A stretch of 64,000 bases of DNA from Sulfurospirillum deleyianum DSM 6946. Lineage in GTDB: Bacteria > Campylobacterota > Campylobacteria > Campylobacterales > Sulfurospirillaceae. The DNA lies in assembly GCF_000024885.1 (NCBI RefSeq), contig NC_013512.1, positions 1,612,001-1,676,000 on the forward strand, written 5' to 3'. This document shows positions 1 to 64,000 of the stretch, piece by piece. Below the pieces are notes generated by a model, which had not been told where the DNA came from, searched no databases, and was given only the letters and a program-made list of their open reading frames with translations. Every line of letters begins with the position of its first letter. Position 1 is the first letter of the stretch. Made by a program: the position numbers and the translations under genes.

Positions 1-48
1 AACAAAAAGCTCTTTTTTGTTTGCTAAAAGCGGAGGAGGAAGAAGCAT
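1..48 (-). CDS. comEC: Probable ComEC/Rec2 competence protein, 5' end only
   Basis: One base after the dnaB stop, an ATG opens a frame that runs off the left edge without a stop, giving MLLPPPLLANKKELFV. No clear Shine-Dalgarno is visible, so translation may be coupled to dnaB. In Helicobacter pylori the gene directly downstream of dnaB is comEC (comE3), and epsilonproteobacterial ComEC proteins begin with a similar short Lys-Glu-aromatic stretch before the first membrane helix. The identity is inferred from position and this weak similarity. Only 16 codons are visible. Confidence 0.4.
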   Translation of the reverse strand, partial: MLLPPPLLANKKELFV

Positions 49-49
49 A

Positions 50-1480
50 TTACAACGGAGGCAAACTTATCTTTGCCTCAGGGGCAATGGAGGCGTTATA
101 CTGTACCACTTCCACAGGAATAGGATTTTTGACACTATCCACAAAGCGAGTACATGCTTTTTGAAAGACCAAATTAGCAACGCCCACAGGACCATTTCTA
201 TTTTTACCCACAATAATTTCTGCTGCTTCTTCAGGCTTTTCAAAAAAGTCATTTTTATACTCTTTGCCCTCAACTCTGGCTTTTTGCTCTTTCTCTTTCT
301 CTTCTCGTATTCGATACACATCATCACGATACACAAATAAAATCATGTCCGCATCTTGCTCAATCGCCCCTGATTCTCTAAGGTCACTTAGCATCGGGCG
401 TTTATCGCTACGGCCTTCCAAACCACGATTGAGCTGAGAAAGTGCGATAATAGGCACATTCAATTCCCTTGCCAAAAGTTTTAACCCTCGGCTGATTTCA
501 CTCACTTCCAAATGTCTGTCTTTATTTCCCGCAGAATTCATTAACTGCAAATAATCAATAATCGCCAAAGAGATTTCAGGGTGGCGACTTTTAAGTTTTC
601 GAAGTTTCGCACGCACATGGTGAATATCCACTGAGCCATTATCGTCCACAAAAAACTTGCGCTTACTCATCTCATCCGCCGCACCACTAAGCCTACTCCA
701 CTGCTCATCGCTCATATCACCCACTTTAAGCTTTTGCAGAGGGATAGAAGTTTTAGCACTAAGCATCCTGAGCATCAACTGCTCTGCTGGCATCTCTAAA
801 GAAAAAATCGCCACACCACGCCCTCTATCCAAAGCACTTTGTGCTAAGTTAAGACAAAACGCCGTTTTACCCATCGCTGGACGTGCCGCAACAATAATCA
901 AATCGCCCTCACCAAATCCCGTTGTCAAACGATTCAGTTCGGTAAATCCCGTATCAACACCAACAATGCCAGAATTACCCCGTTTTTTCATCTCATGAAT
1001 ATGTGCAATCGTCGCATGCGTCATCTCAGGCGATTCACGAAATTCACGAGAACTGTTCTCCTGCGTAATTTGATACAACTTCTGTTGCACCAAATCAATC
1101 ACTTCCGTAGAAGGCAAATCCTTCTCCACCGCAATCTCTTTAATATCAGACGTCAGTTGCACCAACTCACGCTTAATCGCCTTCTCTTTAATCTCTTCCA
1201 CATACGCTTTGGTCGTAGGAAGAGGATTGGTGGAGAGAATTTCGAGCATCGCATCTTCATCAAATCTGCTTTGCTGGTTTAACTTTTTCTTGATAAACTC
1301 TTCATCAATAGGCAAATCTTCTCTTTGACACGCTTCCATCGCTTCAAAAATATAACGATGACTGGGCAAATAAAAATCTTTCGCACTAATCAATGCGGCG
1401 ACATCTTCAAAGGTCGCTGGATTAAAGAGAATGGAGCTTAAAACAGAACGCTCAATGTTAACATTGTGCAACGTACTCAT
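50..1480 (-). CDS. dnaB: Replicative DNA helicase DnaB
   Basis: Hexameric 5'-3' helicase that unwinds DNA at the replication fork and interacts with primase. The 476-residue length is normal for DnaB. The N-terminal helical domain covers about residues 1-100. The RecA-like domain follows, with Walker A ARPAMGKT near 199-206, the SLEMPAEQL motif near 227, Walker [10 protein letters not shown] near 307, and a conserved [14 protein letters not shown] segment near 348. No intein or frameshift is visible. The start overlaps the ispG stop as ATGA, so the two genes are probably translationally coupled. The product is secure. Confidence 0.97.
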
Positions 1481-2541
1481 GCTTTATACTCTCGTGCCGC
1501 TTTTTCAACCTCTTTTAAAAAGGTATCGACTAAATCTTCCTCTTTAAGTTTTGCCACAACTTCTCCTTTGACCATCACAAGCCCCTGCCCTTTTCCAAAC
1601 GCAATGGCAACATCCGCATGTTTTGCCTCACCAATGGCATTGACCACGCATCCCATCACCGAGATATTTAAAGGCGCTTTAATATGCTTGGTACGACGCT
1701 CCACTTCCGCAACGGCATTGACCAAATTTGCCTCCAAACGCCCACATGTCGGACATGAGATAATGTTTAATCCCTCTGCTTGCACACCACTGTCTTTTAA
1801 AATGGCTCGCCCTACGCTTATCTCCTCTTCAAGCTCTCCTGTAATGGAAACTCGAAGCGTATCGCCAATGCCATCTAACAAAAGGGTACCTAAAGCGATG
1901 GACGATTTGATGGTAGAGTGAAACAAGGTTCCAGCTTCCGTAACACCCAAATGAAAGGGATACTCCACCAAAGGACGTAACATACGGTACGCTTCAACAG
2001 TACGTTCCACATCACTCGCTTTTAGGGAGACTTTCATATTGGTAAAGCCCAAATCTTCTAGGTATTTAATGTTATAAAGGGCTGATTCGACCATAGCTTT
2101 TGTGGTTGCGCCATACTTCTCATCAAACTGTTTCTCCAAACTGCCACTGTTAACCCCTATGCGAATGGGAATATTACGTTCATTGCACGCTTTTACGACC
2201 TCTTTGACACGCTCTTTGTTCCCAATGTTCCCTGGATTGATACGAATACAATCCACCACCTCCGCTGCAATGAGTGCAAAACGGTAGTTAAAGTGAATAT
2301 CCGCCACAATCGGTAAAGAAGACTCTGCTTTAATCGCTTTAAGCGCATAAGCATCTTCATAATCAGGCACAGCGACACGGACAATATCACATCCCGCAAA
2401 ATGCAACCGTTTAATCTGCTCTAATGTACCTTGAACGTCATGGGTTTTTGAAAAAGTCATGGATTGTACAGGGATTTTAGCATCGCCGCCAACAGGGACA
2501 TTGCCAACAAAAATTTGCTTCGTAGGGTATCGTTTTATCAT
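1477..2541 (-). CDS. ispG: 4-hydroxy-3-methylbut-2-enyl diphosphate synthase (IspG/GcpE)
   Basis: Iron-sulfur enzyme of the non-mevalonate (MEP) isoprenoid pathway that converts MEcPP to HMBPP. The protein is 354 residues, typical of the bacterial TIM-barrel plus reductase form. Expected cluster cysteines are present in [13 protein letters not shown] near 262-273 and in [15 protein letters not shown] near 296. The N-terminal region has the usual [13 protein letters not shown]. Its last bases overlap dnaB. A second MEP enzyme, ispE, lies at 35876-36652 but in a different operon. Confidence 0.97.
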
Positions 2542-2600
2542 GGTGTATCCAAAATTAAATTGATTTGTTCTATAAGGTGTTTATTATACCTTTTTTGATT

Positions 2601-4436
2601 TTAAGAAAAGGAGAGCGGATCCATATCAGCTTCAACCTGTAAGGCTTTGCTTAGATGAGCAAATTCTAACAGTGCTTTGGTAGAAGGGCTACGCACTAAA
2701 AGCTCATAGCGGTATTTTCCTGCTATTTTGGCAACACCCGCTTTGCCGTGTCCTACTACTTCAATACTTTTAAATTCTAAAGCTATTTGGGCTACGTTTT
2801 CAATGCGCTCTTTGGCTTTTTCCTCTTTGGTGTGTGCGCTCATTAGTTTTAGCATTTTTTGAAAGGGTGGATAAAGTGGATTACGAAAGGCTAATTCATC
2901 GTTTAAAAATTGCGCATAATTTCCCAAATAGCGCTTAAAAAACGCACTATTTTGACTTTGAATCAACACTTCACCGTAGCCTTTTCGACCACTTCGCCCC
3001 GCAATTTGCATGACAAGCGCTAGGGTTTTTTCTCTGGCTCGAAAATCACTCATATTTAAAAGCGCATCCACACCTAAAATAACCGCTAAACCCACACCGT
3101 GGTAATCATGCCCTTTGCTGAGCATCTGCGTTCCCACTAAAATATCTATCTTTTTTTCATTAAAATCACTCAGTATCTGGGTGAGTTGTTTTTCGGTTTT
3201 AATAACATCACGGTCAAACTGCGAAACGCTAAAGTCTTTAAAGTGGATTGAGAGTTTCTCTTTCACCTCCGCCGTTCCCATCCGTGTCGCAATAATCTCC
3301 TCACATCCACACTTCGGACAGGCTTTTGGAATCGCTTCGGTGTAATTGCAGTAGTGACATTTTAACGCATGAACATGTAAATGAACACTCATGGCAACAC
3401 TGCAATAAGGACACTCCACACTCGCTCCACAGCTTTTACATGTAATGTACTTAAAATTGGCTCTGGTAGGAACAAAAACCACCACTTGCTTCTGCCGTTT
3501 CAGCGTTTTTTCAATGGCAACCACTACGGCATTGGAAAGCCCATGCTCACTCTCATCGTACATCACATGCGTGGAAGCTTCAAAAAACGTCCCCTTAAGC
3601 CTAAAGGTGGGAAGCTTTTGAATGCTGTTTAAACTAGGCGTTGCAGAGCCTAAAAGTACTTTGGCATTGAGTTTTTGCCCAAACAAAAGGGCTAAATCTT
3701 TAGCGTTGTAGCGAGGTCTATTGCTTGATTTGTAGCTTTCATCGTGCTCTTCATCAACCACAATCAAGCCTAGTTTTTCATAGGGTAAAAAAAGAGCCGA
3801 ACGGGTTCCTGCTACAATGCAAATTTTTCCCTCTTGAAGCTCTGTTAAAATCTGCTCTTTTTTCTTAGCGCTAATTTTTGAGTGCCAAATCGCAACATGA
3901 GCGCCAAAATGATGCTTAAGTCTGCTTTTCATCTGTGGGGTTAGACCAATTTCTGGCACTAAAAAAGCTACCTGTTTTCCCTCATTGATGGCTTCTTCAA
4001 AGAGTTTCATATAGATTTCTGTTTTGCCACTGCCTGTATCGCCAAAAAGCAGAGCATTTGTGTTGATTTTGATAAACGCCAAAGCCTCTTCTTGCAGACT
4101 AGAGAGTTCAATGGTGGTGTTAATCGTTTGCTTTACATGTAAAGATTTTTGTGAAAACGGGGTAAAAAGAGCAAGTGCTTCACCTAAGGAACAGACATAA
4201 TACTCAGCGATAAAACGTGCTAATTCTAGCGTTTTTAAAGTGTAAAATGTTTTACATGTAAGCAAAATTTCTTCACACGCAAAAGAAGGTTGCTCAACGC
4301 ACTCAAGCACAACACCCAAAAGTGTGCGTTTAGAAAGTGGCACTTCCACCACCCTACCTATCTCTAAAATATCATGAGAGCAATACGTTAAGGGAGTAAG
4401 CGGGGATTTTAAAAGAGAAATAAGGTAGTAATGCAC
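2601..4436 (-). CDS. priA: Primosomal helicase PriA
   Basis: Superfamily 2 helicase that reloads DnaB at stalled forks. At 611 residues it is shorter than the E. coli protein, as is usual in epsilonproteobacteria, through a smaller N-terminal DNA-binding part. Walker A LLFGDTGSGKTEIYM is near 129-143 and the DEEH box is VVDEEHDESYKSS. Eight cysteines sit in paired CxxC motifs, ITCKSC, CPYC, CHYC and CPKCGC, matching the PriA zinc-binding domain. Three copies of the TTACATGTAA palindrome lie in this gene, and one encodes the first zinc CxxC (ITCKSC). It shares a cluster with dnaB, which fits its role. Confidence 0.96.
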   Translation of the reverse strand: MHYYLISLLKSPLTPLTYCSHDILEIGRVVEVPLSKRTLLGVVLECVEQPSFACEEILLTCKTFYTLKTLELARFIAEYYVCSLGEALALFTPFSQKSLHVKQTINTTIELSSLQEEALAFIKINTNALLFGDTGSGKTEIYMKLFEEAINEGKQVAFLVPEIGLTPQMKSRLKHHFGAHVAIWHSKISAKKKEQILTELQEGKICIVAGTRSALFLPYEKLGLIVVDEEHDESYKSSNRPRYNAKDLALLFGQKLNAKVLLGSATPSLNSIQKLPTFRLKGTFFEASTHVMYDESEHGLSNAVVVAIEKTLKRQKQVVVFVPTRANFKYITCKSCGASVECPYCSVAMSVHLHVHALKCHYCNYTEAIPKACPKCGCEEIIATRMGTAEVKEKLSIHFKDFSVSQFDRDVIKTEKQLTQILSDFNEKKIDILVGTQMLSKGHDYHGVGLAVILGVDALLNMSDFRAREKTLALVMQIAGRSGRKGYGEVLIQSQNSAFFKRYLGNYAQFLNDELAFRNPLYPPFQKMLKLMSAHTKEEKAKERIENVAQIALEFKSIEVVGHGKAGVAKIAGKYRYELLVRSPSTKALLEFAHLSKALQVEADMDPLSFS

Positions 4437-4443
4437 ACGAAAG

Positions 4444-4875
4444 TTATTGCGTCAACGATTTACAATTTGTGCCTGTGCTACTGTTTGTTGTATCACAGGT
4501 GAAACCTGTGGCAGCATTGTACGTAAAAGGAATCGTTTGACCTAAAATTTTAAAAGAGTATCCCGTAGTCGTTTTCATCCAATGACCATCCGCATTTTTA
4601 GAGATAATAGGATAATCCAATACATTTTTAAACAGTTCTTGCCCCTCGGCTGTCGTTGTATTGGTATCGAGTGTGAGGGCTGTTGTATTTCCTTCTAAAA
4701 GTCTTTTGGATTTTTGAAGGGCTATACCACTACGAATAGCAGCTACTTGCGATTTGCCTTTAACCAGCATCGCATCATCACGAGTTACGGCAAGTTTTGG
4801 AATAGCAACACCTGCTAAAATACCAAGCACAACGATTACAAAAACCAGTTCTATCATTGTAAAAGCTTTTTTCAT
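4444..4875 (-). CDS. Type IV prepilin-like / pseudopilin protein (copy 1)
   Basis: A 143-residue secreted protein with a class III (prepilin) signal: MKKAFTMIELVFVIVVLGIL. PilD-type cleavage is expected before the Phe, followed by methylation, Glu at mature position 5 and a hydrophobic stem to about residue 30. A conserved AIPKLAVTRDDA follows. The C-terminal part has two cysteines, which could form a pilin disulfide. I chose the internal ATG at 4875 because the prepilin motif starts there; the longer frame adds 18 unlikely residues. It is the tandem partner of the next gene upstream. No assembly genes are nearby, so it could be a minor pilin, a type II secretion pseudopilin or a competence pseudopilin. 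Confidence 0.85.
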   Translation of the reverse strand: MKKAFTMIELVFVIVVLGILAGVAIPKLAVTRDDAMLVKGKSQVAAIRSGIALQKSKRLLEGNTTALTLDTNTTTAEGQELFKNVLDYPIISKNADGHWMKTTTGYSFKILGQTIPFTYNAATGFTCDTTNSSTGTNCKSLTQ

Positions 4876-4919
4876 ACTAATCCATTTTACTTCATAAGAT
4901 TTACATTTTTTTTGGAACC

Positions 4920-4957
4920 AAGAAAGCAACCCTTATTTTTTTAAAGATTGCTTTCTT
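4920..4957 (-). terminator. Hairpin between the two tandem prepilin genes
   Basis: AAGAAAGCAA (4920-4929) and TTGCTTTCTT (4948-4957) are perfect 10-bp complements flanking an 18-base AT-rich loop. The hairpin lies just downstream of the stop of the upstream pilin (5425-4967) and before the start of the downstream one. There is no U-tract after the stem in the direction of transcription. It may therefore be a partial terminator or a processing/stability element that sets different levels of the two pilins. Confidence 0.5.
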
Positions 4958-4966
4958 AGATTATGA

Positions 4967-5425
4967 CTATCGAGTAATACCTACACCACCGAAAGTATGA
5001 GTTTTAACTAAGTCTTTAGCCAAACTTTGTGCTCCAATACAAATAACACTTGATGTATCACTACCATTAGCAACTGTCATATTACCATCAACTGTTGTAG
5101 TAATAGTAAAACAACTATGAGATGCATCCGCATTCATATAAGCAGTATTTGTTTGAATATCTCCTGTAGCGGATGACATATCACTAGCCGAACCTTGAAG
5201 TTGAACATTAGTAAGCAACGGCCATGTTACTGCCTGCCATTTTGTTAAACCTTGGGAAGTATAATAAGAACCCGCATCTGATACTAATGTCGAAAGATTT
5301 GCTGCAAGCTTAGAAATAACTGCATCATCTCTTGTCGCTGTCAATCTTGGAATCGCCACTGCTGCCAAGATACCTAAAATAACGATAACGAAGATAAGTT
5401 CGATCATCGTAAAACCTTTTTTCAT
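4967..5425 (-). CDS. Type IV prepilin-like / pseudopilin protein (copy 2)
   Basis: A 152-residue protein with a prepilin signal almost identical to its neighbour: MKKGFTMIELIFVIVILGIL, then AAVAIPRLTATRDDA. Start 5425 is supported by a strong AAGGAGAAACG Shine-Dalgarno. The soluble domain is Ser/Thr/Asn-rich and contains two cysteines (HSCFTI and VICIGA). The shared N-terminus and TRDDA motif point to duplication, while the globular domains have diverged. It is probably exported and assembled by machinery encoded elsewhere. Whether the fibre is a type IV pilus, a type II secretion pseudopilus or a competence pilus cannot be told here. Confidence 0.87.
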   Translation of the reverse strand: MKKGFTMIELIFVIVILGILAAVAIPRLTATRDDAVISKLAANLSTLVSDAGSYYTSQGLTKWQAVTWPLLTNVQLQGSASDMSSATGDIQTNTAYMNADASHSCFTITTTVDGNMTVANGSDTSSVICIGAQSLAKDLVKTHTFGGVGITR

Positions 5426-5503
5426 CGTTTCTCCTTGTGTTTTTTTAGCCAATACATTTATTGACCCTTGTGTCATTCTATAACATTGTATTTAAAGCAT
5501 AAC

Positions 5504-5722
5504 TTAAATAGTTTCGATTTTATGTAACAACTTTGTAATCTCTTCTTCGAGGAGAAAATTATCGTAGCACTTCCCTACGTAGGCGTACAAAAGCTCTTTG
5601 GGGTCTATGGTGCTTTTCTCTTTGAACTGCGCTTTAAAATCAGCTTCAAATTTAAGAGCAAACTCCCCCTCTAACTTGATGTCAAAGTCTTTGCCACCAA
5701 GGCTAATGGTTATTTTATTCAT
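5504..5722 (-). CDS. Small conserved-looking hypothetical protein, possibly ZapA-like
   Basis: This 72-residue protein begins with a likely beta-hairpin (ITISLGGKDFDIKLEG), followed by helices including DPKELLYAYVGKCYDNFLLE. The layout of a short beta-hairpin then a long helix loosely recalls the FtsZ-associated protein ZapA, but the sequence similarity is too weak for a firm call. It overlaps the upstream coiled-coil gene by 4 bases, so the two are surely co-translated. No signal peptide or membrane segment is present. I do not recognise it with confidence. Confidence 0.7.
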   Translation of the reverse strand: MNKITISLGGKDFDIKLEGEFALKFEADFKAQFKEKSTIDPKELLYAYVGKCYDNFLLEEEITKLLHKIETI

Positions 5723-5952
5723 CGACCAAGTACGGCTTCAATTTTACTGAGTAAATCATCAGCATTCACATCTTTATGAATCAAATCTTGCTCTAACTTT
5801 GCAATCTGAACGTTTTTGGCTTCTGCCACAGCTTTTGCGGTGACTAACTCTTGACGCAAGGTCTCATTTTGTGCTTCTAAGGCTTTGTATTTTTCTAAAA
5901 GCTCATCAATTTTTTGACTTAAAAGGCTTACATTTTTCACTTCTTCAAACAT
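5719..5952 (-). CDS. Small coiled-coil protein, possibly ZapB-like
   Basis: A 77-residue, almost wholly helical protein with heptad-like spacing from SLLSQKIDELLEKYKALEAQN through VQIAKLEQDLIH. It ends with a short conserved-looking tail, DDLLSKIEAVLGR. Size and composition resemble ZapB-type cell-division coiled coils, but any short coiled coil would look similar. It is the first gene of a two-gene unit divergent from uvrB, and its start (5952) is 62 bases from the uvrB start. The function is not established. Confidence 0.7.
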   Translation of the reverse strand: MFEEVKNVSLLSQKIDELLEKYKALEAQNETLRQELVTAKAVAEAKNVQIAKLEQDLIHKDVNADDLLSKIEAVLGR

Positions 5953-5979
5953 TTAGAAACTCCATTGTGGTCTGTTTGC

Positions 5980-5985
5980 TATAAT
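5980..5985 (+). promoter_or_regulatory. Probable -10 box for uvrB
   Basis: A perfect TATAAT preceded by TTTGC lies 30 bases before the uvrB start. No convincing -35 is seen, which is normal for the epsilonproteobacterial housekeeping sigma factor. Confidence 0.6.
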
Positions 5986-6014
5986 TGTAACAAAATAATC
6001 AAAAAAGTATCAAT

Positions 6015-7991
6015 ATGAGCGAATTTTTCCTAGAAAGTCCTTATCAGCCCTCAGGCGACCAGCCTCGTGCCATTGAAAGACTCAGTGCTTCCATCAAAAA
6101 AGGCAATCGCTACCAAACCCTCATCGGAGTGACGGGCAGTGGTAAAACCTACACGATGGCACAGATTATCCAAAAACTAAAAATGCCCACGTTAATTATG
6201 ACACACAACAAAACCCTCGCCGCTCAGCTTTACAGCGAATTTAAGGGCTTTTTTCCTAAAAATCACGTGGAGTATTTTATCAGCTACTACGATTACTATC
6301 AGCCTGAGGCGTATATTCCTAGAAGTGATTTGTTTATTGAAAAAGACAGCTCTATTAACGAAGAGTTAGAGCGTTTAAGACTCAGTGCTACCGCTTCACT
6401 GCTCTCTTACGATGATGTGATTTGTGTGGCATCGGTTTCGGCAAACTATGGTTTGGGAAATCCTCACGAATACAAAAAAATGGTGCAAATTATCGAAAAG
6501 GGTGAGAGCATTAATCAAAAAAAGCTTCTTTTACGTTTAGTAGATATGGGCTACAAACGCAATGACACTTTTTTTGATCGGGGATGTTTTCGTGTCAGTG
6601 GTGATGTGGTCGATATTTTCCCTGCGTACAACGAAGAAGAAGCCATTCGGGTGGAATTTTTTGGCGATGAAGTCGAGAGCATTTACTACTTTGATGTCTT
6701 TTTAAATAAAAAACTCCAAAGCTTACCTAAAGTGGTTCTTTATGCAGCCAATCAGTTTATTGTAGGGCATGAGAGACTTCAAAAAGCCATAAAATCCATT
6801 GAGCAAGAGCTCGATGAACGCTTAGCCTATTTTCAAAAAGAGGATAAACTCGTTGAGTACCAGCGACTCAAACAACGGGTTGAGTTTGATTTGGAAATGC
6901 TTCAAAGTACAGGAGCGTGTAAAGGGGTGGAAAATTATGCTCGTTATCTCACAGGCATTGAGCCAGGGGCTACGCCTTACTCGCTTTTTGACTACTTTGA
7001 AGCCATGGGCAAGGAGTATCTGGTCATCGTCGATGAATCACACGTCAGTCTTCCTCAATTTCGAGGCATGTTTGCAGGTGATAGAAGTCGAAAAGAAGTA
7101 CTCGTGGAGTATGGCTTTAGACTTCCGAGTGCGCTAGATAACCGTCCTTTAATGTTTGATGAATTTATTAACAAAGCGCCTCGTTATCTTTTTGTGAGTG
7201 CCACACCTAAAGAGTTAGAATTAGGACTCAGTGGAGAAAATGTGGCAGAGCAGATTATTCGCCCTACTGGACTGCTTGATCCTGAAGTGGAAATACTAAG
7301 CAGTAAAAATCAAGTCGAAACACTTTATGACCGCATAAAAGAAGTTACATGTAAAGATGAAAAAGTGCTTGTCACCGTGCTCACTAAAAAAATGGCAGAA
7401 GAGCTCACCCGCTACTACGCCGACTTGGGTATGAAAATCAAATACATGCACTCCGACATTGATGCCATTGAGCGCAATCAAATCATACGCTCTTTACGTG
7501 TGGGCGAGTTTGATGTATTGGTGGGCATTAACCTGCTTCGTGAGGGGCTGGATTTGCCTGAGGTTTCTTTGGTTGCGATTTTAGATGCGGATAAAGAGGG
7601 ATTTTTACGCTCGGAGACGAGTTTGATTCAAACGATGGGACGTGCCGCACGAAATCTTAATGGCAGAGTCTTAATGTTTGCGGAGAAAATCACCGACTCC
7701 ATGCAAAAGGCGATTGAGACGACACTTAGAAGAAGAGCTTTACAAGAGGCATTTAATCAAGAACATGGCATTACCCCAACGAGCACGACACGTAAAATGG
7801 ATGAAAATCTTAAGCTTGAAGAGCATAGTGATATTTACAACACCTATGATAAAAAAGATAAAATTCCACCCAGCGAGAAGAAAAAAATTATCGCCGAACT
7901 CACCAAAGCGATGCATGAAGCCGCAAAGATTTTGGAATTTGAAAAAGCAGCCAAACTGCGGGATCAAATCGAAAAGCTCAAAAAGGCGTAA
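6015..7991 (+). CDS. uvrB: Excinuclease ABC subunit B
   Basis: Damage-verification helicase of nucleotide excision repair, loaded by UvrA and partnering with UvrC. Its 658 residues match the usual 655-675. Walker [13 protein letters not shown] is near residues 39-50. The beta-hairpin region has [15 protein letters not shown]. The helicase motif [14 protein letters not shown] is followed by [14 protein letters not shown]. The UVR domain closes the protein, with [17 protein letters not shown] near the C-terminus. The mfd gene at 16104-19073 supplies the transcription-coupled branch of the same pathway. Confidence 0.98.
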
Positions 7992-8012
7992 AGGCGTTAC
8001 ATAGTATCTCTT

Positions 8013-8022
8013 TACATGTAAA
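8013..8022. repeat. Intergenic TTACATGTAA copy, uvrB-ppk
   Basis: One of five intergenic copies, in the context CTTTACATGTAAAC. It lies 22 bases after the uvrB stop and about 31 bases before the ppk -10 box, so a bound protein could affect ppk expression. Confidence 0.8.
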
Positions 8023-8052
8023 CAATGTTACCTTTTTATAACATTTTTCTGA

Positions 8053-8058
8053 TAGAAT
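8053..8058 (+). promoter_or_regulatory. Probable -10 box for ppk
   Basis: TAGAAT lies in an AT-rich stretch about 28 bases upstream of the ppk GTG. It is a near-consensus -10 with no clear -35. Confidence 0.4.
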
Positions 8059-8086
8059 ATTTGCCACTTTTTATAAAGGATAAGAC

Positions 8087-10204
8087 GTGCCTGATTTAAT
8101 GGATTCATCCCTTTACTTAAACCGTGAGCTTTCATGGCTCAAATTTAACACCCGTGTCCTCGCACAATCACTGAAAAAAGAGCTGCCTCTTTTTGAGCGA
8201 CTCAAATTTTTAGCGATTTATGCCACCAACCTTGATGAATTTTACATGATTCGTGTAGCAGGACTTAAACAGCTTTTTAGCGCAGGGGTGATTGAAACGG
8301 GAGCAGACCAAAAAACACCATTGGATCAGCTACGAGAAATTCGAAGTTACCTTGCGAGTGAAAAAGATATCATTCAAAGCAGTTATGAAGAAATCGTAAA
8401 AGATTTGGAGAAAGAGAACCTTTTTATTACCGCATATGATGATTTAAATCCTGCGTTGGCAAAACTCTCAGATGAGTACTTTTTTTCCAATATTTTGCCT
8501 GTCATTGTGCCTATTGCGGTCAATGCTACGCATCCTTTTCCACACCTCAACAACCTAAGCTTTTCCCTTGCGGTCAAACTTCAAGATGCTGAAAGCGCTG
8601 AGGGTGAAGAGAATTATAAATACGGTATGATTCGAATTCCTCGTGTTTTACCACGCTTTTTTCAAGCAGGTGACAACACCTATGTGCCTATTGAAACCAT
8701 TGTTAGAAAACACGTTGAAGAGATTTTCTTAGGCTATAAATTGGTCGCATCTGCTGCGTTTAGAGTCACACGAAACGCCGATATGGTCATCGAAGAAGAA
8801 GAAGCGGATGATTTTATGATGATGATGGAGCAAGGCTTAAAACTGCGCCGAAAAGGGGCATTTGTTCGACTCAACATCGAAGATGGCGTTGATCCGGATA
8901 TTTTGAATTTTCTCAATTCACACATGCAAATCTTTTTTAAGGACATTTATACCTATAAAATTCCTCTTAACTTAGGCGCTTTATGGCAAATTGTGGGCAA
9001 TAAAGATTTTTCTCATCTTGCTTTGCCTCCGTACAATTCAAAAATTTTACCGCCGTTTGATACCAACGAATCGGTTTTTAAAGTCATCAATAAAAGCGAT
9101 GTTTTACTGTTTCACCCCTATGAGAGTTTTGACCCTGTTCTAAGACTGATTCGTGAGGCATCCAAAGACCCTAAAGTCATCTCGATTCGTATGACCTTGT
9201 ACCGAGTGGAGAAAAACTCCCAAATCGTTCAAGCTTTAATTGATGCGGCAAACGAAGGTAAGCAAGTCACCGCAGTCGTGGAGCTTAAAGCACGTTTTGA
9301 TGAAGAGAACAATTTACACTGGGCAAAAGCGCTAGAACAAGCAGGTGCTCACGTCGTTTATGGTATTACAGGGTTTAAAGTTCACGCTAAAATCGCTCAA
9401 GTCATTCGTCAAGAAGAAGATGGAAAACTAAAATTTTACATGCACTTTAGCACAGGCAATTACAATGGCGCCACCGCAAAGGTTTACACCGATACCAGCT
9501 TTTTTACATGTAAAGAAGAATTTGCCAAAGATAGCACCATGTTTTTTCACATTTTATCGGGTTTTTCCAAACATAAAAAACTTGATACACTGATGATGTC
9601 CCCGACACAAATCAAGCCAAAAGTGATTAGCCTTATCAATAACGAAGCACAGTTTGGAAGCGATGGAAGGATTATTGTGAAAATGAATTCATTGGTGGAT
9701 CCTGATGTCATTCAAGCCTTATATCACGCCTCCAAAAAAGGAGTTCAAATCGACATTATCGCACGAGGAATCTGTTGTTTACGCCCTGGTGTTGAAGGGA
9801 TAAGTGAGAACATTCGTGTGCGCTCCATCGTAGGAAAATACTTAGAACACGCTCGTATCTTTTACTTCAAAAACGCAGAACCCACAACCACGTTTATCTC
9901 AAGTGCAGACTGGATGCCACGAAATTTAGAGAGACGTTTAGAGCTGATGACGCCTATTTTTGACAAAGCGTTACAGCAAAAACTCTTTGAAATTTTGCAA
10001 CTCCAACTGAATGATAACGTCCTTGCATGGACGCTAGGAAGCGATGGTGAATACACCCCTTCTTCTCCAAATGCGGATGAAAAAGCGATTAATAACCATA
10101 CGATTTTGGAAGATTATATGAACAAAATCTACAAAGCGCAAAAGAAAGATACTAGCTCACACAAAGCTGAAAAACTCGCACGCCGTCTCTTTAAGGAGAG
10201 TTAG
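8087..10204 (+). CDS. ppk: Polyphosphate kinase 1
   Basis: Makes and reverses inorganic polyphosphate from ATP, in the cytoplasm or membrane-associated. The 705-residue protein has the four-domain PPK1 architecture. The N-terminal segment is [15 protein letters not shown]. The two phosphohistidine-type motifs are [11 protein letters not shown] and [21 protein letters not shown] and the phosphate-binding SIRMTLYRV are also present. I used the GTG at 8087, which has an AAAGGA Shine-Dalgarno six bases upstream; an ATG four codons later is the alternative. It is followed after one base by the carbonic-anhydrase-like gene, so the two are probably cotranscribed. Confidence 0.96.
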
Positions 10205-10205
10205 G

Positions 10206-10733
10206 ATGATTATGGAGCTTCAAGGAGTGCGTCCGTACATCGCACGTAACGTCTTTGTGGCTCCAAGTGCGGATATCATCGGAGATGTTCGCATTGATGA
10301 AGAGAGTTCTATCTGGTTTGGCGTGGTGATTCGTGGCGATGTCAATGCCATTCGCATTGGCAAACGCACCTCTATTCAAGACTTAAGTATGATTCATGTA
10401 ACCCACTACACCCAAGAAGATAGAAGTGATGGCTTTGCCACAACGATTGGGGATGATTGCACCATTGCCCATCGGGTGATGTTGCATGGATGTACCATTG
10501 AAGATGCGTGTTTGATAGGAATGAGCGCTACCATTTTAGATGGTGCGATTATTGGGAAAGAGTCCATTGTAGGAGCGAATACTTTGGTCACGAAAAACAA
10601 AGTATTTCCCCCACGCTCTTTGATTATGGGCAATCCCGCAAAACTCGTTCGAGAACTAAACGAGGAAGAAGTGGCATCGCTCTATCAATCCGCTAAAAAT
10701 TATGTCACTTTTAAAGCAATGTACCTCTCTTAA
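10206..10733 (+). CDS. Gamma-class carbonic anhydrase-like hexapeptide protein
   Basis: A 175-residue left-handed beta-helix protein with repeats such as IGDVRIDEESSIWFGVVIRG and SIVGANTLVTKN. Three candidate metal-binding histidines lie in IHVTHYT and AHRVMLHG, in the spacing of YrdA/CamH-like gamma carbonic anhydrases. It ends with the usual IMGNPAKLVREL. Many members of this family have no proven activity, so it may be a carbonic anhydrase or a related trimeric metalloprotein. Its last four bases overlap the convergent dnaQ-like gene. Confidence 0.88.
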   Translation: MIMELQGVRPYIARNVFVAPSADIIGDVRIDEESSIWFGVVIRGDVNAIRIGKRTSIQDLSMIHVTHYTQEDRSDGFATTIGDDCTIAHRVMLHGCTIEDACLIGMSATILDGAIIGKESIVGANTLVTKNKVFPPRSLIMGNPAKLVRELNEEEVASLYQSAKNYVTFKAMYLS

Positions 10734-11512
10734 TTTTTTGACTCTTTTTTCTTTTTTCGTTGATTTTGAGGTCGACTAAACGCAATCAGTTGCTCAACCG
10801 TTTGCACTTCATGGGGAAGATTATTGAATACATGCAACAAAACTTCTGTCGTTGCTTTTGCATCGTAGAGTGCCCTATGATGATTTTCAAAAGTAATCCC
10901 CAAATGCTCAGCCAATGCACTTAATCCATATTTGGGAGCTTCTATGCATTTTCGTGCCAAATCAATCGTATCCAGTCGTCGATTGAGCAAGGGACCAAAC
11001 CCTGCCATTTCAAGCGAATGAGAGATAAAGTAGTAATCAAAGTTTACGTTATGCGCTACAAAAACCGCATCCTTAATAAAAAGCCGAAATCCTTCTAAAA
11101 CAGAGTTGAGCGAAGGGGCAAAAGAGAGCTCTTCAAGGGTAATCCCTGTGAGCTGAACAATACTCTCAGGCAATACATCTGTTTTCGCCAAAGAGGAAAA
11201 CTCCCCAACGATTTTACCCTTTTCAACCATCACCGCACCAATCTCAATAATCGCATCCAATGCTGGTTTTGAACCATTCGCCTCAATATCAACAATGCAG
11301 AATTTCCCCTCACAAATAGGCGTACTCAATGTCTCTAAGGTCAATGCGTAATTGTTATACTTACACACAGGAAGCCCTAAAAGTCTAAGCATCTCCAAAT
11401 CTTCCACATCCACATGCTCCAACTCTTTAAAGGTGCGCATTTTGGCAAAAAATTCTTTATAAAAAATAGGCTTTTGCGTCAATTTGGTAATAAAATTATC
11501 CAGCGGTCTCAC
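10730..11512 (-). CDS. DnaQ-like 3'-5' exonuclease (DEDDh)
   Basis: A 260-residue protein whose central exonuclease domain carries the DEDDh set: FCIVDIEANG near 71-80, VAHNVNFDYYF, and HRALYDAKATTEV. About 70 N-terminal residues precede the domain and the tail is Lys-rich (QRKKKKESKN). It could be the proofreading epsilon subunit of DNA polymerase III or a stand-alone DnaQ-family nuclease, and the sequence alone does not decide. It overlaps trpF by 4 bases and is the last gene of an rpe-trpF-dnaQ run. Confidence 0.9.
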   Translation of the reverse strand: MRPLDNFITKLTQKPIFYKEFFAKMRTFKELEHVDVEDLEMLRLLGLPVCKYNNYALTLETLSTPICEGKFCIVDIEANGSKPALDAIIEIGAVMVEKGKIVGEFSSLAKTDVLPESIVQLTGITLEELSFAPSLNSVLEGFRLFIKDAVFVAHNVNFDYYFISHSLEMAGFGPLLNRRLDTIDLARKCIEAPKYGLSALAEHLGITFENHHRALYDAKATTEVLLHVFNNLPHEVQTVEQLIAFSRPQNQRKKKKESKN

Positions 11513-12096
11513 GATTTGGCTCTTTGTATGAAGGAGCGAACCTTGTCATGGTCTTTAATGCCTTTTGCTTTTTCAACGCCACTGCTGACGTCCACCCCAT
11601 AAAAACCAAAAGGTTTGAGAGTTTCAATATTTTCAGGACTCAACCCACCCGCTAAAATAATATTGTCGCAATCATAATTTTCAAACCATGAAAGATCTAG
11701 CCTCTGCCCTGCTCCACCAAAACTGGGCACATGCGCATCCACCAATCGAATCAGTCCTTGGTACTGTGTGATATCATCTTCCTTTTGAGCTCTAATCACT
11801 CTTAAATAAGGCACTTTTAACGCACTCCAGAAGGCATCATCTACATCAAAATGAATCTGCGCCATATCCATCCCAGCTTCTTTACATGTAAGGGAAATCT
11901 CCTCAGGTGTCGCATCCACAAAAAGCCCAATTTTCTTTACATGTAAAGGGAGTTTCTCCGCAATTTTTCGTGCATTTTGAGGCATAATGTAACGAGGCGA
12001 TTGCGGATAAAAAACAAAACCCAAAGCATCGACACCTGCAAGAGCAGCACACAAAGCATCTTCAAGATTGGTTATTCCGCAGATTTTAACCCACAT
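11509..12096 (-). CDS. trpF: Phosphoribosylanthranilate isomerase
   Basis: TIM-barrel enzyme of tryptophan synthesis that converts phosphoribosylanthranilate to CdRP. Its 195 residues are normal. The catalytic N-terminal Cys is in VKICGITNLEDA and the active-site Asp in GLFVDATPEEI. The phosphate-binding end is LAGGLSPENI and GVDVSSGVEKAKGIKD. No other trp genes are nearby; trpF instead sits between rpe and a dnaQ-like gene. It contains two palindrome copies 55 bases apart (11882 and 11937), one read as LTCK and the other as LHVK. Confidence 0.96.
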   Translation of the reverse strand: MWVKICGITNLEDALCAALAGVDALGFVFYPQSPRYIMPQNARKIAEKLPLHVKKIGLFVDATPEEISLTCKEAGMDMAQIHFDVDDAFWSALKVPYLRVIRAQKEDDITQYQGLIRLVDAHVPSFGGAGQRLDLSWFENYDCDNIILAGGLSPENIETLKPFGFYGVDVSSGVEKAKGIKDHDKVRSFIQRAKS

Positions 12097-12098
12097 CG

Positions 12099-12740
12099 TT
12101 ACACTCTTAGCGAATCAATAGCACAGGTGTAATCAGAAGCGCTAAAAACGTAATTTCCCGCAACCACGATGTCCACCCCCGCATGGGCAAGGGCTTGAAT
12201 ATTTTGGTTATTAACCCCGCCATCTACTTCTATAAGGGTTTTGGTATTGCGTTTTTCAATCATCTCTTTAAGGAGCGAAGCTTTTTCTAAAACACTGGGA
12301 ATAAATTTTTGTCCACCAAAGCCAGGATTGACACTCATTAAAAGTACCATATCTAAATCTGCTAAGAGATATTCAATGCTTGAAGGTGGTGTATGAGGGT
12401 TTAAAACTATCGCAGGAGAGATACCATAATCACGTATTTTTTGAATCAAACGATGGGGGTGCTTCTCTTCTTCAATATGAAAAGAGAGGTATTTGGGTTT
12501 TAATGGCGCAAATAAATCAACAAAAAAGGTATTGTTCTCAACCATCAAATGGATATCTAAAGGTTTGGTGGCTGCCTTTGCAACGGCATTTACGACCACG
12601 GGTCCAATCGTTAAATTAGGAACAAAATGCCCATCCATCACATCCACATGAACCAAATCACATCCCGCCTCACAAATAGCGGTTATCTCTTCATTAATCC
12701 TTCCAAAATCACACGAAAGGATACTTGGTGCTACTAACAT
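12099..12740 (-). CDS. rpe: Ribulose-phosphate 3-epimerase
   Basis: Interconverts ribulose-5-phosphate and xylulose-5-phosphate in the pentose phosphate pathway. The 213-residue TIM barrel has the family motifs in order: SILSCDFGRI, VDVMDGHFVPNLTIG, HLMVE, MSVNPGFGGQKF and EVDGGVNNQNI. It is the first gene of the run with trpF, two bases apart. The upstream gap, shared with the divergent rpmB, should hold its promoter. Confidence 0.97.
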   Translation of the reverse strand: MLVAPSILSCDFGRINEEITAICEAGCDLVHVDVMDGHFVPNLTIGPVVVNAVAKAATKPLDIHLMVENNTFFVDLFAPLKPKYLSFHIEEEKHPHRLIQKIRDYGISPAIVLNPHTPPSSIEYLLADLDMVLLMSVNPGFGGQKFIPSVLEKASLLKEMIEKRNTKTLIEVDGGVNNQNIQALAHAGVDIVVAGNYVFSASDYTCAIDSLRV

Positions 12741-12796
12741 TGCTAACCTTATTCAAATTTTTAACAAAATTGTATCAAAATTTATATTCTTTTCGC

Positions 12797-12802
12797 TATA
12801 AT
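12797..12802 (+). promoter_or_regulatory. Probable -10 box for rpmB
   Basis: TATAAT preceded by TTTTCGC, about 75 bases upstream of the rpmB ATG. It implies a leader of roughly 70 bases. Confidence 0.55.
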
Positions 12803-12877
12803 CACAGGCTCCATTGAATTAAGCGTTTCTTTTGCTTCTTTCATGTACAATTCACGAAAAATTTTAAGGATATCGAT

Positions 12878-13066
12878 ATGGCAAGAAAATGTGCTCTTAC
12901 TGGAAAAGGCCCTATGGTTGGCAACAATGTAAGCCATGCGAACAACAAAACTAAAAGAAGATTCCTTCCAAACTTAAGAACTGTCCGTGTGACACTTGAA
13001 GATGGAACGACTAAGAAAATTAGAATTGCTGCTTCGACACTTCGTACCATGAAGAAAAACGGCTAA
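12878..13066 (+). CDS. rpmB: 50S ribosomal protein L28
   Basis: A 62-residue ribosomal protein with the classic [20 protein letters not shown] start and [10 protein letters not shown]-like basic end ([10 protein letters not shown]). An AAGGA Shine-Dalgarno lies nine bases before the ATG. It stands alone: a promoter lies upstream and a terminator hairpin begins at its stop codon. Confidence 0.97.
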
Positions 13067-13091
13067 AATTTCTCCTTCTCGGGGAAATTTT
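13065..13091 (+). terminator. Hairpin after rpmB
   Basis: AAAATTTCTCC pairs with GGGGAAATTTT (one G-U pair) around a five-base loop. The left arm overlaps the rpmB stop. A moderately T-rich stretch follows, so it is probably an intrinsic terminator. Confidence 0.65.
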
Positions 13092-13152
13092 ACGCTTTAT
13101 ACTTTTGTTTTACTGCTTAACTTTCACACTAAAATCCTAAAGGATTTATTCC

Positions 13153-14343
13153 ATGTTCACACTTTTACCGCTTCAAAATGGTTTAGATAATGTTACTGGT
13201 TTTTTTCATCAAGGCGTTTGCGCTGGTTTTAAACCCAACGGAAAAAATGATGTGGCATTTATTCGCTCAAACAAGCCATGCGATGTTTCTGCCGTTTTTA
13301 CTAGCAATGTCTTTCAAGCAGCACCCATTAAACACTTTTTACGTTATCCCAAAGGGTTTCAAACCAATTTTATTTTAATGAACGCTAAAAATGCTAATGC
13401 GATGACCGGTGCAAAAGGGATTGAAGATATTGATACCCTTTTTGGCAAACTCAAAGAAAAGTTTCCAACACTGCACAATCCTATTATGAGTTCAACAGGT
13501 GTCATTGGATACCGTTTGAATGTTGAAAAACTCTCAACCGCTTTTGAGCTTTTTGATTTTAACGCTAAAGATTCTCATGCGACAGCCTCAGCCATTATGA
13601 CCACCGATAGTTTTAAAAAAGAGCTCTGTTTTAAAGTGATTCTTGAAGATGGAAGCTTTTTTCATATCGCAGCCATCTGTAAAGGTGCTGGGATGATAAA
13701 CCCTGCTATGGCAACCATGCTCTGTTTTATTCTTACCGATGCGAATATCCCAAAAACTGACATGGACGCCCTTCTCCTTCCTGCCATTCAAGAATCTTTT
13801 AACGCTGTTAGTGTCGATGGAGATACCTCAACCAACGATACTGTCCTTCTTTTAAGCTCCAAAAAGAGTGGTGTTTATGACAAGGAAGCTTTCAATGAAG
13901 CACTTCGTCTTATCACCAAAGAGTTAAGCCTTATGCTGGTTCGTGATGGTGAAGGTGCTACTAAAGTGGTCGCTTTTGAAGTCAGTGGAGCTAAAAGCCT
14001 TGAAGAAGCAGAACGAGCGGCTAAAGCGCTGAGTAATTCACTCTTAGTAAAAACCGCCCTTTTTGGAGAAGATCCAAACTGGGGACGCATCGCTTCAACC
14101 ATTGGGGCAAGTGGCATTACATGTAATGAAGAGAGCCTTGTCATTCACTACGATGATGTTTTAATTTACTCTCATGAGCAACGCTCTTTGGATGCAGAAA
14201 CAGAGAAAAAAGCAGCTGCAGTCATGAAAAAAGAGTCGTTTCGTATTCATTGTGAATTGGGTGTAGGGGCATATTCCTTTACCGCTTATGGCTGTGACTT
14301 AGGACATAAATACGTTGAAATTAATGCGGATTATCGTACTTAG
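13153..14343 (+). CDS. argJ: Bifunctional glutamate N-acetyltransferase / amino-acid acetyltransferase ArgJ
   Basis: Recycles the acetyl group between N-acetylornithine and glutamate in arginine synthesis. The 396-residue precursor is normally self-cleaved into two chains. The cleavage-site block KGAGMINPAMATML is intact, with nucleophile Thr188 followed by MLCFILTDA. The C-terminal block has LVKTALFGEDPNWGRI, which matches the family. Whether it also acts as acetylglutamate synthase cannot be told from sequence. It appears monocistronic. Confidence 0.96.
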   Translation: MFTLLPLQNGLDNVTGFFHQGVCAGFKPNGKNDVAFIRSNKPCDVSAVFTSNVFQAAPIKHFLRYPKGFQTNFILMNAKNANAMTGAKGIEDIDTLFGKLKEKFPTLHNPIMSSTGVIGYRLNVEKLSTAFELFDFNAKDSHATASAIMTTDSFKKELCFKVILEDGSFFHIAAICKGAGMINPAMATMLCFILTDANIPKTDMDALLLPAIQESFNAVSVDGDTSTNDTVLLLSSKKSGVYDKEAFNEALRLITKELSLMLVRDGEGATKVVAFEVSGAKSLEEAERAAKALSNSLLVKTALFGEDPNWGRIASTIGASGITCNEESLVIHYDDVLIYSHEQRSLDAETEKKAAAVMKKESFRIHCELGVGAYSFTAYGCDLGHKYVEINADYRT

Positions 14344-14366
14344 CCTTAAAATTAAGCACATTTTGA

Positions 14367-14372
14367 TACAAT
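14367..14372 (+). promoter_or_regulatory. Probable -10 box for the DUF465 gene
   Basis: TACAAT preceded by TTTGA, about 26 bases upstream of the ATG at 14398. A strong AAGGAG Shine-Dalgarno lies between. Confidence 0.5.
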
Positions 14373-14397
14373 AAAACTAAATCTACAAGGAGTTATC

Positions 14398-14625
14398 ATG
14401 TTACACGAATACAGAGATATTATCTCAAAACTTAAAGTTGACAACGCTCACTTTGCTAAAATTTTTGAAAAACACAATGAACTTGACCAAAAAATTACGG
14501 ATGTTGATGAGGGTAGAGAGCATATGAGTGATTTAGATCTTGATGCGTTAAAAAAAGAAAAACTTAAACTTAAAGATGAAGCGTATGCGATCATTGTTGC
14601 ATACAAAAAAGAAAACAACCTCTAA
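14398..14625 (+). CDS. YdcH-family (DUF465) small helical protein
   Basis: A 75-residue, highly charged helical protein. The pattern HEYRDIISKLKVDNAHFAKIFEKH, split by HNELDQKI and ending in LKKEKLKLKDEAYAII, is typical of the DUF465/YdcH family. The AAGGAGTTATC Shine-Dalgarno supports the start. The biological role of the family is unknown. It has its own -10 box and a strong shared terminator, so it is an independent unit. Confidence 0.85.
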   Translation: MLHEYRDIISKLKVDNAHFAKIFEKHNELDQKITDVDEGREHMSDLDLDALKKEKLKLKDEAYAIIVAYKKENNL

Positions 14626-14632
14626 AACACAG

Positions 14633-14657
14633 TGTTTGGGTCTTAAAGACCCAAACA
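14633..14657. terminator. Bidirectional terminator hairpin between the DUF465 gene and the glycosylase gene
   Basis: TGTTTGGGTC and GACCCAAACA form a perfect 10-bp stem around TTAAA. The hairpin lies 8 bases past the plus-strand stop and includes the stop codon and last codons of the convergent minus-strand gene, so that gene's 3' end is part of the terminator. Confidence 0.75.
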
Positions 14658-15308
14658 TACCACATCAACTACTTTTCCACGGCTCTTTTCTTTACAAAAC
14701 TCCACAATTTTTCCATGAAACCGTGCGTAAATTTCATGTAAAGGCATCTCTTTTTCATAAAGCTTTTCAATAGCACGCTTATGACTTTCAACGCCTTCTT
14801 CCATCCACGATTGAAGCTCTTGGTACGATTCAAAGCTATAACCAAAGCCATTTAAAAGTCTTGCGGTGTAAGCATCCATTACCATAATATCTCGATGACA
14901 CGCATAACACAAAATGGAATCCGCACTCTCCTCACCAATACCTTTTTGTGCCAATAACCACTTTCTACTCACACTCTCATAAAATCTATCAAATGAGCCA
15001 AAATCCCTTAAAATAGCTTTTGTAAGATAATAGAGATTTTTAGCTTTGGTGTTGTAAAAACCACTAGGCTTAATCGCATTCGCGACGGTTTCAAGGTCTA
15101 ATTCTTGGAATGTTTCAAGGCTTTTTACCCCTAGGTTTTCAAGATTTAAAAGACTCTCTTCTACCTTTTCCCATTTTGTTTGCTGCGTTAGAATTGCGCC
15201 TAAGATAACCCAAAATGTTCCAGAACGAGGCCACCATAAAGAATCACGCATCCCTTTTAAATACCCTTGTGCCTTAAGAGCACATAATAATTCAAAACTG
15301 CTATTCAT
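14643..15308 (-). CDS. HhH-GPD DNA glycosylase, MagIII/endonuclease III-like
   Basis: A 221-residue helix-hairpin-helix base-excision glycosylase. The hairpin is LAQKGIGEESADSILCYA and the catalytic Asp follows in MVMDAYTARLLN. At the position of the endonuclease III catalytic Lys (GRKTAN) this protein has GEESAD, and the C-terminal four-cysteine iron-sulfur motif is absent. It should therefore be a monofunctional glycosylase such as the 3-methyladenine enzyme MagIII described from H. pylori, rather than endonuclease III itself. It overlaps ymdB by 8 bases and ends the long minus-strand operon. Confidence 0.85.
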   Translation of the reverse strand: MNSSFELLCALKAQGYLKGMRDSLWWPRSGTFWVILGAILTQQTKWEKVEESLLNLENLGVKSLETFQELDLETVANAIKPSGFYNTKAKNLYYLTKAILRDFGSFDRFYESVSRKWLLAQKGIGEESADSILCYACHRDIMVMDAYTARLLNGFGYSFESYQELQSWMEEGVESHKRAIEKLYEKEMPLHEIYARFHGKIVEFCKEKSRGKVVDVVCLGL

Positions 15309-16107
15309 AGTCAGCTTCTAGGCGTACCATCGCTTTGTCATCAAAAAGTTTGAGTTTAAAAGCATGGACACATTTTCCTTCTTCAATATCCATCACAATC
15401 ATCTGCACTATTTTTTTACATTTTTTGGGAATATCCAAAGAGGCGGGAAGCCCTGTTAAAAAACGTTTCAATGGCGCTTCTTTATCCATACCAATCACAC
15501 CATCGCGAGCGCCACTTAAACCTACATCACTCACATAACATGTGCCTTCAACGACCTGTAAATCATCCGTTCCCACATGGGTGTGGGTTCCTAAAATCGC
15601 ACTCACCCTTCCCTTTAAAAGATGAAGCATCGCATATTTTTCAGAGGTAACTTCCGCATGAAAATCCATAATAATACTCTTAATACCCTCTTCTTGGAGG
15701 GCATTGACAGCTTTTTGTGCCCGTAAAAAAGGATTTTCCACCATGGGCATTCCATAATGTCCCATGACATTAAGCACGGCTACTTTTTCATCCTTTACAT
15801 GTAAAACACGCACCCCACTTCCAGGCACTCCCTCGGGGTAATTGAGCGGTCTTAAGATGGGCATCACATCTAAAAAAGGAATAATCTCTTTTTTATCCCA
15901 CGAATGATTGCCCCCTGTTAAAACATCTACTCCATAGGAAAGAAGCTCTTTTGCATGTAAAGAGCCCAACCCAAATCCATGACTGGCATTTTCACCATTG
16001 GCAATCACACAATCAATTTCATACTCTTTACGCAATTTTCGCAAATGCGTCTCAAGCATCCCTCGACCAGGTTTTCCCACAATATCACCGATAAACCCTA
16101 TTCTCAC
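15301..16107 (-). CDS. YmdB-family metallophosphoesterase
   Basis: A 268-residue calcineurin-like phosphoesterase of the TIGR00282 type. Metal-binding motifs appear in order: GDIVGKPGR, NGENASHGFG, TGGNHSWDKKE, DFHAEVTSEK and GTHTHVGTDD. Bacillus YmdB, the studied homologue, hydrolyses 2',3'-cyclic nucleotides and affects biofilm behaviour; whether that applies here is an inference. It overlaps mfd by 4 bases. Confidence 0.92.
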   Translation of the reverse strand: MRIGFIGDIVGKPGRGMLETHLRKLRKEYEIDCVIANGENASHGFGLGSLHAKELLSYGVDVLTGGNHSWDKKEIIPFLDVMPILRPLNYPEGVPGSGVRVLHVKDEKVAVLNVMGHYGMPMVENPFLRAQKAVNALQEEGIKSIIMDFHAEVTSEKYAMLHLLKGRVSAILGTHTHVGTDDLQVVEGTCYVSDVGLSGARDGVIGMDKEAPLKRFLTGLPASLDIPKKCKKIVQMIVMDIEEGKCVHAFKLKLFDDKAMVRLEADYE

Positions 16108-19073
16108 GATGGATTCCTTAAATAGTGTAAAACCGTATCAATCACATCGTCATCATCTCTGCTACGAGATTGTAAGGTTTGTTTTTTCTCATCTTCATAT
16201 TTCAACGTAATCATCTGCCCATAATTTGAAACTAAGACAATATGATGTTGTGTCGCTAAAATTTTGATTTCAATAAGCTGTAAAAATTGTTTCGTAGGCA
16301 CATCCATTTTCCCAAAACGATCCAGCATCTCTTCTTCAATCTCAAGCACCTCATGAATGCTTCCACAACGACTCAAGCGCCTATAAAGCTCTAAGCGCAC
16401 CCTATCTTCAGCAATGTAACTATCGCTAATAAACGCACTAATGGAAAGTTTCATATCCACTTCTCGTGACGCCACAGGTGTTTTTCCCATTAACGCATTA
16501 ATCGCATCCTCAAGCATCCTAAGATACAAGGCATACCCAATATTTTTAAGATGCCCACTTTGCGCCTCGCCTACTAAGTTTCCACCGCCTCGAATTTCCA
16601 AATCATGATACGCTAAAATCGAACCACTCCCCAAATAGGAATTGGACTCAAGCGCAATGAGACGTTTTTTAGCCGATTCGGAGAGACTCTCTTTTTCTTT
16701 CACTAAAAAGTAACAAAAGCCTTGGCGTTTACTGCGCCCTACACGCCCTCGTAACTGATGCAAATCTGCCATACCAAAATGATCCGCCGCATCAATCATA
16801 ATCGTATTGACATTAGGAATATGAATACCCGATTCGATAATCGATGTGCTTAAAAGTAGGTCATACGCTTTCTCTTCAAAACGCAACATCTCTTTTTCGG
16901 TCACACTGGCACTAATTTCAGAGTGAAGCGTTAAAATACGCAAATTGGGCATCATAGAGAGTAACTCTTTACGTTTTGCTTCAATGGTCGCAATGCGATT
17001 GTGCACAAAAAAGATTTGACCACCCCGCCTCATTTCACGCAAAATTGCCTCTTTAATCACTTTTTCATCGTACTCTTTGACAAAGGTACGAACATCTTCT
17101 CTATCACTAGGAGGTGTGAGAAGCTGTGAATACTGTTTGATGGAGCTTAACGCCATATTGAGACTTCTAGGAATCGGGGTTGCGCTCATGGAGAGAATGT
17201 GTACATTTTCTCTAAAATTTTTCAGTTTCTCTTTTTGTTTGACCCCAAATTTATGCTCTTCATCGACAACCACTAACGCAGGATTAAAAAGCTCAACATC
17301 AAAAAGCGAATGCGTTCCCACGCACACCTGTAAAGCGCCACTCTTGAGCTCTTTTAAAATGAGCTGTTTTTGTGCTGCGGTGGTAAAGCGGTCTAATTGC
17401 GCTACTTTAATATTATATTTTGCAAAACGATGGGAGAGACTTTTGAAATGTTGCGCACACAAAAGGGTTGTAGGCGCAATTAGCAATGCTTGAAATCCTT
17501 TTTGAACTGTCGCAAAAATGGCATTCATCGCCACCTCCGTTTTACCAAAACCGACATCACCACTTAAGAGCCTGTCCATCATTTTACCGCTTTTAAAATC
17601 CACCAAAATCTCATCAATCACACGCTTTTGATCTTCGGTATACATAAATCCCGCATCCGCTTGAAACGCTTGAAGTTCTTCGTTTTCAATGGCGATGTTT
17701 AAGCCTTCAACCATCTCACGCTTTGCCGCAATCGCAATAATCTCACTGGCAATTTCTAAAAGACGCTCTTTGGTTTTAGCTTTAAGTTTTTGAAAACTTC
17801 CCTTACCAAGGCGATCAACACTAACCAATCCACCGCTTTCACCGATGTATCGATCTATGACATGTAAATTTTCCACAGGCAAAAGAAGTTTGTCATCACC
17901 CAAATATTCTATCAACACAAAATCTTTTGTCGCCCCTAAAACACTGACCTGTGTTAACCCCTTAAAAATACCAATCCCATAATTTTCATGTACAACATAA
18001 TCGCCATTTTTCAGCTCATCAAGAACAATGCGCACACGTTTGCGTTTTTGCTTGCTAAGAGGCTTATTTAAAGAGAGAATCACCTCATCCGCACTCATGA
18101 TATTCACAATGCGTTCACTCTGAATCCATTTTACATGTAAAGCATCCAGATCCACCATACGCAGTAAAACTTCATTCTTTGCTAAAAGGGTTATCTTCTT
18201 TTTCTGGTGCAGCTCTATAAAGGTTTTAATGTTACTAGGCGCAATTTCACGGTACGCTTTTGGAGTAGAAAGAGAAGGAAGTAAACGCAGTTTTTTCACC
18301 CCTTCTTCATCAAAAAGAGCTATTTCATTACACTCGTCGACTGCATCCATACTCAAATACGTTTTAAAACGCTCTGTATAAACGTCTCCACTCTCCCCTA
18401 AAACCCATAAGCCCAGTGAGTGAATGTCTTTGGTAAAGCTATCGCTTTTCAGCGTTTCAATGCGTCTTTGCATCAACGCATAACGACTCTCATCTAAGGC
18501 AAAAAGCGCAGGAAAAAGAAGCCACTCTTCTAACTCATCTTTAAGACTTTTTTGACTCTCGCACTCGAAAAAACGAATACTTTCTACCTCATCATCAAAC
18601 AAGCTAATACGTAGAGCATAATCACTGTTAGGCGGAAAAATATCAATAATATCGCCTCGTATTGAAATTTCACCCTTACCTTGTACGACATCAACGGCTA
18701 AGTAACCCCAATAAAACATCTGTTCACGAAAACGCTCCAGATGCAAACGCATTCCAAACGCTAAGGTTAAGGTTGAAAAGAGTTCTACTTTAGGAAGAGG
18801 CGTTAAGAGGGTTCGAAGTGGAGAAATGAGAATTTTTTTAGAAGAAGCATCGTGGTAAAAAGCATACAGTACACGTAAAAGCTCCACCATTTCCTCATGA
18901 AAGGAGAGCAAATCATCCCCATAATTAGCTCTTAAATCAGGTAAAACATAACTTTTTTTACCACAATACAAAGCAACTTCAGAAGCAAGAAATGCCTCTT
19001 TATCACCCTTAACCCCTAAAAGTTCACACTCATTTTTTGTTTGTAAAAATTCATAAAACGCTGCTTGTAACAA
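16104..19073 (-). CDS. mfd: Transcription-repair coupling factor
   Basis: ATP-dependent translocase that displaces stalled RNA polymerase and recruits the Uvr excision system. At 989 residues it is shorter than the E. coli protein, mainly in the N-terminal UvrB-like part. The CarD-like RNA-polymerase interaction domain contains GDYVVHENYGIGIF. Walker A is GDVGFGKTEVAMN and the DEEH box is VVDEEHKFGVKQKEKL. SATPIPRSL and LHQLRGRVGRSKRQGF follow. It abuts the bactofilin gene, as in H. pylori. One exact palindrome is at 18131 and a degenerate one is near 17858. Confidence 0.97.
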   Translation of the reverse strand: MLQAAFYEFLQTKNECELLGVKGDKEAFLASEVALYCGKKSYVLPDLRANYGDDLLSFHEEMVELLRVLYAFYHDASSKKILISPLRTLLTPLPKVELFSTLTLAFGMRLHLERFREQMFYWGYLAVDVVQGKGEISIRGDIIDIFPPNSDYALRISLFDDEVESIRFFECESQKSLKDELEEWLLFPALFALDESRYALMQRRIETLKSDSFTKDIHSLGLWVLGESGDVYTERFKTYLSMDAVDECNEIALFDEEGVKKLRLLPSLSTPKAYREIAPSNIKTFIELHQKKKITLLAKNEVLLRMVDLDALHVKWIQSERIVNIMSADEVILSLNKPLSKQKRKRVRIVLDELKNGDYVVHENYGIGIFKGLTQVSVLGATKDFVLIEYLGDDKLLLPVENLHVIDRYIGESGGLVSVDRLGKGSFQKLKAKTKERLLEIASEIIAIAAKREMVEGLNIAIENEELQAFQADAGFMYTEDQKRVIDEILVDFKSGKMMDRLLSGDVGFGKTEVAMNAIFATVQKGFQALLIAPTTLLCAQHFKSLSHRFAKYNIKVAQLDRFTTAAQKQLILKELKSGALQVCVGTHSLFDVELFNPALVVVDEEHKFGVKQKEKLKNFRENVHILSMSATPIPRSLNMALSSIKQYSQLLTPPSDREDVRTFVKEYDEKVIKEAILREMRRGGQIFFVHNRIATIEAKRKELLSMMPNLRILTLHSEISASVTEKEMLRFEEKAYDLLLSTSIIESGIHIPNVNTIMIDAADHFGMADLHQLRGRVGRSKRQGFCYFLVKEKESLSESAKKRLIALESNSYLGSGSILAYHDLEIRGGGNLVGEAQSGHLKNIGYALYLRMLEDAINALMGKTPVASREVDMKLSISAFISDSYIAEDRVRLELYRRLSRCGSIHEVLEIEEEMLDRFGKMDVPTKQFLQLIEIKILATQHHIVLVSNYGQMITLKYEDEKKQTLQSRSRDDDDVIDTVLHYLRNPS

Positions 19074-19466
19074 TTAATCCCTCGGCTCTTCATACGTGAT
19101 AACATGAGGTGCGTCACTTTTGATTTTGCTTTCACCCTCAAAAATAGCTTTTGCTTCAATGACAAGTTCTTTAGAGAAAACCTTACCTAAAAATTTTCCA
19201 CCCTCTAAAACTTCGACATTTTCACAATCCGCATTCCCCTCAAAGAGCCCATTCACAATCAAACGACTGGCATGAATCTCTCCTGATATACGTCCTTGTT
19301 TTCCAATGGTAACAATGCTATCAGAGAGCACTTTACCCACAATCTCACCATCGACATGTAAACGGGTTTGACAATTAAACACACCCTCTACTTTAGCTCC
19401 ACTGGCTATGATAGTGGTTTCAGAAGCGGGGATTGTGCATTGATCAGCTTTATTAAAGATTCCCAT
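19074..19466 (-). CDS. ccmA: Bactofilin (CcmA), cell-shape cytoskeletal protein
   Basis: A 130-residue bactofilin whose DUF583 beta-helix has repeats such as TTIIASGAKVEGVFNCQ, LHVDGEIVGKVLSDSIVTIG and RLIVNGLFEGNADCENVEVL. Bactofilins polymerise at the inner membrane and, in H. pylori, CcmA works with Csd1/Csd2 peptidases to give helical shape. I chose the ATG at 19466 (MGIFNKADQC), which has a GGAG/AAGAG Shine-Dalgarno. This start lies about 60 bases inside the upstream peptidase gene. A longer in-frame start (19517) is less likely. Confidence 0.92.
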   Translation of the reverse strand: MGIFNKADQCTIPASETTIIASGAKVEGVFNCQTRLHVDGEIVGKVLSDSIVTIGKQGRISGEIHASRLIVNGLFEGNADCENVEVLEGGKFLGKVFSKELVIEAKAIFEGESKIKSDAPHVITYEEPRD

Positions 19467-20305
19467 GTGACTCTCTTCTCCTTTGTAAAGATTTCCATAA
19501 AATTCGCACCACTCCATTGAACAAAGGGTGCTGGATCTAACGTACGACCAATAAACTTTATCTCATAATGCAAATGAGGACCCGTGGAGAGTCCTGTGTT
19601 TCCAGAGTAAGCAATCACATCACCCTTTTTAACAAACTGCCCCTCTTTCACAACCGCTTTATTCTGTAGATGAGCATAATAACTCTCAAATCCATAATTA
19701 TGACTGAGAGAAACGATATTGCCATACCCACTGTTTTGATGATACTTGATAAATTTAACAACCCCATCAGCAGGAGCTAAAATAGGCGTTCCAATAGACG
19801 CTCTAAAATCAAGTCCTGTGTGAAACTCTTTTCGTTTTAAAATAGGATTTTCTCTCCAACCAAATTTTGAAGAGATGCCATTGTGGGCGATTACTTCACC
19901 ACTTGGGATATTATCGAAAAATGTTTTTTGCTGAAGAATATTCAAATCCAACTCTTCTAGGCGAACGTCTAAAGACTCCTCTTCATTGACCCGCAATCCA
20001 ATGAGCTCTTCCATAGAACCAATCTTATCACGAATCGTTTCATACTCTTGCGCTTTTTCTGAAACCTTCGCTTGTAATTCTTCATTTTGAGCAATCAAAA
20101 GATTGCGTTCTTTGACGGCTTCTTCTTTTTTTGTCTCTAAATGCGATAACTCTTTGGTTAAAAATAAAATTACAAAACTACCGACTAAAATAACAAGTGC
20201 CACAAAAAGGGTAAAATATAAAAGAAATTTTTTAATCAGCTGATGCAATAAGAAATGACGTGAACCATGCACGTCTGAGATGGTTACGGTAAATCTATCT
20301 TTCAC
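19406..20305 (-). CDS. M23 (LytM) peptidoglycan endopeptidase, Csd1/Csd2-like
   Basis: A 299-residue envelope protein with an N-terminal membrane helix at about 27-50 (FLLYFTLFVALVILVGSFVI), a coiled coil at 52-125, and a C-terminal M23 domain. The zinc ligands look intact: HTGLD (H162, D166) and GPHLHYE (H244/H246), plus YYAHLQ (H212). This suggests an active D,D-endopeptidase. The position directly upstream of ccmA and downstream of folC matches H. pylori csd1/csd2, whose products cut peptide crosslinks to shape the cell. It overlaps ccmA by about 61 bases and folC by 4. Confidence 0.9.
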   Translation of the reverse strand: MKDRFTVTISDVHGSRHFLLHQLIKKFLLYFTLFVALVILVGSFVILFLTKELSHLETKKEEAVKERNLLIAQNEELQAKVSEKAQEYETIRDKIGSMEELIGLRVNEEESLDVRLEELDLNILQQKTFFDNIPSGEVIAHNGISSKFGWRENPILKRKEFHTGLDFRASIGTPILAPADGVVKFIKYHQNSGYGNIVSLSHNYGFESYYAHLQNKAVVKEGQFVKKGDVIAYSGNTGLSTGPHLHYEIKFIGRTLDPAPFVQWSGANFMEIFTKEKRVTWESLIKLINAQSPLLKPLS

Positions 20306-21453
20306 TTCACTCCTTTTAAAAAGGCTTCAACCACCGAAAAAGAACCAAAAACCAGATACTCTTTATCTGTTTCAATTCCATTAAAAGGTTGTGCTTCTAT
20401 GCCAAGTGCCAATGCAGCGGCATAAATATCTTCCCCAAACGCCGCACGAGGGCTTTGAATCTCAATCACCAAAAGCGTTTCTATGATGGGTTTTAAAATG
20501 ATTAAAATAGCTTTAAAATCTTTATCTTTATAGCTGTTATAGACCAAATGAACCTTTTTCCCGTCAAACGTTTGCGCCAAAGCCTGTGCCGCCATGGCAT
20601 TATGCCCCACATCCAGTGTCACATTGGGCAGAACTTTTTGGCAACGTCCTTGCAAAATATCTTCAACCCAGACATCTTGAGTTATATCATACCCTAGTAC
20701 TTTTAATGCACAGTACGCAGTTTTAAAATTCTCTTTCAAAAAGAAAGGTAAAGGTGATGAAACGAGTTTTTCTACGGGGGTAAAGCCTGTTTCATCCCAT
20801 ATTTTTTCTACATAAAAAACAGGATATTTACACGCTTCACTTCGCTTCTGAGCAATGGCATTCACCTCGTTAGCATACTGCTTTGCCACTACCATATCAT
20901 TGCAAACACTGTTAATTTTAGTGTGCGCAATCGCTTCAATCGTCTCACCCAAGAAAGCCTGATGGTCTAATCCAATCGGTGTAATAATAGAGAGTATTTT
21001 TGGAAAGACATTGGTCGCATCATACTCTCCACCCAGCCCAGCTTCTAAAATCACATACTCACAATTCGTGGAGAAAATAACCATAGCAAGAAGCGTTGTA
21101 TATTCAAAATAAGAAAGTGCCTCTGCCATCGCGGGAGATAGCCATGTTAAAAGCGTCTCGTGCGCCTTTTCAAGCACATCTTCTTCAACATCCCTTCCAT
21201 CCATCCAAATGCGTTCATTAAACTTTAAAATATGCGGAGAGGTATAATGCCCTACATGTAAACCTTGAGCACGCAATAAGGTCGCTAAAAAACGTCCCGT
21301 AGTGCCTTTCCCATTGGTACCTACAAGATGAATAATTTTAGGAAGTTTTGAAAAATACGAGCGAATACTCGCATAAGCGTTTGGCATTCTCTCATAATCA
21401 ATCACATCATAATAGAGCGGTTTAGTGGCTAAAAACGTTTCTAAAGAGGTCAT
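20302..21453 (-). CDS. folC: Folylpolyglutamate / dihydrofolate synthase
   Basis: Mur-ligase-fold enzyme that adds glutamate to folates. The P-loop is HLVGTNGKGTTGRFLAT near 41-57. EAGLGGEYDATNVF and ITPIGLDHQAFLGETIEAIA are family signatures. The 383-residue length is slightly short but complete. It overlaps both neighbours by four bases (ATGA), giving tight coupling in the long operon. A one-mismatch palindrome is near 21252 (read as GLHV). The folate-precursor genes pabB and pabC lie elsewhere in the window (42964-44491). Confidence 0.93.
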   Translation of the reverse strand: MTSLETFLATKPLYYDVIDYERMPNAYASIRSYFSKLPKIIHLVGTNGKGTTGRFLATLLRAQGLHVGHYTSPHILKFNERIWMDGRDVEEDVLEKAHETLLTWLSPAMAEALSYFEYTTLLAMVIFSTNCEYVILEAGLGGEYDATNVFPKILSIITPIGLDHQAFLGETIEAIAHTKINSVCNDMVVAKQYANEVNAIAQKRSEACKYPVFYVEKIWDETGFTPVEKLVSSPLPFFLKENFKTAYCALKVLGYDITQDVWVEDILQGRCQKVLPNVTLDVGHNAMAAQALAQTFDGKKVHLVYNSYKDKDFKAILIILKPIIETLLVIEIQSPRAAFGEDIYAAALALGIEAQPFNGIETDKEYLVFGSFSVVEAFLKGVK

Positions 21454-22994
21454 AACACAGGCATCACTTGATTTCGTCCAGCCTCTTTGGCTTTATACAA
21501 AAACGCATCCGCTGCACTAAGTGTCTCTTCTTTAGAGGTGTATTGCGAACGCTGTGCTACACCGCAACTCACCGTTACACTAATACGCTCATTTTTATAG
21601 AGAAACTTAAATTGTTCAACAATAGAGCGAATTTTATCGGCAAAATGAATCGCATGCACCAAATCGGTACTAGGAAGCACGACTAAAAACTCCTCTCCAC
21701 CATAGCGTCCCGCAAAATCAACCTGACGTACGTATTTGCGCAAAATTTTTCCCACAGTTGAGAGAATGACATCGCCTGCTTCATGTCCAAAGGTATCATT
21801 CACTCTTTTAAAATAGTCAATATCAATAAAACAGAGCGTATAATCAATCTTGTAACGCATAAATGCCTCTTCAACACGCCCTAATTCTGCACTTAAAGCT
21901 CGTTTAGTCGCAACATGCGTTAAAAAGTCAATTTTCACCTCTTGTTTTGCTGCCACTAAAGCAGATTCGAGTTTATTCACACGATTTTGTAATTTTGTAA
22001 TGGTTTCTTGATTGCTGAGCATTTTATCGTGTAAGGTTTTTGTTTCGCTCTCTAAAGAAGAGGCGATATGTAAAAGTTTTGCATGCACCGTTTCAAAACT
22101 ATCGTGTGAAAAATTGATGTTTTGTAAATCAGCTCTGATTCCTTTGACCTGTTCATGACTGACTTGGCTGCTTTGAATCAACTCAGCAATACGTTTATTA
22201 ATCTCATCTAAGACTTTATCGAGTACAGAGACCTTTTTTTGGACTTCTGCTTTATCGAGTTCAATACGCTTGCCAATCAAAGAACGAATCTCTTTTTGAA
22301 GAGCAGGTGTACCTAAGGCATCAGGAGACTGACGTAATTCTGCGCTAATATTTGCCAACTCATCATTCATACCTGAAGCAATAGAGGGGACAAGAGAAGC
22401 GATAATCAAAGGCACAAGCGCCTTATAAAGCTCACCGCTCGTATCTTTGTCTAAGAGTTTGACAATATCCCTCACCATCATTTCCAAATCATCTTTATTC
22501 ACATGCCCATAAAGGTCTAGTTTCTTCAGATAATGATCATTATAGTTAGAGATAAAGTCAAACCATTTATCTTTCACCAATTCAATAGACTGAATATTTT
22601 GATGAAAATCAATCCGCTCCAAAGAGGCATTAGCAAGGCTGGTTGCTTTAGCGTCGTGCAGGAGCGTAATGGCTTGCAATAAACGCTTGGACAAAAGATT
22701 CAGCGCATTGATCATTTTAATTGCGTCACCTTCATTCACACGATTGACTCGTGCGACTAAAAAAGAGAGCAACTCATCAAGGGAAGCGATATTAAACCGT
22801 TTCATATCTGCTATCACACTTGATTCTAATTTTTTAGTATATTTGTCAACTTTTTGACAATCTTCAACAATTACCCCTTTTTGCTTTGCCACTTTACAAA
22901 AAACAGCAGCATAATTGTCAGGGGTTAAATTAAGGTGTTCAGCTTTGACTCTTTCTAAAGCTTCTTTGATAATTTCATTAATGGTTGTTGCCAT
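21450..22994 (-). CDS. Diguanylate cyclase (GGDEF) with long helical N-terminal region
   Basis: A 514-residue soluble protein. Residues 1-345 are mostly helical with no recognised sensor domain, and 250-350 looks like coiled coil. The GGDEF domain covers about 350-514, with active-site GGEEF at 432-436, the metal-binding IDIDYFKRVND, and an intact inhibitory site RQVD at 423-426, five residues before the motif. It should make c-di-GMP under product feedback. Start 22994 (MATTINEI) has an AAAGGG Shine-Dalgarno; a longer frame starts at 23033. It lies between lptE and folC in an envelope/shape operon. Confidence 0.9.
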   Translation of the reverse strand: MATTINEIIKEALERVKAEHLNLTPDNYAAVFCKVAKQKGVIVEDCQKVDKYTKKLESSVIADMKRFNIASLDELLSFLVARVNRVNEGDAIKMINALNLLSKRLLQAITLLHDAKATSLANASLERIDFHQNIQSIELVKDKWFDFISNYNDHYLKKLDLYGHVNKDDLEMMVRDIVKLLDKDTSGELYKALVPLIIASLVPSIASGMNDELANISAELRQSPDALGTPALQKEIRSLIGKRIELDKAEVQKKVSVLDKVLDEINKRIAELIQSSQVSHEQVKGIRADLQNINFSHDSFETVHAKLLHIASSLESETKTLHDKMLSNQETITKLQNRVNKLESALVAAKQEVKIDFLTHVATKRALSAELGRVEEAFMRYKIDYTLCFIDIDYFKRVNDTFGHEAGDVILSTVGKILRKYVRQVDFAGRYGGEEFLVVLPSTDLVHAIHFADKIRSIVEQFKFLYKNERISVTVSCGVAQRSQYTSKEETLSAADAFLYKAKEAGRNQVMPVL

Positions 22995-23493
22995 TGCGCA
23001 ACCCTTTAATTGCAATTTTAGAAACAAACTCATCTAAAGAATCTGATGCCGCTGCTCGAATTGCCTCGAAGCGATTCGAATCAGAGATAACACTATTGGA
23101 TTCGATGGAGAAGTCATACTCTCCTGAAACCGTTAATTTTTCGACTTTTTTCGCAGCATTTTCATACTCAATCACAAGCGTCACGGTTGTTTTATAGGCA
23201 ATAACATATCCATAAATATCATAAATTAAAGGAGAAAAAGAGATCGATTGAATCTTTACATGTAACGTACTATCCGCCTCTTCTTTACTCACTAACTTTG
23301 CACTAAAACGATTAACGACTGCTTCATTGACAGCATCTTTAATGATTACACTGTTTCTTGGATCTTGCCTAGAGATCGTTACGTCTGCATAAATTTTCTC
23401 CCCAAGTGCTCTTTTTGCATAATAAGAAGAGGGTTTATACCCACATCCAACCATAAAAAAAGCAATCAAGAGTCCAAGAAAAAGTTGTTTCAT
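22978..23493 (-). CDS. lptE: LptE-like LPS-assembly lipoprotein
   Basis: A 171-residue lipoprotein with signal peptide MKQLFLGLLIAFFMVGCGY and lipobox Cys17. The small alpha/beta body fits an LptE/RlpB-type plug of the LptD outer-membrane LPS translocon. The identification rests on size, lipobox, an internal ADVTISRQDPRNSV beta-strand region, and its place directly downstream of leuS, as in other Campylobacterota. Sequence conservation in this family is low. It overlaps the diguanylate cyclase start by 17 bases. Confidence 0.75.
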   Translation of the reverse strand: MKQLFLGLLIAFFMVGCGYKPSSYYAKRALGEKIYADVTISRQDPRNSVIIKDAVNEAVVNRFSAKLVSKEEADSTLHVKIQSISFSPLIYDIYGYVIAYKTTVTLVIEYENAAKKVEKLTVSGEYDFSIESNSVISDSNRFEAIRAAASDSLDEFVSKIAIKGLRNGNNH

Positions 23494-23494
23494 T

Positions 23495-25942
23495 TTACTT
23501 TACCACCAAGTTAATCAATTTATTAGGGACATAAATCTCTTTAATCACTTCACTGCCCTCTAACCATTTTGCAGCACTCTCTTTGCCACGTCTTAGGGCT
23601 TCCTCTTTTGAGATAGAGGTTTCAACTTCAATTTCAGAGCGTTTTTTACCATTCACGGTTACGGCAAGTATCATACTCTCTTCTACAAAAACTTCTTCTT
23701 TGATGGTAATGGGTGAAAAATTCGCACACCCAAACAGTGTTTCGCTCATCTCCCAGCATACATGCGGAATAATCGGTTCTAAAACATTTAAAAGCACAAA
23801 ATATCCCTCACTCCACACATTCGCATCGTTTTGATCACTTAGAGCATTGAGCGCTTCCATACATGCCGCAATCAATGTATTAAAGGTATATCCACCCTCA
23901 AAAATCTCATTCGATTTTTTCAATGCTTCATACACTTTTTTACGAGCATATTTTGACTCTTTAGAAAGTGTTGCATGATTAATGTCTGGAATCTTTTTAC
24001 ATGTAAAAGCATTTTCACTCTTTTGCGCAAAGCGTTTTAAGAAACGAAACGCTCCTTCAACCGCACTGTCATTCCACTCCAACTCTTTTTGAGGAGGCGC
24101 TGCAAATAAAATAAACAGACGTGCCGTATCCGCTCCATAGGTCTTAATAATAGCATCAGGATCAACGGTGTTGCCTTTACTTTTACTCATCTTCGAGCCA
24201 TCTTTAAGCACCATACCTTGGGTTAAAAGATTGGCAAACGGCTCATCGGTATTGACATAGCCTAAATCACGAAGCACTTTGGTAAAAAAGCGTGCATACA
24301 AAAGATGTAAAATCGCATGCTCAATACCCCCAATATATTGGTCTACGTTCATCCAATAATTGGCACTCTCTTTATCAAAAGGAACATCATTCCACAAGGA
24401 CGGGTCTGTGGTATAGCGTAAAAAATACCAACTGGATTGGAAAAAAGTATCCATGGTATCGGTTTCACGAATCGCATTCTCACCACAACACGGGCACGTT
24501 GTATATTTCCATGTTGGATGTTTATCCAAAGGATTGCCTTCACCTTTAATTTCAACATCATCAGGCAAGGCAACAGGAAGATTTTCAAATTTTTCAGGAA
24601 CCAGTCCGCATTTGGGACAATGAATCATCGGAATTGGCGCACCCCAATAACGCTGACGGCTAATTCCCCAATCACGCAATTTGTAATTAATGACTTTGGT
24701 ACCCATTTTCTGTGCTTCAAAATGAGCAATAATGGCTTTTTGAGCCTCTTTCGATGCAAGACCACTAAACTCAGCAGAGTTCACAAGTGTACCGTATTCA
24801 GTCGTTGCGCATGTACCATCAAAAGGTGTGTTACTCTCAATACTTTGAATAATGGGTAAATTATATTTGCTTGCAAATTCAAAATCACGCTCATCATGGG
24901 CTGGAACTGCCATAACAGCACCCCCACCGTATTCGATTAAGACAAAATTTGCTACCCAAACAGGCACTTTTTTACCTGTTAAAGGATGCATGACCTCTAT
25001 CTCTAAACTCACACCCTCTTTAGGTGCTTGAGCACGCTCACGTGCCCCCACACGTTGCATCGCTTTAATCTGCGCAATCTTCTCTTCACTTAAAAGTTTA
25101 TGCTCAATCAAATAGTTCACAATCGCATGTTCAGGCGCTAAAGCAGAATAACTCACCCCATAAATCGTGTCAGGACGCGTGGTAAAAACTTTATAACTCT
25201 CAAACTGATGAGCAAGTTTTGCCTTAGCATCATCACTTAAGTTAAACGAAAATTCCAACCCTTCACTGCGTCCAATCCAATTTTCTTGCATGGTTAAAAC
25301 TTGATTGGGCCAACCCGCTTTGAGTTTTTCACAATCATCAAGTAACTCTTGAGCATACTGTGTGATTTTGAGGTAGTAACCGGGGAGCAAACGCTGTTCT
25401 ACTGGGTTATCACACCTCCAACAACATCCCTCTTCGACTTGCTCATTGGCAAGAACAGTTTGGCAAGTGTTACACCAATTTAGCGTGGCACTTTTTTGAT
25501 ACACCAAGCCTTTATTAAACATCTCAATAAAAATACGCTGTTCATGTTTCGTATAAAGCACATCGCTGGCGGCAAACTCTCGTTTTTTAGAAAAAGAGAG
25601 TCCCAAAGAAGCAAGTTCTTTACGCATATAATCAATATTTTCATACGTCCATTTTTTCGGATGTACCCCATGCTTAATCGCCGCATTTTCTGCTGGCATA
25701 CCAAAACTATCCCAACCAATAGGGTGCAGTACATTAAAGCCATTTTTACGATGATGTCGTGCGATCGCATCCCCAATCGTATAGTTACGCACGTGTCCCA
25801 TATGAATACGCCCACTAGGATAAGGAAACATACTTAAAATATATTTTTTTGCTTTGCTAAAATCAGTGGATGGCTCAAACGCTTGGGTTTCATCCCATGT
25901 TTTTTGCCATTTTTTCTCAATTTCTAAAGGATTGTACTGCAT
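23495..25942 (-). CDS. leuS: Leucyl-tRNA synthetase
   Basis: Class I aminoacyl-tRNA synthetase, 815 residues. The HIGH-type motif is [19 protein letters not shown] near 42-60 and the KMSKS motif is intact in [17 protein letters not shown]. The editing insert contains [13 protein letters not shown], and [15 protein letters not shown] is typical of LeuRS. Two CxxC zinc-like pairs appear in CNTCQTVL / CCWRCDNP and in CPKCGLVP / CPCCGENA. It sits between secF and lptE, an order shared with H. pylori and C. jejuni. Confidence 0.98.
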
Positions 25943-25957
25943 TCTCTCTCCATCACA

Positions 25958-26929
25958 TTAAACCGTGCCTTTTTCATACATGGCACGCATTTTGGCTTTT
26001 TCAATTTTATTTTTCTCTCTCAACGCAATTTTAGCTTTATACTTTTCAACACTAAATCCAATCAATGTTAAAAAGGGAGCAGAGATAAAAATAGAACTAT
26101 AAGTACCAATAATAACACCTAAAAGCATCGTAAAACTAAACCCGTGAATAATCTCTCCTCCAAAAATATAGAGGGTTAAGACCACAAAGAAAACCAATAA
26201 TGAAGTAATAGTCGTACGAGAAAGCGTTTTAGAAACACAAATATTAATAATTTCTGAAAAATTCATATTTTTTGTCTCTTCAAGCTCTTCACGAATACGA
26301 TCAAAAATAATAATCGTATCATTAAGCGAATACCCGATTAATGTTAAAACAGCTGCTAAAACGTCCAAGCTAATCTCAATATTAAAAAGAATGATAGCGC
26401 CTAACGTAATGGTAATATCATGCACAAGCGTAATAATGGAAGCCACCGCAAATTTCCATTCAAAACGTACAGCCACATAAATCAAGATACCAATAACAGC
26501 TAAAATAGCAGAAATAATTCCCTTTTCACGTAGTTCACTACCAATTTTAGGACCCACAATATCAATTTTTCGAATATCAAAGCTACCTGTATCTTTAAGC
26601 AGCGTACGAATATGATCCCCAATATCTTGTCCCACACTTTCACTCACGGTTGAAAAGCGAATAACAATCTCTTCATCAGAACCAAATTCCGTAATTTGTG
26701 CACCTGCGAACATTTTATCTTTTGCAAGATCTTCTCTGATTTTATCTAAAGGGGCTTTCGCCTCGTACTTGATTTGAACAACCGTTCCTCCAGCAAAATC
26801 AACACCATAGTCAAAACCCTTTGTAACAATCAAGACCAAAGAAATGGCTGCTAAAAAAAGTGTTGAAAGGACAAAAGAGCGTCCGTATTTCATAAAATTA
26901 TAAATTTTACCTTTTGAAAAAAATTCCAT
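25958..26929 (-). CDS. secF: Protein-export membrane protein SecF
   Basis: A 323-residue partner of SecD that uses the proton gradient to help pull secreted proteins across the inner membrane. Six membrane helices are expected; the first is near residues 18-38. The periplasmic domain has KGFDYGVDFAGGTVVQI. GYSLNDTIIIFDRIRE is the family signature in the membrane core. Start 26929 overlaps the secD stop by one base (TAATG) and has a GAGGT Shine-Dalgarno. Confidence 0.97.
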   Translation of the reverse strand: MEFFSKGKIYNFMKYGRSFVLSTLFLAAISLVLIVTKGFDYGVDFAGGTVVQIKYEAKAPLDKIREDLAKDKMFAGAQITEFGSDEEIVIRFSTVSESVGQDIGDHIRTLLKDTGSFDIRKIDIVGPKIGSELREKGIISAILAVIGILIYVAVRFEWKFAVASIITLVHDITITLGAIILFNIEISLDVLAAVLTLIGYSLNDTIIIFDRIREELEETKNMNFSEIINICVSKTLSRTTITSLLVFFVVLTLYIFGGEIIHGFSFTMLLGVIIGTYSSIFISAPFLTLIGFSVEKYKAKIALREKNKIEKAKMRAMYEKGTV

Positions 26930-28515
26930 TAGTGACCTCTCTTTTTCATGCCAAACCAAAAATTAATGCTATGCTTTTTCTCTATATAAGACATCAATGC
27001 CTCATACATGCCATGCGTTCCTAAAATCGCTGTCAACATTGAGATTAAGTTACCAATCAGCATGCTAATAGCAAAACCTTTGATAGGTCCCGTACCATAG
27101 ACATACAAAATAATAGAAGAGACGGCTAAGGTTAAATTACCATCTACAATCGCACTCATCGCATTTTCATACCCTTTTTCAACCGCCTGCCTAATGGCAA
27201 TGCCTTGACGCAGTAATTCTCGAATACGTTCATTAATAATAACATTCGCATCGACTGCCATACCGAGGCTTAAAACGATACCTGCCATACCAGGGAGTGT
27301 TAAAGTGGCTCCAAAAAGTGCCATAATAGCAATCAAAAGTATAAAATTGACCAATAAAGCAATACTTGCAAATACACCAGCCATATGATAATACATAATC
27401 AAAAAAGCAACAATTAAGAAAAATCCAGAAATCAAGGCAAGAGAACTTGCTTGAATACTATCTGCTCCTAACGATGGACCCACACTGCGTTTCTCTAGCA
27501 AAGTTACAGGAGCCAATAATGCACCACTACGCAAAGCAATCGCAACATCGTGTGCTTCTTTCACACTAAAACCACCACTAATTTGACCACTTCCCCCACC
27601 AATACGCTCACGGATATTCGGTGCAGAATAGACTTTATTATCTAAAACGATGGCTAAACGATTTCCAATATTACTCGCTGTAAAGTCACCAAAAATTTTT
27701 GCACCTTCTGAATTAAGCGTAAAATTAATCACAGGCTGTTTCATATCGCTAAAACCAACTTTAGCGTCCGTGAGCATACTTCCATCCAAGATAGGAATCT
27801 CTTTGAGAACATAACGAATGGTATCGCTCTTAGCATCACTTAAGATAACATCACCATATTGTGCTGCTTCTGTTGGACTCATCGTATTGGCACGGTCTTG
27901 TTTTTTTTCATCCACTGCCATGAGTTGTAAATGCGCTGCTTTAGCAATCAATTCACGAGCACGTTGCTCATCTTCTGCATTTTTAATACCAGGAAGTTCA
28001 ACTAAAATTTTATCGTTTCCTTGTTTAGCGACATTGGGTTCAGCCAAACCAAATTGATCCAAACGGTTACGAATTGTCTCTATGGCTTGAGAAATCGCAT
28101 ACTCTTTAGTCAGCTCTTTTTCTTTATCTTCAAGAGAAAGAGTATACGCTAAACCTGTTTTTTCACTCTGCAATCCACTAATCGTTTTAATCATCTCATC
28201 AAGCTTTTTCTCTTCATCCTTATCTAAAAGAGTAAAAGAAAGCACATCACCATTGATTTTCAAATCATCAATAATTATGTCATTGCTTTGGGAGAAAAAT
28301 TTGATACTTGAAGCGATAGATTTTATTTTTGATTTGATAGCTTCTTCGGTTTTAACGCCTAAAAGCATATGAAGACCACCTTGAAGATCAAGACCTAAAG
28401 AGATTTTTGCCCCTTTTTCACTTTGCAAAAATGTAGGCATTGACATGCCTACTCCAAAAATAATAGCAATAACAAAAATGACTAAACGATAGTTCAATTT
28501 TCTACTGTTATTCAT
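26929..28515 (-). CDS. secD: Protein-export membrane protein SecD
   Basis: A 528-residue Sec accessory subunit. After a first membrane helix, the signature LGLDLQGGLHMLLGVKTEE is near 37-55. The large periplasmic P1 domain follows (RNRLDQFGLAEPNVAKQGND). The C-terminal helices contain GMAVDANVIINERIRE. The start at 28515 gives MNNSRKLNYR and overlaps yajC by 8 bases. The longer frame from 28569 would lie deep inside yajC. Confidence 0.97.
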   Translation of the reverse strand: MNNSRKLNYRLVIFVIAIIFGVGMSMPTFLQSEKGAKISLGLDLQGGLHMLLGVKTEEAIKSKIKSIASSIKFFSQSNDIIIDDLKINGDVLSFTLLDKDEEKKLDEMIKTISGLQSEKTGLAYTLSLEDKEKELTKEYAISQAIETIRNRLDQFGLAEPNVAKQGNDKILVELPGIKNAEDEQRARELIAKAAHLQLMAVDEKKQDRANTMSPTEAAQYGDVILSDAKSDTIRYVLKEIPILDGSMLTDAKVGFSDMKQPVINFTLNSEGAKIFGDFTASNIGNRLAIVLDNKVYSAPNIRERIGGGSGQISGGFSVKEAHDVAIALRSGALLAPVTLLEKRSVGPSLGADSIQASSLALISGFFLIVAFLIMYYHMAGVFASIALLVNFILLIAIMALFGATLTLPGMAGIVLSLGMAVDANVIINERIRELLRQGIAIRQAVEKGYENAMSAIVDGNLTLAVSSIILYVYGTGPIKGFAISMLIGNLISMLTAILGTHGMYEALMSYIEKKHSINFWFGMKKRGH

Positions 28516-28783
28516 CGATTTTCTTTGAAATATAATCGCGTGAAACTTTAACAATGACACCTTCATCATTAAGCTTAACTTTGATAGAATCCTCTTCAGG
28601 TTTCACAACTTCACAGATTAACCCACCATTGGTAATGACTTTATCACCTTTTTTAAGGGCATCAATCATCTCTTTGTGCTTTTTAACCTGCTTTTGTTGT
28701 GGACGAATCACCAGAAAATAAAAAATCGCAAAAAGAACAACGAGTGGAAGTAAAGAAGAAATTAAATTTGCAGAACCTTGCAT
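28508..28783 (-). CDS. yajC: Preprotein translocase subunit YajC
   Basis: A 91-residue single-pass membrane protein of the SecDF-YajC complex. The helix LISSLLPLVVLFAIFYFLVI is followed by the diagnostic RPQQKQVKKHKEMIDALKKGDKV and ITNGGLICEV. It is the first gene of the twelve-gene minus-strand run. Its promoter must lie inside or beside the start of the divergent lnt. Confidence 0.97.
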   Translation of the reverse strand: MQGSANLISSLLPLVVLFAIFYFLVIRPQQKQVKKHKEMIDALKKGDKVITNGGLICEVVKPEEDSIKVKLNDEGVIVKVSRDYISKKIDE

Positions 28784-30030
28784 GGAAATCCTTTGTTAGA
28801 AAAATTTTTGATATTTATTTTACCCGCATTTATATAATAAAAGCCTTTGTTATAGCACTTTGCCTTTGTGCTTTTATTTACTTTAGTTATTTTGAGCTCA
28901 CCTCTTTACTTCTCAATTCCCTTTTCGCTTTTCTAGGATTTTACCTTCTTTTAGGGGAGCATCGTGCAGTATGGTTTTGGAGTGGTTTCTTTACAGGTAT
29001 TTTATGGTTTTATTGGATTAGTTTTAGTTTTGTCTATTACGACCTTGCTTTTCTTATTCCTTTCGTGATTCTTGGTGTTGCCCTGATCTATGCGTTTTTA
29101 TTTTGGCTGATAGGTAAACTCTCTTCTTGCATCTATGTTCAAGCGCCTCTTCTGTTTGGTCTTAATTTTGTTGATCCTTTTGGGTTTAATTGGCTCAAAC
29201 TTCAACTCACGCTCTTAGACAGTTATTTTTCAACAACCTCTCTTGTCTTTGGCTTATTTTTACTGAGTACTGCACTCCTTAAAGCACTTCCAAAATGGTT
29301 TAAAACCCTCTCTATCGCACCTTTAATCCTTGCACTCCTGTGGCAACCCCCTACACATTTAACACCACCTGTGTTGGATGTTGCGTTACCCACTATACAT
29401 GTCCCTCAATCACAGCGTTGGGATGCTGCGTATCAAAAAGAGGCAATTACGCTTAATTTTTCATTGATTGAAGAGGCTATCGCAAACAAAAAAGAGTTGA
29501 TTATTTTGCCAGAGAGCGCTTTTCCACTCTACCTAAACCTAGCACCTAAACTCATAGACGCACTGAAAACCTATTCACAGAAAATTGCGATTGTTACAGG
29601 CGCACTGACCTATGAAGAAAATCAAGGATTTTTTAACTCATCCTACTTTTTTCATCAAGGAGAGATGCAGATCGCTCATAAAGTGGTGTTGGTTCCTTTT
29701 GGAGAGGAAGTACCTTTCCCTGCGTTTATGATCACGATCATTAATCAACTCTTTTTCGATGGGGCAAAAGATTATCAAAAGGCAAAAGAACCGTTTGATT
29801 TTGTGATAAATAAAGCCTCTTTTAGAAACGCAATCTGTTTTGAAGCAACGACTGATACACTTTTTAAAGGAAATCCAAAACAGATGATAGCCATTAGCAA
29901 TAACGCATGGTTTTATCCTTCTATTGAACAAACCTTACAACATTTACTGCTACGCTACTACGCAAAGAAGTATCAAACGGTGATTTACCACAGTGCCAAC
30001 AGTGGTAAAAGTGGAGTGATTTTACCGTAA
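28768..30030 (+). CDS. lnt: Apolipoprotein N-acyltransferase
   Basis: Adds the third acyl chain to lipoproteins at the inner membrane. The N-terminal half has about six membrane helices, and the C-terminal half is a nitrilase-like domain. Candidate catalytic triad: Glu in IILPESAFPLY, Lys near HKVVLVPFGEEVPF, and Cys in FRNAICFEAT. The start is unresolved because no in-frame ATG exists. I used TTG 28768, which follows AAGAAGAAA; GTG 28744 and GTG 28699 also exist, and all overlap yajC on the other strand. From 28801 on the protein is clearly Lnt. Confidence 0.88.
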   Translation: MQNLAWKSFVRKIFDIYFTRIYIIKAFVIALCLCAFIYFSYFELTSLLLNSLFAFLGFYLLLGEHRAVWFWSGFFTGILWFYWISFSFVYYDLAFLIPFVILGVALIYAFLFWLIGKLSSCIYVQAPLLFGLNFVDPFGFNWLKLQLTLLDSYFSTTSLVFGLFLLSTALLKALPKWFKTLSIAPLILALLWQPPTHLTPPVLDVALPTIHVPQSQRWDAAYQKEAITLNFSLIEEAIANKKELIILPESAFPLYLNLAPKLIDALKTYSQKIAIVTGALTYEENQGFFNSSYFFHQGEMQIAHKVVLVPFGEEVPFPAFMITIINQLFFDGAKDYQKAKEPFDFVINKASFRNAICFEATTDTLFKGNPKQMIAISNNAWFYPSIEQTLQHLLLRYYAKKYQTVIYHSANSGKSGVILP

Positions 30031-30053
30031 AGATGAGGCTTACTCATCTTTAC
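30027..30053. terminator. Hairpin between convergent lnt and metK, fused to a palindrome copy
   Basis: GTAAAGATGAG (30027-30037) and CTCATCTTTAC (30043-30053) form a perfect 11-bp stem with loop GCTTA. The left arm includes the lnt stop. The right arm runs into TTACATGTAA (30050-30059), so hairpin and palindrome share four bases. There is no strong T-tract on either strand, so termination efficiency is uncertain. Confidence 0.6.
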
Positions 30054-30070
30054 ATGTAAAAAGAAAATAC

Positions 30071-31285
30071 CTATTTTTTGAGGGTTTTAAAAAGCTCTAC
30101 GGCGTCAAGTTTTTCCCACGGATAATCACTCTGTCCAACTTGTCCACGTGCTGCGACATCAGCATACAAAAAGGTATCTTCACTTGGCTTATCCAAACCA
30201 AATTTTTCCGTAATCCAACGAGGGGTTAAACTAAAGGTATTGAGAACAAACTCAGAGAGGAGATCATCACTCACGCTGGTGTATGTACCAAACGTATCCA
30301 CAGAAACCGATACGGGTTTTGCAACACCAATCGCATAGGAAAGCTGAACCGAACATTTCTTCGCCAATCCTGCGGCAACAATGTTTTTAGCAATCCAACG
30401 TCCTGCATAAAGCCCACTTCTATCCACTTTAGTATAATCTTTGCTCGATTGCGCACCACCCCCAATAGGAGCATAGCCACCAAAACTATCGACAATCAGT
30501 TTACGACCCGTAAGTCCTGAATCGTGCAGTGAACTGTGATTGACATAACGCCCTGTTGGGTTGATATGAATAATCGTATCATTAGGATCATACAACTCCG
30601 TAGGAAGTCCTGTATCGTCAATTAATCCTTTAATGAGCGTTCGCACCTCTTCAATACTCATATGCTCGTTGGAAGGAGCAGAGACAACAATGGTATGGAT
30701 TTTTTGAGGTTTGCACTCTTCAAAATTTTGTTTGGTACCATAATCTACTGTCACTTGGGTTTTAATATCTACACCGAGTTTATGATTATGTTTTAGTGCA
30801 TACTGATAGACTTTATCGCACAGCATTCTCGCATACGTAATTGCTGCTGGCATAAAATCAGCCGTTTCACAAGAAGCAAATCCAAACATAATGCCCTGAT
30901 CACCCGCACCAATTTCACCACTTTCTTGATCCACGCCTTGGTTAATGTCACTGCTTTGCTGATTAAGAAGGACTTGTACTTTCACCTCATCGGGGTGCAA
31001 ACATTGCTCTTTTGTAAACGAAGACTTACCATCGTAACCAATTTTAGCAAGCGCATCTTTGACAATTTTTTCATAATCCGAAAAAGAGAGAATACGTTTG
31101 GTATTGACCTCTCCACCAATAATGACATGTTTACCTGCAACAAAAACCTCACTCGCGACACGAGAGTTTTTATCGGCAATTAAGAGCGTATCCACAATGC
31201 TATCAGCGATGATATCCGCACATTTATCAGGATGTCCTGGGCTGACCACTTCAGAGGTAAAAAGGTAGTGTTGTGTGTGTTCCAT
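30071..31285 (-). CDS. metK: S-adenosylmethionine synthetase
   Basis: Makes SAM from methionine and ATP. Its 404 residues are normal. GHPDKCADIIADSIVD is near 17-32, GAGDQGIMFGFA near 126-137, and GGGAQSSKDYTKVDRSGLYA holds the phosphate-binding and active-site Lys region. Gln-Ser replaces the more common Phe-Ser-Gly wording of this last motif, but the key residues Asp, Lys and Asp-Arg are kept. The start ATG at 31285 is preceded by only a weak GGAAAA. It has an unusual 262-base leader, described separately. Confidence 0.97.
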   Translation of the reverse strand: MEHTQHYLFTSEVVSPGHPDKCADIIADSIVDTLLIADKNSRVASEVFVAGKHVIIGGEVNTKRILSFSDYEKIVKDALAKIGYDGKSSFTKEQCLHPDEVKVQVLLNQQSSDINQGVDQESGEIGAGDQGIMFGFASCETADFMPAAITYARMLCDKVYQYALKHNHKLGVDIKTQVTVDYGTKQNFEECKPQKIHTIVVSAPSNEHMSIEEVRTLIKGLIDDTGLPTELYDPNDTIIHINPTGRYVNHSSLHDSGLTGRKLIVDSFGGYAPIGGGAQSSKDYTKVDRSGLYAGRWIAKNIVAAGLAKKCSVQLSYAIGVAKPVSVSVDTFGTYTSVSDDLLSEFVLNTFSLTPRWITEKFGLDKPSEDTFLYADVAARGQVGQSDYPWEKLDAVELFKTLKK

Positions 31286-31324
31286 TTTTGTTTTCCATTT
31301 CTTTGTTTTCCTGTTTCAAACACG

Positions 31325-31350
31325 TTTTAAAAAACTCTCGTTTTTTAAAA
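31325..31350 (-). promoter_or_regulatory. 11-bp AT-rich hairpin in the metK leader
   Basis: TTTTAAAAAAC and GTTTTTTAAAA are perfect complements around a four-base loop, read GAGA (a GNRA tetraloop) in the metK transcript. No U-tract follows, so it looks like a regulatory or stability hairpin rather than a terminator. Confidence 0.6.
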
Positions 31351-31354
31351 GCTT

Positions 31355-31414
31355 TTATGCTCTCATGTAAAGCATAAAGTTTGTCAACTTGTTTTCCATC
31401 CTTTTGTTTTCCAT
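31355..31414 (-). CDS. Putative Met-rich 19-residue leader peptide upstream of metK
   Basis: ATG at 31414 opens MENKRMENKLTNFMLYMRA and then TAA. Four of 19 residues are Met. The first two five-residue blocks are a direct repeat (MENKR/MENKL). The stop lies in the arm of the 31354-31378 hairpin, a layout reminiscent of leader-peptide attenuation. There is no good Shine-Dalgarno, and the Met count could be chance, so translation is unproven. Confidence 0.3.
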   Translation of the reverse strand: MENKRMENKLTNFMLYMRA

Positions 31415-31547
31415 TTATGGTTTCAATGAAGACGAAACATAAAATAAAAGTTAAAAGTTTGAACTAGAACTATAAAAGCTCACCGCCTATTAAGAGGAGA
31501 ATAATACTCCTTTTAACATAAAATTTTCTTTGACTCACATCAAAAAA

Positions 31548-32228
31548 TCACCATGCGGTTGGTAGATTTTTGTTTAAACTCCTTGCTAACATCGCTAAAA
31601 ATACTTCACGTTTTATCTCAGATGCACCCAAAGATTTAAGATGTTCCGTGGGCAACTGACAATCAATAAAATCTCCACCTAAGGCATTTATTTTCCTACA
31701 CAGTCCCACCAAAGCAGCTTTGGAAGCATCCCTTTGGGTTGAGAACATTGACTCGCCACAAAAAACACCCCCAAGATAAAGCCCGTAAAGCCCACCTACG
31801 AGTTCTCCCTCAAAAAATGTCTCCACACTGTGTGCCAAACCCTTTACATGTAACGTACAAAACGCCTCGATTAGCGCTTCACTAATCCAGCTCTTTTGCC
31901 CTTTGTGCAGACGTGTCTCTAAGCACAAACGCATGACTTTTTCAAAATCAGTATCGTAGCGTATCTCAAAATGTTTCATACTTTTGTGAAGGCTTTTGCT
32001 GATTTTCATCGCATCAGGGAACAAAATCAAACGAGGATTGGGAGACCACCATAAAATAGGGTCATTTTCATTAAACCACGGGAAAATACCTTTTTGGTAC
32101 GCTTGTATTAAACGCTCACACGAGAGATCTCCACCCCATGCTAAAAGCCCTTCATCACTTGCATCCAAAGGATTGGGAAAGCTAAAATCTTTTGGATGAA
32201 GCTGTGGAATAAGAATTTTAGTTGCCAC
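31548..32228 (-). CDS. aat: Leucyl/phenylalanyl-tRNA-protein transferase
   Basis: Attaches Leu or Phe to proteins with N-terminal Lys/Arg, creating N-degrons for ClpS-ClpAP. The 226-residue protein has the signature WWSPNPRLILFPD and GGLYGLYLGGVFCGESMFS, with FIDCQLPTEHLKSLGA near the end. The start is a GTG at 32228 inside the last codons of clpA (11-base overlap), with no good Shine-Dalgarno, so it is probably translated by coupling. One palindrome copy is at 31844 (TLHVKGL). Confidence 0.96.
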   Translation of the reverse strand: MATKILIPQLHPKDFSFPNPLDASDEGLLAWGGDLSCERLIQAYQKGIFPWFNENDPILWWSPNPRLILFPDAMKISKSLHKSMKHFEIRYDTDFEKVMRLCLETRLHKGQKSWISEALIEAFCTLHVKGLAHSVETFFEGELVGGLYGLYLGGVFCGESMFSTQRDASKAALVGLCRKINALGGDFIDCQLPTEHLKSLGASEIKREVFLAMLARSLNKNLPTAW

Positions 32229-34416
32229 CGCTGTAACTAAAGAGTAATTTTTTAGATTTTACATCAATCGTACAGACGCCACCATGCTTAAGCTTGCCAA
32301 AAAGCACCTCTTCTGCAAGCGGTGTTTTAATCTGCTCTTGAATCACCCGACGCATCACACGAGCGCCCATCTCTTTGCTGTATCCCTCACTTGCGAGCTG
32401 CTTCTTAGCCGCAAGCGTTGCGATAACTTTGACATTTTTGTCTTTGAGTTGCTCAGAGAGCTCATTTAAGAGTTTCTCGACGATATTGACCATCACCGCT
32501 TCGCTTAGGGGTGCAAAATGAATTACCTCATCCAAACGGTTTCGAAACTCTGGCGCAAAAAAGGACTTAATCGCCTCATCCGCACGAGAGGTCTCACTTT
32601 TGGTAAAGCCCATCGTTGGCGCTTCTTTAGTGCCTAAATTGGACGTCATAATAATAATAACATTGCGAAAATCAATCTTTGTGCCATTATTATCCGTCAA
32701 GGTCGCACTATCAAATATCTGTAATAAAATGTTGAGCATATCGGGATGCGCTTTTTCAATCTCATCGAGCAAAAGCACACAATACGGATGCTTTTTAATC
32801 GCCTCAGAAAGCTGACCACCCTCATCGTATCCCACATAACCAGGCGGTGCGCCAATCAAACGACTCACCGTATGCTTCTCCATATATTCGCTCATATCGT
32901 AGCGTTCAAAATGAACACCCAACTCATACGCCAACTGCTTTGCCACTTCCGTTTTTCCCACACCCGTAGGGCCTGCAAATAAAAAAGAGCCTATGGGCGA
33001 GGTAGGATTTCCAAGTCCCGCACGGCTTCGCTTAATGGCTTTACACAAAGCTTCAATCGCTCTATCTTGCCCAAAAATTTTAGCCTTCAAATGCGCCTCT
33101 AAGTGCGCCATCACCTCACCCTCATCTTGACTCACACTGCGACTTGGGATATTGGCAATTTTGGAGAGTACCGCTTCAAGATCACAGAGTTCCACCACTT
33201 TTTTACGCTTTTTGGCTAAGTGAAACGACGCACCCACTTCATCAATCAAATCAATCGCCGAATCGGGTAAGAACTTATCGCTAATGTACTTTTTCGCCAA
33301 TTCCACAGAGGCTTTAATGACATCATTGGAATACTTCACGCCATGATGCGCTTCGTAATGACTCTTTAACCCTTTCACAATGGCAAACGCATCTTCAAGG
33401 CTCGGCTCTAAAATGTCAATTTTCGCAAAACGACGGCTTAGGGCTTTATCTTTATCAAAAAAGTTGCGAAATTCACCATACGTAGTTGCCCCAATACAGC
33501 GCAACTTACCAGAAGCAAGAACAGGCTTAAGCAAATTCGATAAATCCATCGAACCTCCTCCTGTTGCACCCGCCCCCACAATGGTATGAATCTCATCAAT
33601 AAATAAAATAGCCCCTTTTTGCGCTTCCAGTTCAACGAGAATCTCTTTGAGGCGCTTTTCAAAATCTCCTCGATACTTTGTCCCCGAAATTAACGCTCCC
33701 ATATCCAGCGCATACACAGGGGTATTTTTTAAAATTTCAGGCACTTTATTTTCACTAATGTAAAGAGCTAATCCCTCAACAATAGCCGTCTTCCCCACAC
33801 CTGGTTCGCCCACAAGCAAAGGATTGTTTTTCTTTCTGCGACACAAAACCTGCATCATGCGTTTGAGTTCATCAGCCCTTCCAATTAAAGGGTCAATCTG
33901 TTTTTGATTTGCAAGGGCAATTAAATCAATCGTATATTTTACAAGCGCACTCTCTTTCTCTTCTTCTTTATTCTCTACTTTTTCTTCAGGAAGACTCAGC
34001 GCTGTGACCTCTTCAATAATCATTAACTTATCCACCCCATGTTGCATCAACAAGGCAACACAAAAAGCATTTTGTTCGTCCATCATCGCAATTAAAAGGT
34101 CATACACACTGGCTTCTGTTTTTCCCGCACTCTTTACATGTAACATCATAGACTCAATGACACGAGAGAGAGCAACCGTTTCTGCGGGTTCATAATTTTC
34201 ATCACTGGGAACGACTTGAGGATGTACCGCAAAGTATTTTTCCATAGCACGTTTTAAAACCATCACACTCACGCCGCACTCTTGAAGCAAAGCAATAATA
34301 TGTTCATTACTCAATAGCGCAAAAAAGAGATGATCCACCGTGATATATTCAAAACGGTGTTTTCGCACAAACGAAATCGCATCATTGAAAACAAAATTGA
34401 GTTCTTGACTTACCAT
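32218..34416 (-). CDS. clpA: ATP-dependent Clp protease ATP-binding subunit ClpA
   Basis: A 732-residue AAA+ unfoldase that feeds substrates to ClpP. The N domain (1-140) binds ClpS. The two Walker A motifs are VGEPGVGKTAIVEGLA near 203 and FAGPTGVGKTEVAKQLA near 482. A candidate ClpP-docking loop, TMGFTKSE, sits where E. coli ClpA has its IGL loop. The linker lacks the long middle domain of ClpB. Start 34416 has TAAGGAGAAGAGT upstream. It is ten bases downstream of clpS. Confidence 0.97.
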   Translation of the reverse strand: MVSQELNFVFNDAISFVRKHRFEYITVDHLFFALLSNEHIIALLQECGVSVMVLKRAMEKYFAVHPQVVPSDENYEPAETVALSRVIESMMLHVKSAGKTEASVYDLLIAMMDEQNAFCVALLMQHGVDKLMIIEEVTALSLPEEKVENKEEEKESALVKYTIDLIALANQKQIDPLIGRADELKRMMQVLCRRKKNNPLLVGEPGVGKTAIVEGLALYISENKVPEILKNTPVYALDMGALISGTKYRGDFEKRLKEILVELEAQKGAILFIDEIHTIVGAGATGGGSMDLSNLLKPVLASGKLRCIGATTYGEFRNFFDKDKALSRRFAKIDILEPSLEDAFAIVKGLKSHYEAHHGVKYSNDVIKASVELAKKYISDKFLPDSAIDLIDEVGASFHLAKKRKKVVELCDLEAVLSKIANIPSRSVSQDEGEVMAHLEAHLKAKIFGQDRAIEALCKAIKRSRAGLGNPTSPIGSFLFAGPTGVGKTEVAKQLAYELGVHFERYDMSEYMEKHTVSRLIGAPPGYVGYDEGGQLSEAIKKHPYCVLLLDEIEKAHPDMLNILLQIFDSATLTDNNGTKIDFRNVIIIMTSNLGTKEAPTMGFTKSETSRADEAIKSFFAPEFRNRLDEVIHFAPLSEAVMVNIVEKLLNELSEQLKDKNVKVIATLAAKKQLASEGYSKEMGARVMRRVIQEQIKTPLAEEVLFGKLKHGGVCTIDVKSKKLLFSYSGGN

Positions 34417-34426
34417 ACTCTTCTCC

Positions 34427-34735
34427 TTATTCTGCTTCCATAATGGCACGCAATGGGAATTTTTCTTCTTTTGCCATTTTTCTTACCTGTGACACTTTCG
34501 TCTCAGCAATTTCATAGGCATAAACCCCACATAAGCCTTTACCTTTTTCATGCACACTCAACATAATTTCAGTCGCTTTTTCAAAACTGTGATGAAAAAT
34601 CTGCATCAAAACCTTAATGACAAATTCCATACTACTATAATCATCATTCAGTAAAAGAACCTTGTACAATCTAGGCTCTTTAATCTCAATGAGTTCAACC
34701 GTTTCATTTTCAAACGCTGGATTACTCTGATGCAT
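34427..34735 (-). CDS. clpS: ATP-dependent Clp protease adaptor ClpS
   Basis: A 102-residue N-recognin adaptor that delivers N-degron substrates to ClpA. The core is complete: YKVLLLNDDYSSMEFVIKVL, then FEKATEIMLSVHEKGKGLCG, and VSQVRKMAKEEKFPLRAIME. The NDDY and HEKG motifs and the Met in the binding pocket region are kept. The gene is immediately upstream of clpA and aat, so adaptor, unfoldase and tagging enzyme are encoded in order. Confidence 0.97.
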   Translation of the reverse strand: MHQSNPAFENETVELIEIKEPRLYKVLLLNDDYSSMEFVIKVLMQIFHHSFEKATEIMLSVHEKGKGLCGVYAYEIAETKVSQVRKMAKEEKFPLRAIMEAE

Positions 34736-34744
34736 CCAAATCCT

Positions 34745-35350
34745 CTATTTCGATACTAACTTATCAAGATCTTTTTGAATTACATCAAGTGAAACTTTGC
34801 CAATGTAAAATTTATTATTAGGGTCATTTTGATAGATATCCGTCACCTTCTGGTAAGCACCCTCTTTTAAAAGCACTTTAAACGGCACTTGAAGCGTTTG
34901 TTTGTAAGCGATATCTTGTAAAATTGTCTCGACAAGTTTTTTGTTCTTAGGTGAATTGCTAATGAAATAGTACGCATTGTATTTTGCTGCAAAATTTTCA
35001 ATCACATACTCATCACTCACCTCTTCAAGAAAATTAAGACCAACGAGCATCAACTCTTCGCTATTTTGAAGCTGAAAATCCATCAAAGAAGGAGCCTCTT
35101 CTTGACATGGCTGACAAAAAGTACCAAAAATATCAATTAAAATAACTTTCCCTTCATCCTCTTCAATGACAAAGCCACCATTTTTACGCACTAACGTTAG
35201 TTTTGCTCCTGAAACGCTTTTAAGCTCAACCTTTTCACCCTCTTTGTAGGTCTCTTTCACAACACTTATGACCTCATTTTTAGGCTCAGAACTACAACCG
35301 ATAAACAGTAGTCCTATCAAAACAACCATAAAACCAATATATTTTTTCAT
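34745..35350 (-). CDS. Thioredoxin-like (TlpA/ResA-type) lipoprotein
   Basis: A 201-residue periplasmic lipoprotein. The signal peptide MKKYIGFMVVLIGLLFIGCSS has a lipobox Cys at 19. The thioredoxin fold contains FGTFCQPCQEEAPSL, a CxxC redox site, and a cis-Pro region LQVPFKVLLKEG. It probably reduces or isomerises thiols of envelope proteins, perhaps in cytochrome maturation. The target is unknown. Start 35350 is chosen for the signal peptide and the GAGGGAT Shine-Dalgarno. Confidence 0.88.
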   Translation of the reverse strand: MKKYIGFMVVLIGLLFIGCSSEPKNEVISVVKETYKEGEKVELKSVSGAKLTLVRKNGGFVIEEDEGKVILIDIFGTFCQPCQEEAPSLMDFQLQNSEELMLVGLNFLEEVSDEYVIENFAAKYNAYYFISNSPKNKKLVETILQDIAYKQTLQVPFKVLLKEGAYQKVTDIYQNDPNNKFYIGKVSLDVIQKDLDKLVSK

Positions 35351-35406
35351 TGTATCCCTCATATTTTTTGGCTTATTCTACTTTTTTTAGATAAATAATC
35401 TGTAAA

Positions 35407-35871
35407 CTACTCTTTATATGCATGATTTTTCATGGCTGTTTGTGCCTCTCGTTGTGCATCTTTTTCTTTTAAACTCTCTCGTTTATCATGTTCATTTTTA
35501 CCACGAGCAAGTGCAATTTCCACTTTAGCAAGATTTTTTGCATTGAAATAGATGGCAAGAGGAACAATGGTCAAGCCATCTTTGGCGACTTTCATATCCC
35601 ATTTACGTAATTGTTTTACATGTAAAAGCAATTTTCGAGGCGCTCGTTCATTCGGTGCAAAATTGAGATTGGCAGTTGAGAGGTGCGAAATATGCGCATT
35701 CAATAAAAACGCCTCCCCCTTAATAATCTTTACAAACGAATCTTTAAGATTGACTCTGCCTTGACGAATCGCTTTAACTTCACTGCCTTGAAGGACAATA
35801 CCCGCTTCTAATTTCTCTAAAATTTCATAATCATGAAACGCTTTTTTATTGCGTGCAACCGCTTCACCCAT
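35407..35871 (-). CDS. smpB: SsrA-binding protein SmpB
   Basis: A 154-residue tmRNA partner that rescues stalled ribosomes and appends the degradation tag. The OB-fold motifs are present: [40 protein letters not shown], and [21 protein letters not shown]. The basic tail has [20 protein letters not shown]. The tmRNA gene itself is not visible in the window. It is four bases downstream of ispE. Confidence 0.97.
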
Positions 35872-35875
35872 TCTG

Positions 35876-36652
35876 CTATACCTTCTCTTTCATTCTAAAA
35901 AAACTACTCCCACTGCCACTAAAAAACCATCCCTCTTTGGCGTACGACGCTAAGACAGGATACGCTTTTAAACACGCCAGATACAAATCATTCAGTGCTT
36001 CTCTTCCATAAGCTTTAAGCAAAGCTTCACTTTTCATGTCAACCATGACGTGCGCCAAAGGAATATTCATCGATTGCAAAAAATATTCCCTATACATCTT
36101 GTAAACACGAGCTGTCTCACAAGCAAGAGGAGGCGTAAAAACCTCTAAATCTAATGCGACTTCGTCACACTTTTCAACCACTTCCCCAATGCCACTGACA
36201 TTGGCACTCTCATACCCTGAGGCAAAAAAAGCAACATCCGCACCGACCCTACTTCCTAGCTCCATTTGCTCTTGCAGACTCAGGTTTAAATTTCCCACAT
36301 CATTGAGCATATGTAAAAATGTGGCAGCATCACTACTTCCTCCACCAAGACCTGCTCCTTGAGGAATCACCTTCTTTACATGTAAAGCATACTCTTTCAT
36401 TATTGCTTCAACGTCTTTGGCAAAACCATGACGCTGAAGCGTTTGAAAAATTTTATAAACGGTATTGTGCTCAAGTGAGCAGTTAAAATCACCCACTAAC
36501 TCAAAAGGCGCAGAAGAAGTTTTTGGCACAAAAGAGAGGGTATCAAAAAGATGAGAAACGCGCATAAAGCGAGAAATTAAGGTATGGTAATTTCCACGAG
36601 TCCCCACAATTTTAAGAAAAATATTGATTTTAGCATGTGCGTGATACTGCAT
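35876..36652 (-). CDS. ispE: 4-diphosphocytidyl-2-C-methyl-D-erythritol kinase
   Basis: GHMP-family kinase of the MEP isoprenoid pathway. It has 258 residues. The substrate site is [19 protein letters not shown], the ATP loop is [21 protein letters not shown], and the C-terminal motif is [11 protein letters not shown]. The start overlaps the csrA stop by one base. One palindrome copy at 36376 gives ALHVKKV just before the ATP loop. Confidence 0.97.
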
Positions 36653-36879
36653 TAAAAAAGCTTCTTACTCAAATCTAACAGTGCATCTGAAGCAACACTA
36701 CGACTCGCTTCAATATTACTCTCTTTAATCGCTTGCGCTAACTCTTCACGCAAAATCATCATCTCTTTAGGTGCGTCAAATCCTAATTTGACCAGCCCCT
36801 TAGAGATGTCGATCACCCGCACGGTGATATTATCATTCAAAATAACACCCTCACCTATTTTTCGTGTTAGTATTAACAT
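36652..36879 (-). CDS. csrA: Carbon storage regulator CsrA
   Basis: A 75-residue mRNA-binding global regulator. MLILTRKIGEGVILNDNITV and LVKLGFDAPKEMMILREEL are diagnostic, and the RNA-binding Leu4/Arg6 and Arg44-equivalent are present. In Campylobacter, CsrA controls motility genes such as flaA and is antagonised by FliW; fliW is not in this window. It is embedded between truB and ispE with 1-base spacing on each side, so it is probably expressed as part of this housekeeping operon. Confidence 0.97.
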   Translation of the reverse strand: MLILTRKIGEGVILNDNITVRVIDISKGLVKLGFDAPKEMMILREELAQAIKESNIEASRSVASDALLDLSKKLF

Positions 36880-36880
36880 G

Positions 36881-37708
36881 TTACGCCTTTAGCGATAATG
36901 AATTTAAAAGGTATTCTACTCCATCTGCACTGAGTTGCACAATACTAAGCATCTCATCATTGAGAATGTAATAAATACCCTCTTCTTGTTTTTCAAAATT
37001 TTCTACCTGCAATTTTCGACCTAAGAGCACATCTAAAGGGTCTCCAAGGTAACCATTGCGTGGTAAATCAAGATATGCTAAGGGATTAAGCGCTTTTTCG
37101 TGCTCATAAACAAATGCGCCTTCATTAAGCCTCTCTAGCGCACTTAAACACCCCTCAAATCCGAGCTTTTTTGCAATCATCTCGCCCATACTTCGCACAT
37201 ACCCACCCTCAGAAATAGTCATCTCAAAGGTTAAAAAAGGATGCGCATAATGCACCAAATGACACTCATACACTTCACTCGTAATCATTTTCATCTCAAA
37301 GTCTTGTTCACTTCGAGCCAAATCATACGCACGTTTTCCCTCTATTTTTTTAGCAGAATATTTCGGAGGAAGATAGGTTTTCTGCCCTATCATGCTCTTA
37401 AGTGCAATCGCAATCGAATCAGGATGAAAGGGCGCCATCTGCGTGACACGTTCTATTTTTTCATTATCCAATGTTGGACTAAATGCGCCAAGCCACAGCG
37501 TTGCCCGATAGGTTTTAGGCGCTTTTTTTAAAAAACGAAACAAACGGGTGTATTGCCCAAACGCAACAATCAAAACACCCTTTGCAAAAGGGTCAAGCGT
37601 ACCTGAAAACCCCGCTTTTTTAACACCATAACGCCTTTTGATTCGACTTAAAAAGTGGTTGCAAACCATATCGGCAGGTTTATAGGCGACAAAAAGACGG
37701 TTTTGCAT
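36881..37708 (-). CDS. truB: tRNA pseudouridine-55 synthase
   Basis: Modifies U55 in the T-arm of tRNAs. The 275-residue protein has the catalytic Asp in KAGFSGTLDPFAKGVL near 31-46. Other TruB motifs are YRATLWLGAFSPTLDNE and YLPPKYSAKKIEGKRAYDLA. The C-terminal PUA domain looks short. Its first base overlaps the last base of the helicase gene upstream. Confidence 0.96.
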   Translation of the reverse strand: MQNRLFVAYKPADMVCNHFLSRIKRRYGVKKAGFSGTLDPFAKGVLIVAFGQYTRLFRFLKKAPKTYRATLWLGAFSPTLDNEKIERVTQMAPFHPDSIAIALKSMIGQKTYLPPKYSAKKIEGKRAYDLARSEQDFEMKMITSEVYECHLVHYAHPFLTFEMTISEGGYVRSMGEMIAKKLGFEGCLSALERLNEGAFVYEHEKALNPLAYLDLPRNGYLGDPLDVLLGRKLQVENFEKQEEGIYYILNDEMLSIVQLSADGVEYLLNSLSLKA

Positions 37709-39753
37709 TAAATTTTCTCCACAAATGAAGCTAAAATATCTCGCTTTGTACCACTGAAATTAATTTGCAATTTAAACTCTCGTCCTACCTTGCTCACCTC
37801 ACTCACACGCCCGATACCAAAAATTTTATGCTTCACCAAATCCCCTTTTTTAAACGAGGTGGTCTTCTCCAAAATCAAACTTCCCTCACAAACCCCCGCT
37901 TCTTTTAAAAAGCGACTTTTGGAAAGTTCTGTTCGCCTTCCTTTGTAAAAACGGCTACCTGAAAAGCTAAGGGTCAGCTCTTTTTTGGCTCTGGTTATAG
38001 CAACATACCCAAGCCTTCGCTCCTCTTCGATGTCACTTCCATCCCCAACCAATGGGAAAAATCCCTCTTCCAAACCAATCACAAACAGATACTCAAACTC
38101 TAAGCCTTTACTTGCGTGAATACTCATAATCGAAATATTTTCACTGTCAATATGGTCTTGATCACTCTGAAGCGCTAACTCATTTAAAAAATCATCGACA
38201 CCCATATGCGGATTTTGTTTCACATAATCTCTAAAAAGTCCATAAAACTCATCAATGTTGGAGAGACGCTCTAGCGAGTCTGGCTGATTGTTATAATACT
38301 CTTTAATCGCAAATGCCTCTTCCATCGCATCTATCATGTCGTACGTTGAATTTTGCTGGACATTTTGCATATGCGCAATGTTTTCCACAAACGCTTTAAG
38401 CGCTAAAGCCGCCTTTTTTGTCGCCTCTTTTTCAATGGCAGATTCATTACATGTAATGTACGCATAAATGGATTGACTATTGTCATACGCCGCCTTAAAA
38501 ATGCGTTCCATCGTAACTTTTCCCAATCCTCGCTTAGGACGATTGATAATGCGCTTAATGGAAAAATCATCATGCGGATTGGCGATAACACGAAGATAAC
38601 TAATGACATCCTTCACTTCAGCACGTTCGTAAAACTTCACGCCTCCGACCATATTGTAAGGGATTTTCTCTTTATTTAGACCCTCTTCTAAAGAACGGCT
38701 CAGCGCATTAATGCGGTACAACACCGCAATATCTCTAGGACTCACACCGCTTTCAATAAGCTTTCTAATTTTTCGAGCAATACTCAGTGCTTCTTGGTTT
38801 TCATCGTGAGATTCAAGCACATCAATGGCTTTACCCTCTCCTTTGGTGCTTTCTAACACTTTACCAATGCGTCCACGATTATGCTCAATTAAATCATTGG
38901 CCGCTTTTAAAATTTGCGTTGTGGAGCGATAATTTTTCTCCAATTTCACAATTTTCACATTTTCAAAAGATTCGTGAAACTCTAAAATATTTTTAATGTT
39001 CGCTCCCCGCCAACCATAAATACTCTGGTCATCATCGCCGACCACACATAAATTACTATGTGTGTGGCAGAGTTTTCGAAGGAGTTTATACTGTAATTCG
39101 TTGGTATCTTGATACTCATCGACCATAATGTACTGATAGCGTCTACTGGTCTCTTCACACAAGCGCTCATCACTCTCTAAAATTTTATAAGGAAGCACTA
39201 AGAGGTCATCAAAATCAACCAAATTATTGGAGAGCAGATAATCTTCGTACTGTTCGTACAATTTAGCAATCACCTGATAATGATGTTGCTCCGCTTTTTC
39301 CCACGCCATCTTAGGATCCAGCAAAGAGGTTTTATAGCGAGAAATTTCACTGGCAATCATACTCGTTGGAAGCTCAGAGGAGGTATTGAGACTTTTTAAA
39401 ATACGTTTTTTATCATCGGTATCTATCACCACAAAGCTATTTTTACGCCCTAATTTATCCATGTGAAATTTTAAAAAGAGTAAGCCAAATTTATGAAATG
39501 TACACAATAAAGGAGGATAGGTATGAGAGCCTATCATCGCCATCGCACGCTCTCTCATCTCACTAGCCGCTTTATTGGTAAAGGTAAGGGTGAGCGTATT
39601 GGCGGAGGGAATGCCTAAAGAAAGAAGGTATGAAAGCCGTGAAGTAATCGTTTTGGTTTTACCACTCCCCGCACCTGCTAAGATAAGCACAGGACCATCT
39701 ACACATTTGACCGCATCTTGTTGTGATTCATTTAACATCGCTAAATCTTGCAT
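37708..39753 (-). CDS. UvrD/Rep/PcrA-family DNA helicase
   Basis: A 681-residue SF1A helicase. Walker A is LILAGAGSGKTKTITSR near 24-40, motif II is IMVDEYQDTN, motif III is VVGDDDQSIYGWRGA, motif V is IMSIHASKGLEFEYLFVIG, and motif VI is RLGYVAITRAKKEL. The C-terminal end (KHKIFGIGRVSEV) is a Tudor-like PcrA/UvrD tail that often binds RNA polymerase. This matches the gene called rep or uvrD in other Campylobacterota; the exact name is uncertain. It heads the truB-csrA-ispE-smpB run. Confidence 0.95.
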   Translation of the reverse strand: MQDLAMLNESQQDAVKCVDGPVLILAGAGSGKTKTITSRLSYLLSLGIPSANTLTLTFTNKAASEMRERAMAMIGSHTYPPLLCTFHKFGLLFLKFHMDKLGRKNSFVVIDTDDKKRILKSLNTSSELPTSMIASEISRYKTSLLDPKMAWEKAEQHHYQVIAKLYEQYEDYLLSNNLVDFDDLLVLPYKILESDERLCEETSRRYQYIMVDEYQDTNELQYKLLRKLCHTHSNLCVVGDDDQSIYGWRGANIKNILEFHESFENVKIVKLEKNYRSTTQILKAANDLIEHNRGRIGKVLESTKGEGKAIDVLESHDENQEALSIARKIRKLIESGVSPRDIAVLYRINALSRSLEEGLNKEKIPYNMVGGVKFYERAEVKDVISYLRVIANPHDDFSIKRIINRPKRGLGKVTMERIFKAAYDNSQSIYAYITCNESAIEKEATKKAALALKAFVENIAHMQNVQQNSTYDMIDAMEEAFAIKEYYNNQPDSLERLSNIDEFYGLFRDYVKQNPHMGVDDFLNELALQSDQDHIDSENISIMSIHASKGLEFEYLFVIGLEEGFFPLVGDGSDIEEERRLGYVAITRAKKELTLSFSGSRFYKGRRTELSKSRFLKEAGVCEGSLILEKTTSFKKGDLVKHKIFGIGRVSEVSKVGREFKLQINFSGTKRDILASFVEKI

Positions 39754-39838
39754 ACATTTCCACTTTATAGTTGATATAGTCTTTATTATAGCAAAAAAAG
39801 TTTAAGCCATCTCTCTTCTGAAATTTATTCATTTAGGT

Positions 39839-39861
39839 TATAATGCTTATGATTCGATCAT
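39839..39861 (+). promoter_or_regulatory. lysR-gene -10 box with adjacent palindromic operator candidate
   Basis: TATAAT at 39839-39844 lies about 37 bases before the ATG. At 39849-39861, where transcription should begin, is the palindrome ATGAT-TCG-ATCAT with the T-N11-A shape used by LysR regulators. This would fit autoregulation of the LysR gene. Confidence 0.45.
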
Positions 39862-39880
39862 TATAAGAAGGATTTATCAC

Positions 39881-40804
39881 ATGCTTAAAGATTTTTCTAA
39901 AATAGAGACATTTATTACCGTTGTCAAAGAGAAAAGTTTTTCCAAAGCTTCTAAAAAACTAGGGATTAGCCAGCCCGCTGTGACCCAACAAATCAAACTC
40001 CTTGAGGAGTATTTAGATATTCAAATCGTCGATCGTAAGAAAAATGGAATCAAATTAACTAATGCAGGTGAAGAACTCTATAAAGTCGCTCTTAAACTTG
40101 AAAAACAGATTTTAGCAGCAGAACGTGAAATGCTAAGACTGGTCAATAAAGAGGTTATTTTTGTCTTAGGAGCTTCTGCGGTCATTGGTAATTACATTCT
40201 GCCTGATTTTCTCAACGATATTCAAGATGTTATTAAAAACAATGTCATGCTTAAAGTCGAAAATACCTCCGATATTACGGAAAAACTCCTCGATAAGAAA
40301 GTGGATTTAGCCCTTGTCGAAGCACCCTATTTTCAAGAAGGCATTATCTATCGTGAATGGATGGAGGATGAATTGGTGATTGCAAGTAAATCTCCATTGC
40401 CTAAAAGTTTAACCAAAGAAGACCTTCTTAGTTTTAATTGGATTTGCAGGGAAGAAGAGTCAAATACCCGTAAAATTATCCATGATACCTTTGAAAAAAT
40501 TGACGTTGATTGTAAGAGCTTCAAAGTTAAAAGCATTTTAACCAGCTCAACAGCGGTAAAGCAAACCCTTCTTAAATGTAGAACCGACGAAGGGGTTCCC
40601 ACCGTATCTATTCTTTCAAAACATATCATAGCTGATGAAGTAGACAGAGGCGAACTTTTTACCTCAAAAATGAGAGGCTTAAAACTCACTCGAATGCTTT
40701 ATCTATGCTACCTCAAAGATAGAAAACATGATGCACTCATTGACAGTGTGATTACGTATTTGATGAGCAAACACCCCGTAAAACCAACACTCTCTACTTT
40801 TTAA
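39881..40804 (+). CDS. LysR-family transcriptional regulator
   Basis: A 307-residue regulator. The N-terminal winged helix is FITVVKEKSFSKASKKLGIS and QPAVTQQIKLLEEYLDIQIV. The rest is a periplasmic-binding-fold effector domain starting near 90 (VIFVLGASAVIGNYILPDFL). Two cysteines occur in the effector domain (CREEES, LLKCRTDEGV), so redox sensing is possible but unproven. Its 3' end overlaps the convergent SspB-like gene by 11 bases. The regulated target is not evident. Confidence 0.92.
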   Translation: MLKDFSKIETFITVVKEKSFSKASKKLGISQPAVTQQIKLLEEYLDIQIVDRKKNGIKLTNAGEELYKVALKLEKQILAAEREMLRLVNKEVIFVLGASAVIGNYILPDFLNDIQDVIKNNVMLKVENTSDITEKLLDKKVDLALVEAPYFQEGIIYREWMEDELVIASKSPLPKSLTKEDLLSFNWICREEESNTRKIIHDTFEKIDVDCKSFKVKSILTSSTAVKQTLLKCRTDEGVPTVSILSKHIIADEVDRGELFTSKMRGLKLTRMLYLCYLKDRKHDALIDSVITYLMSKHPVKPTLSTF

Positions 40805-41246
40805 TCAACTTTTGATTTTCAGGATTGGACATCAACGCTTCCATAGAGCGTTTGATGCCTTTTTCTTTGGGTTCTTTTTTAGCAATTTTCGAAGGGGTAC
40901 TTAAGTTAATAAACAAAGGCACTTCTTCAATCACTATTTGCAAAATACCATCCAAAGGGACAGAAACCAAAGAGCCAAAATTATCACTCCCAAATCCTGC
41001 CTCAAAATACACCATATCCTCTTGAATATACGTACTCTCAAACGTATACCCCGCTAAAAAAAACATCGTAATAGGCTTAAAATTTTGGGTAATAGACTCA
41101 GGAAGCATCGGATCAAACGTTACATCTGAGATATTTGTCAAAATGGAAAAATGAACCCCTTTTTGAAGGAGCAACTCCACAATCTCACGGGTATGCCTTT
41201 TCATCATACCATGAAATGTCTCATCTCCAAGCAGTGCTTCAATCAT
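40794..41246 (-). CDS. Hypothetical protein resembling the ClpXP adaptor SspB
   Basis: A 150-residue protein without signal peptide or membrane segment. Residues 14-33 (helix REIVELLLQKGVHFSIL) and 81-102 (FEAGFGSDNFGSLVSVPLDG and following) match the layout and wording of the SspB fold, in which a first helix is followed by beta strands ending in a VSVP...VLAI strand. A charged Lys-rich tail at 117-150 could act as the flexible ClpX-binding arm. SspB tethers SsrA-tagged proteins to ClpXP. The resemblance is from memory and unverified. It overlaps pepF by 8 bases. Confidence 0.5.
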   Translation of the reverse strand: MIEALLGDETFHGMMKRHTREIVELLLQKGVHFSILTNISDVTFDPMLPESITQNFKPITMFFLAGYTFESTYIQEDMVYFEAGFGSDNFGSLVSVPLDGILQIVIEEVPLFINLSTPSKIAKKEPKEKGIKRSMEALMSNPENQKLIKK

Positions 41247-42960
41247 CGCACAATCCTTTAAACTCCTCTAAGAGGATTTCAATTTCACCAATGCCTAATT
41301 GCCAAAAACCTTCATCTTCAATGTCAAACCCAAATTTTTTAATCAATGCTTTAGGACTTTGACTTCCCCCAGCGCTTAAAAACTGTGTGTAATTGTGGAC
41401 AAACGCTTCTTTATCACTTCTTTTATACAAGCCATAGAGTGCTAAAACCAGCAACTGCCCATAGCTGTACGCATAACAATAAAAAGGAGAATGAATAAAA
41501 TGAGGAATATAGCTCCACCACAATGCATAATCTTTAGAGAGGGTAATGCTCTTACCAAACATTTTTTGACTCTCTTCCATCCAGTAACGATTAAAGGTTT
41601 CAAGGTCTAGTTCACCCTCATGCGCATGCACTTTTCGCTCAAAGGTTGTAAAGTTAATTTGACGGTAAAGTGTTGAGAAAACATCTTCAATCTTACTCGC
41701 ATACAAAGAACGCTTCTCTTCTTTACTTAAGCCATCTTTAATCGCATCAAAAACGAGCATTTCCGCAAAAACAGACGCTGTTTCAGAAGTTGTCAAAGGT
41801 GTATCACTCCCCAAATATCCCACGTCACGAGAGAGATACTGATGAATGGCATGTCCTAATTCATGGGCTAAGGTAAAAAGGTCTCGTCTGGTATTGGTAT
41901 GATTTAAAAGCACATAGGGATGCGTCGAAGGTGTAGCAGGATGCGAAAATGCTCCCCCTCGTTTTCTCTCTTTAGGGAATACATCAATCCACCCCTTCTC
42001 AAACGCCATAGAGGCGATTTCATGAAATTTTGGATTGAACTTTGCAAAAGCTTCAAGCACAATTTTTTGAGAGGTTTCAAAATCATACAGAGCATTAGAA
42101 TCCTCAAGAGGGGCATAGCGGTCATACTCAAAAAGCTCTTCTAATCCTAGTAATTTTGCTTTTTGTGTGTAATAGTTTTGCACCAAATGAAAACTACGCT
42201 CTGCACTATTGACCAGTGCGTCCACACTTTTTTGGGTAATTTTATTGTCCATGTGGCGAGGCTGTTCCGCATTTTTATAGCCTCGAAGCTCACACTCACT
42301 CGCCAAATCAGTTTTAATCATATTAAAAATATACCCCAATAATGGCTGATGCTCTTTAATCCCTTTGGTAAAAACGTGTGCGGCTTTTTTTCGCACTTCA
42401 CGATTGGCATCTTGCAATTTACTCAAAATCTCTTCTTCGGAGAGTTTTTCTCCTTCGTACGCAAACGTTAGACGGCTAAAATGCTCATCAAAAAGACGGC
42501 TAAACGCAGAAGCGGAGGTCATCTCTTTTTTGAGTAAAATACGCTCCTCTTTTTGGGAAAGTTGGTAGGGTTTCTCTTCCATTAAAGATTCTAAATAAAA
42601 CTTATACATCGGCACCGAAGCGATAAATTCTTCTTGTTTTACTTTGCTTAGCTTATTAAATTCTAATTCAAAAAAGAGAAGATTTTCAGCAATTTTACTC
42701 TGTTCATGTTGGTATTTTGCATAAAATGCGCCCTGTTCACTGTTCGTAGCAAAGCGTAAAAATGCATAAGTCATAATGCGACCTAGCTTTTCATTTAACG
42801 CTTCATATTCACGAATAGACTCTAAAAACTCGTTGACCTGCAACTCTTTGAGTTTGCCTTTATAAACTGTTTCAAAACTTTTAGCACGAACGCTCGCATC
42901 GCTTAAATCAGCATCCAATGCCATTTCATTTTCATACAGTGCGTTAAGATCCCAATTCAA
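41239..42960 (-). CDS. pepF: Oligoendopeptidase F (M3 metallopeptidase)
   Basis: A 573-residue cytoplasmic zinc peptidase that degrades oligopeptides. The active site is LFTLAHELGHAIHQYLS (HExxH) near 367, with the third ligand Glu in TTSETASVFAEMLVFD. GGAFSHPATPSTHPYVLLN and HFIHSPFYCYAYSYGQLLVL are typical of PepF. It lies between pabC and the SspB-like gene. A link between PepF and the proteolysis genes nearby is possible but unproven. Confidence 0.95.
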   Translation of the reverse strand: MNWDLNALYENEMALDADLSDASVRAKSFETVYKGKLKELQVNEFLESIREYEALNEKLGRIMTYAFLRFATNSEQGAFYAKYQHEQSKIAENLLFFELEFNKLSKVKQEEFIASVPMYKFYLESLMEEKPYQLSQKEERILLKKEMTSASAFSRLFDEHFSRLTFAYEGEKLSEEEILSKLQDANREVRKKAAHVFTKGIKEHQPLLGYIFNMIKTDLASECELRGYKNAEQPRHMDNKITQKSVDALVNSAERSFHLVQNYYTQKAKLLGLEELFEYDRYAPLEDSNALYDFETSQKIVLEAFAKFNPKFHEIASMAFEKGWIDVFPKERKRGGAFSHPATPSTHPYVLLNHTNTRRDLFTLAHELGHAIHQYLSRDVGYLGSDTPLTTSETASVFAEMLVFDAIKDGLSKEEKRSLYASKIEDVFSTLYRQINFTTFERKVHAHEGELDLETFNRYWMEESQKMFGKSITLSKDYALWWSYIPHFIHSPFYCYAYSYGQLLVLALYGLYKRSDKEAFVHNYTQFLSAGGSQSPKALIKKFGFDIEDEGFWQLGIGEIEILLEEFKGLCDD

Positions 42961-42963
42961 AAT

Positions 42964-43557
42964 TTAATCCTTAATTAATACATTGTGAAGGACTTTAAAT
43001 CCTATAAGTGCATTCATTATAGCAAATTTCTGGGCTTTTTGAAGGCTATGGCGTGTCAACACTGTCTCGTGCAACCAACCGCTAGAAAGTAGTCTCGCAC
43101 GGGTTGCACCCTTCAAAAGTGGCGCTTGAGGTGTTTGCCACACACCATCTATCAAAAGGGCGATATTGGCGACACTCGTGTCACGCAATACCCCTTTACA
43201 TGTAAAGATTACATCGTCATATTTTTCTAAGAATGGGCTTTGTAATACGCGCCTATCGCAATACTTGTACGCATACGCCATCTCTTTTTCAACCACGACA
43301 AACTGCTGAAATATACGAGGCGTATAGGGCGTGTAATCTATCTTCTCAATCCCTTGACTATACTCCATCCGCACCCGATAAACCCCTTTATCAGGCGGAA
43401 AAAGATGCCCCGCTAAAAAAATCTTTGATGTCTCTCCATAAAGTTCCTTACGTGTTTTATCAAACCGTGCTTGATGAAAAACGAGGTGTTGAAGCACACC
43501 ATCCACCGCTTTAATCGTCTCAAAACACGGGGAGATAGACTTTATCACACAGTTCAT
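42964..43557 (-). CDS. pabC: Aminodeoxychorismate lyase-like class IV aminotransferase (PabC)
   Basis: A 197-residue PLP enzyme expected to release p-aminobenzoate from aminodeoxychorismate. It is short for the fold-type IV family. The body has ILRDTSVANIALL-like wording (GVLRDTSVANIALLIDG) and GATRARLL, the cofactor-phosphate region. Start 43557 has AAGGAGTACG upstream; the longer frame begins at 43578. It overlaps pabB by 38 bases, which supports the pairing. A general branched-chain-type aminotransferase is less likely. Confidence 0.85.
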   Translation of the reverse strand: MNCVIKSISPCFETIKAVDGVLQHLVFHQARFDKTRKELYGETSKIFLAGHLFPPDKGVYRVRMEYSQGIEKIDYTPYTPRIFQQFVVVEKEMAYAYKYCDRRVLQSPFLEKYDDVIFTCKGVLRDTSVANIALLIDGVWQTPQAPLLKGATRARLLSSGWLHETVLTRHSLQKAQKFAIMNALIGFKVLHNVLIKD

Positions 43558-44491
43558 CGTACTCCTTTTTTCCATCACTTAAAAGGGTAATGCCCCCTCC
43601 ACTTTTAAACACATACCCCTCTTCACACTTTTCGATAAAACGAATCAGCACCGCACTATCAAGTTTTTCTCCATCATAGACCCCAAAAATACCCGTGTAA
43701 AACCCTCTCTCATACCCTTCAATGCGTTCAATAATCTCCACACTGCTACGCTTAGGCGTCCCACTAATCGAACCTGCGGGAAGTAATTGAAAAAAAATAT
43801 CACCAATATGCGCATGCCAGTTCTCTTCTAATTCCCCTTGAATGTGAGAACTCACTTGAAGCAAATCCCCTTCTGCCGTATGAATTTGCTCCACATAGCG
43901 AAACTGCTCCACCCTGACGTTTTTGGCGACTCTTGAGAGGTCATTGCGGAGTAAATCGACCACCATAACATGCTCCGCTTTCTCTTTTTCATCGGCTAAA
44001 AGAAGCGCTTTGGCGTTAGGAATACTCGCATCCATCGTTCCTTTCATGGGAAAAGTATGAATGGTATTGTTTTCAATGCGCACAAATCGCTCAGGGGAAA
44101 ATGCAACAAATTGGTCTTTAAAATAAAGCTTAAATCGTGCCTTTGTTGCATAAAAGAGTGATTTTAAATCGCATGAAAGAGTGATTTTTGTAGGAGCTGT
44201 GAGATTAAGCATATAGGTATTCCCTGCCTTTATCTCGTCAATGACCGCATTAAACTTTTCAAGATACTCCTCTTTACAAGGAGGCTCTTTATGCCACGAG
44301 AAGGCTTTACATGTAAAACCCTCAGGCGGAAGAGTGGGCGTATCCAACGCATACAAAATATCCTCATCAAGTCCACGAAGCGCTTTGGCATACCCCTGTT
44401 TTTGTGCATAATCCATCACAAAGAAAAAAGGCGCTCTTTGCTTTCCAAACGCATTGAACAGCTCTTTAAATTCCCTTTTCACCCATCCCAT
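43520..44491 (-). CDS. pabB: Aminodeoxychorismate synthase component I (PabB)
   Basis: A 323-residue chorismate-utilising enzyme for folate synthesis. The C-terminal chorismate-binding domain has FSPERFVRIENNTIHTFPMK, HVMVVDLLRNDLSRVAKNV, LLPAGSISGTPKRSSVEII, and FYTGIFGVYDGE. It is shorter than the 450-residue E. coli PabB because most of the N-terminal domain is missing, a form seen in other epsilonproteobacteria. No pabA glutaminase gene is adjacent. Confidence 0.92.
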   Translation of the reverse strand: MGWVKREFKELFNAFGKQRAPFFFVMDYAQKQGYAKALRGLDEDILYALDTPTLPPEGFTCKAFSWHKEPPCKEEYLEKFNAVIDEIKAGNTYMLNLTAPTKITLSCDLKSLFYATKARFKLYFKDQFVAFSPERFVRIENNTIHTFPMKGTMDASIPNAKALLLADEKEKAEHVMVVDLLRNDLSRVAKNVRVEQFRYVEQIHTAEGDLLQVSSHIQGELEENWHAHIGDIFFQLLPAGSISGTPKRSSVEIIERIEGYERGFYTGIFGVYDGEKLDSAVLIRFIEKCEEGYVFKSGGGITLLSDGKKEYDELCDKVYLPVF

Positions 44492-44562
44492 CCTCGCATA
44501 CGTATCTCTATTAACATTTCGTTACCCCGTCTATGTTACAATTCAAAAAAAAGGAGACAATC

Positions 44563-45078
44563 ATGAAAAAAATCATCGTCCTTTCATTGCTAACCACGGG
44601 TTCTCTCCTCGTCGCAGAGAGTTTTAGCTTTGAAGAATCTATCCGTGTGATTAGCTCAAAACCTGAATACAGAACTGTCACCTCAAGCACCCCTTATCAA
44701 GAGTGTTGGGATGAACATGTACCTGTTTCACAACCACCCGTATCTTCTTCTGGCTCTGGCACCGTGGGTGCGATTATTGGTGGGGTGGCAGGTGGCGTTT
44801 TGGGACACCAAGTTGGCGGAGGAACAGGTAAAACTGCCGCAACCGTAGGTGGTGCGATTGTTGGAACGCTCGTTGGTAAAAACGTTGCCGAACAAAACAC
44901 CCAAGCCCCTTCTCCTGAATACCGAGTAGAACGCCGTTGTGTCACCCGATATGAAGAGAAAGGTACTGAAAAATTTATGGGTTACAAAAACATTGCCACC
45001 TATAAAAATCAAACCATTATCAAATACTCTGATAGACCCTTAGAGTACATCCCCATTCATGTCACCATTAGTTACTAA
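44563..45078 (+). CDS. Exported glycine-zipper 2TM-domain protein
   Basis: A 171-residue protein with signal peptide MKKIIVLSLLTTGSLLVAES. Residues about 66-110 form a glycine zipper (GAIIGGVAGGVLGHQVGGG, then GGAIVGTLVGKNVAEQ), typical of the Rick_17kDa/SlyB group of envelope proteins. Two cysteines flank it. An AAGGAG Shine-Dalgarno at 44551-44556 supports the start. It probably sits in the periplasm or at the outer membrane. The role is unknown. Its 3' end overlaps convergent bioD by 39 bases. Confidence 0.85.
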   Translation: MKKIIVLSLLTTGSLLVAESFSFEESIRVISSKPEYRTVTSSTPYQECWDEHVPVSQPPVSSSGSGTVGAIIGGVAGGVLGHQVGGGTGKTAATVGGAIVGTLVGKNVAEQNTQAPSPEYRVERRCVTRYEEKGTEKFMGYKNIATYKNQTIIKYSDRPLEYIPIHVTISY

Positions 45079-45714
45079 ACTCTTCACAATCAAGGGCATA
45101 TTGTCCTGAACTGAGAGCACCCTACCAAAGGTTTTTTTGAGAAATGGTAGGGTAATTTTATCAAAGCTTTCACGCTCCTCTTTAAAATTGACACACCACT
45201 CATAATCCTCAACACCTAAACTATCGAGCAGATGTAAGTTGAGCAAAATGTCATTAATACACCCTAGCGCATCATGCCCCACCAAAAGCGTTTTGGCTTC
45301 AAAAAGACGAATAAAATCGTACATGTAAAGATCCTCTTCGATGGGAACCAACAAGCCACCCGCCCCTTCAATCAGGACAATATCACATAAAGAGGCGATT
45401 TTTTCATAGGCTTTTTGCAACACCTCCACCGAAACTTTTTTGCGACCTTTTGCAACAAAAGGAGATGCGGGAAGTTCAAAACAGTAAGGAACAATCTCTT
45501 TTAAAGAGAGTTGTGCCAAAGCTGGATGAAAACGTTTGGCGGTTTCAAACAAAAGTGTCGCATCCAAAGGAACATCAAGGACACCCGTTTCAATAGGTTT
45601 CATCACTCCCACTCTCAACCCTTTAGCACTCAGTGCTTCAAGCAGTTTGAGTGTGGTATAGGTTTTACCCACATTGGTATTGGTAGCGGTAATAAAAATA
45701 GGCGCATATTTCAT
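45040..45714 (-). CDS. bioD: Dethiobiotin synthetase
   Basis: ATP-dependent carboxylase that closes the ureido ring in biotin synthesis. The 224-residue protein has the P-loop ITATNTNVGKTYTTLKLL near 8-25, KPIETGV, and VLIEGAGGLLVPIEEDLYMYD. No other bio genes are visible in the window. The last 13 codons overlap the 3' end of the opposite-strand glycine-zipper gene. Confidence 0.95.
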   Translation of the reverse strand: MKYAPIFITATNTNVGKTYTTLKLLEALSAKGLRVGVMKPIETGVLDVPLDATLLFETAKRFHPALAQLSLKEIVPYCFELPASPFVAKGRKKVSVEVLQKAYEKIASLCDIVLIEGAGGLLVPIEEDLYMYDFIRLFEAKTLLVGHDALGCINDILLNLHLLDSLGVEDYEWCVNFKEERESFDKITLPFLKKTFGRVLSVQDNMPLIVKSLVTNGDMNGDVL

Positions 45715-45741
45715 GAGAACTCTTTTTTTAGGGAATTATAT

Positions 45742-46605
45742 CTATTTAAAGCGTACAGGCACACAAAAATCCAAATCAAACCGTTCATCGGCATTGATAA
45801 AATGATTTTCTCGGTAAATCGCAAAGGAAGGAAGGGCTATTTTTTCATACGCACTTTGGGGAAACCACTCATGATAAATCACATCCATATACTTTTTTAA
45901 ATCGCCATAAACCCCTTTTAGAGAAAAAACAGCACAAAACGTCTGAGGAATGCGCATCACCCCAATGTCGCCACTGCGGTAAAACTCTCTTCCTTTAGGA
46001 AGCTCCAAACACGCAACATAGTGACATTGCGATGACTCTACAAACCGAGGATTGCTATGATGCAAGGCTATCATTCTCTGATCTGAAAAGTCTACTCCAT
46101 GCCCAAGCGCCCACGCTTGTAATTTGAGCCACGCCTGTTGAATTGTACGATCATAGCCTTTGTGACGAACGTACGCCACATCAAAAGAAGGCATGGTTTG
46201 AATCTTTACATGTAACGATTTTTCAGAAAAGGTAAAATCTCGTTTTTCGTTGGCTTTATCCACTTCCCGCCACTTGGTAGGTGTCACACCAAAATTCTCT
46301 TTAAAGGCCTGGGTAAACGAGGCATTGGAGGAAAAACCAACCGCTTGCATGCAGTGCGTAATGGTAGCGCTAGGATTAAACAGCAGTAAATTAGCCGCAT
46401 GTTCTAATTTGACACGCTTAACATACGCATGCACACTCTCCCCCACACGTTCTTTAAAGACACGGTTAAAATGAAAAACGGACATGGCAACCAAAGAGGC
46501 TAATTCTTCCACACTACCATTGTGTTCTAGGTCACTATGAATGCGAAAAAGCACCTCATTAATGCGCTCTAAATGGTCGTTTTTTGTGCTTTGCTTATGT
46601 TTCAT
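45742..46605 (-). CDS. AraC-family regulator with C-terminal GyrI-like effector domain
   Basis: A 287-residue regulator. The N-terminal AraC double helix-turn-helix covers about 5-105 (VEELASLVAMSVFHFNRVFK, CMQAVGFSSNASFTQAFKEN, FGVTPTKWRE). The C-terminal part (VKIQTMPSFDVAYVRHKGYD) is a GyrI/SHS2 small-molecule-binding domain, as in Rob and BmrR-type multidrug regulators. The start at 46605 lies six bases after a TATAAT, so the mRNA may be leaderless. It is divergent from an aminotransferase gene. The effector is unknown. Confidence 0.92.
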   Translation of the reverse strand: MKHKQSTKNDHLERINEVLFRIHSDLEHNGSVEELASLVAMSVFHFNRVFKERVGESVHAYVKRVKLEHAANLLLFNPSATITHCMQAVGFSSNASFTQAFKENFGVTPTKWREVDKANEKRDFTFSEKSLHVKIQTMPSFDVAYVRHKGYDRTIQQAWLKLQAWALGHGVDFSDQRMIALHHSNPRFVESSQCHYVACLELPKGREFYRSGDIGVMRIPQTFCAVFSLKGVYGDLKKYMDVIYHEWFPQSAYEKIALPSFAIYRENHFINADERFDLDFCVPVRFK

Positions 46606-46611
46606 ACAAAA

Positions 46612-46617
46612 ATTATA
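46612..46617 (-). promoter_or_regulatory. -10 box directly before the AraC-gene ATG
   Basis: TGCTATAAT followed by six bases and then the ATG at 46605. Transcription should begin at or next to the start codon, which implies a leaderless message. Confidence 0.5.
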
Positions 46618-46674
46618 GCACAAATGGACAAAACAAATCCCTCATTTTCTGTGGTATGTAAAATAGCTCGTGGC

Positions 46675-46680
46675 TATAAT
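46675..46680 (+). promoter_or_regulatory. Probable -10 box for the aminotransferase gene
   Basis: TATAAT preceded by GTGGC, 31 bases before the ATG at 46711. The AraC-gene -10 is about 60 bases away on the other strand, so the two promoters are back to back. Confidence 0.55.
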
Positions 46681-46710
46681 AACCCCACATTTTTATAAAG
46701 GTTTAAAATT

Positions 46711-47883
46711 ATGCAAACAAAATTTGCACGCCGTATTACCACTGCGTCACGTTCGTTTACAAGAACCATTTTGGATTTAACCGCTCAAAATAAAATCATC
46801 TCCTTTGCAGGCGGACTTCCTGATGCTGCCCTTTTTCCCAAAGAGCGCATCGCCTTTCATGCAAAAGCACTTTTAGAGAGCGATGATGCGCGTCTTTTTC
46901 AATACAGCAACGCCTCAGGTGTCGATGCACTCAAAAATGAAATTGCCAAACAGTATGCCTCTGCTAACCCAAAAGAGATTATGCTTACCAACGGTTCCCA
47001 ACAAGGACTGGATTTGGTGTGCAAAACCTTTTTAGATGAAAAAGATTGCATTGTGGTTGAAGACCCTAGTTACCTCGCTGCTCTCGGACTGTTTCATATG
47101 TACAACGCCACCATTAAAGCCGTACCTTTACACGCCAATGGGGTTGATATAACAGCACTTGAGAAACTTTTTCATGAAGCAAAACCAAAATTTTTCTACA
47201 CGATTCCCATCTTTCAAAATCCCACAGGCTATTCGTATAGCTTAGAAAATCGCCACGAAGTGGTTCGTTTAGCCAAACAATACCATGTGATTTTATTGGA
47301 AGATAGCCCCTATGAAGCGCTTCGTTACGATGGAAAACCCTCCATCTCCTTTGCCGATTTGCTTCCAGAACTTACCATTGCACTGGGCACATTTTCAAAA
47401 ACCCTTGCTCCTGATTTTCGTATTGGCTGGATGAAAGCGCCTTCTGAAGTGATTAGTGCCTTAACCCTTTCCAAAGAGAGTACAGACTTACAAAACTCAA
47501 AATTTTTTCAACACGTTTGTGCACGGATGATGCAAAATGGCGAGATTGCAGAGCATGTTAAAACACTTATCGCACACTATCGTCCCAAACGTAATGCTAT
47601 GGTGAATGCGCTTAAACACTCTTTTAAAGAGAGCATTGAATTTGTTATACCAGAGGGAGGTATGTTTATTTGGGTTGATTTTAAAGCGTGTGATGATAGC
47701 ATGAAGCTCTTTGATAAAGCCATTGAAAAAGGGGTCGCTTTTGTGCCTGGAAGCGTCTTTTTTGCTGATAAACGCATCAGTAGCTATGGAAGACTAAACT
47801 ACACTAATTCAAGCCTTGAACAGATTGAAGAGGGAGTTAAAGCCCTGCATACTGCCTATGTTGAACTACAAAGTGCGCTCTAA
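46711..47883 (+). CDS. PLP-dependent aminotransferase (class I, MocR/LysN-like)
   Basis: A 390-residue fold-type I aminotransferase. ISFAGGLPDAALFPKER is the usual start of the 2-aminoadipate/valine-pyruvate-like group. Further family wording is YTIPIFQNPTGYSYSLENR and LLEDSPYEALRYDG. The PLP lysine lies in LGTFSKTLAPDFRIGW. The physiological substrate (aromatic, branched-chain or aminoadipate) cannot be decided. It may be controlled by the divergent AraC regulator. Confidence 0.92.
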   Translation: MQTKFARRITTASRSFTRTILDLTAQNKIISFAGGLPDAALFPKERIAFHAKALLESDDARLFQYSNASGVDALKNEIAKQYASANPKEIMLTNGSQQGLDLVCKTFLDEKDCIVVEDPSYLAALGLFHMYNATIKAVPLHANGVDITALEKLFHEAKPKFFYTIPIFQNPTGYSYSLENRHEVVRLAKQYHVILLEDSPYEALRYDGKPSISFADLLPELTIALGTFSKTLAPDFRIGWMKAPSEVISALTLSKESTDLQNSKFFQHVCARMMQNGEIAEHVKTLIAHYRPKRNAMVNALKHSFKESIEFVIPEGGMFIWVDFKACDDSMKLFDKAIEKGVAFVPGSVFFADKRISSYGRLNYTNSSLEQIEEGVKALHTAYVELQSAL

Positions 47884-48371
47884 GAAGCGCGCTTTTCTTG
47901 AGATTTCTTTCGCTCTTTTCGTACAGAATAAATCCATAATCTATCTACCACATAATAGACCAAAGGAGCTAAGCTCACCGCATAAAAGAGTGTTCCTACA
48001 TACAAAGGCAGCATAATGCGTGTGAAATGTTTTTCAAACCATTCAAGACTCAGGGTCACAGACGCATGCTCCATCCCTAAAATATAACTCCCTGTCATAT
48101 ACTCAATATAGTACATAAAAGGTATGGTTAAAGGATTACTTAGCCAAACCATAGAGAGCGCAATAGGTACATTAAATTTCATAAAAAAAATCATTCCAAG
48201 CACTAAAAACATCTGAAAAGGCATAGGAATTACACCAATAAAAACACCAATAAAAAGTGCTCGTGTCACCATTTTTCGATTGATAAAGAGGTACTCTTTG
48301 GAGATAGAGTATTTCTCAAGAAAACTATCAAACTTAGAAGAAGTAAGGGTTCTTTTAAACACCTTTCGCAT
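47880..48371 (-). CDS. DUF2062 membrane protein
   Basis: A 163-residue inner-membrane protein. MVTRALFIGVFIGVIPMPFQ followed by a hydrophobic MFLVLGMIFFMKFNVPIA and a conserved WLSNPLTIPFMYYIEYMTGS are typical of the DUF2062 family. Three or four membrane helices are expected and the tail is strongly basic (RKERKKSQEKRAS). Start 48371 (MRKVFKRTL) is chosen over a longer frame overlapping the DUF89 gene. The function is unknown. Confidence 0.85.
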   Translation of the reverse strand: MRKVFKRTLTSSKFDSFLEKYSISKEYLFINRKMVTRALFIGVFIGVIPMPFQMFLVLGMIFFMKFNVPIALSMVWLSNPLTIPFMYYIEYMTGSYILGMEHASVTLSLEWFEKHFTRIMLPLYVGTLFYAVSLAPLVYYVVDRLWIYSVRKERKKSQEKRAS

Positions 48372-48384
48372 TACGCAAAACCTT

Positions 48385-49248
48385 TTAGGAGCATGATGCC
48401 TTACAAACGATGCTTCCCAAATCTGCACCCACAGCATCTGCAACCACAGAACATTTCACTTTAAAGAGGAAGAAAAGTGGTAAGCCTTTTGTTTCGCCCA
48501 AACACTCGTAATTTCCCATCCCCTTAGCGATAATACACTCTGCCCTATAAAAAACCTCACGTGCCTCTTCGCACATCATATCCAAAGCCAAACCAGGGGT
48601 AGGAACACCACTATCTACAATGTGAGCCACTTCATCCATTTTTGAGGCTAAGGCATCTTTACATGTAAGATCATTAATAATCGGACGACCCCGCACAAAA
48701 TAGTATACCTCTATGGTAGGATAAAGTTTTTTAATCGTCTCAATATAGAGTTTATCGAAAATTTCTTCCCCTGCATTATCGGCTAAATAAACCAAAGTTT
48801 GGGTTTGAGAGAGTTTGGATTCTAAGGCTTTGACATCATCAATCGCAAAAGAAGTATGGTAAATTTTTTCCAACTCCTCTTCCAAATCATACTGCATAAC
48901 GGCGGCTAAATCAATCACATTTCCTGCGACTGCTGTTTTGGTTGCAACACAAAAAATATCTTCTGCTGTGTTAAGGTGCTCTTGACATAAAGGGATAAAC
49001 GCTTTAGCTTTTTGTGAGGACTCTTTTTTAAACGTTCCATACAAATCTTCTACCCCTAAAATTTCTGCCATCGCTTCATACAATGGGGCAGCATTGTGAG
49101 GGGGTGTTTGATTCATATCATACTGCTCAATCATCGCTAAGGCAACACTATCAATTCTACGTGCCTCATCAACACTGACATGTAAAAGTTCACAAGCTCG
49201 TTTACTTTGGTCATAAATACAGGTTAAACACCGTTTAGTTGTTTTCAT
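48385..49248 (-). CDS. DUF89 / ARMT1-type protein (damage-control phosphatase family)
   Basis: A 287-residue protein. The motifs LVYLADNAGEEIFDKLYIET, YYFVRGRPIINDLTCKDA, VPTPGLALDMM and IIAKGMGNYECLGE match DUF89 metal-dependent phosphatases, whose studied members clear damaged phospho-metabolites. An N-terminal CLTCIYDQSK and the C-terminal CKASCS add cysteine pairs. The substrate is unknown. It lies 14 bases upstream of the DUF2062 start, so the two may form a unit. Confidence 0.88.
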   Translation of the reverse strand: MKTTKRCLTCIYDQSKRACELLHVSVDEARRIDSVALAMIEQYDMNQTPPHNAAPLYEAMAEILGVEDLYGTFKKESSQKAKAFIPLCQEHLNTAEDIFCVATKTAVAGNVIDLAAVMQYDLEEELEKIYHTSFAIDDVKALESKLSQTQTLVYLADNAGEEIFDKLYIETIKKLYPTIEVYYFVRGRPIINDLTCKDALASKMDEVAHIVDSGVPTPGLALDMMCEEAREVFYRAECIIAKGMGNYECLGETKGLPLFFLFKVKCSVVADAVGADLGSIVCKASCS

Positions 49249-49293
49249 AAAAGTTTCTTTAAAGAAGTTGAGGAAGGAAAAAACAAGGAGGAA

Positions 49294-49322
49294 GGAAGTA
49301 ACACTCTTTTCATGTTACTCCC
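49294..49322 (-). terminator. Terminator of the ffh/rpsP-rplS translation operon
   Basis: Downstream of the rplS stop, GGAGTAACA pairs with TGTTACTTCC around a nine-base loop. In the direction of transcription a T-rich run (TCCTCCTTGTTTTTTCC) follows. Confidence 0.6.
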
Positions 49323-49332
49323 CAAAAAAAGA

Positions 49333-49689
49333 TTATTTTCTAAGTTCTTTAATTTTTGCGGCTTTACCACGTCTGTCTCTAAGATAGAAGAGTTTTGAAC
49401 GTCTTACGACACCACGTCTTACTACAACAATTTCATCAATACTGTCTGAGTAAATTGGGAAAATTCTCTCAACGCCAACACTGTTTGCGCCGATTTTTCT
49501 GACCATAAACGTCTCACCAGTACCAGAACCACGTCTAGCAATACATACGCCCTCAAAATTTTGAATACGTTGTTTATCGCCTTCAACAATTTTTACAGCA
49601 ACTCTTACTGTGTCACCTGCTCTAAAATCAGGAACATTCTTCGCAGAAATCTGTCCTGCTTCAAAAGCTTCGATATATTTATTTCTCAT
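49333..49689 (-). CDS. rplS: 50S ribosomal protein L19
   Basis: A 118-residue ribosomal protein. [40 protein letters not shown] and [15 protein letters not shown] are diagnostic. It is the last gene of the rpsP-khpA-rimM-trmD-rplS order that is widely conserved in bacteria. Confidence 0.98.
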
Positions 49690-49710
49690 CTATTATCCTT
49701 TTTTATCATT

Positions 49711-50403
49711 CTAATGCTTCACGCTAAAGCGAGAAAACAGATCTGGTCTGAAATATTTTGTCTTAGATTCAGACATTTTATTTTTTAAGCTCGTGATTTT
49801 AGCGTGATTTCCCTTTAAAAACTCTGAGGGAACAGGTTTTCCTTCATAAAGAGACGGTTTTGAAAAACACGGTGCCTCTAATAAAGGAGTTTCAAAACTC
49901 TCCACACTCAAAGAATCCTCATTTCCTAAAACCCCTTTGATGTTACGACTAATCGCATCACTCATGACAAGGCTAGGAAGTTCGCCTCCTGTTAAGACAT
50001 AATCCCCAATGCAAAAAAGCTCATCGGCAAACGTCTCAATCACACGTTCATCAATACCCTCATAACGTCCACTTACAAAAACGATATGCTCTTTCATCGC
50101 TAATCGCTTTGCATCGTTTTGTGTAAACAGCTTACCCGAAGGTGTTGGAAAAACAATGTACGCTTGAGGCGATTGTTTTTTAATACACCTTAAAAGATCA
50201 AACAAAGGCTGAGGGAATAAAACCAATCCCGCTCCACCACTGGCTTGATAATCATCTACCTTACCATGTTTATTTTTTGTGTAATCCCTTGGATTAAAAA
50301 ATGTTACATGTAAAAGCTCTTTGGCAATGGCACGCTTTAAAATCGAGTCTTCAAAATAAGAGGCGATAAGCCCCTCAAACAGTGTGACATACGAAAACTG
50401 CAT
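49711..50403 (-). CDS. trmD: tRNA (guanine-37-N1)-methyltransferase
   Basis: SPOUT-class methyltransferase that modifies G37 next to the anticodon, using SAM. The protein is 230 residues. [39 protein letters not shown] and [20 protein letters not shown] form the trefoil-knot SAM site. It overlaps rimM by one base. The palindrome copy at 50304 reads LLHVTFF. Confidence 0.98.
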
Positions 50404-50942
50404 TAAGAGTTCTCCAAAATGCCCAAACCATCCTTAACATAAACCTCTTTTGAAAGGGTTTCAAAGGAGAGAATATACCGTTCAATATAGGGCAGATAAA
50501 ATAATTTTACCAATCCTTTTTGAACCAAATCTGCATCGGTACGAATCACCAGATAATCTATCCCCGCAATCCGTTCAATTTCATCCACAATACCCAAACA
50601 AAGGTTGCCCTCATCAATGACTTTTGCCCCTATCATCTCAAACCAAAAAAATTCACCCTCTTTAAGAGCGCACTCTTGAAGGGAATCTTCTTTGGAAGTA
50701 AAAAGAGTCGTATTGACAAGTTTTGCTGCTTTTTCTCTCTCCTGAAATCCTACAAAGGAGATAAGTCCTCGTTCAGGATTGTAAGAAAAAATTTCGAGCA
50801 CTTCACCTTTGTCTGTCGTAAACGTTTTTCCCTTTTTAAATTGTTCAGGAAAATCACACTGAAGATGCAGTTTTAACTCACCTTTTAAACCCACAAGTCG
50901 CCCAACTTTAGCGACTTCAATGAGTGTTGATTGCTTATTCAT
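50403..50942 (-). CDS. rimM: Ribosome maturation factor RimM
   Basis: A 179-residue 30S assembly factor that binds S19. The N-terminal RimM domain has [16 protein letters not shown]. The C-terminal PRC barrel has [15 protein letters not shown] and [12 protein letters not shown]. Its place between khpA and trmD confirms it. Confidence 0.95.
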
Positions 50943-51180
50943 CGTTGGCTTTAACAGTCACACGATACGATATCCCATCTTTGGCTTTACATCCAGAAAT
51001 AAGTGTTTTTAGCGAATTGATCATTTTCCCATCTTTGCCAATCAATTTACCTGTGTCAATTTTATCGGCATAAATGACAACTTCACAAAATGTTCCATCA
51101 ATATCACTTCGCTCAACCCTAACACCTGCTGGATTATCCACCAAAAGTTTGGCAAATTCTTCGAGAAATTTCTCAATCAT
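50935..51180 (-). CDS. khpA: KH-domain RNA-binding protein (KhpA type)
   Basis: An 81-residue protein that is essentially one KH domain. Its nucleic-acid loop is KLIGKDGKMINSLKTLI (GxxG as GKDG). It follows rpsP by two bases and overlaps rimM by eight. KhpA proteins act with KhpB on mRNA in Gram-positives; the role in this phylum is less clear. Confidence 0.93.
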   Translation of the reverse strand: MIEKFLEEFAKLLVDNPAGVRVERSDIDGTFCEVVIYADKIDTGKLIGKDGKMINSLKTLISGCKAKDGISYRVTVKANDE

Positions 51181-51182
51181 GA

Positions 51183-51413
51183 CTATTTACCAGTGATTTT
51201 TGCAACCCTGTCACTCAGCTTTGCGCCAACACTTTTCCAGTAAGCAAGTCTCTCTTCATCTACTTTGATTGTTTGAGGGTTGCTAAGTGGGTTATAATAA
51301 CCAATCGTCTCAATTGAACCACCATCACGCTTTTTTCTACTGTCTGTTACGACAATTCTGTAAAACGGTGCTTTATTTCTTCCCATTCGTGTTAATCTAA
51401 CAACTGTTGCCAT
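51183..51413 (-). CDS. rpsP: 30S ribosomal protein S16
   Basis: A 76-residue ribosomal protein. [20 protein letters not shown] and [18 protein letters not shown] are the family signature. It follows ffh by 80 bases, and that gap contains a palindrome copy. Confidence 0.98.
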
Positions 51414-51453
51414 TTTTATGGTCTCCTTAAAATTTTGTTTGTACGGCTTAGAT

Positions 51454-51463
51454 TTACATGTAA
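51454..51463. repeat. Intergenic TTACATGTAA copy, ffh-rpsP, followed by a partial copy
   Basis: TTTACATGTAAAG is followed at once by ATTACATGC, giving one full and one degenerate unit in tandem within the 80-base ffh-rpsP spacer. It lies about 40 bases upstream of rpsP. Confidence 0.8.
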
Positions 51464-51493
51464 AGATTACATGCAGATATAAACCGTCACACC

Positions 51494-52834
51494 TTAACGA
51501 AGGTGTGCGTGTTTATTTTGGGCTAACATATTTTGCAAATCCTGCATTCCCTTTTTACCTGAGAATTTCTTCGCCATTTTTGCAGCATTTCCAAATTGTT
51601 TTAAAAAACGATTTACTTCGACTTGTGATAAGCCTGAGCCCTCAGCAATTCTTCGTTTACGGCTGTTATTGAGAAGTTCTGGATCTTCTCTCTCTCTTTT
51701 CGTCATAGAGCCTATCATCGCTTTGATTCGCTTCATCTCCACAGAGTTTTCCATATCCACATCTTGAAGTTTCCCTGCCACAGAAGAGAGCCCTGGAATC
51801 ATCCCAATCAAAGACTTCATACTTCCAAGCTTTTTCATCTGTTCCATCTGATCTAAAAAGTCATTGAAATTGAACTGACCTTTTTTGATTTTTTGGCTCA
51901 TCGCTTTCGCTTGTTTTTCATCAATAATCGCACTTGTTTTTTCCGCCAAAGTTTCAAGGTCACCCTCGCCCATTAAACGGCTAACAATACGTTCAGGAAT
52001 AAAATGCTCTAAATCCGCTACCTTTTCACCCACACCAATAAAACGAAGTGGTACATTGGTTTGCTCAGCAATTCCTAGGGCAACACCACCTTTGCCATCG
52101 CCATCAAATTTACTTAAAATAACACCACTCAGTGTAATTTTTTCATGGAATGTTACAGCACTGCGTACGGCATCTTGTCCTGTCATCGAATCTGCTACAT
52201 AAAAAATCTCATCAGGCAAGACCTCTTTTTTGATGGCCTCAAGCTGTTCCATCAACTCCGTATCAATCGCTAAACGACCTGCTGTATCAACAAGAACGAC
52301 ATCATAAAGTCCCGCACGGGCTTTTTGCATCGCATTTTTTGCAATGGCGATGGGATTGGCACTCTCATCTTCAAAATAGAGGTCAATCTCATTGGCACCA
52401 CACAACTGTTTGAGCTGTTCAACCGCTGCTAAACGCTGTAAATCACAAGCAACGACCAGTACTTTCTTCTGTTTTAATTTTAAATAATTGGCTAATTTAA
52501 CCGTTGTCGTTGTTTTACCACTTCCTTGAAGACCTACCATCAAAACGGTGGTTGGAGGCTTGGAAGCAAAAACAAAGCCTTGACGTCCTGAAACGGTCAA
52601 AATCTGTGTCAAATTGGTTTTCAACGCACGTAAAAAGTTCGCTTGACCAATCCCTTTTGCTTTGGTTTCAATTTCAACTTCACGCAATAAATCACGAACA
52701 ATTTTATGGTGAACATCTGCTTTCAATAATGCTTTTTTGAGATTTTCTAAAGCACTCTTTAATGATTTTTCATCATCACTGAAACGAATTTTATTAATGG
52801 CACTTCGAAATGAGTCAGTTAAAACCTCAAACAC
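51494..52834 (-). CDS. ffh: Signal recognition particle protein Ffh
   Basis: SRP54 GTPase that targets nascent membrane proteins with 4.5S RNA and FtsY. The protein is 446 residues. The G domain has [20 protein letters not shown] near 103, [17 protein letters not shown], and [14 protein letters not shown]. The M domain (about 300-446) is Met-rich with [20 protein letters not shown]. The start is a GTG at 52834 with AAGGAT upstream. The 4.5S RNA gene is not visible in the window. Confidence 0.97.
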
Positions 52835-53006
52835 GGACTATCCTTCTTTCAAAATCTATTCATGATATTTTTTTAATGGGTGGAAGTTTATCTAAACAAT
52901 ACTTTAAACTAAATAAAACCTTAAAATACACACACTGTTGCACAGAAAAAAACTGCTTTAAAATAGCGATAAAATAGCTATTGCAAGCAATTTTTCTTCA
53001 AAAGGC
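52835..53006. other. 172-base AT-rich spacer upstream of ffh
   Basis: No ORF of note. It should hold the ffh promoter and the 3' end of the pseudouridine-synthase transcript. TAAAATAGC occurs twice, at 52959-52967 and 52970-52978, an 11-base (one helical turn) direct repeat that could be a protein site. No strong terminator is visible. Confidence 0.5.
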
Positions 53007-53735
53007 TTATACACTAAATTTAATGAAATCTTCAGGTTCTTTACTCTGAAAAATATACCCTAAAAGTATAATCTTAGACGCATGGAGCATTAAACGTTTA
53101 TGCGGTCTTCCGCCGTATTCTGTATCACCTAAGATAGAAGCACCAATACTTTTAAGATGCACTCTTATCTGATGTGTTCGTCCTGTTTCAATCGTTACCT
53201 TTATTTTAGAGCGTTTCCCCTCAATCATCAAAGGCTCTATATAACTAATCGCTTCTTTGCCATCAGGACTAATTTTACTATAAGCCGTATTGCCTTTTTT
53301 AATCGTTAAAATAGGCGCATTGACTTCCGTAGCCTCAACCACTTTTCCCTCAACAATAGCAATGTACTCTTTATGTACCTCACGTTTTTTAAAAGCATTC
53401 ACCGCTTTTTGACGAAATTCATCATCTTTGGTGAGCAATAACACGCCGCTAGTTTCTCTATCTAAACGGTGCAATAACGGTAACTTCTTAATTTCAGCCA
53501 CCTCTTCAGAGGTTATAAACGCAGGTTTATCCACCGCCATAATGTACTCATCTTCAAAAAGAACTTTAATCGGTGCTATTTTTTCGATTTTAAATTTTGT
53601 ACTAGGACTTAACTCGCCTCTGGCAACACTCACTTTTTTACCTGCCGCATAGACGACACCTCTATCAATTAACTCTTTAGCCGCACGGTTTGAAATTCCC
53701 TCTTGCAATGCCAATAATTTATACGCTTTTTCCAT
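53007..53735 (-). CDS. RluA-family pseudouridine synthase
   Basis: A 242-residue rRNA/tRNA pseudouridine synthase. An S4-like RNA-binding domain covers 1-60 (ISNRAAKELIDRGVVYAAGK). The catalytic Asp is in LLHRLDRETSGVLLLTKDDE. The substrate-binding IKVTIETGRTHQIRVHLKSI follows. The ATG at 53735 sits seven bases after AGGA; an ATG two codons upstream is the alternative. It overlaps waaA by about 17 bases. The same pair, with flgZ, nif3 and glyQ, is found in H. pylori. Confidence 0.92.
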   Translation of the reverse strand: MEKAYKLLALQEGISNRAAKELIDRGVVYAAGKKVSVARGELSPSTKFKIEKIAPIKVLFEDEYIMAVDKPAFITSEEVAEIKKLPLLHRLDRETSGVLLLTKDDEFRQKAVNAFKKREVHKEYIAIVEGKVVEATEVNAPILTIKKGNTAYSKISPDGKEAISYIEPLMIEGKRSKIKVTIETGRTHQIRVHLKSIGASILGDTEYGGRPHKRLMLHASKIILLGYIFQSKEPEDFIKFSV

Positions 53736-54894
53736 CTTCATTTCCTAATAATTTATCCAAAAGAGGTCTGATATCACCTCGATGAGCAATCGCACTTTTG
53801 GGATAGCTCTCCACATGCTCAAAAACATTTGCTAAATTCTCTGCATTACATGTAAAGGCATTTTTAACCGCTTCAAATAATACTTTTTGATTAAAAATAA
53901 ATTCACCACTGATAAGTCTAACACCAAAATAAGCAGGCTCTAACGGATTATGTCCCCCAATACCATTGATAAAAGAGCCTCCTAAAATAACCACATCTGC
54001 GATGGCGTAAAGATTAATCAGCTCACCCATTTTATCGCATAAAAGGATATCTTTTTCTAAGGTTTCATCCTCAGAAAATTTTGCATAAGACTTCTCTTTA
54101 CGAGAGACATACTCCCGTAACAAGAGATCAACTTTTTCAAATCGCTCAGGATGCCTTGGCACAACAATCAGTTGGTCATGAGGTTGAAGTGTAATACGAG
54201 ATAAAATCAATTCCTCTTCACCTTCGTGCGTACTCGCCAAAATCACCACACGTCTTGCATCCATTTTACGATACACCTTCGTAGGTCGATAGTCTTGAAA
54301 GGTTTTAATATTCCCAGCGACATGAACCTCTTTCGCACCCAAAGAAACCAAACGTTTTGCATCCACATCGCTTTGCGCTAAAACAACATCTACATAGCTA
54401 AATATCCAACGATAAATCCACGAAAATCGCTGATAAGACGCATACGATCTATCTGAAATACGGGCATTCAATAAAACCGTTTTCATCCCCTTAGCCTTTG
54501 CAACGCAAAAGAGCATTGGCCACAGTTCTGCTTCCATCACAATCAACGTTTTTTGATTTTTTACCCAAAAAGGGAGGAAAATCTCAAAAGGTAAATAACG
54601 CACTTGAGCATGTGAATATTTTTGAGCTTCTTCAAAGCCTGTGTGTGTAATCACACTAATACGCACCGCTTCAGGGTTACGCACTTGATGAATAAATGGG
54701 CTTAAAGAACGTACTTCTCCAAAAGAACATGCATGAAACCAAATGCCCTTTTCACCTTGAAAAGGAGGTGTATATTTCAAAAAAAAACGAGCGGGAATAG
54801 AGTGCTGGTATTTAGGTTTTAACCGAAGGTAGAGCAACAAAGGCAACGCTAAAATATAGAGTAGCGTTGCCAAAAAATAGTAAAAAAAGCTCAA
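53719..54894 (-). CDS. waaA: 3-deoxy-D-manno-octulosonic acid (Kdo) transferase
   Basis: GT30 glycosyltransferase that adds Kdo to lipid A at the inner membrane. The N-terminal signal anchor is FLATLLYILALPLLLYLRL. GIWFHACSFGEVRSLSPFI, TLIVMEAELWPMLFCVAKA and VILGGSFINGIGGHNPLEPA are family motifs. I placed the start at TTG 54894, two bases after the flgZ stop and behind an AAAGGCG Shine-Dalgarno. Upstream codons in the same frame lie inside flgZ. Confidence 0.93.
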   Translation of the reverse strand: MSFFYYFLATLLYILALPLLLYLRLKPKYQHSIPARFFLKYTPPFQGEKGIWFHACSFGEVRSLSPFIHQVRNPEAVRISVITHTGFEEAQKYSHAQVRYLPFEIFLPFWVKNQKTLIVMEAELWPMLFCVAKAKGMKTVLLNARISDRSYASYQRFSWIYRWIFSYVDVVLAQSDVDAKRLVSLGAKEVHVAGNIKTFQDYRPTKVYRKMDARRVVILASTHEGEEELILSRITLQPHDQLIVVPRHPERFEKVDLLLREYVSRKEKSYAKFSEDETLEKDILLCDKMGELINLYAIADVVILGGSFINGIGGHNPLEPAYFGVRLISGEFIFNQKVLFEAVKNAFTCNAENLANVFEHVESYPKSAIAHRGDIRPLLDKLLGNEDGKSV

Positions 54895-54896
54895 GC

Positions 54897-55616
54897 TTAC
54901 GCCTTTGCTTCCTCTATCTCTTTGTACAAAATACGTCCACAATGCGGACATGTTACGATATCATCTTGTTTCATAACACCTGCATAGGTTTTATCATTGA
55001 TACGCATAAAACAGCCATAACATGCCTGTTTTTTGACAGGAACAACGGTTGAATTTCCTGCCCATTTACGGATTTTTTCATAAAATGTCAAAATCTTTTG
55101 ACTCATTTGAGACAATAACTCTTCTTTTGCCTGATAAACACTTCTTCGCTCTTCTTCAATCTCTTGAATCTGCGTATCAATGGATGCTTTAATACTCTCA
55201 GACTCTTTTTGTGCTTCAGCAATTTTTTCTTCTAAAAGTGTAATATTCGATTGTTTTAACTCAATAATTTTTTCTAAACGACCAATTTCATCATTGGCAA
55301 AATCACACTGCTCTTTAGAAATTTCCTCTTCAAGTTGAAGCGCTTTAACCTCTTTTGCAGTTTTGACCAACGCACTCTTTTTAGCAATATCTTTAAGCTT
55401 AGCAGAAAGTTCAGCCAAATGAGCCTCATTTTTGCCTTTCTTTAACTTAGCTTCAGCGATGTCTGTCGTCAACGCCTCTGCTTGAAGTTTAAACTCTTTC
55501 TCTTTTTCTAAAGAGAGTTTTAACATCTTCTCAATTTTGGCAATGCGTGGTGCAAAATCATCAATCTCTTTGTCTAACTTGGAAAGCTCAATTAACTGTT
55601 CTAAATACTTATTCAT
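54897..55616 (-). CDS. flgZ: Coiled-coil zinc-ribbon protein, FlgZ (HP0958)-like
   Basis: A 239-residue cytoplasmic protein. A long antiparallel coiled coil covers about 5-180. A C4 zinc ribbon follows, with KKQACYGCFMRIND and IVTCPHCGRILY. Size, layout and wording closely match H. pylori HP0958, a flagellar regulator reported to stabilise sigma-54 (RpoN) and bind flaA mRNA. Start 55616 (MNKYLEQL) aligns with that protein. The flanking nif3 and waaA genes are also its H. pylori neighbours. A role in flagellar control here is inferred. Confidence 0.88.
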   Translation of the reverse strand: MNKYLEQLIELSKLDKEIDDFAPRIAKIEKMLKLSLEKEKEFKLQAEALTTDIAEAKLKKGKNEAHLAELSAKLKDIAKKSALVKTAKEVKALQLEEEISKEQCDFANDEIGRLEKIIELKQSNITLLEEKIAEAQKESESIKASIDTQIQEIEEERRSVYQAKEELLSQMSQKILTFYEKIRKWAGNSTVVPVKKQACYGCFMRINDKTYAGVMKQDDIVTCPHCGRILYKEIEEAKA

Positions 55617-55630
55617 CTCTTTTGTGTCCT

Positions 55631-56350
55631 CTATGTATACTGAAACGGATTTTTCGAATTTGACATTATAGCTTGTAATGGGAAATTTTTCAAATGAAGC
55701 GCCAAACACTCTGGGAAATAGCGCTCAGACTCAAAATGCCCAATGTCAATTAATGAGAGCTTATTTTCCTTTGCTTCTAATGCTTGGTGGTATTTAAAAT
55801 CACCACTCAAAAAGCAATCAGCCTCTATCATTCGTATCAAATCGCCCCCTGAACCTGTGGTTATCGCACACGTTTTTATCCACTCTTTTGCCTGTACAAT
55901 GCGTACATGCTCCAGCTGAAAAACACTCTTTACATGTAAAACAAACTCTTCAAAAGGTTGATTCACCTCATAATAACAAACAAAACCCTCACATCTAAGC
56001 AGTTTAAATCCCAATAAAGAGGCAACATACGGATTGAGATGGGAGAGGTCGAAATTGGTATGCATCGCAATTAAAGCAATTTTTTTCTGAACCATTGTTT
56101 GAATTAACGATGAGGGATATCTATTAAAATCAAGCTGTTTTAATCCACTAAAAATCAAAGGATGATGGGTAATAATCAGTGAATTTTCCACAACCTCTTC
56201 TAAGAGTGACGTATCACTATCAAGACTCAAATAGATACGCTCAATCACATCATCCCTACTGCCTATCAAAAGACCACTGTTATCCCACGAAGCCTGCGTG
56301 GAAAAAGGACTAAGGGCGTCTAAATAATCATAAATGTCACCTAAGCGCAT
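55631..56350 (-). CDS. Nif3-like dinuclear metal-binding protein
   Basis: A 239-residue NIF3/YbgI-family protein, sometimes annotated as GTP cyclohydrolase 1 type 2 without strong proof. Metal-binding motifs are LIITHHPLIFSGLKQLDFN, IALIAMHTNFDLSHLN, and LSLIDIGHFESERYFPECL. It overlaps glyQ by one base. Biochemical function is uncertain across the family. Confidence 0.9.
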   Translation of the reverse strand: MRLGDIYDYLDALSPFSTQASWDNSGLLIGSRDDVIERIYLSLDSDTSLLEEVVENSLIITHHPLIFSGLKQLDFNRYPSSLIQTMVQKKIALIAMHTNFDLSHLNPYVASLLGFKLLRCEGFVCYYEVNQPFEEFVLHVKSVFQLEHVRIVQAKEWIKTCAITTGSGGDLIRMIEADCFLSGDFKYHQALEAKENKLSLIDIGHFESERYFPECLALHLKNFPLQAIMSNSKNPFQYT

Positions 56351-57207
56351 TAGCCGACTATTTCCTTATACTTTAAGGCACACCCTTTGGCAAGTTCTCT
56401 AATTTTTAAAATATAATTTTGACGTTGTGTCACCGAAATCGCTTTTCTCGCATCTAAGACATTGAAAGTGTGTGATGCCATAAGACAATAATCATACGCA
56501 GGAAGAGGAATGTTTTCATCTAAACAACGTTTGCACTCAAGACTCGCATTTTCAAATTGCGCAAAAAGCATTGCCACATCAGCCACTTCGAAGTTATAAC
56601 GGCTAAATTCATACTCGCTTTGTTTGTGAACATCCCCATAGGTGATCACGCCAAATGGGTTCTCATTCCAGACCAAATCAAACACCGACTCTTTTTCTTG
56701 CAAATACATCGCAAGGCGTTCAACCCCATAGGTAATTTCAACCGATACAGGACTGCAAGGAATGCCTCCTACCTGCTGAAAATAGGTAAATTGAGTTACT
56801 TCCATACCATCGAGCCACACTTCCCAACCAAGTCCCCATGCACCCAGCGTTGGTGATTCCCAGTTGTCTTCTACAAAACGAATATCATGTTTTTTAATAT
56901 CAAGACCCAACATCTCAAGGCTCTTAAGATAAAGCTCTTGAATGTTATCAGGACTGGGTTTAATGAGCACTTGAAACTGGTAGTAACTGCCCAATCGGTT
57001 AGGGTTTTCACCATAGCGTCCATCAGTAGGTCTACGGCTGGGAGCAACATACGCCGTTGCCCATGGCTTTGAACTGAGGCTTCGTAAAAACGTTGCGTTA
57101 TGAAAGGTTCCAGCCCCTGCAGGCATATCGTAAGGTTGAACAATGGTACACCCTTGCTCTTGCCAAAATGTTTGGAGATTTAAAAGCATTTGACTAAACG
57201 TTAACAC
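56350..57207 (-). CDS. glyQ: Glycyl-tRNA synthetase alpha subunit
   Basis: Catalytic subunit of the heterotetrameric GlyRS. The protein is 285 residues. It has [49 protein letters not shown]-like wording ([20 protein letters not shown]) and [13 protein letters not shown]. The beta subunit glyS is not in this window. No T-box or tRNA-like leader is visible. Confidence 0.98.
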
Positions 57208-57219
57208 ACTCTTTCCTTT

Positions 57220-57229
57220 TTACATGTAA
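57220..57229. repeat. Intergenic TTACATGTAA copy upstream of glyQ
   Basis: TTTTACATGTAAAG fills most of the 25-base gap between the upstream hypothetical's stop (57233) and the glyQ ATG (57207). It begins 13 bases before the start, so it overlaps the glyQ ribosome-binding region. Confidence 0.8.
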
Positions 57230-57232
57230 AGA

Positions 57233-57724
57233 TTATTTTGCAGATGGCGTATAACTCTCCACTGCTTTATTCCACATCATTTTATATTTTCGCTTGGTAA
57301 ATTCAAGCTCATCTTGCAAGATTTCAATCTGTTTGGTTAAAGTTTCAATGGTTTTACGATCTTCGTCGTAAAGTTCCTGCATCGAAAAAAGAGCCTCTTT
57401 TAAAAAACGGTTTTCACCTTTTAAGGTCTCTAAAGTCTCCTCTTTTGCATCCAAAACTTTTTCATGCAAACTCAAAATTGCCCCGAGCGTTTTTTCAACA
57501 AATTCAGAACTCATGGATACAGAGCCACCCTCATAGGCTTCATCCAAAACAACCCCCTTGGTTGCAGGAATCAGCGCTTGTGCACTCCGACTGACTTCAA
57601 CAAAATACGAACCCTCTTCGTCCTCTTTTGCGACCAATTTTCCTTCATCTATCAAGGCATGAACAGCTGCAACGTCTAAATTTACCAAAGTACAAAACTC
57701 TTCAATTTTCATCCAACTGTTCAT
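57233..57724 (-). CDS. Conserved-looking hypothetical, HTH-like N-terminus plus coiled coil
   Basis: A 163-residue protein. The N-terminus (NSWMKIEEFCTLVNLDVAAV) resembles a MerR-like or helix-turn-helix segment followed by a beta-hairpin (GKLVAKEDEEGSYFVEV). A coiled coil follows at about 85-150 (ETLKGENRFLKEALFSMQEL). I think this matches a Campylobacterota-restricted family (possibly DUF3972), but I am not certain. It lies between purE and glyQ and may be cotranscribed. The role is unknown. Confidence 0.75.
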   Translation of the reverse strand: MNSWMKIEEFCTLVNLDVAAVHALIDEGKLVAKEDEEGSYFVEVSRSAQALIPATKGVVLDEAYEGGSVSMSSEFVEKTLGAILSLHEKVLDAKEETLETLKGENRFLKEALFSMQELYDEDRKTIETLTKQIEILQDELEFTKRKYKMMWNKAVESYTPSAK

Positions 57725-57735
57725 TTCCGCTCCTT

Positions 57736-58230
57736 TTAGATAATACTTTCAATCCCCATTGAATCCGTTTCAACTTTTTTGGCTTTTAAAATACGATCTT
57801 CTTTCAGTTTTGCCGCTAACTCTTCATCATCAATGGCCAAAATTTGCATCGCTAAATAAGCACTATTCACCGCACCTGCGGAGCCAATAGCAACCGTAGC
57901 CACAGGCATACCCCCTGGCATCTGAACAGTACTTAAAAGCGCATCCAGACCTTCCATAACGCCCCCTTTCATGGGAACACCAATCACAGGCTTCGTTGTT
58001 AAAGAAGCAACCACTCCTGCTAGATGGGCGGCCATTCCTGCGGCACAAATAAAGACTTTTGCCCCTTTGGCTTCTGCATTTTTAACATACTGATGGGTTC
58101 GCTCTGGACTTCGATGGGCAGAAGAGACCACAAGTTCATGCAAAACACCAAATTTCTCTAGGGTTTTTGCACACTCTTCCATGACACTATAATCACTCTT
58201 ACTTCCCATTAAAATAGAAACAAATTTCAT
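57736..58230 (-). CDS. purE: N5-carboxyaminoimidazole ribonucleotide mutase (PurE)
   Basis: Purine-synthesis enzyme of PurE class I. It has 164 residues. SILMGSKSDYSVMEECAKTL, VSSAHRSPERTHQYV and FICAAGMAAHLAGVVASLTT are the active-site motifs, followed by STVQMPGGMPVATVAIG. No purK is adjacent. It overlaps the U32 peptidase gene by four bases (ATGA). Confidence 0.97.
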   Translation of the reverse strand: MKFVSILMGSKSDYSVMEECAKTLEKFGVLHELVVSSAHRSPERTHQYVKNAEAKGAKVFICAAGMAAHLAGVVASLTTKPVIGVPMKGGVMEGLDALLSTVQMPGGMPVATVAIGSAGAVNSAYLAMQILAIDDEELAAKLKEDRILKAKKVETDSMGIESII

Positions 58231-59498
58231 TCTTGATCCTTTAACTGTAATCGTAAAAAACTAAATCCCGCCACAGGAATTGGTAGCATAATGGCATGAA
58301 TATTGCCACTATGAATCTCATCGAACTGTTTACCGTTTGCCGTTTGAAGCTTTTTAAAAAGAATCTTCCACGCTCCATGCTCTTCAAAAATCGTACCGAT
58401 TTCATTATCTACGCACACGCCCACAGCAGAAGATGGCATCACTAATTCATAGCTTACATGTAACTTTAAAACATCTTTACAAAGACAATTTGTACCATCT
58501 TCACTCACCTGTGCCACGACTTGATGCGTTCCTTCGCTAATGGAATGGGCGAGGTTTTGCGTATCATTTTTTTCATAAGGACGATTGACAAGGTACCCAT
58601 CGCTAAAGCCTCTGTTTTTCGTTGAATCAAGCTCTTTCATATATTTTTCTGCCACAAATTGGTTGGCAAAATAATCTTCAATGGCTTGGCGATACGTTTT
58701 AGTCGTAATCCCAACATAATAAGGGCTTTTTGTGCGTCCTTCAATTTTTAACGAATCAATCACGCCTGAGTCTAAAATTTCTTTGACATGCGCACTAAGA
58801 TTGAGGTCTTTCGCATTCATGATGTGCGTACCCTCTTCGCTCTCCTCTATTCTAAAGAGCGTTCCACTCTCCTCGTTATGGGCATAGAGTGTGTAAGGGA
58901 AACGACAGTCATTCGCACAGCTTCCTCGGTTGGAAACCCGTCCGCTTTGAACGGAACTGATTAAACACCGTCCACTATACGCAAAACACATAGAACCATG
59001 CACAAATACTTCCAACTCTAAATGCGGTAAATGTTTTTTAATCTGTTCTAAATCTTTTAGACTCACTTCTCGTGCGGCGATAATGCGTTTCACACCCATA
59101 TCCGCATACACTTCAGCATCCAAATAATTAAGAACATTCGCTTGTGTGGAGAGATGAATGGGAATATGCGGGGCAATTTTACGTGCAAGCTTTATCACAC
59201 CAGGAGCTGCCACAATAAAGGCATCAGGATTCATCGCCGCCACACGCTCAATATGTTTTTCCAAAAGAGGAATCTGCGCATTGAAAGGAAAGCCATTGAT
59301 GGTAGCATGCAAATGCTTGCCTCTTTCATGCGTGTATTTTATCGCTTCTTCAAAACTTTCATAGGTAAACTCTTTGCCTGAACGAATCCGAAGGGAGAAG
59401 TGACTCACCCCCGCATAGACAGCATCCGCACCATACGCCAGTGCGATTTTTAATTTTTCAAAATTTCCCGCAGGGGAGAGAAGCTCAATATCTTTCAA
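58227..59498 (-). CDS. Peptidase U32 family protein (YegQ/TrhP-like)
   Basis: A 423-residue U32 protein. LLSPAGNFEKLKIALAYGAD is the usual N-terminus. The U32 signature region is FVHGSMCFAYSGRCLISSVQ and VSNRGSCANDCRFPYTLY, with iron-sulfur-type cysteines. Studied relatives (TrhP, RlhA) act in RNA hydroxylation rather than proteolysis, so the old name collagenase is doubtful. It abuts cheZ, as prtC does in H. pylori. Confidence 0.93.
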   Translation of the reverse strand: MKDIELLSPAGNFEKLKIALAYGADAVYAGVSHFSLRIRSGKEFTYESFEEAIKYTHERGKHLHATINGFPFNAQIPLLEKHIERVAAMNPDAFIVAAPGVIKLARKIAPHIPIHLSTQANVLNYLDAEVYADMGVKRIIAAREVSLKDLEQIKKHLPHLELEVFVHGSMCFAYSGRCLISSVQSGRVSNRGSCANDCRFPYTLYAHNEESGTLFRIEESEEGTHIMNAKDLNLSAHVKEILDSGVIDSLKIEGRTKSPYYVGITTKTYRQAIEDYFANQFVAEKYMKELDSTKNRGFSDGYLVNRPYEKNDTQNLAHSISEGTHQVVAQVSEDGTNCLCKDVLKLHVSYELVMPSSAVGVCVDNEIGTIFEEHGAWKILFKKLQTANGKQFDEIHSGNIHAIMLPIPVAGFSFLRLQLKDQE

Positions 59499-60236
59499 CT
59501 ATTTCTTTCCTAAACTAGCAATCAATGCCTCAATATCTTCACTGGTCACAACATCTTCTGTGGAGGTGTCTCCATGAATGTGAACCGCAGAACCCACTCG
59601 TTTTTCATCATCTTGTTTGCCTTCAAACAAGGCATTCATGTATTTTGACAATGCTCGCATAACATTAATAACCCGTTCAATTTTTTGGCGGTGAATATCT
59701 TGATATTGCATCATATCCATCGTCATCATAACTTCATCTTCCGCCATTTGCGCATGCATTAAAATTTCTTCCACACTTTCATGCATCGTACGATTATCAT
59801 CTAACGCTTTTTGAAACTGTTCAATTTTAGGAAATTTTGCAACCAATGTTTCAAACAATGCAATATTGGAATTCACTTGCTTACTGACTTCTTTTGCACG
59901 ATCTTCCACACTCATCATAAAGTTGTTCATCGTTTCAAGTTTATCAAAGACTTGGGTTGCTTTTAACTCAGAATCTTTAGTAACATCGTCTAGTTGATGC
60001 ACCATTTTGTGATCATCTGTCGGCGGTGGCGGTGGCCAACTCATCGTTGAAGAGGGACGGTATTCCTGCATGAGCTGATGGGTAGCTCTCTCTTTTTCAT
60101 CATCAAGCGCATCGCTGTCCACCAAAGGAGTCTCTTCAAATGTATCACTCTCATCCATCGTTAACGTAGCAGGGGCATCATCTTGCATATCATCTAACTC
60201 ACCTGCCATTAAAGCATCAAGTTCTTCTTGCGTCAT
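59499..60236 (-). CDS. cheZ: CheZ-like chemotaxis phosphatase
   Basis: A 245-residue protein of the remote epsilonproteobacterial CheZ group. The helical core contains MDMMQYQDIHRQKIERVI, with candidate catalytic Asp180 and Gln184 in the D-x3-Q spacing needed to dephosphorylate CheY-P. The C-terminal SEDIEALIASLGKK matches the CheY-binding tail of CheZ. The N-terminal MTQEELDALMAGELDD also looks like the CheY-binding peptide of FliM. A Pro run (WPPPPP) links the parts. The position next to the U32 gene matches H. pylori HP0170. Confidence 0.85.
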   Translation of the reverse strand: MTQEELDALMAGELDDMQDDAPATLTMDESDTFEETPLVDSDALDDEKERATHQLMQEYRPSSTMSWPPPPPTDDHKMVHQLDDVTKDSELKATQVFDKLETMNNFMMSVEDRAKEVSKQVNSNIALFETLVAKFPKIEQFQKALDDNRTMHESVEEILMHAQMAEDEVMMTMDMMQYQDIHRQKIERVINVMRALSKYMNALFEGKQDDEKRVGSAVHIHGDTSTEDVVTSEDIEALIASLGKK

Positions 60237-60324
60237 CAGCTTTCTCCTAAAAAGAATTATGATTTATTATAGTGAACTTTATATATAATTTAACTTTAAA
60301 ACCCTGAAAAAGAAGGCAACACAC

Positions 60325-61104
60325 ATGATCGTTGATTTGCACAATCACACCCCTCTTTGCAATCATGCCACCGGTAGCATTGAAACGTATGTACAAAAAG
60401 CTATTGAACAAAAAATAGATATTTTTGGGTTTTCAGACCATGCACCTATGCACTTTGATGAAGCGTATCGTATGCGTTTTGATGAGATGGAGACGTACGA
60501 AAAAGAGGTTTTACATGTAAAGATGAAATACCGTGATTCCATTCGCATTTTACTCGCCTATGAAATTGATTTTTTAGAGGGATATCTTGATGAGAGCGTA
60601 CTGGCTCGTAAGGTTGATTATCGCATTGGATCTGTTCATTTTTTAGGCAAGTGGGGATTTGATAATCCAGAGTTTATTGGAGGCTATCAAAATAAAAATA
60701 TTGATGCCATTTGGGAAGAGTATTTTGCAGCCATTAAGACTATGGCAGAGAGTCATCTTTTTGATATTGTTGGGCACATAGACTTAATCAAAGTGTTTAA
60801 ATTTTTGCCTAAAAAAGATGTACGATGCATTGCTAAAGAAGCTATTAAGGCTATAAAGAAAGCCGATATGGTCATCGAACTCAATGCTGCGGGACTTAGA
60901 AAACCCATTCAAGAACAGTATCCTAGTCATCCACTGATGGAATTAATGGCAGAACATGATATCCCAATTACGTTTGGCTCAGATGCCCATACACCTGAAC
61001 AAATTGGCTATTGCCATGATAAATTACGCACGTTAGCACATCACTACGGGTATACAACATGTGCAACGTTTGAAGAAAGAGAGCGCCAACTGATTAATTT
61101 TTAA
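60325..61104 (+). CDS. PHP-domain histidinol-phosphatase-like protein
   Basis: A 259-residue metallophosphatase with a complete PHP metal set: MIVDLHNHTPLCNHATGS, FGFSDHAPMHFDEAYRMRFD, AYEIDFLEGYLD, VGHIDLIKVF, and ITFGSDAHTPEQIGY. This corresponds to the HisK/HisJ type that dephosphorylates histidinol phosphate, although PHP proteins can have other phosphate substrates. No other his genes are nearby. A palindrome copy at 60511 encodes VLHVKMK. Confidence 0.9.
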   Translation: MIVDLHNHTPLCNHATGSIETYVQKAIEQKIDIFGFSDHAPMHFDEAYRMRFDEMETYEKEVLHVKMKYRDSIRILLAYEIDFLEGYLDESVLARKVDYRIGSVHFLGKWGFDNPEFIGGYQNKNIDAIWEEYFAAIKTMAESHLFDIVGHIDLIKVFKFLPKKDVRCIAKEAIKAIKKADMVIELNAAGLRKPIQEQYPSHPLMELMAEHDIPITFGSDAHTPEQIGYCHDKLRTLAHHYGYTTCATFEERERQLINF

Positions 61105-61175
61105 GCAGAGTGCCCCTCGTTATTTTCAGTTGTATCTGATAAAATTACTGAAATTTAAAATTGCAGGAGTAACAC

Positions 61176-62606
61176 ATGGGTAAGTTCGTGAACAGTGTTG
61201 AAGAATTTTTCAAATATTGTACCGATAATGAGGTTGAGTTTGTTGATTTTCGTTTTACCGATATGAAAGGAACATGGCATCATGTTACCTACACCATTGA
61301 AGCGGTCAATCCAGACTCTTTCCACAGCGGTATCCCTTTTGATGGCTCATCCATCGAACATTGGCAACCGATTAACAAATCTGACATGCTCCTCAAACCT
61401 GAAGCAGAAACAGCGTTCCTAGACCCTTTTACAGCAGATCCTACCATTGTTGTTTTTTGTGATGTCTATGACATTTACAAAGGTGAATTGTATGAAAAAT
61501 GTCCACGTAGTATCGCCAAAAAAACATTACAACATTTAGCAACAACGGGCTTAGGTGATGTAGCTTACTTTGGACCTGAAAATGAATTTTTTGTGTTTGA
61601 CGATGTCAAAATCAGAGATGACATCAACTGTTCTTACTATGAAGTGGATTCTGAAGAGGGTGGCTGGAACAGTGCGAAAGAGTACAAAGATGGTTACAAC
61701 ACAGGTCACCGCCCAGGAACAAAGGGAGGCTATTTCCCAGTGCCACCTATTGACTCTATGGTCGATTTACGTGCAGAAATGGTACAGGTGTTAAAACAAA
61801 TTGGTCTTGAGGTTTTCGTGGTTCACCATGAAGTCGCACAAGGTCAAGGCGAAATCGGTGTGAAGTTTGGAACTCTTATCGAAGCAGCAGATAATGTACA
61901 AAAATACAAATATGTGGTTAAAATGGTTGCCCACCTCAACGGCAAAACAGCAACCTTTATGCCAAAACCACTTTACGGGGACAATGGTAGCGGTATGCAC
62001 GTTCACCAATCTATCTGGAAAGATGGCAAAAACTTGTTTTACAAAGCAGGTGAATACGCAAACCTCAGCGATATGGCACGTTGGTACATCGGTGGTATTT
62101 TAAAACATGCACGTAGTGTTGCGGCATTTACAAACCCATCAACCAACTCTTATAAGCGTTTAATTCCAGGATTTGAAGCACCTTCCATTCTAACGTACTC
62201 TATGCAAAATCGCTCAGCTTCATGTCGTATTCCTTACGGTGCAGGTGAAAAATCAGTCCGTGTGGAGATGCGCTTCCCAGACTCAACAGCGTGCCCATAC
62301 CTTGCCTTCTCAGCCATGCTTTTAGCGGGTATTGATGGTATCAACACCAAAACAGAGCCTATTGGTCCAATGGATGAGGATTTATTTGAATTGACACTTG
62401 ATGAAATCAGAGAGAAAGGGATTAACCAAATGCCTCATACACTCAGAGGTTCTCTTGAAGCTTTGATTCGTGACAATGAGTATCTTAACCCTGTGATGTC
62501 TAAAGAGTTTATCGATACCTACCAACACTACAAATTTGAAACACAAGTCTGGCCAGATGAGGCAAGACCTACGGCATTTGAATTTAAAACCATGTTCTCA
62601 TGCTAA
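61176..62606 (+). CDS. glnA: Glutamine synthetase, type I
   Basis: Makes glutamine from glutamate, ammonia and ATP as a dodecamer. The protein is 476 residues. [61 protein letters not shown] and the ATP-site [12 protein letters not shown] are intact. At the adenylylation loop (E. coli Tyr397 in NLYDLPPEE) this enzyme reads [10 protein letters not shown] with Phe404, so it should not be regulated by adenylylation. A Shine-Dalgarno AGGAG precedes the ATG. Confidence 0.98.
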
Positions 62607-62612
62607 TCTTAC

Positions 62613-62633
62613 AAAGGGGATAAATTCCCCTTT
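62613..62633 (+). terminator. Intrinsic terminator of glnA
   Basis: AAAGGGGA and TCCCCTTT form an 8-bp GC-containing stem with loop TAAAT, followed by a T-rich run (CTTCTTCTTCTTTTTT). It starts seven bases after the stop codon. Confidence 0.85.
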
Positions 62634-62664
62634 GCTTCTTCTTCTTTTTTCACACTTTTTATCA

Positions 62665-62674
62665 TTACATGTAA
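62665..62674. repeat. Intergenic TTACATGTAA copy, glnA-PBP
   Basis: ATTACATGTAAC lies between the glnA terminator and the PBP stop codon, three bases from the end of the PBP gene. Confidence 0.8.
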
Positions 62675-62677
62675 CCC

Positions 62678-64000
62678 TTAGAAAATCAAACCGCCCTCTT
62701 CTTTAAGCTCTTTATTGCTCGATTTTGGCAGAGGAGAGACATCGGTAAAATACTCCATAACACCATCTATTTTTCGAGCACTGACCCCTTCTGGCATACT
62801 AAACTTACGGGTTGTTTCAGGATGTAATTCAAGGTATTTACTCATAAAATGTTTAAACGCAGGAGCTGCCGCACGTCCACCTGTTTCACTGCGTTGCATC
62901 GGCGTATTATTATCATTCCCGTACCATGTTAAAACTTCAATATCAGGAGAAAAACCACAAAACCATGCATCGACATTGTTATTGGTTGTTCCTGTCTTTC
63001 CAGCAATTTCAATCCCTGCTACTTGTGCGTTACGTCCAGTTCCTCGATTGACCACCTCTTTGAGCATATCCAGCATCAAAAAACTCTGCTTTGGAGAAGT
63101 TATCTCTGTGTTTTTGGACTCATAGACTCGCTCTTCCCCGTAACGATTGACCACTTTTTTCACCAATAAAGGCTCTACCTTTACCCCATAATTAGGGAAC
63201 ATCGAATAAAAAGAACTAAATTCTAAAGGCGAAATGCCAAAGGTTCCTAGAGCAATAGAAAGATCCATAGAGAGATTTTTAAAACCATCTTTCACAAACT
63301 CTTTATAAACACTATCCAATCCCAATAACGAGAGAAGATTGATGGTTGCGAGGTTGCGAGAATGTACTAACGCTTCTTTGAGGGTAATCAATCCCTCAAA
63401 ATTATTTTCATAGTTTCGAGGTGTCCATGTCTCATCTGTTTCGCTGTTCACATACGTTCGTGAAATATCTGGAATCTCACTTAAAGGAGAGTACCCCCAA
63501 TCTAACGCCTTTTGATATAAAAAAGGCTTAAAACTAGAACCTGGTTGGCGTTTGCTTTGGGTCGCTCGGTTGAAACTGCTTTTTGCATAATCCAATCCCC
63601 CAACCAAAGCCAAAATATTACCTGAGTTATTTTCAACGACCACGATTGCGCCATTGAGTTCTGACGTATCTGTCTTTTTCCCCGCACGAGAGATCATCCC
63701 CTCATAACCCACTTTGAGTGATTCTTGCGCAAGCTGTTGAAGTTTCAAATCCACGCTCGTATAAATCTGATACCCTCCACGCTTAATATCTTCATACTCG
63801 GGTAAAAGCGTTTTAATAACTTCATCCACCACATACGGTGCACGATTGCGAGTGAGAGTTTCATCGTAAACAACAGGGTGTTCCATCATTGCTTTGGTAT
63901 ATTCACCCTCACTAATCCATCCAATCGAATGCATACGATTTAAGACTTGATTGGCTCTGCCCAGTGATAAATCCATATGACGGGTTGGGTCATACGAACT
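62678..64000 (-). CDS. Penicillin-binding protein 1A-type transglycosylase/transpeptidase, 5' end off-window
   Basis: Bifunctional murein synthase. The frame stays open to the right edge, where SSYDPTRHMDLSLGRANQVL is typical of the end of the PBP1A glycosyltransferase domain, so that domain lies beyond the window. The transpeptidase part is complete: QPGSSFKPFLYQKAL (active-site Ser), SRNLATINLL (SxN), and IAGKTGTTNNNVDAWF (KTG). About 441 residues are visible. It ends in a short tail with no membrane segment. An internal ATG at 63976 is not the true start. Confidence 0.93.
   Translation of the reverse strand, partial: SSYDPTRHMDLSLGRANQVLNRMHSIGWISEGEYTKAMMEHPVVYDETLTRNRAPYVVDEVIKTLLPEYEDIKRGGYQIYTSVDLKLQQLAQESLKVGYEGMISRAGKKTDTSELNGAIVVVENNSGNILALVGGLDYAKSSFNRATQSKRQPGSSFKPFLYQKALDWGYSPLSEIPDISRTYVNSETDETWTPRNYENNFEGLITLKEALVHSRNLATINLLSLLGLDSVYKEFVKDGFKNLSMDLSIALGTFGISPLEFSSFYSMFPNYGVKVEPLLVKKVVNRYGEERVYESKNTEITSPKQSFLMLDMLKEVVNRGTGRNAQVAGIEIAGKTGTTNNNVDAWFCGFSPDIEVLTWYGNDNNTPMQRSETGGRAAAPAFKHFMSKYLELHPETTRKFSMPEGVSARKIDGVMEYFTDVSPLPKSSNKELKEEGGLIF

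Follow-up and report, generated by a model that had tools for sequence, protein, structure and literature searches.

A predicted diguanylate cyclase of Sulfurospirillum deleyianum is apparently a catalytically intact ortholog of Campylobacter jejuni VidB

Results

A GGDEF gene in an operon-like block

The genome of S. deleyianum, whose published description includes 'motile' among its keywords (PMC3035281), is a single contig of 2,306,351 bp; positions 1612001-1676000 of it make up the window, that is, the whole 64,000-nucleotide stretch of DNA analysed here. Within the window, a block of genes in the order leuS-lptE-GGDEF-folC-M23-bactofilin comprises the following features (window coordinates):

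23495..25942, minus strand: open reading frame (ORF) that we take from its sequence to be leuS, upstream member of the block (ORF and conserved order)
22978..23493, minus strand: lptE, upstream neighbour, 17 bp overlap (22978-22994) (PF04390, E 2.1e-11)
21450..22994, minus strand: gene for a predicted VidB-like diguanylate cyclase of 514 aa (coordinates include the stop codon)
22308..22994, minus strand: helical N-terminal region, residues 1-229 (A3 profile; all-helical prediction of low confidence; blastp alignment to VidB from residue 1)
21936..22307, minus strand: long stalk of helices ahead of the GGDEF domain, residues 230-353 (helices 230-291 and 298-381 in the model; NCBIfam SiaD match over 267-510)
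21468..21935, minus strand: GGDEF domain, residues 354-509 (PF00990, E 3.4e-39; Foldseek matches to solved diguanylate cyclases)
21717..21728, minus strand: inhibitory site RxxD, residues 423-426
21687..21701, minus strand: GGEEF active-site motif, residues 432-436
20302..21453, minus strand: folC, downstream neighbour, 4 bp overlap (21450-21453) (TIGR01499, E 7.6e-77)
19406..20305, minus strand: M23 peptidase gene, equivalent by synteny to CJJ81176_1105 (PF01551, E 3e-33)
19074..19517, minus strand: bactofilin gene, equivalent by synteny to CJJ81176_1104 (PF04519, E 2.8e-22)

The 514-residue frame starts with an ATG at 22994 that has an AAAGGG 7 nt on its 5' side, and an alternative, longer in-frame start lies at 23033. 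Scans for sigma-70 promoters and terminators returned 46 and 13 sites, respectively, versus 37.4 and 10.9 in shuffles, and were uninformative.

An earlier note, made from the sequence alone, had described an intact GGDEF protein lodged with overlapping ends between lptE and folC, upstream of genes that shape the cell. This description holds in full: GGEEF (432-436) and the I-site (R423-x-x-D426) lie within the PF00990 match, ORF coordinates verify the overlaps with lptE and folC, and the M23 peptidase and bactofilin genes follow folC in an operon-like block of envelope and shape genes. We scored 17 positions, which we chose after PleD-type cyclases, and all 17 carry the usual residues, including GG[D/E]EF, the I-site, the metal and GTP residues and the K/R of the C-terminal helix.

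The note was also right that the N-terminus contains no known sensor domain: a profile search of residues 1-345 raised no Pfam family above cut-off and weak coiled-coil-like matches only, and the NCBIfam models that extend well into this region are SMC-like coiled coils. Across Pfam, NCBIfam and PDB, the N-terminus gave nothing beyond coiled-coil-level matches, and a search for plasmid-borne relatives of residues 1-344 found none at E 0.01. A Comamonas protein (L201) was considered as a relative from outside the phylum and discarded, because the similarity covers a TPENY segment of about 31 residues (21 bits), too short for homology of the whole region.

The gene in the same slot of C. jejuni is vidB

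VidB (CJJ81176_1107), a protein of 465 residues, emerged from the study of vidA mutant suppressors and affects the swimming speed of C. jejuni much as a brake or clutch would (PMC10790790). Its C-terminus bears a fairly weak resemblance to diguanylate cyclases, but neither GTP nor c-di-GMP binding nor cyclase activity was found, and the authors detected no interaction with FliG, MotA or MotB (PMC10790790). They argue from instantaneous shifts in speed against a second messenger, and report no consistent effect of CbrR, the sole predicted cyclase of C. jejuni (PMC10790790). Published work on VidB in C. jejuni includes PMC10790790 and PMC12445086; in the passages of PMC10151779 consulted, '1107' occurs only within reference page numbers and DOIs. 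Among the matches listed in a literature search over titles and abstract openings, with subscription papers mostly outside its reach, none linked VidB to intact orthologs or to co-loss with flagella.

To identify VidB, we scanned named genomes and obtained 21 loci. One of them, C. jejuni GP013 (L191), has an ORF flanked by lptE and folC that begins with GTG, encodes 465 aa, and carries the published L16, E221, S363 and W386 as well as eight A at 759-766; at 951-958, where an AG tract has been published, this record has GGAGAGAG and is thus not letter-identical. Three other records labelled C. jejuni fit less well, one being of a lari-like type (L181), one encoding 470 aa without W386 (L187) and one being interrupted (L197). 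Of the 21 loci, 17 show the complete order leuS-lptE-vidB-folC-M23-bactofilin; contig ends cut three others, and the last one belongs to Comamonas. By blastp, the S. deleyianum protein aligns with L191 VidB at E 3.9e-30 and 23% identity, over residues 1-475 and 1-432, respectively. From the agreement in length and in published residues, together with synteny and a similarity that spans both proteins, we identify the slot gene of C. jejuni as vidB, which we take to be Cj1089c.

The S. deleyianum protein thus shares with the VidB family its place in the leuS-lptE-X-folC block, flanked by lptE and folC, and, by blastp and the common A3 profile, a similarity that runs from end to end and includes the helical N-terminus. 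AlphaFold2 models of the S. deleyianum protein (pLDDT 64.9, low confidence) and of VidB (pLDDT 75.7) place the first N-terminal helices in the same order, and the GGDEF fold is complete in both. The idea, raised in the note, of a new input module does not survive this comparison: being common to C. jejuni VidB, the region is VidB's own rather than an orphan sensor, even though it lacks a Pfam family. The VidB-like absence of catalytic and I-sites does not apply to the S. deleyianum protein at the 17 scored sites. Judged by its residues, it apparently represents a catalytically intact ortholog, and not VidB in the narrow sense.

VidB S363 aligns with residue 406 of the S. deleyianum protein, within the GHxxGD motif. 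An S363G variant of VidB is present at normal protein level, and its overexpression no longer slows cells (PMC10790790). Together, these observations suggest that the pseudo-enzyme part of VidB is needed for braking.

The position is widespread and the active site has decayed repeatedly

The 353-residue N-terminus was matched in 87 of 100 sampled genomes, that of S. deleyianum included. We also inspected folC-anchored regions from 54 genomes representing other families of the order; in 36 of them, lptE and folC flank the gene. The locus is divided over two contigs in G098; the gene lies elsewhere in the genome in G047, G066 and G093, adjoins folC on the opposite strand in G080, and is represented by a short GGDEF frame close to a contig end in G045. 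No gene was seen at the folC locus in the remaining 12 (G048, G050, G051, G054, G061, G067, G069, G078, G082, G092, G095, G097), three of which (G051, G069 and G097, all of family f9) show a weaker match elsewhere in the genome. The arrangement is accordingly common in the order and not the special placement that the note had supposed, and a wide spread of this kind is what the note itself had named as grounds for its refutation. Its remark that H. pylori has no GGDEF gene here agrees with our data as far as the family goes: several genera of f14, which we infer to be Helicobacteraceae, are without a match and others have one.

Most intact copies agree with one another at all 17 positions; g41 reads GGDEF, and the I-site is missing from L131, L138 and L143. 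Copies that no longer have these residues occur in Campylobacter g28, part of g37, f14 g18 and one f14 g49 genome, and likewise among most f15 copies and in f21, f23, f5 and one f18 genome, while four f14 g47 genomes are short by one core residue. A synteny count over 157 genomes gave 82 intact, 4 nearly intact, 55 degenerate and 16 absent genes; this count is biased, because many loci were fetched through the gene itself, and its degenerate class also holds G003/L023 and L197, whose frames are interrupted.

Of the 57 loci placed on a LeuS+FolC tree, 34 have an intact gene, 13 a degenerate one and 10 none. In this FastTree phylogeny, which is rooted at the midpoint and carries no support values, g28, the g37 pair and f14 g18 are separated from each other by intact relatives, and f15, f18 and f21 represent at least one further case of decay. 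An intact copy in f18 (G091) and intact copies within g37 add to this picture. We count at least four lineages in which the active site decayed independently, a number that rises if f5, f15, f21 and f23 represent separate events.

The decayed GGDEF-like part displays dN/dS values of 0.04-0.18 (10 pairs, some with dS near saturation), which indicates that it is under purifying selection and not junk. The corresponding values for intact GGDEF parts are 0-0.05 (5 pairs); by this measure, the decayed domain is the more weakly constrained of the two. The N-terminus is conserved across intact and decayed forms of the gene.

The gene tends to disappear together with the flagellum

The A3 profile, built from 24 N-termini, matched 278 of 397 genomes of the phylum, and FliG_C matched 345 of the same 397. 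Both were present in 275 genomes, only the gene in 3, only FliG in 70 and neither in 49 (Fisher 5e-26), in a table merged by hand from printed lists in which 99 gene-negative and 32 FliG-negative genomes are not itemised. Counted by hand over genera, the same four classes held 49, 1, 8 and 10 (p 1e-6), and a strict count that shifts g23, g45, g67 and g59 to gene-negative gave 46, 0, 11 and 11. The gene was found without FliG in G262 (E 4e-25), G438 (E 6e-32) and G210 (E 9e-4), of which the first two hold clear homologs. Matches at E 1e-4 to 1e-3 (G078, G092, G246, G359, G373, G419, G251 and G210) are probably coiled-coil chance; by threshold they were scored gene-positive in the 397-genome table, and G078 and G092 are gene-negative in the 80-genome table described below. 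G101 was scored gene-positive by its profile match alone (E 2.5e-16). With 70 of 345 FliG-bearing genomes lacking the gene, it must be dispensable for flagella.

Conceivably, the gene keeps its position merely through conservation of the block, and its loss alongside flagella reflects shared ancestry and genome reduction instead of function. The listed FliG-less genomes do cluster, in roughly four groups (f6; f11 g59/g64, to which two incomplete genera may be added; f17 g76; f9 g80), apart from G262 and G438, so that the p-values, which ignore kinship, overstate independence. In f11 (Campylobacteraceae), 31 of 81 genomes are without a match to the gene and 29 of these 31 are without FliG, the exceptions being G172 and G239 (the latter with a partial FliG match); completeness is low for some of the f11 genomes without FliG (g60 57%, g65 66%). 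However, flagellate relatives retain the gene. FliG is present in G471, the sole gene-positive f6 genome among the matches listed, and in all 12 gene-positive f11 genomes tested, and most listed f17 genomes likewise have the gene. Moreover, lptE and folC remain together at f6 loci that have lost the gene. We therefore regard descent and reduction alone as a distinctly unlikely explanation.

Alternatively, the protein might be an ordinary cytoplasmic diguanylate cyclase that feeds general c-di-GMP pools, its link to the flagellum being indirect and braking by VidB a novelty that arose in Campylobacter after catalysis was lost. The S. deleyianum genome has 33 GGDEF matches, many lineages retain the active site, c-di-GMP controls motility in any case, and no contact of VidB with motor proteins was detected by its authors, who argue against control by a second messenger (PMC10790790). 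Several genomes that have neither FliG nor this gene nevertheless contain 7-27 other GGDEF matches (G048 7, G067 10, G095 9, G309 27, G322 13, G318 21), implying that the loss is not simply a general loss of c-di-GMP signalling. Elsewhere, the loss is non-specific: there are no GGDEF matches in FliG-less G082, G327, G329 and G335, one in G288, and one to three in each of nine FliG-less f11 genomes searched, a scarcity in f11 that would also fit shared descent. The conservation of the N-terminus in intact and decayed forms alike speaks against a merely ordinary cyclase, a reading that we consider possible and rather unlikely.

No association with the cell-shape gene

The overlapping genes of a single operon-like block could also indicate a cyclase that senses or controls the co-encoded M23 peptidase and bactofilin module, as the earlier note implied. 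In C. jejuni, the bactofilin and M23 genes affect cell shape (PMC10151779), and in f9 a shortened copy apart from lptE-folC adjoins M23-bactofilin in L090 and L227, though not in G084 (L228), a placement in favor of such a link. Among 80 genomes hand-picked for contrast rather than drawn at random, bactofilin occurred in 39 of 53 with the gene and 20 of 27 without it (p = 1), leaving 14 gene-bearing genomes with no bactofilin match over the cut-off (a match in G093, at E 1.8e-4, fell under it and was scored absent). In 77 of these hand-picked genomes (G064, G070 and G091 being excluded), FliG was present in 48 and absent from 2 of the gene-bearing ones, compared to 10 and 17 of the others. The gene is thus independent of bactofilin and tracks FliG in this sample, which does not support a role in cell shape. 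The known phenotype of VidB, moreover, is one of swimming speed (PMC10790790). We consider a regulator of envelope or shape improbable. In the genomes sampled, the gene tends to be lost with the flagellum and not with the cell-shape gene, and this points to a role in swimming.

VidA relatives outside Campylobacter

The combination of VidA and VidB has been called unique to Campylobacter (PMC10790790). We located the C. jejuni VidA gene at L203:9522-10097, matching PDB 3bnv ('Cj0977') at E 7e-91, and found relatives of it in 315 of 397 genomes, S. deleyianum included. This contradicts the published statement of uniqueness. The S. deleyianum homolog (180 aa, 45% identity, match at G000:C1:1361919-1362356) follows a gene that we take to be cmoB-like, as in C. 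jejuni. We considered VidA as a marker of motility and rejected it: several genomes without FliG, such as G048, G067 and G318, have one too, making the family broader than motor control, and f9 has one VidA match (G284) among the matches listed. Membership in the VidA family alone is no proof of common function.

Discussion

How might an intact cyclase and a non-catalytic brake be related? We favor, as a reasonably probable explanation, an ancestral flagellum-linked diguanylate cyclase that is kept intact in S. deleyianum and of which Campylobacter retains a brake without catalysis. We envision that the helical N-terminus, together with the stalk, works at the flagellar motor or close to it and adjusts motor output in the manner of a brake or clutch. 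The stalk would pair two GGDEF domains, so that c-di-GMP might be made at the motor within limits set by the I-site, and this c-di-GMP may couple the state of the motor to the control of motility. Where the c-di-GMP network shrank, catalysis could have disappeared on several occasions, the pseudo-GGDEF domain being retained in a brake that is independent of c-di-GMP, as published for VidB (PMC10790790).

A bolder variant, which we put forward tentatively and ourselves find doubtful, is that the intact ortholog is attached to the flagellar motor, where it would sense load or viscosity directly and translate it into c-di-GMP on the spot. Enzyme and brake would then be one, and Campylobacter VidB might be the remnant left after the enzyme was silenced. 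We know of no mechanosensory cyclase for flagellar motors.

VidB has been described without a known mechanism (PMC10790790). The intact orthologs show its probable origin, tie the VidB family to flagella across the order, and, given their predicted activity, offer enzymes in which the VidB scaffold can be assayed. They also make it possible to ask directly, in harmless species such as Sulfurospirillum, whether c-di-GMP acts on the high-torque motor found in Campylobacterota and how such an action disappeared from Campylobacter.

Among known systems, VidB is closest: it shares the lptE-folC slot, the N-terminal helical region, a C-terminus of GGDEF fold and similarity from end to end. It differs in having lost the active and I-sites, which are intact at 17 of 17 positions in the S. 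deleyianum protein, and in its 465 residues it is 49 shorter. Pseudomonas aeruginosa SiaD, whose activator is SiaC, resembles the S. deleyianum protein in the helical stalk that precedes an intact GGDEF domain, and is the best Foldseek match for both models (7e6g, E 1.1e-11, for the S. deleyianum protein). However, the NCBIfam score of 154.9 bits lies far below the equivalog cut-off of 290, and, as the match begins at residue 267, the first 266 or so residues have no counterpart in SiaD. The DgcB proteins of Caulobacter and Bdellovibrio likewise combine a coiled coil with GGDEF (Foldseek 6ttr and 6hbz), in alignments of about 140-194 columns that correspond to the stalk and GGDEF portion. Finally, motor output is lowered by the E. 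coli brake YcgR and the B. subtilis clutch EpsE, a likeness in effect. It is to such E. coli brakes and B. subtilis clutches, most of them described as dependent on c-di-GMP, that the authors liken VidB (PMC10790790), whereas the S. deleyianum protein is predicted to make c-di-GMP itself.

Variation of the Active Site

The active site of the VidB-like cyclases varies both between copies in one genome and within a single genus. Three f15 genomes each carry two VidB-like copies:

G057: L128 (first), L140 (second)
G159: L127 (first), L139 (second)
G157: L129 (first), L138 (second)

In these pairs the active site is badly decayed in the first copy, whereas it is better kept in the second, with an intact core in G157 and a GSGEF-type site in G057 and G159. 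Genus g37 of the Campylobacteraceae contains both intact and decayed active sites (loci L166, L168, L177 and L180 versus L069, L082, L170 and L179), and is thus suitable for dating active-site loss. In two f9 genomes, a shortened cyclase copy with an intact active site adjoins M23-bactofilin, apart from leuS-lptE-folC:

L090:2813-5319 (G051 and G069 copies, this line and next)
L227:2927-5460

The window also holds a 443-residue ORF (28699-30030, + strand), opposite in strand to the sec/lpt block, for which no Pfam match was found at E 1e-5.

VidA and VidB Relatives

The S. deleyianum genome itself encodes a relative of VidA (Cj0977):

L224:3845-4387 (contig C1, 1361844-1362386), + strand

It is preceded by a cmoB-like gene, as in C. 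jejuni, and lies close to a dipeptidase-like gene. The VidB study describes the VidA-VidB pair as Campylobacter-only, and reports numerous frameshifts at repeat tracts among vidA-mutant suppressors (PMC10790790). In the record bearing the name Campylobacter jejuni subsp. jejuni 414, the frame of vidB is interrupted:

L197:5980-7396, broken into two overlapping frames

A further candidate comes from Comamonas:

L201:5944-7506, protein of 521 residues

Its N-terminal TPENY segment resembles that of VidB, and its C-terminal end aligns with GGDEF, without the GGDEF motif as judged from the alignment only. Conceivably, on this sequence likeness, it represents a parallel to VidB outside the phylum.
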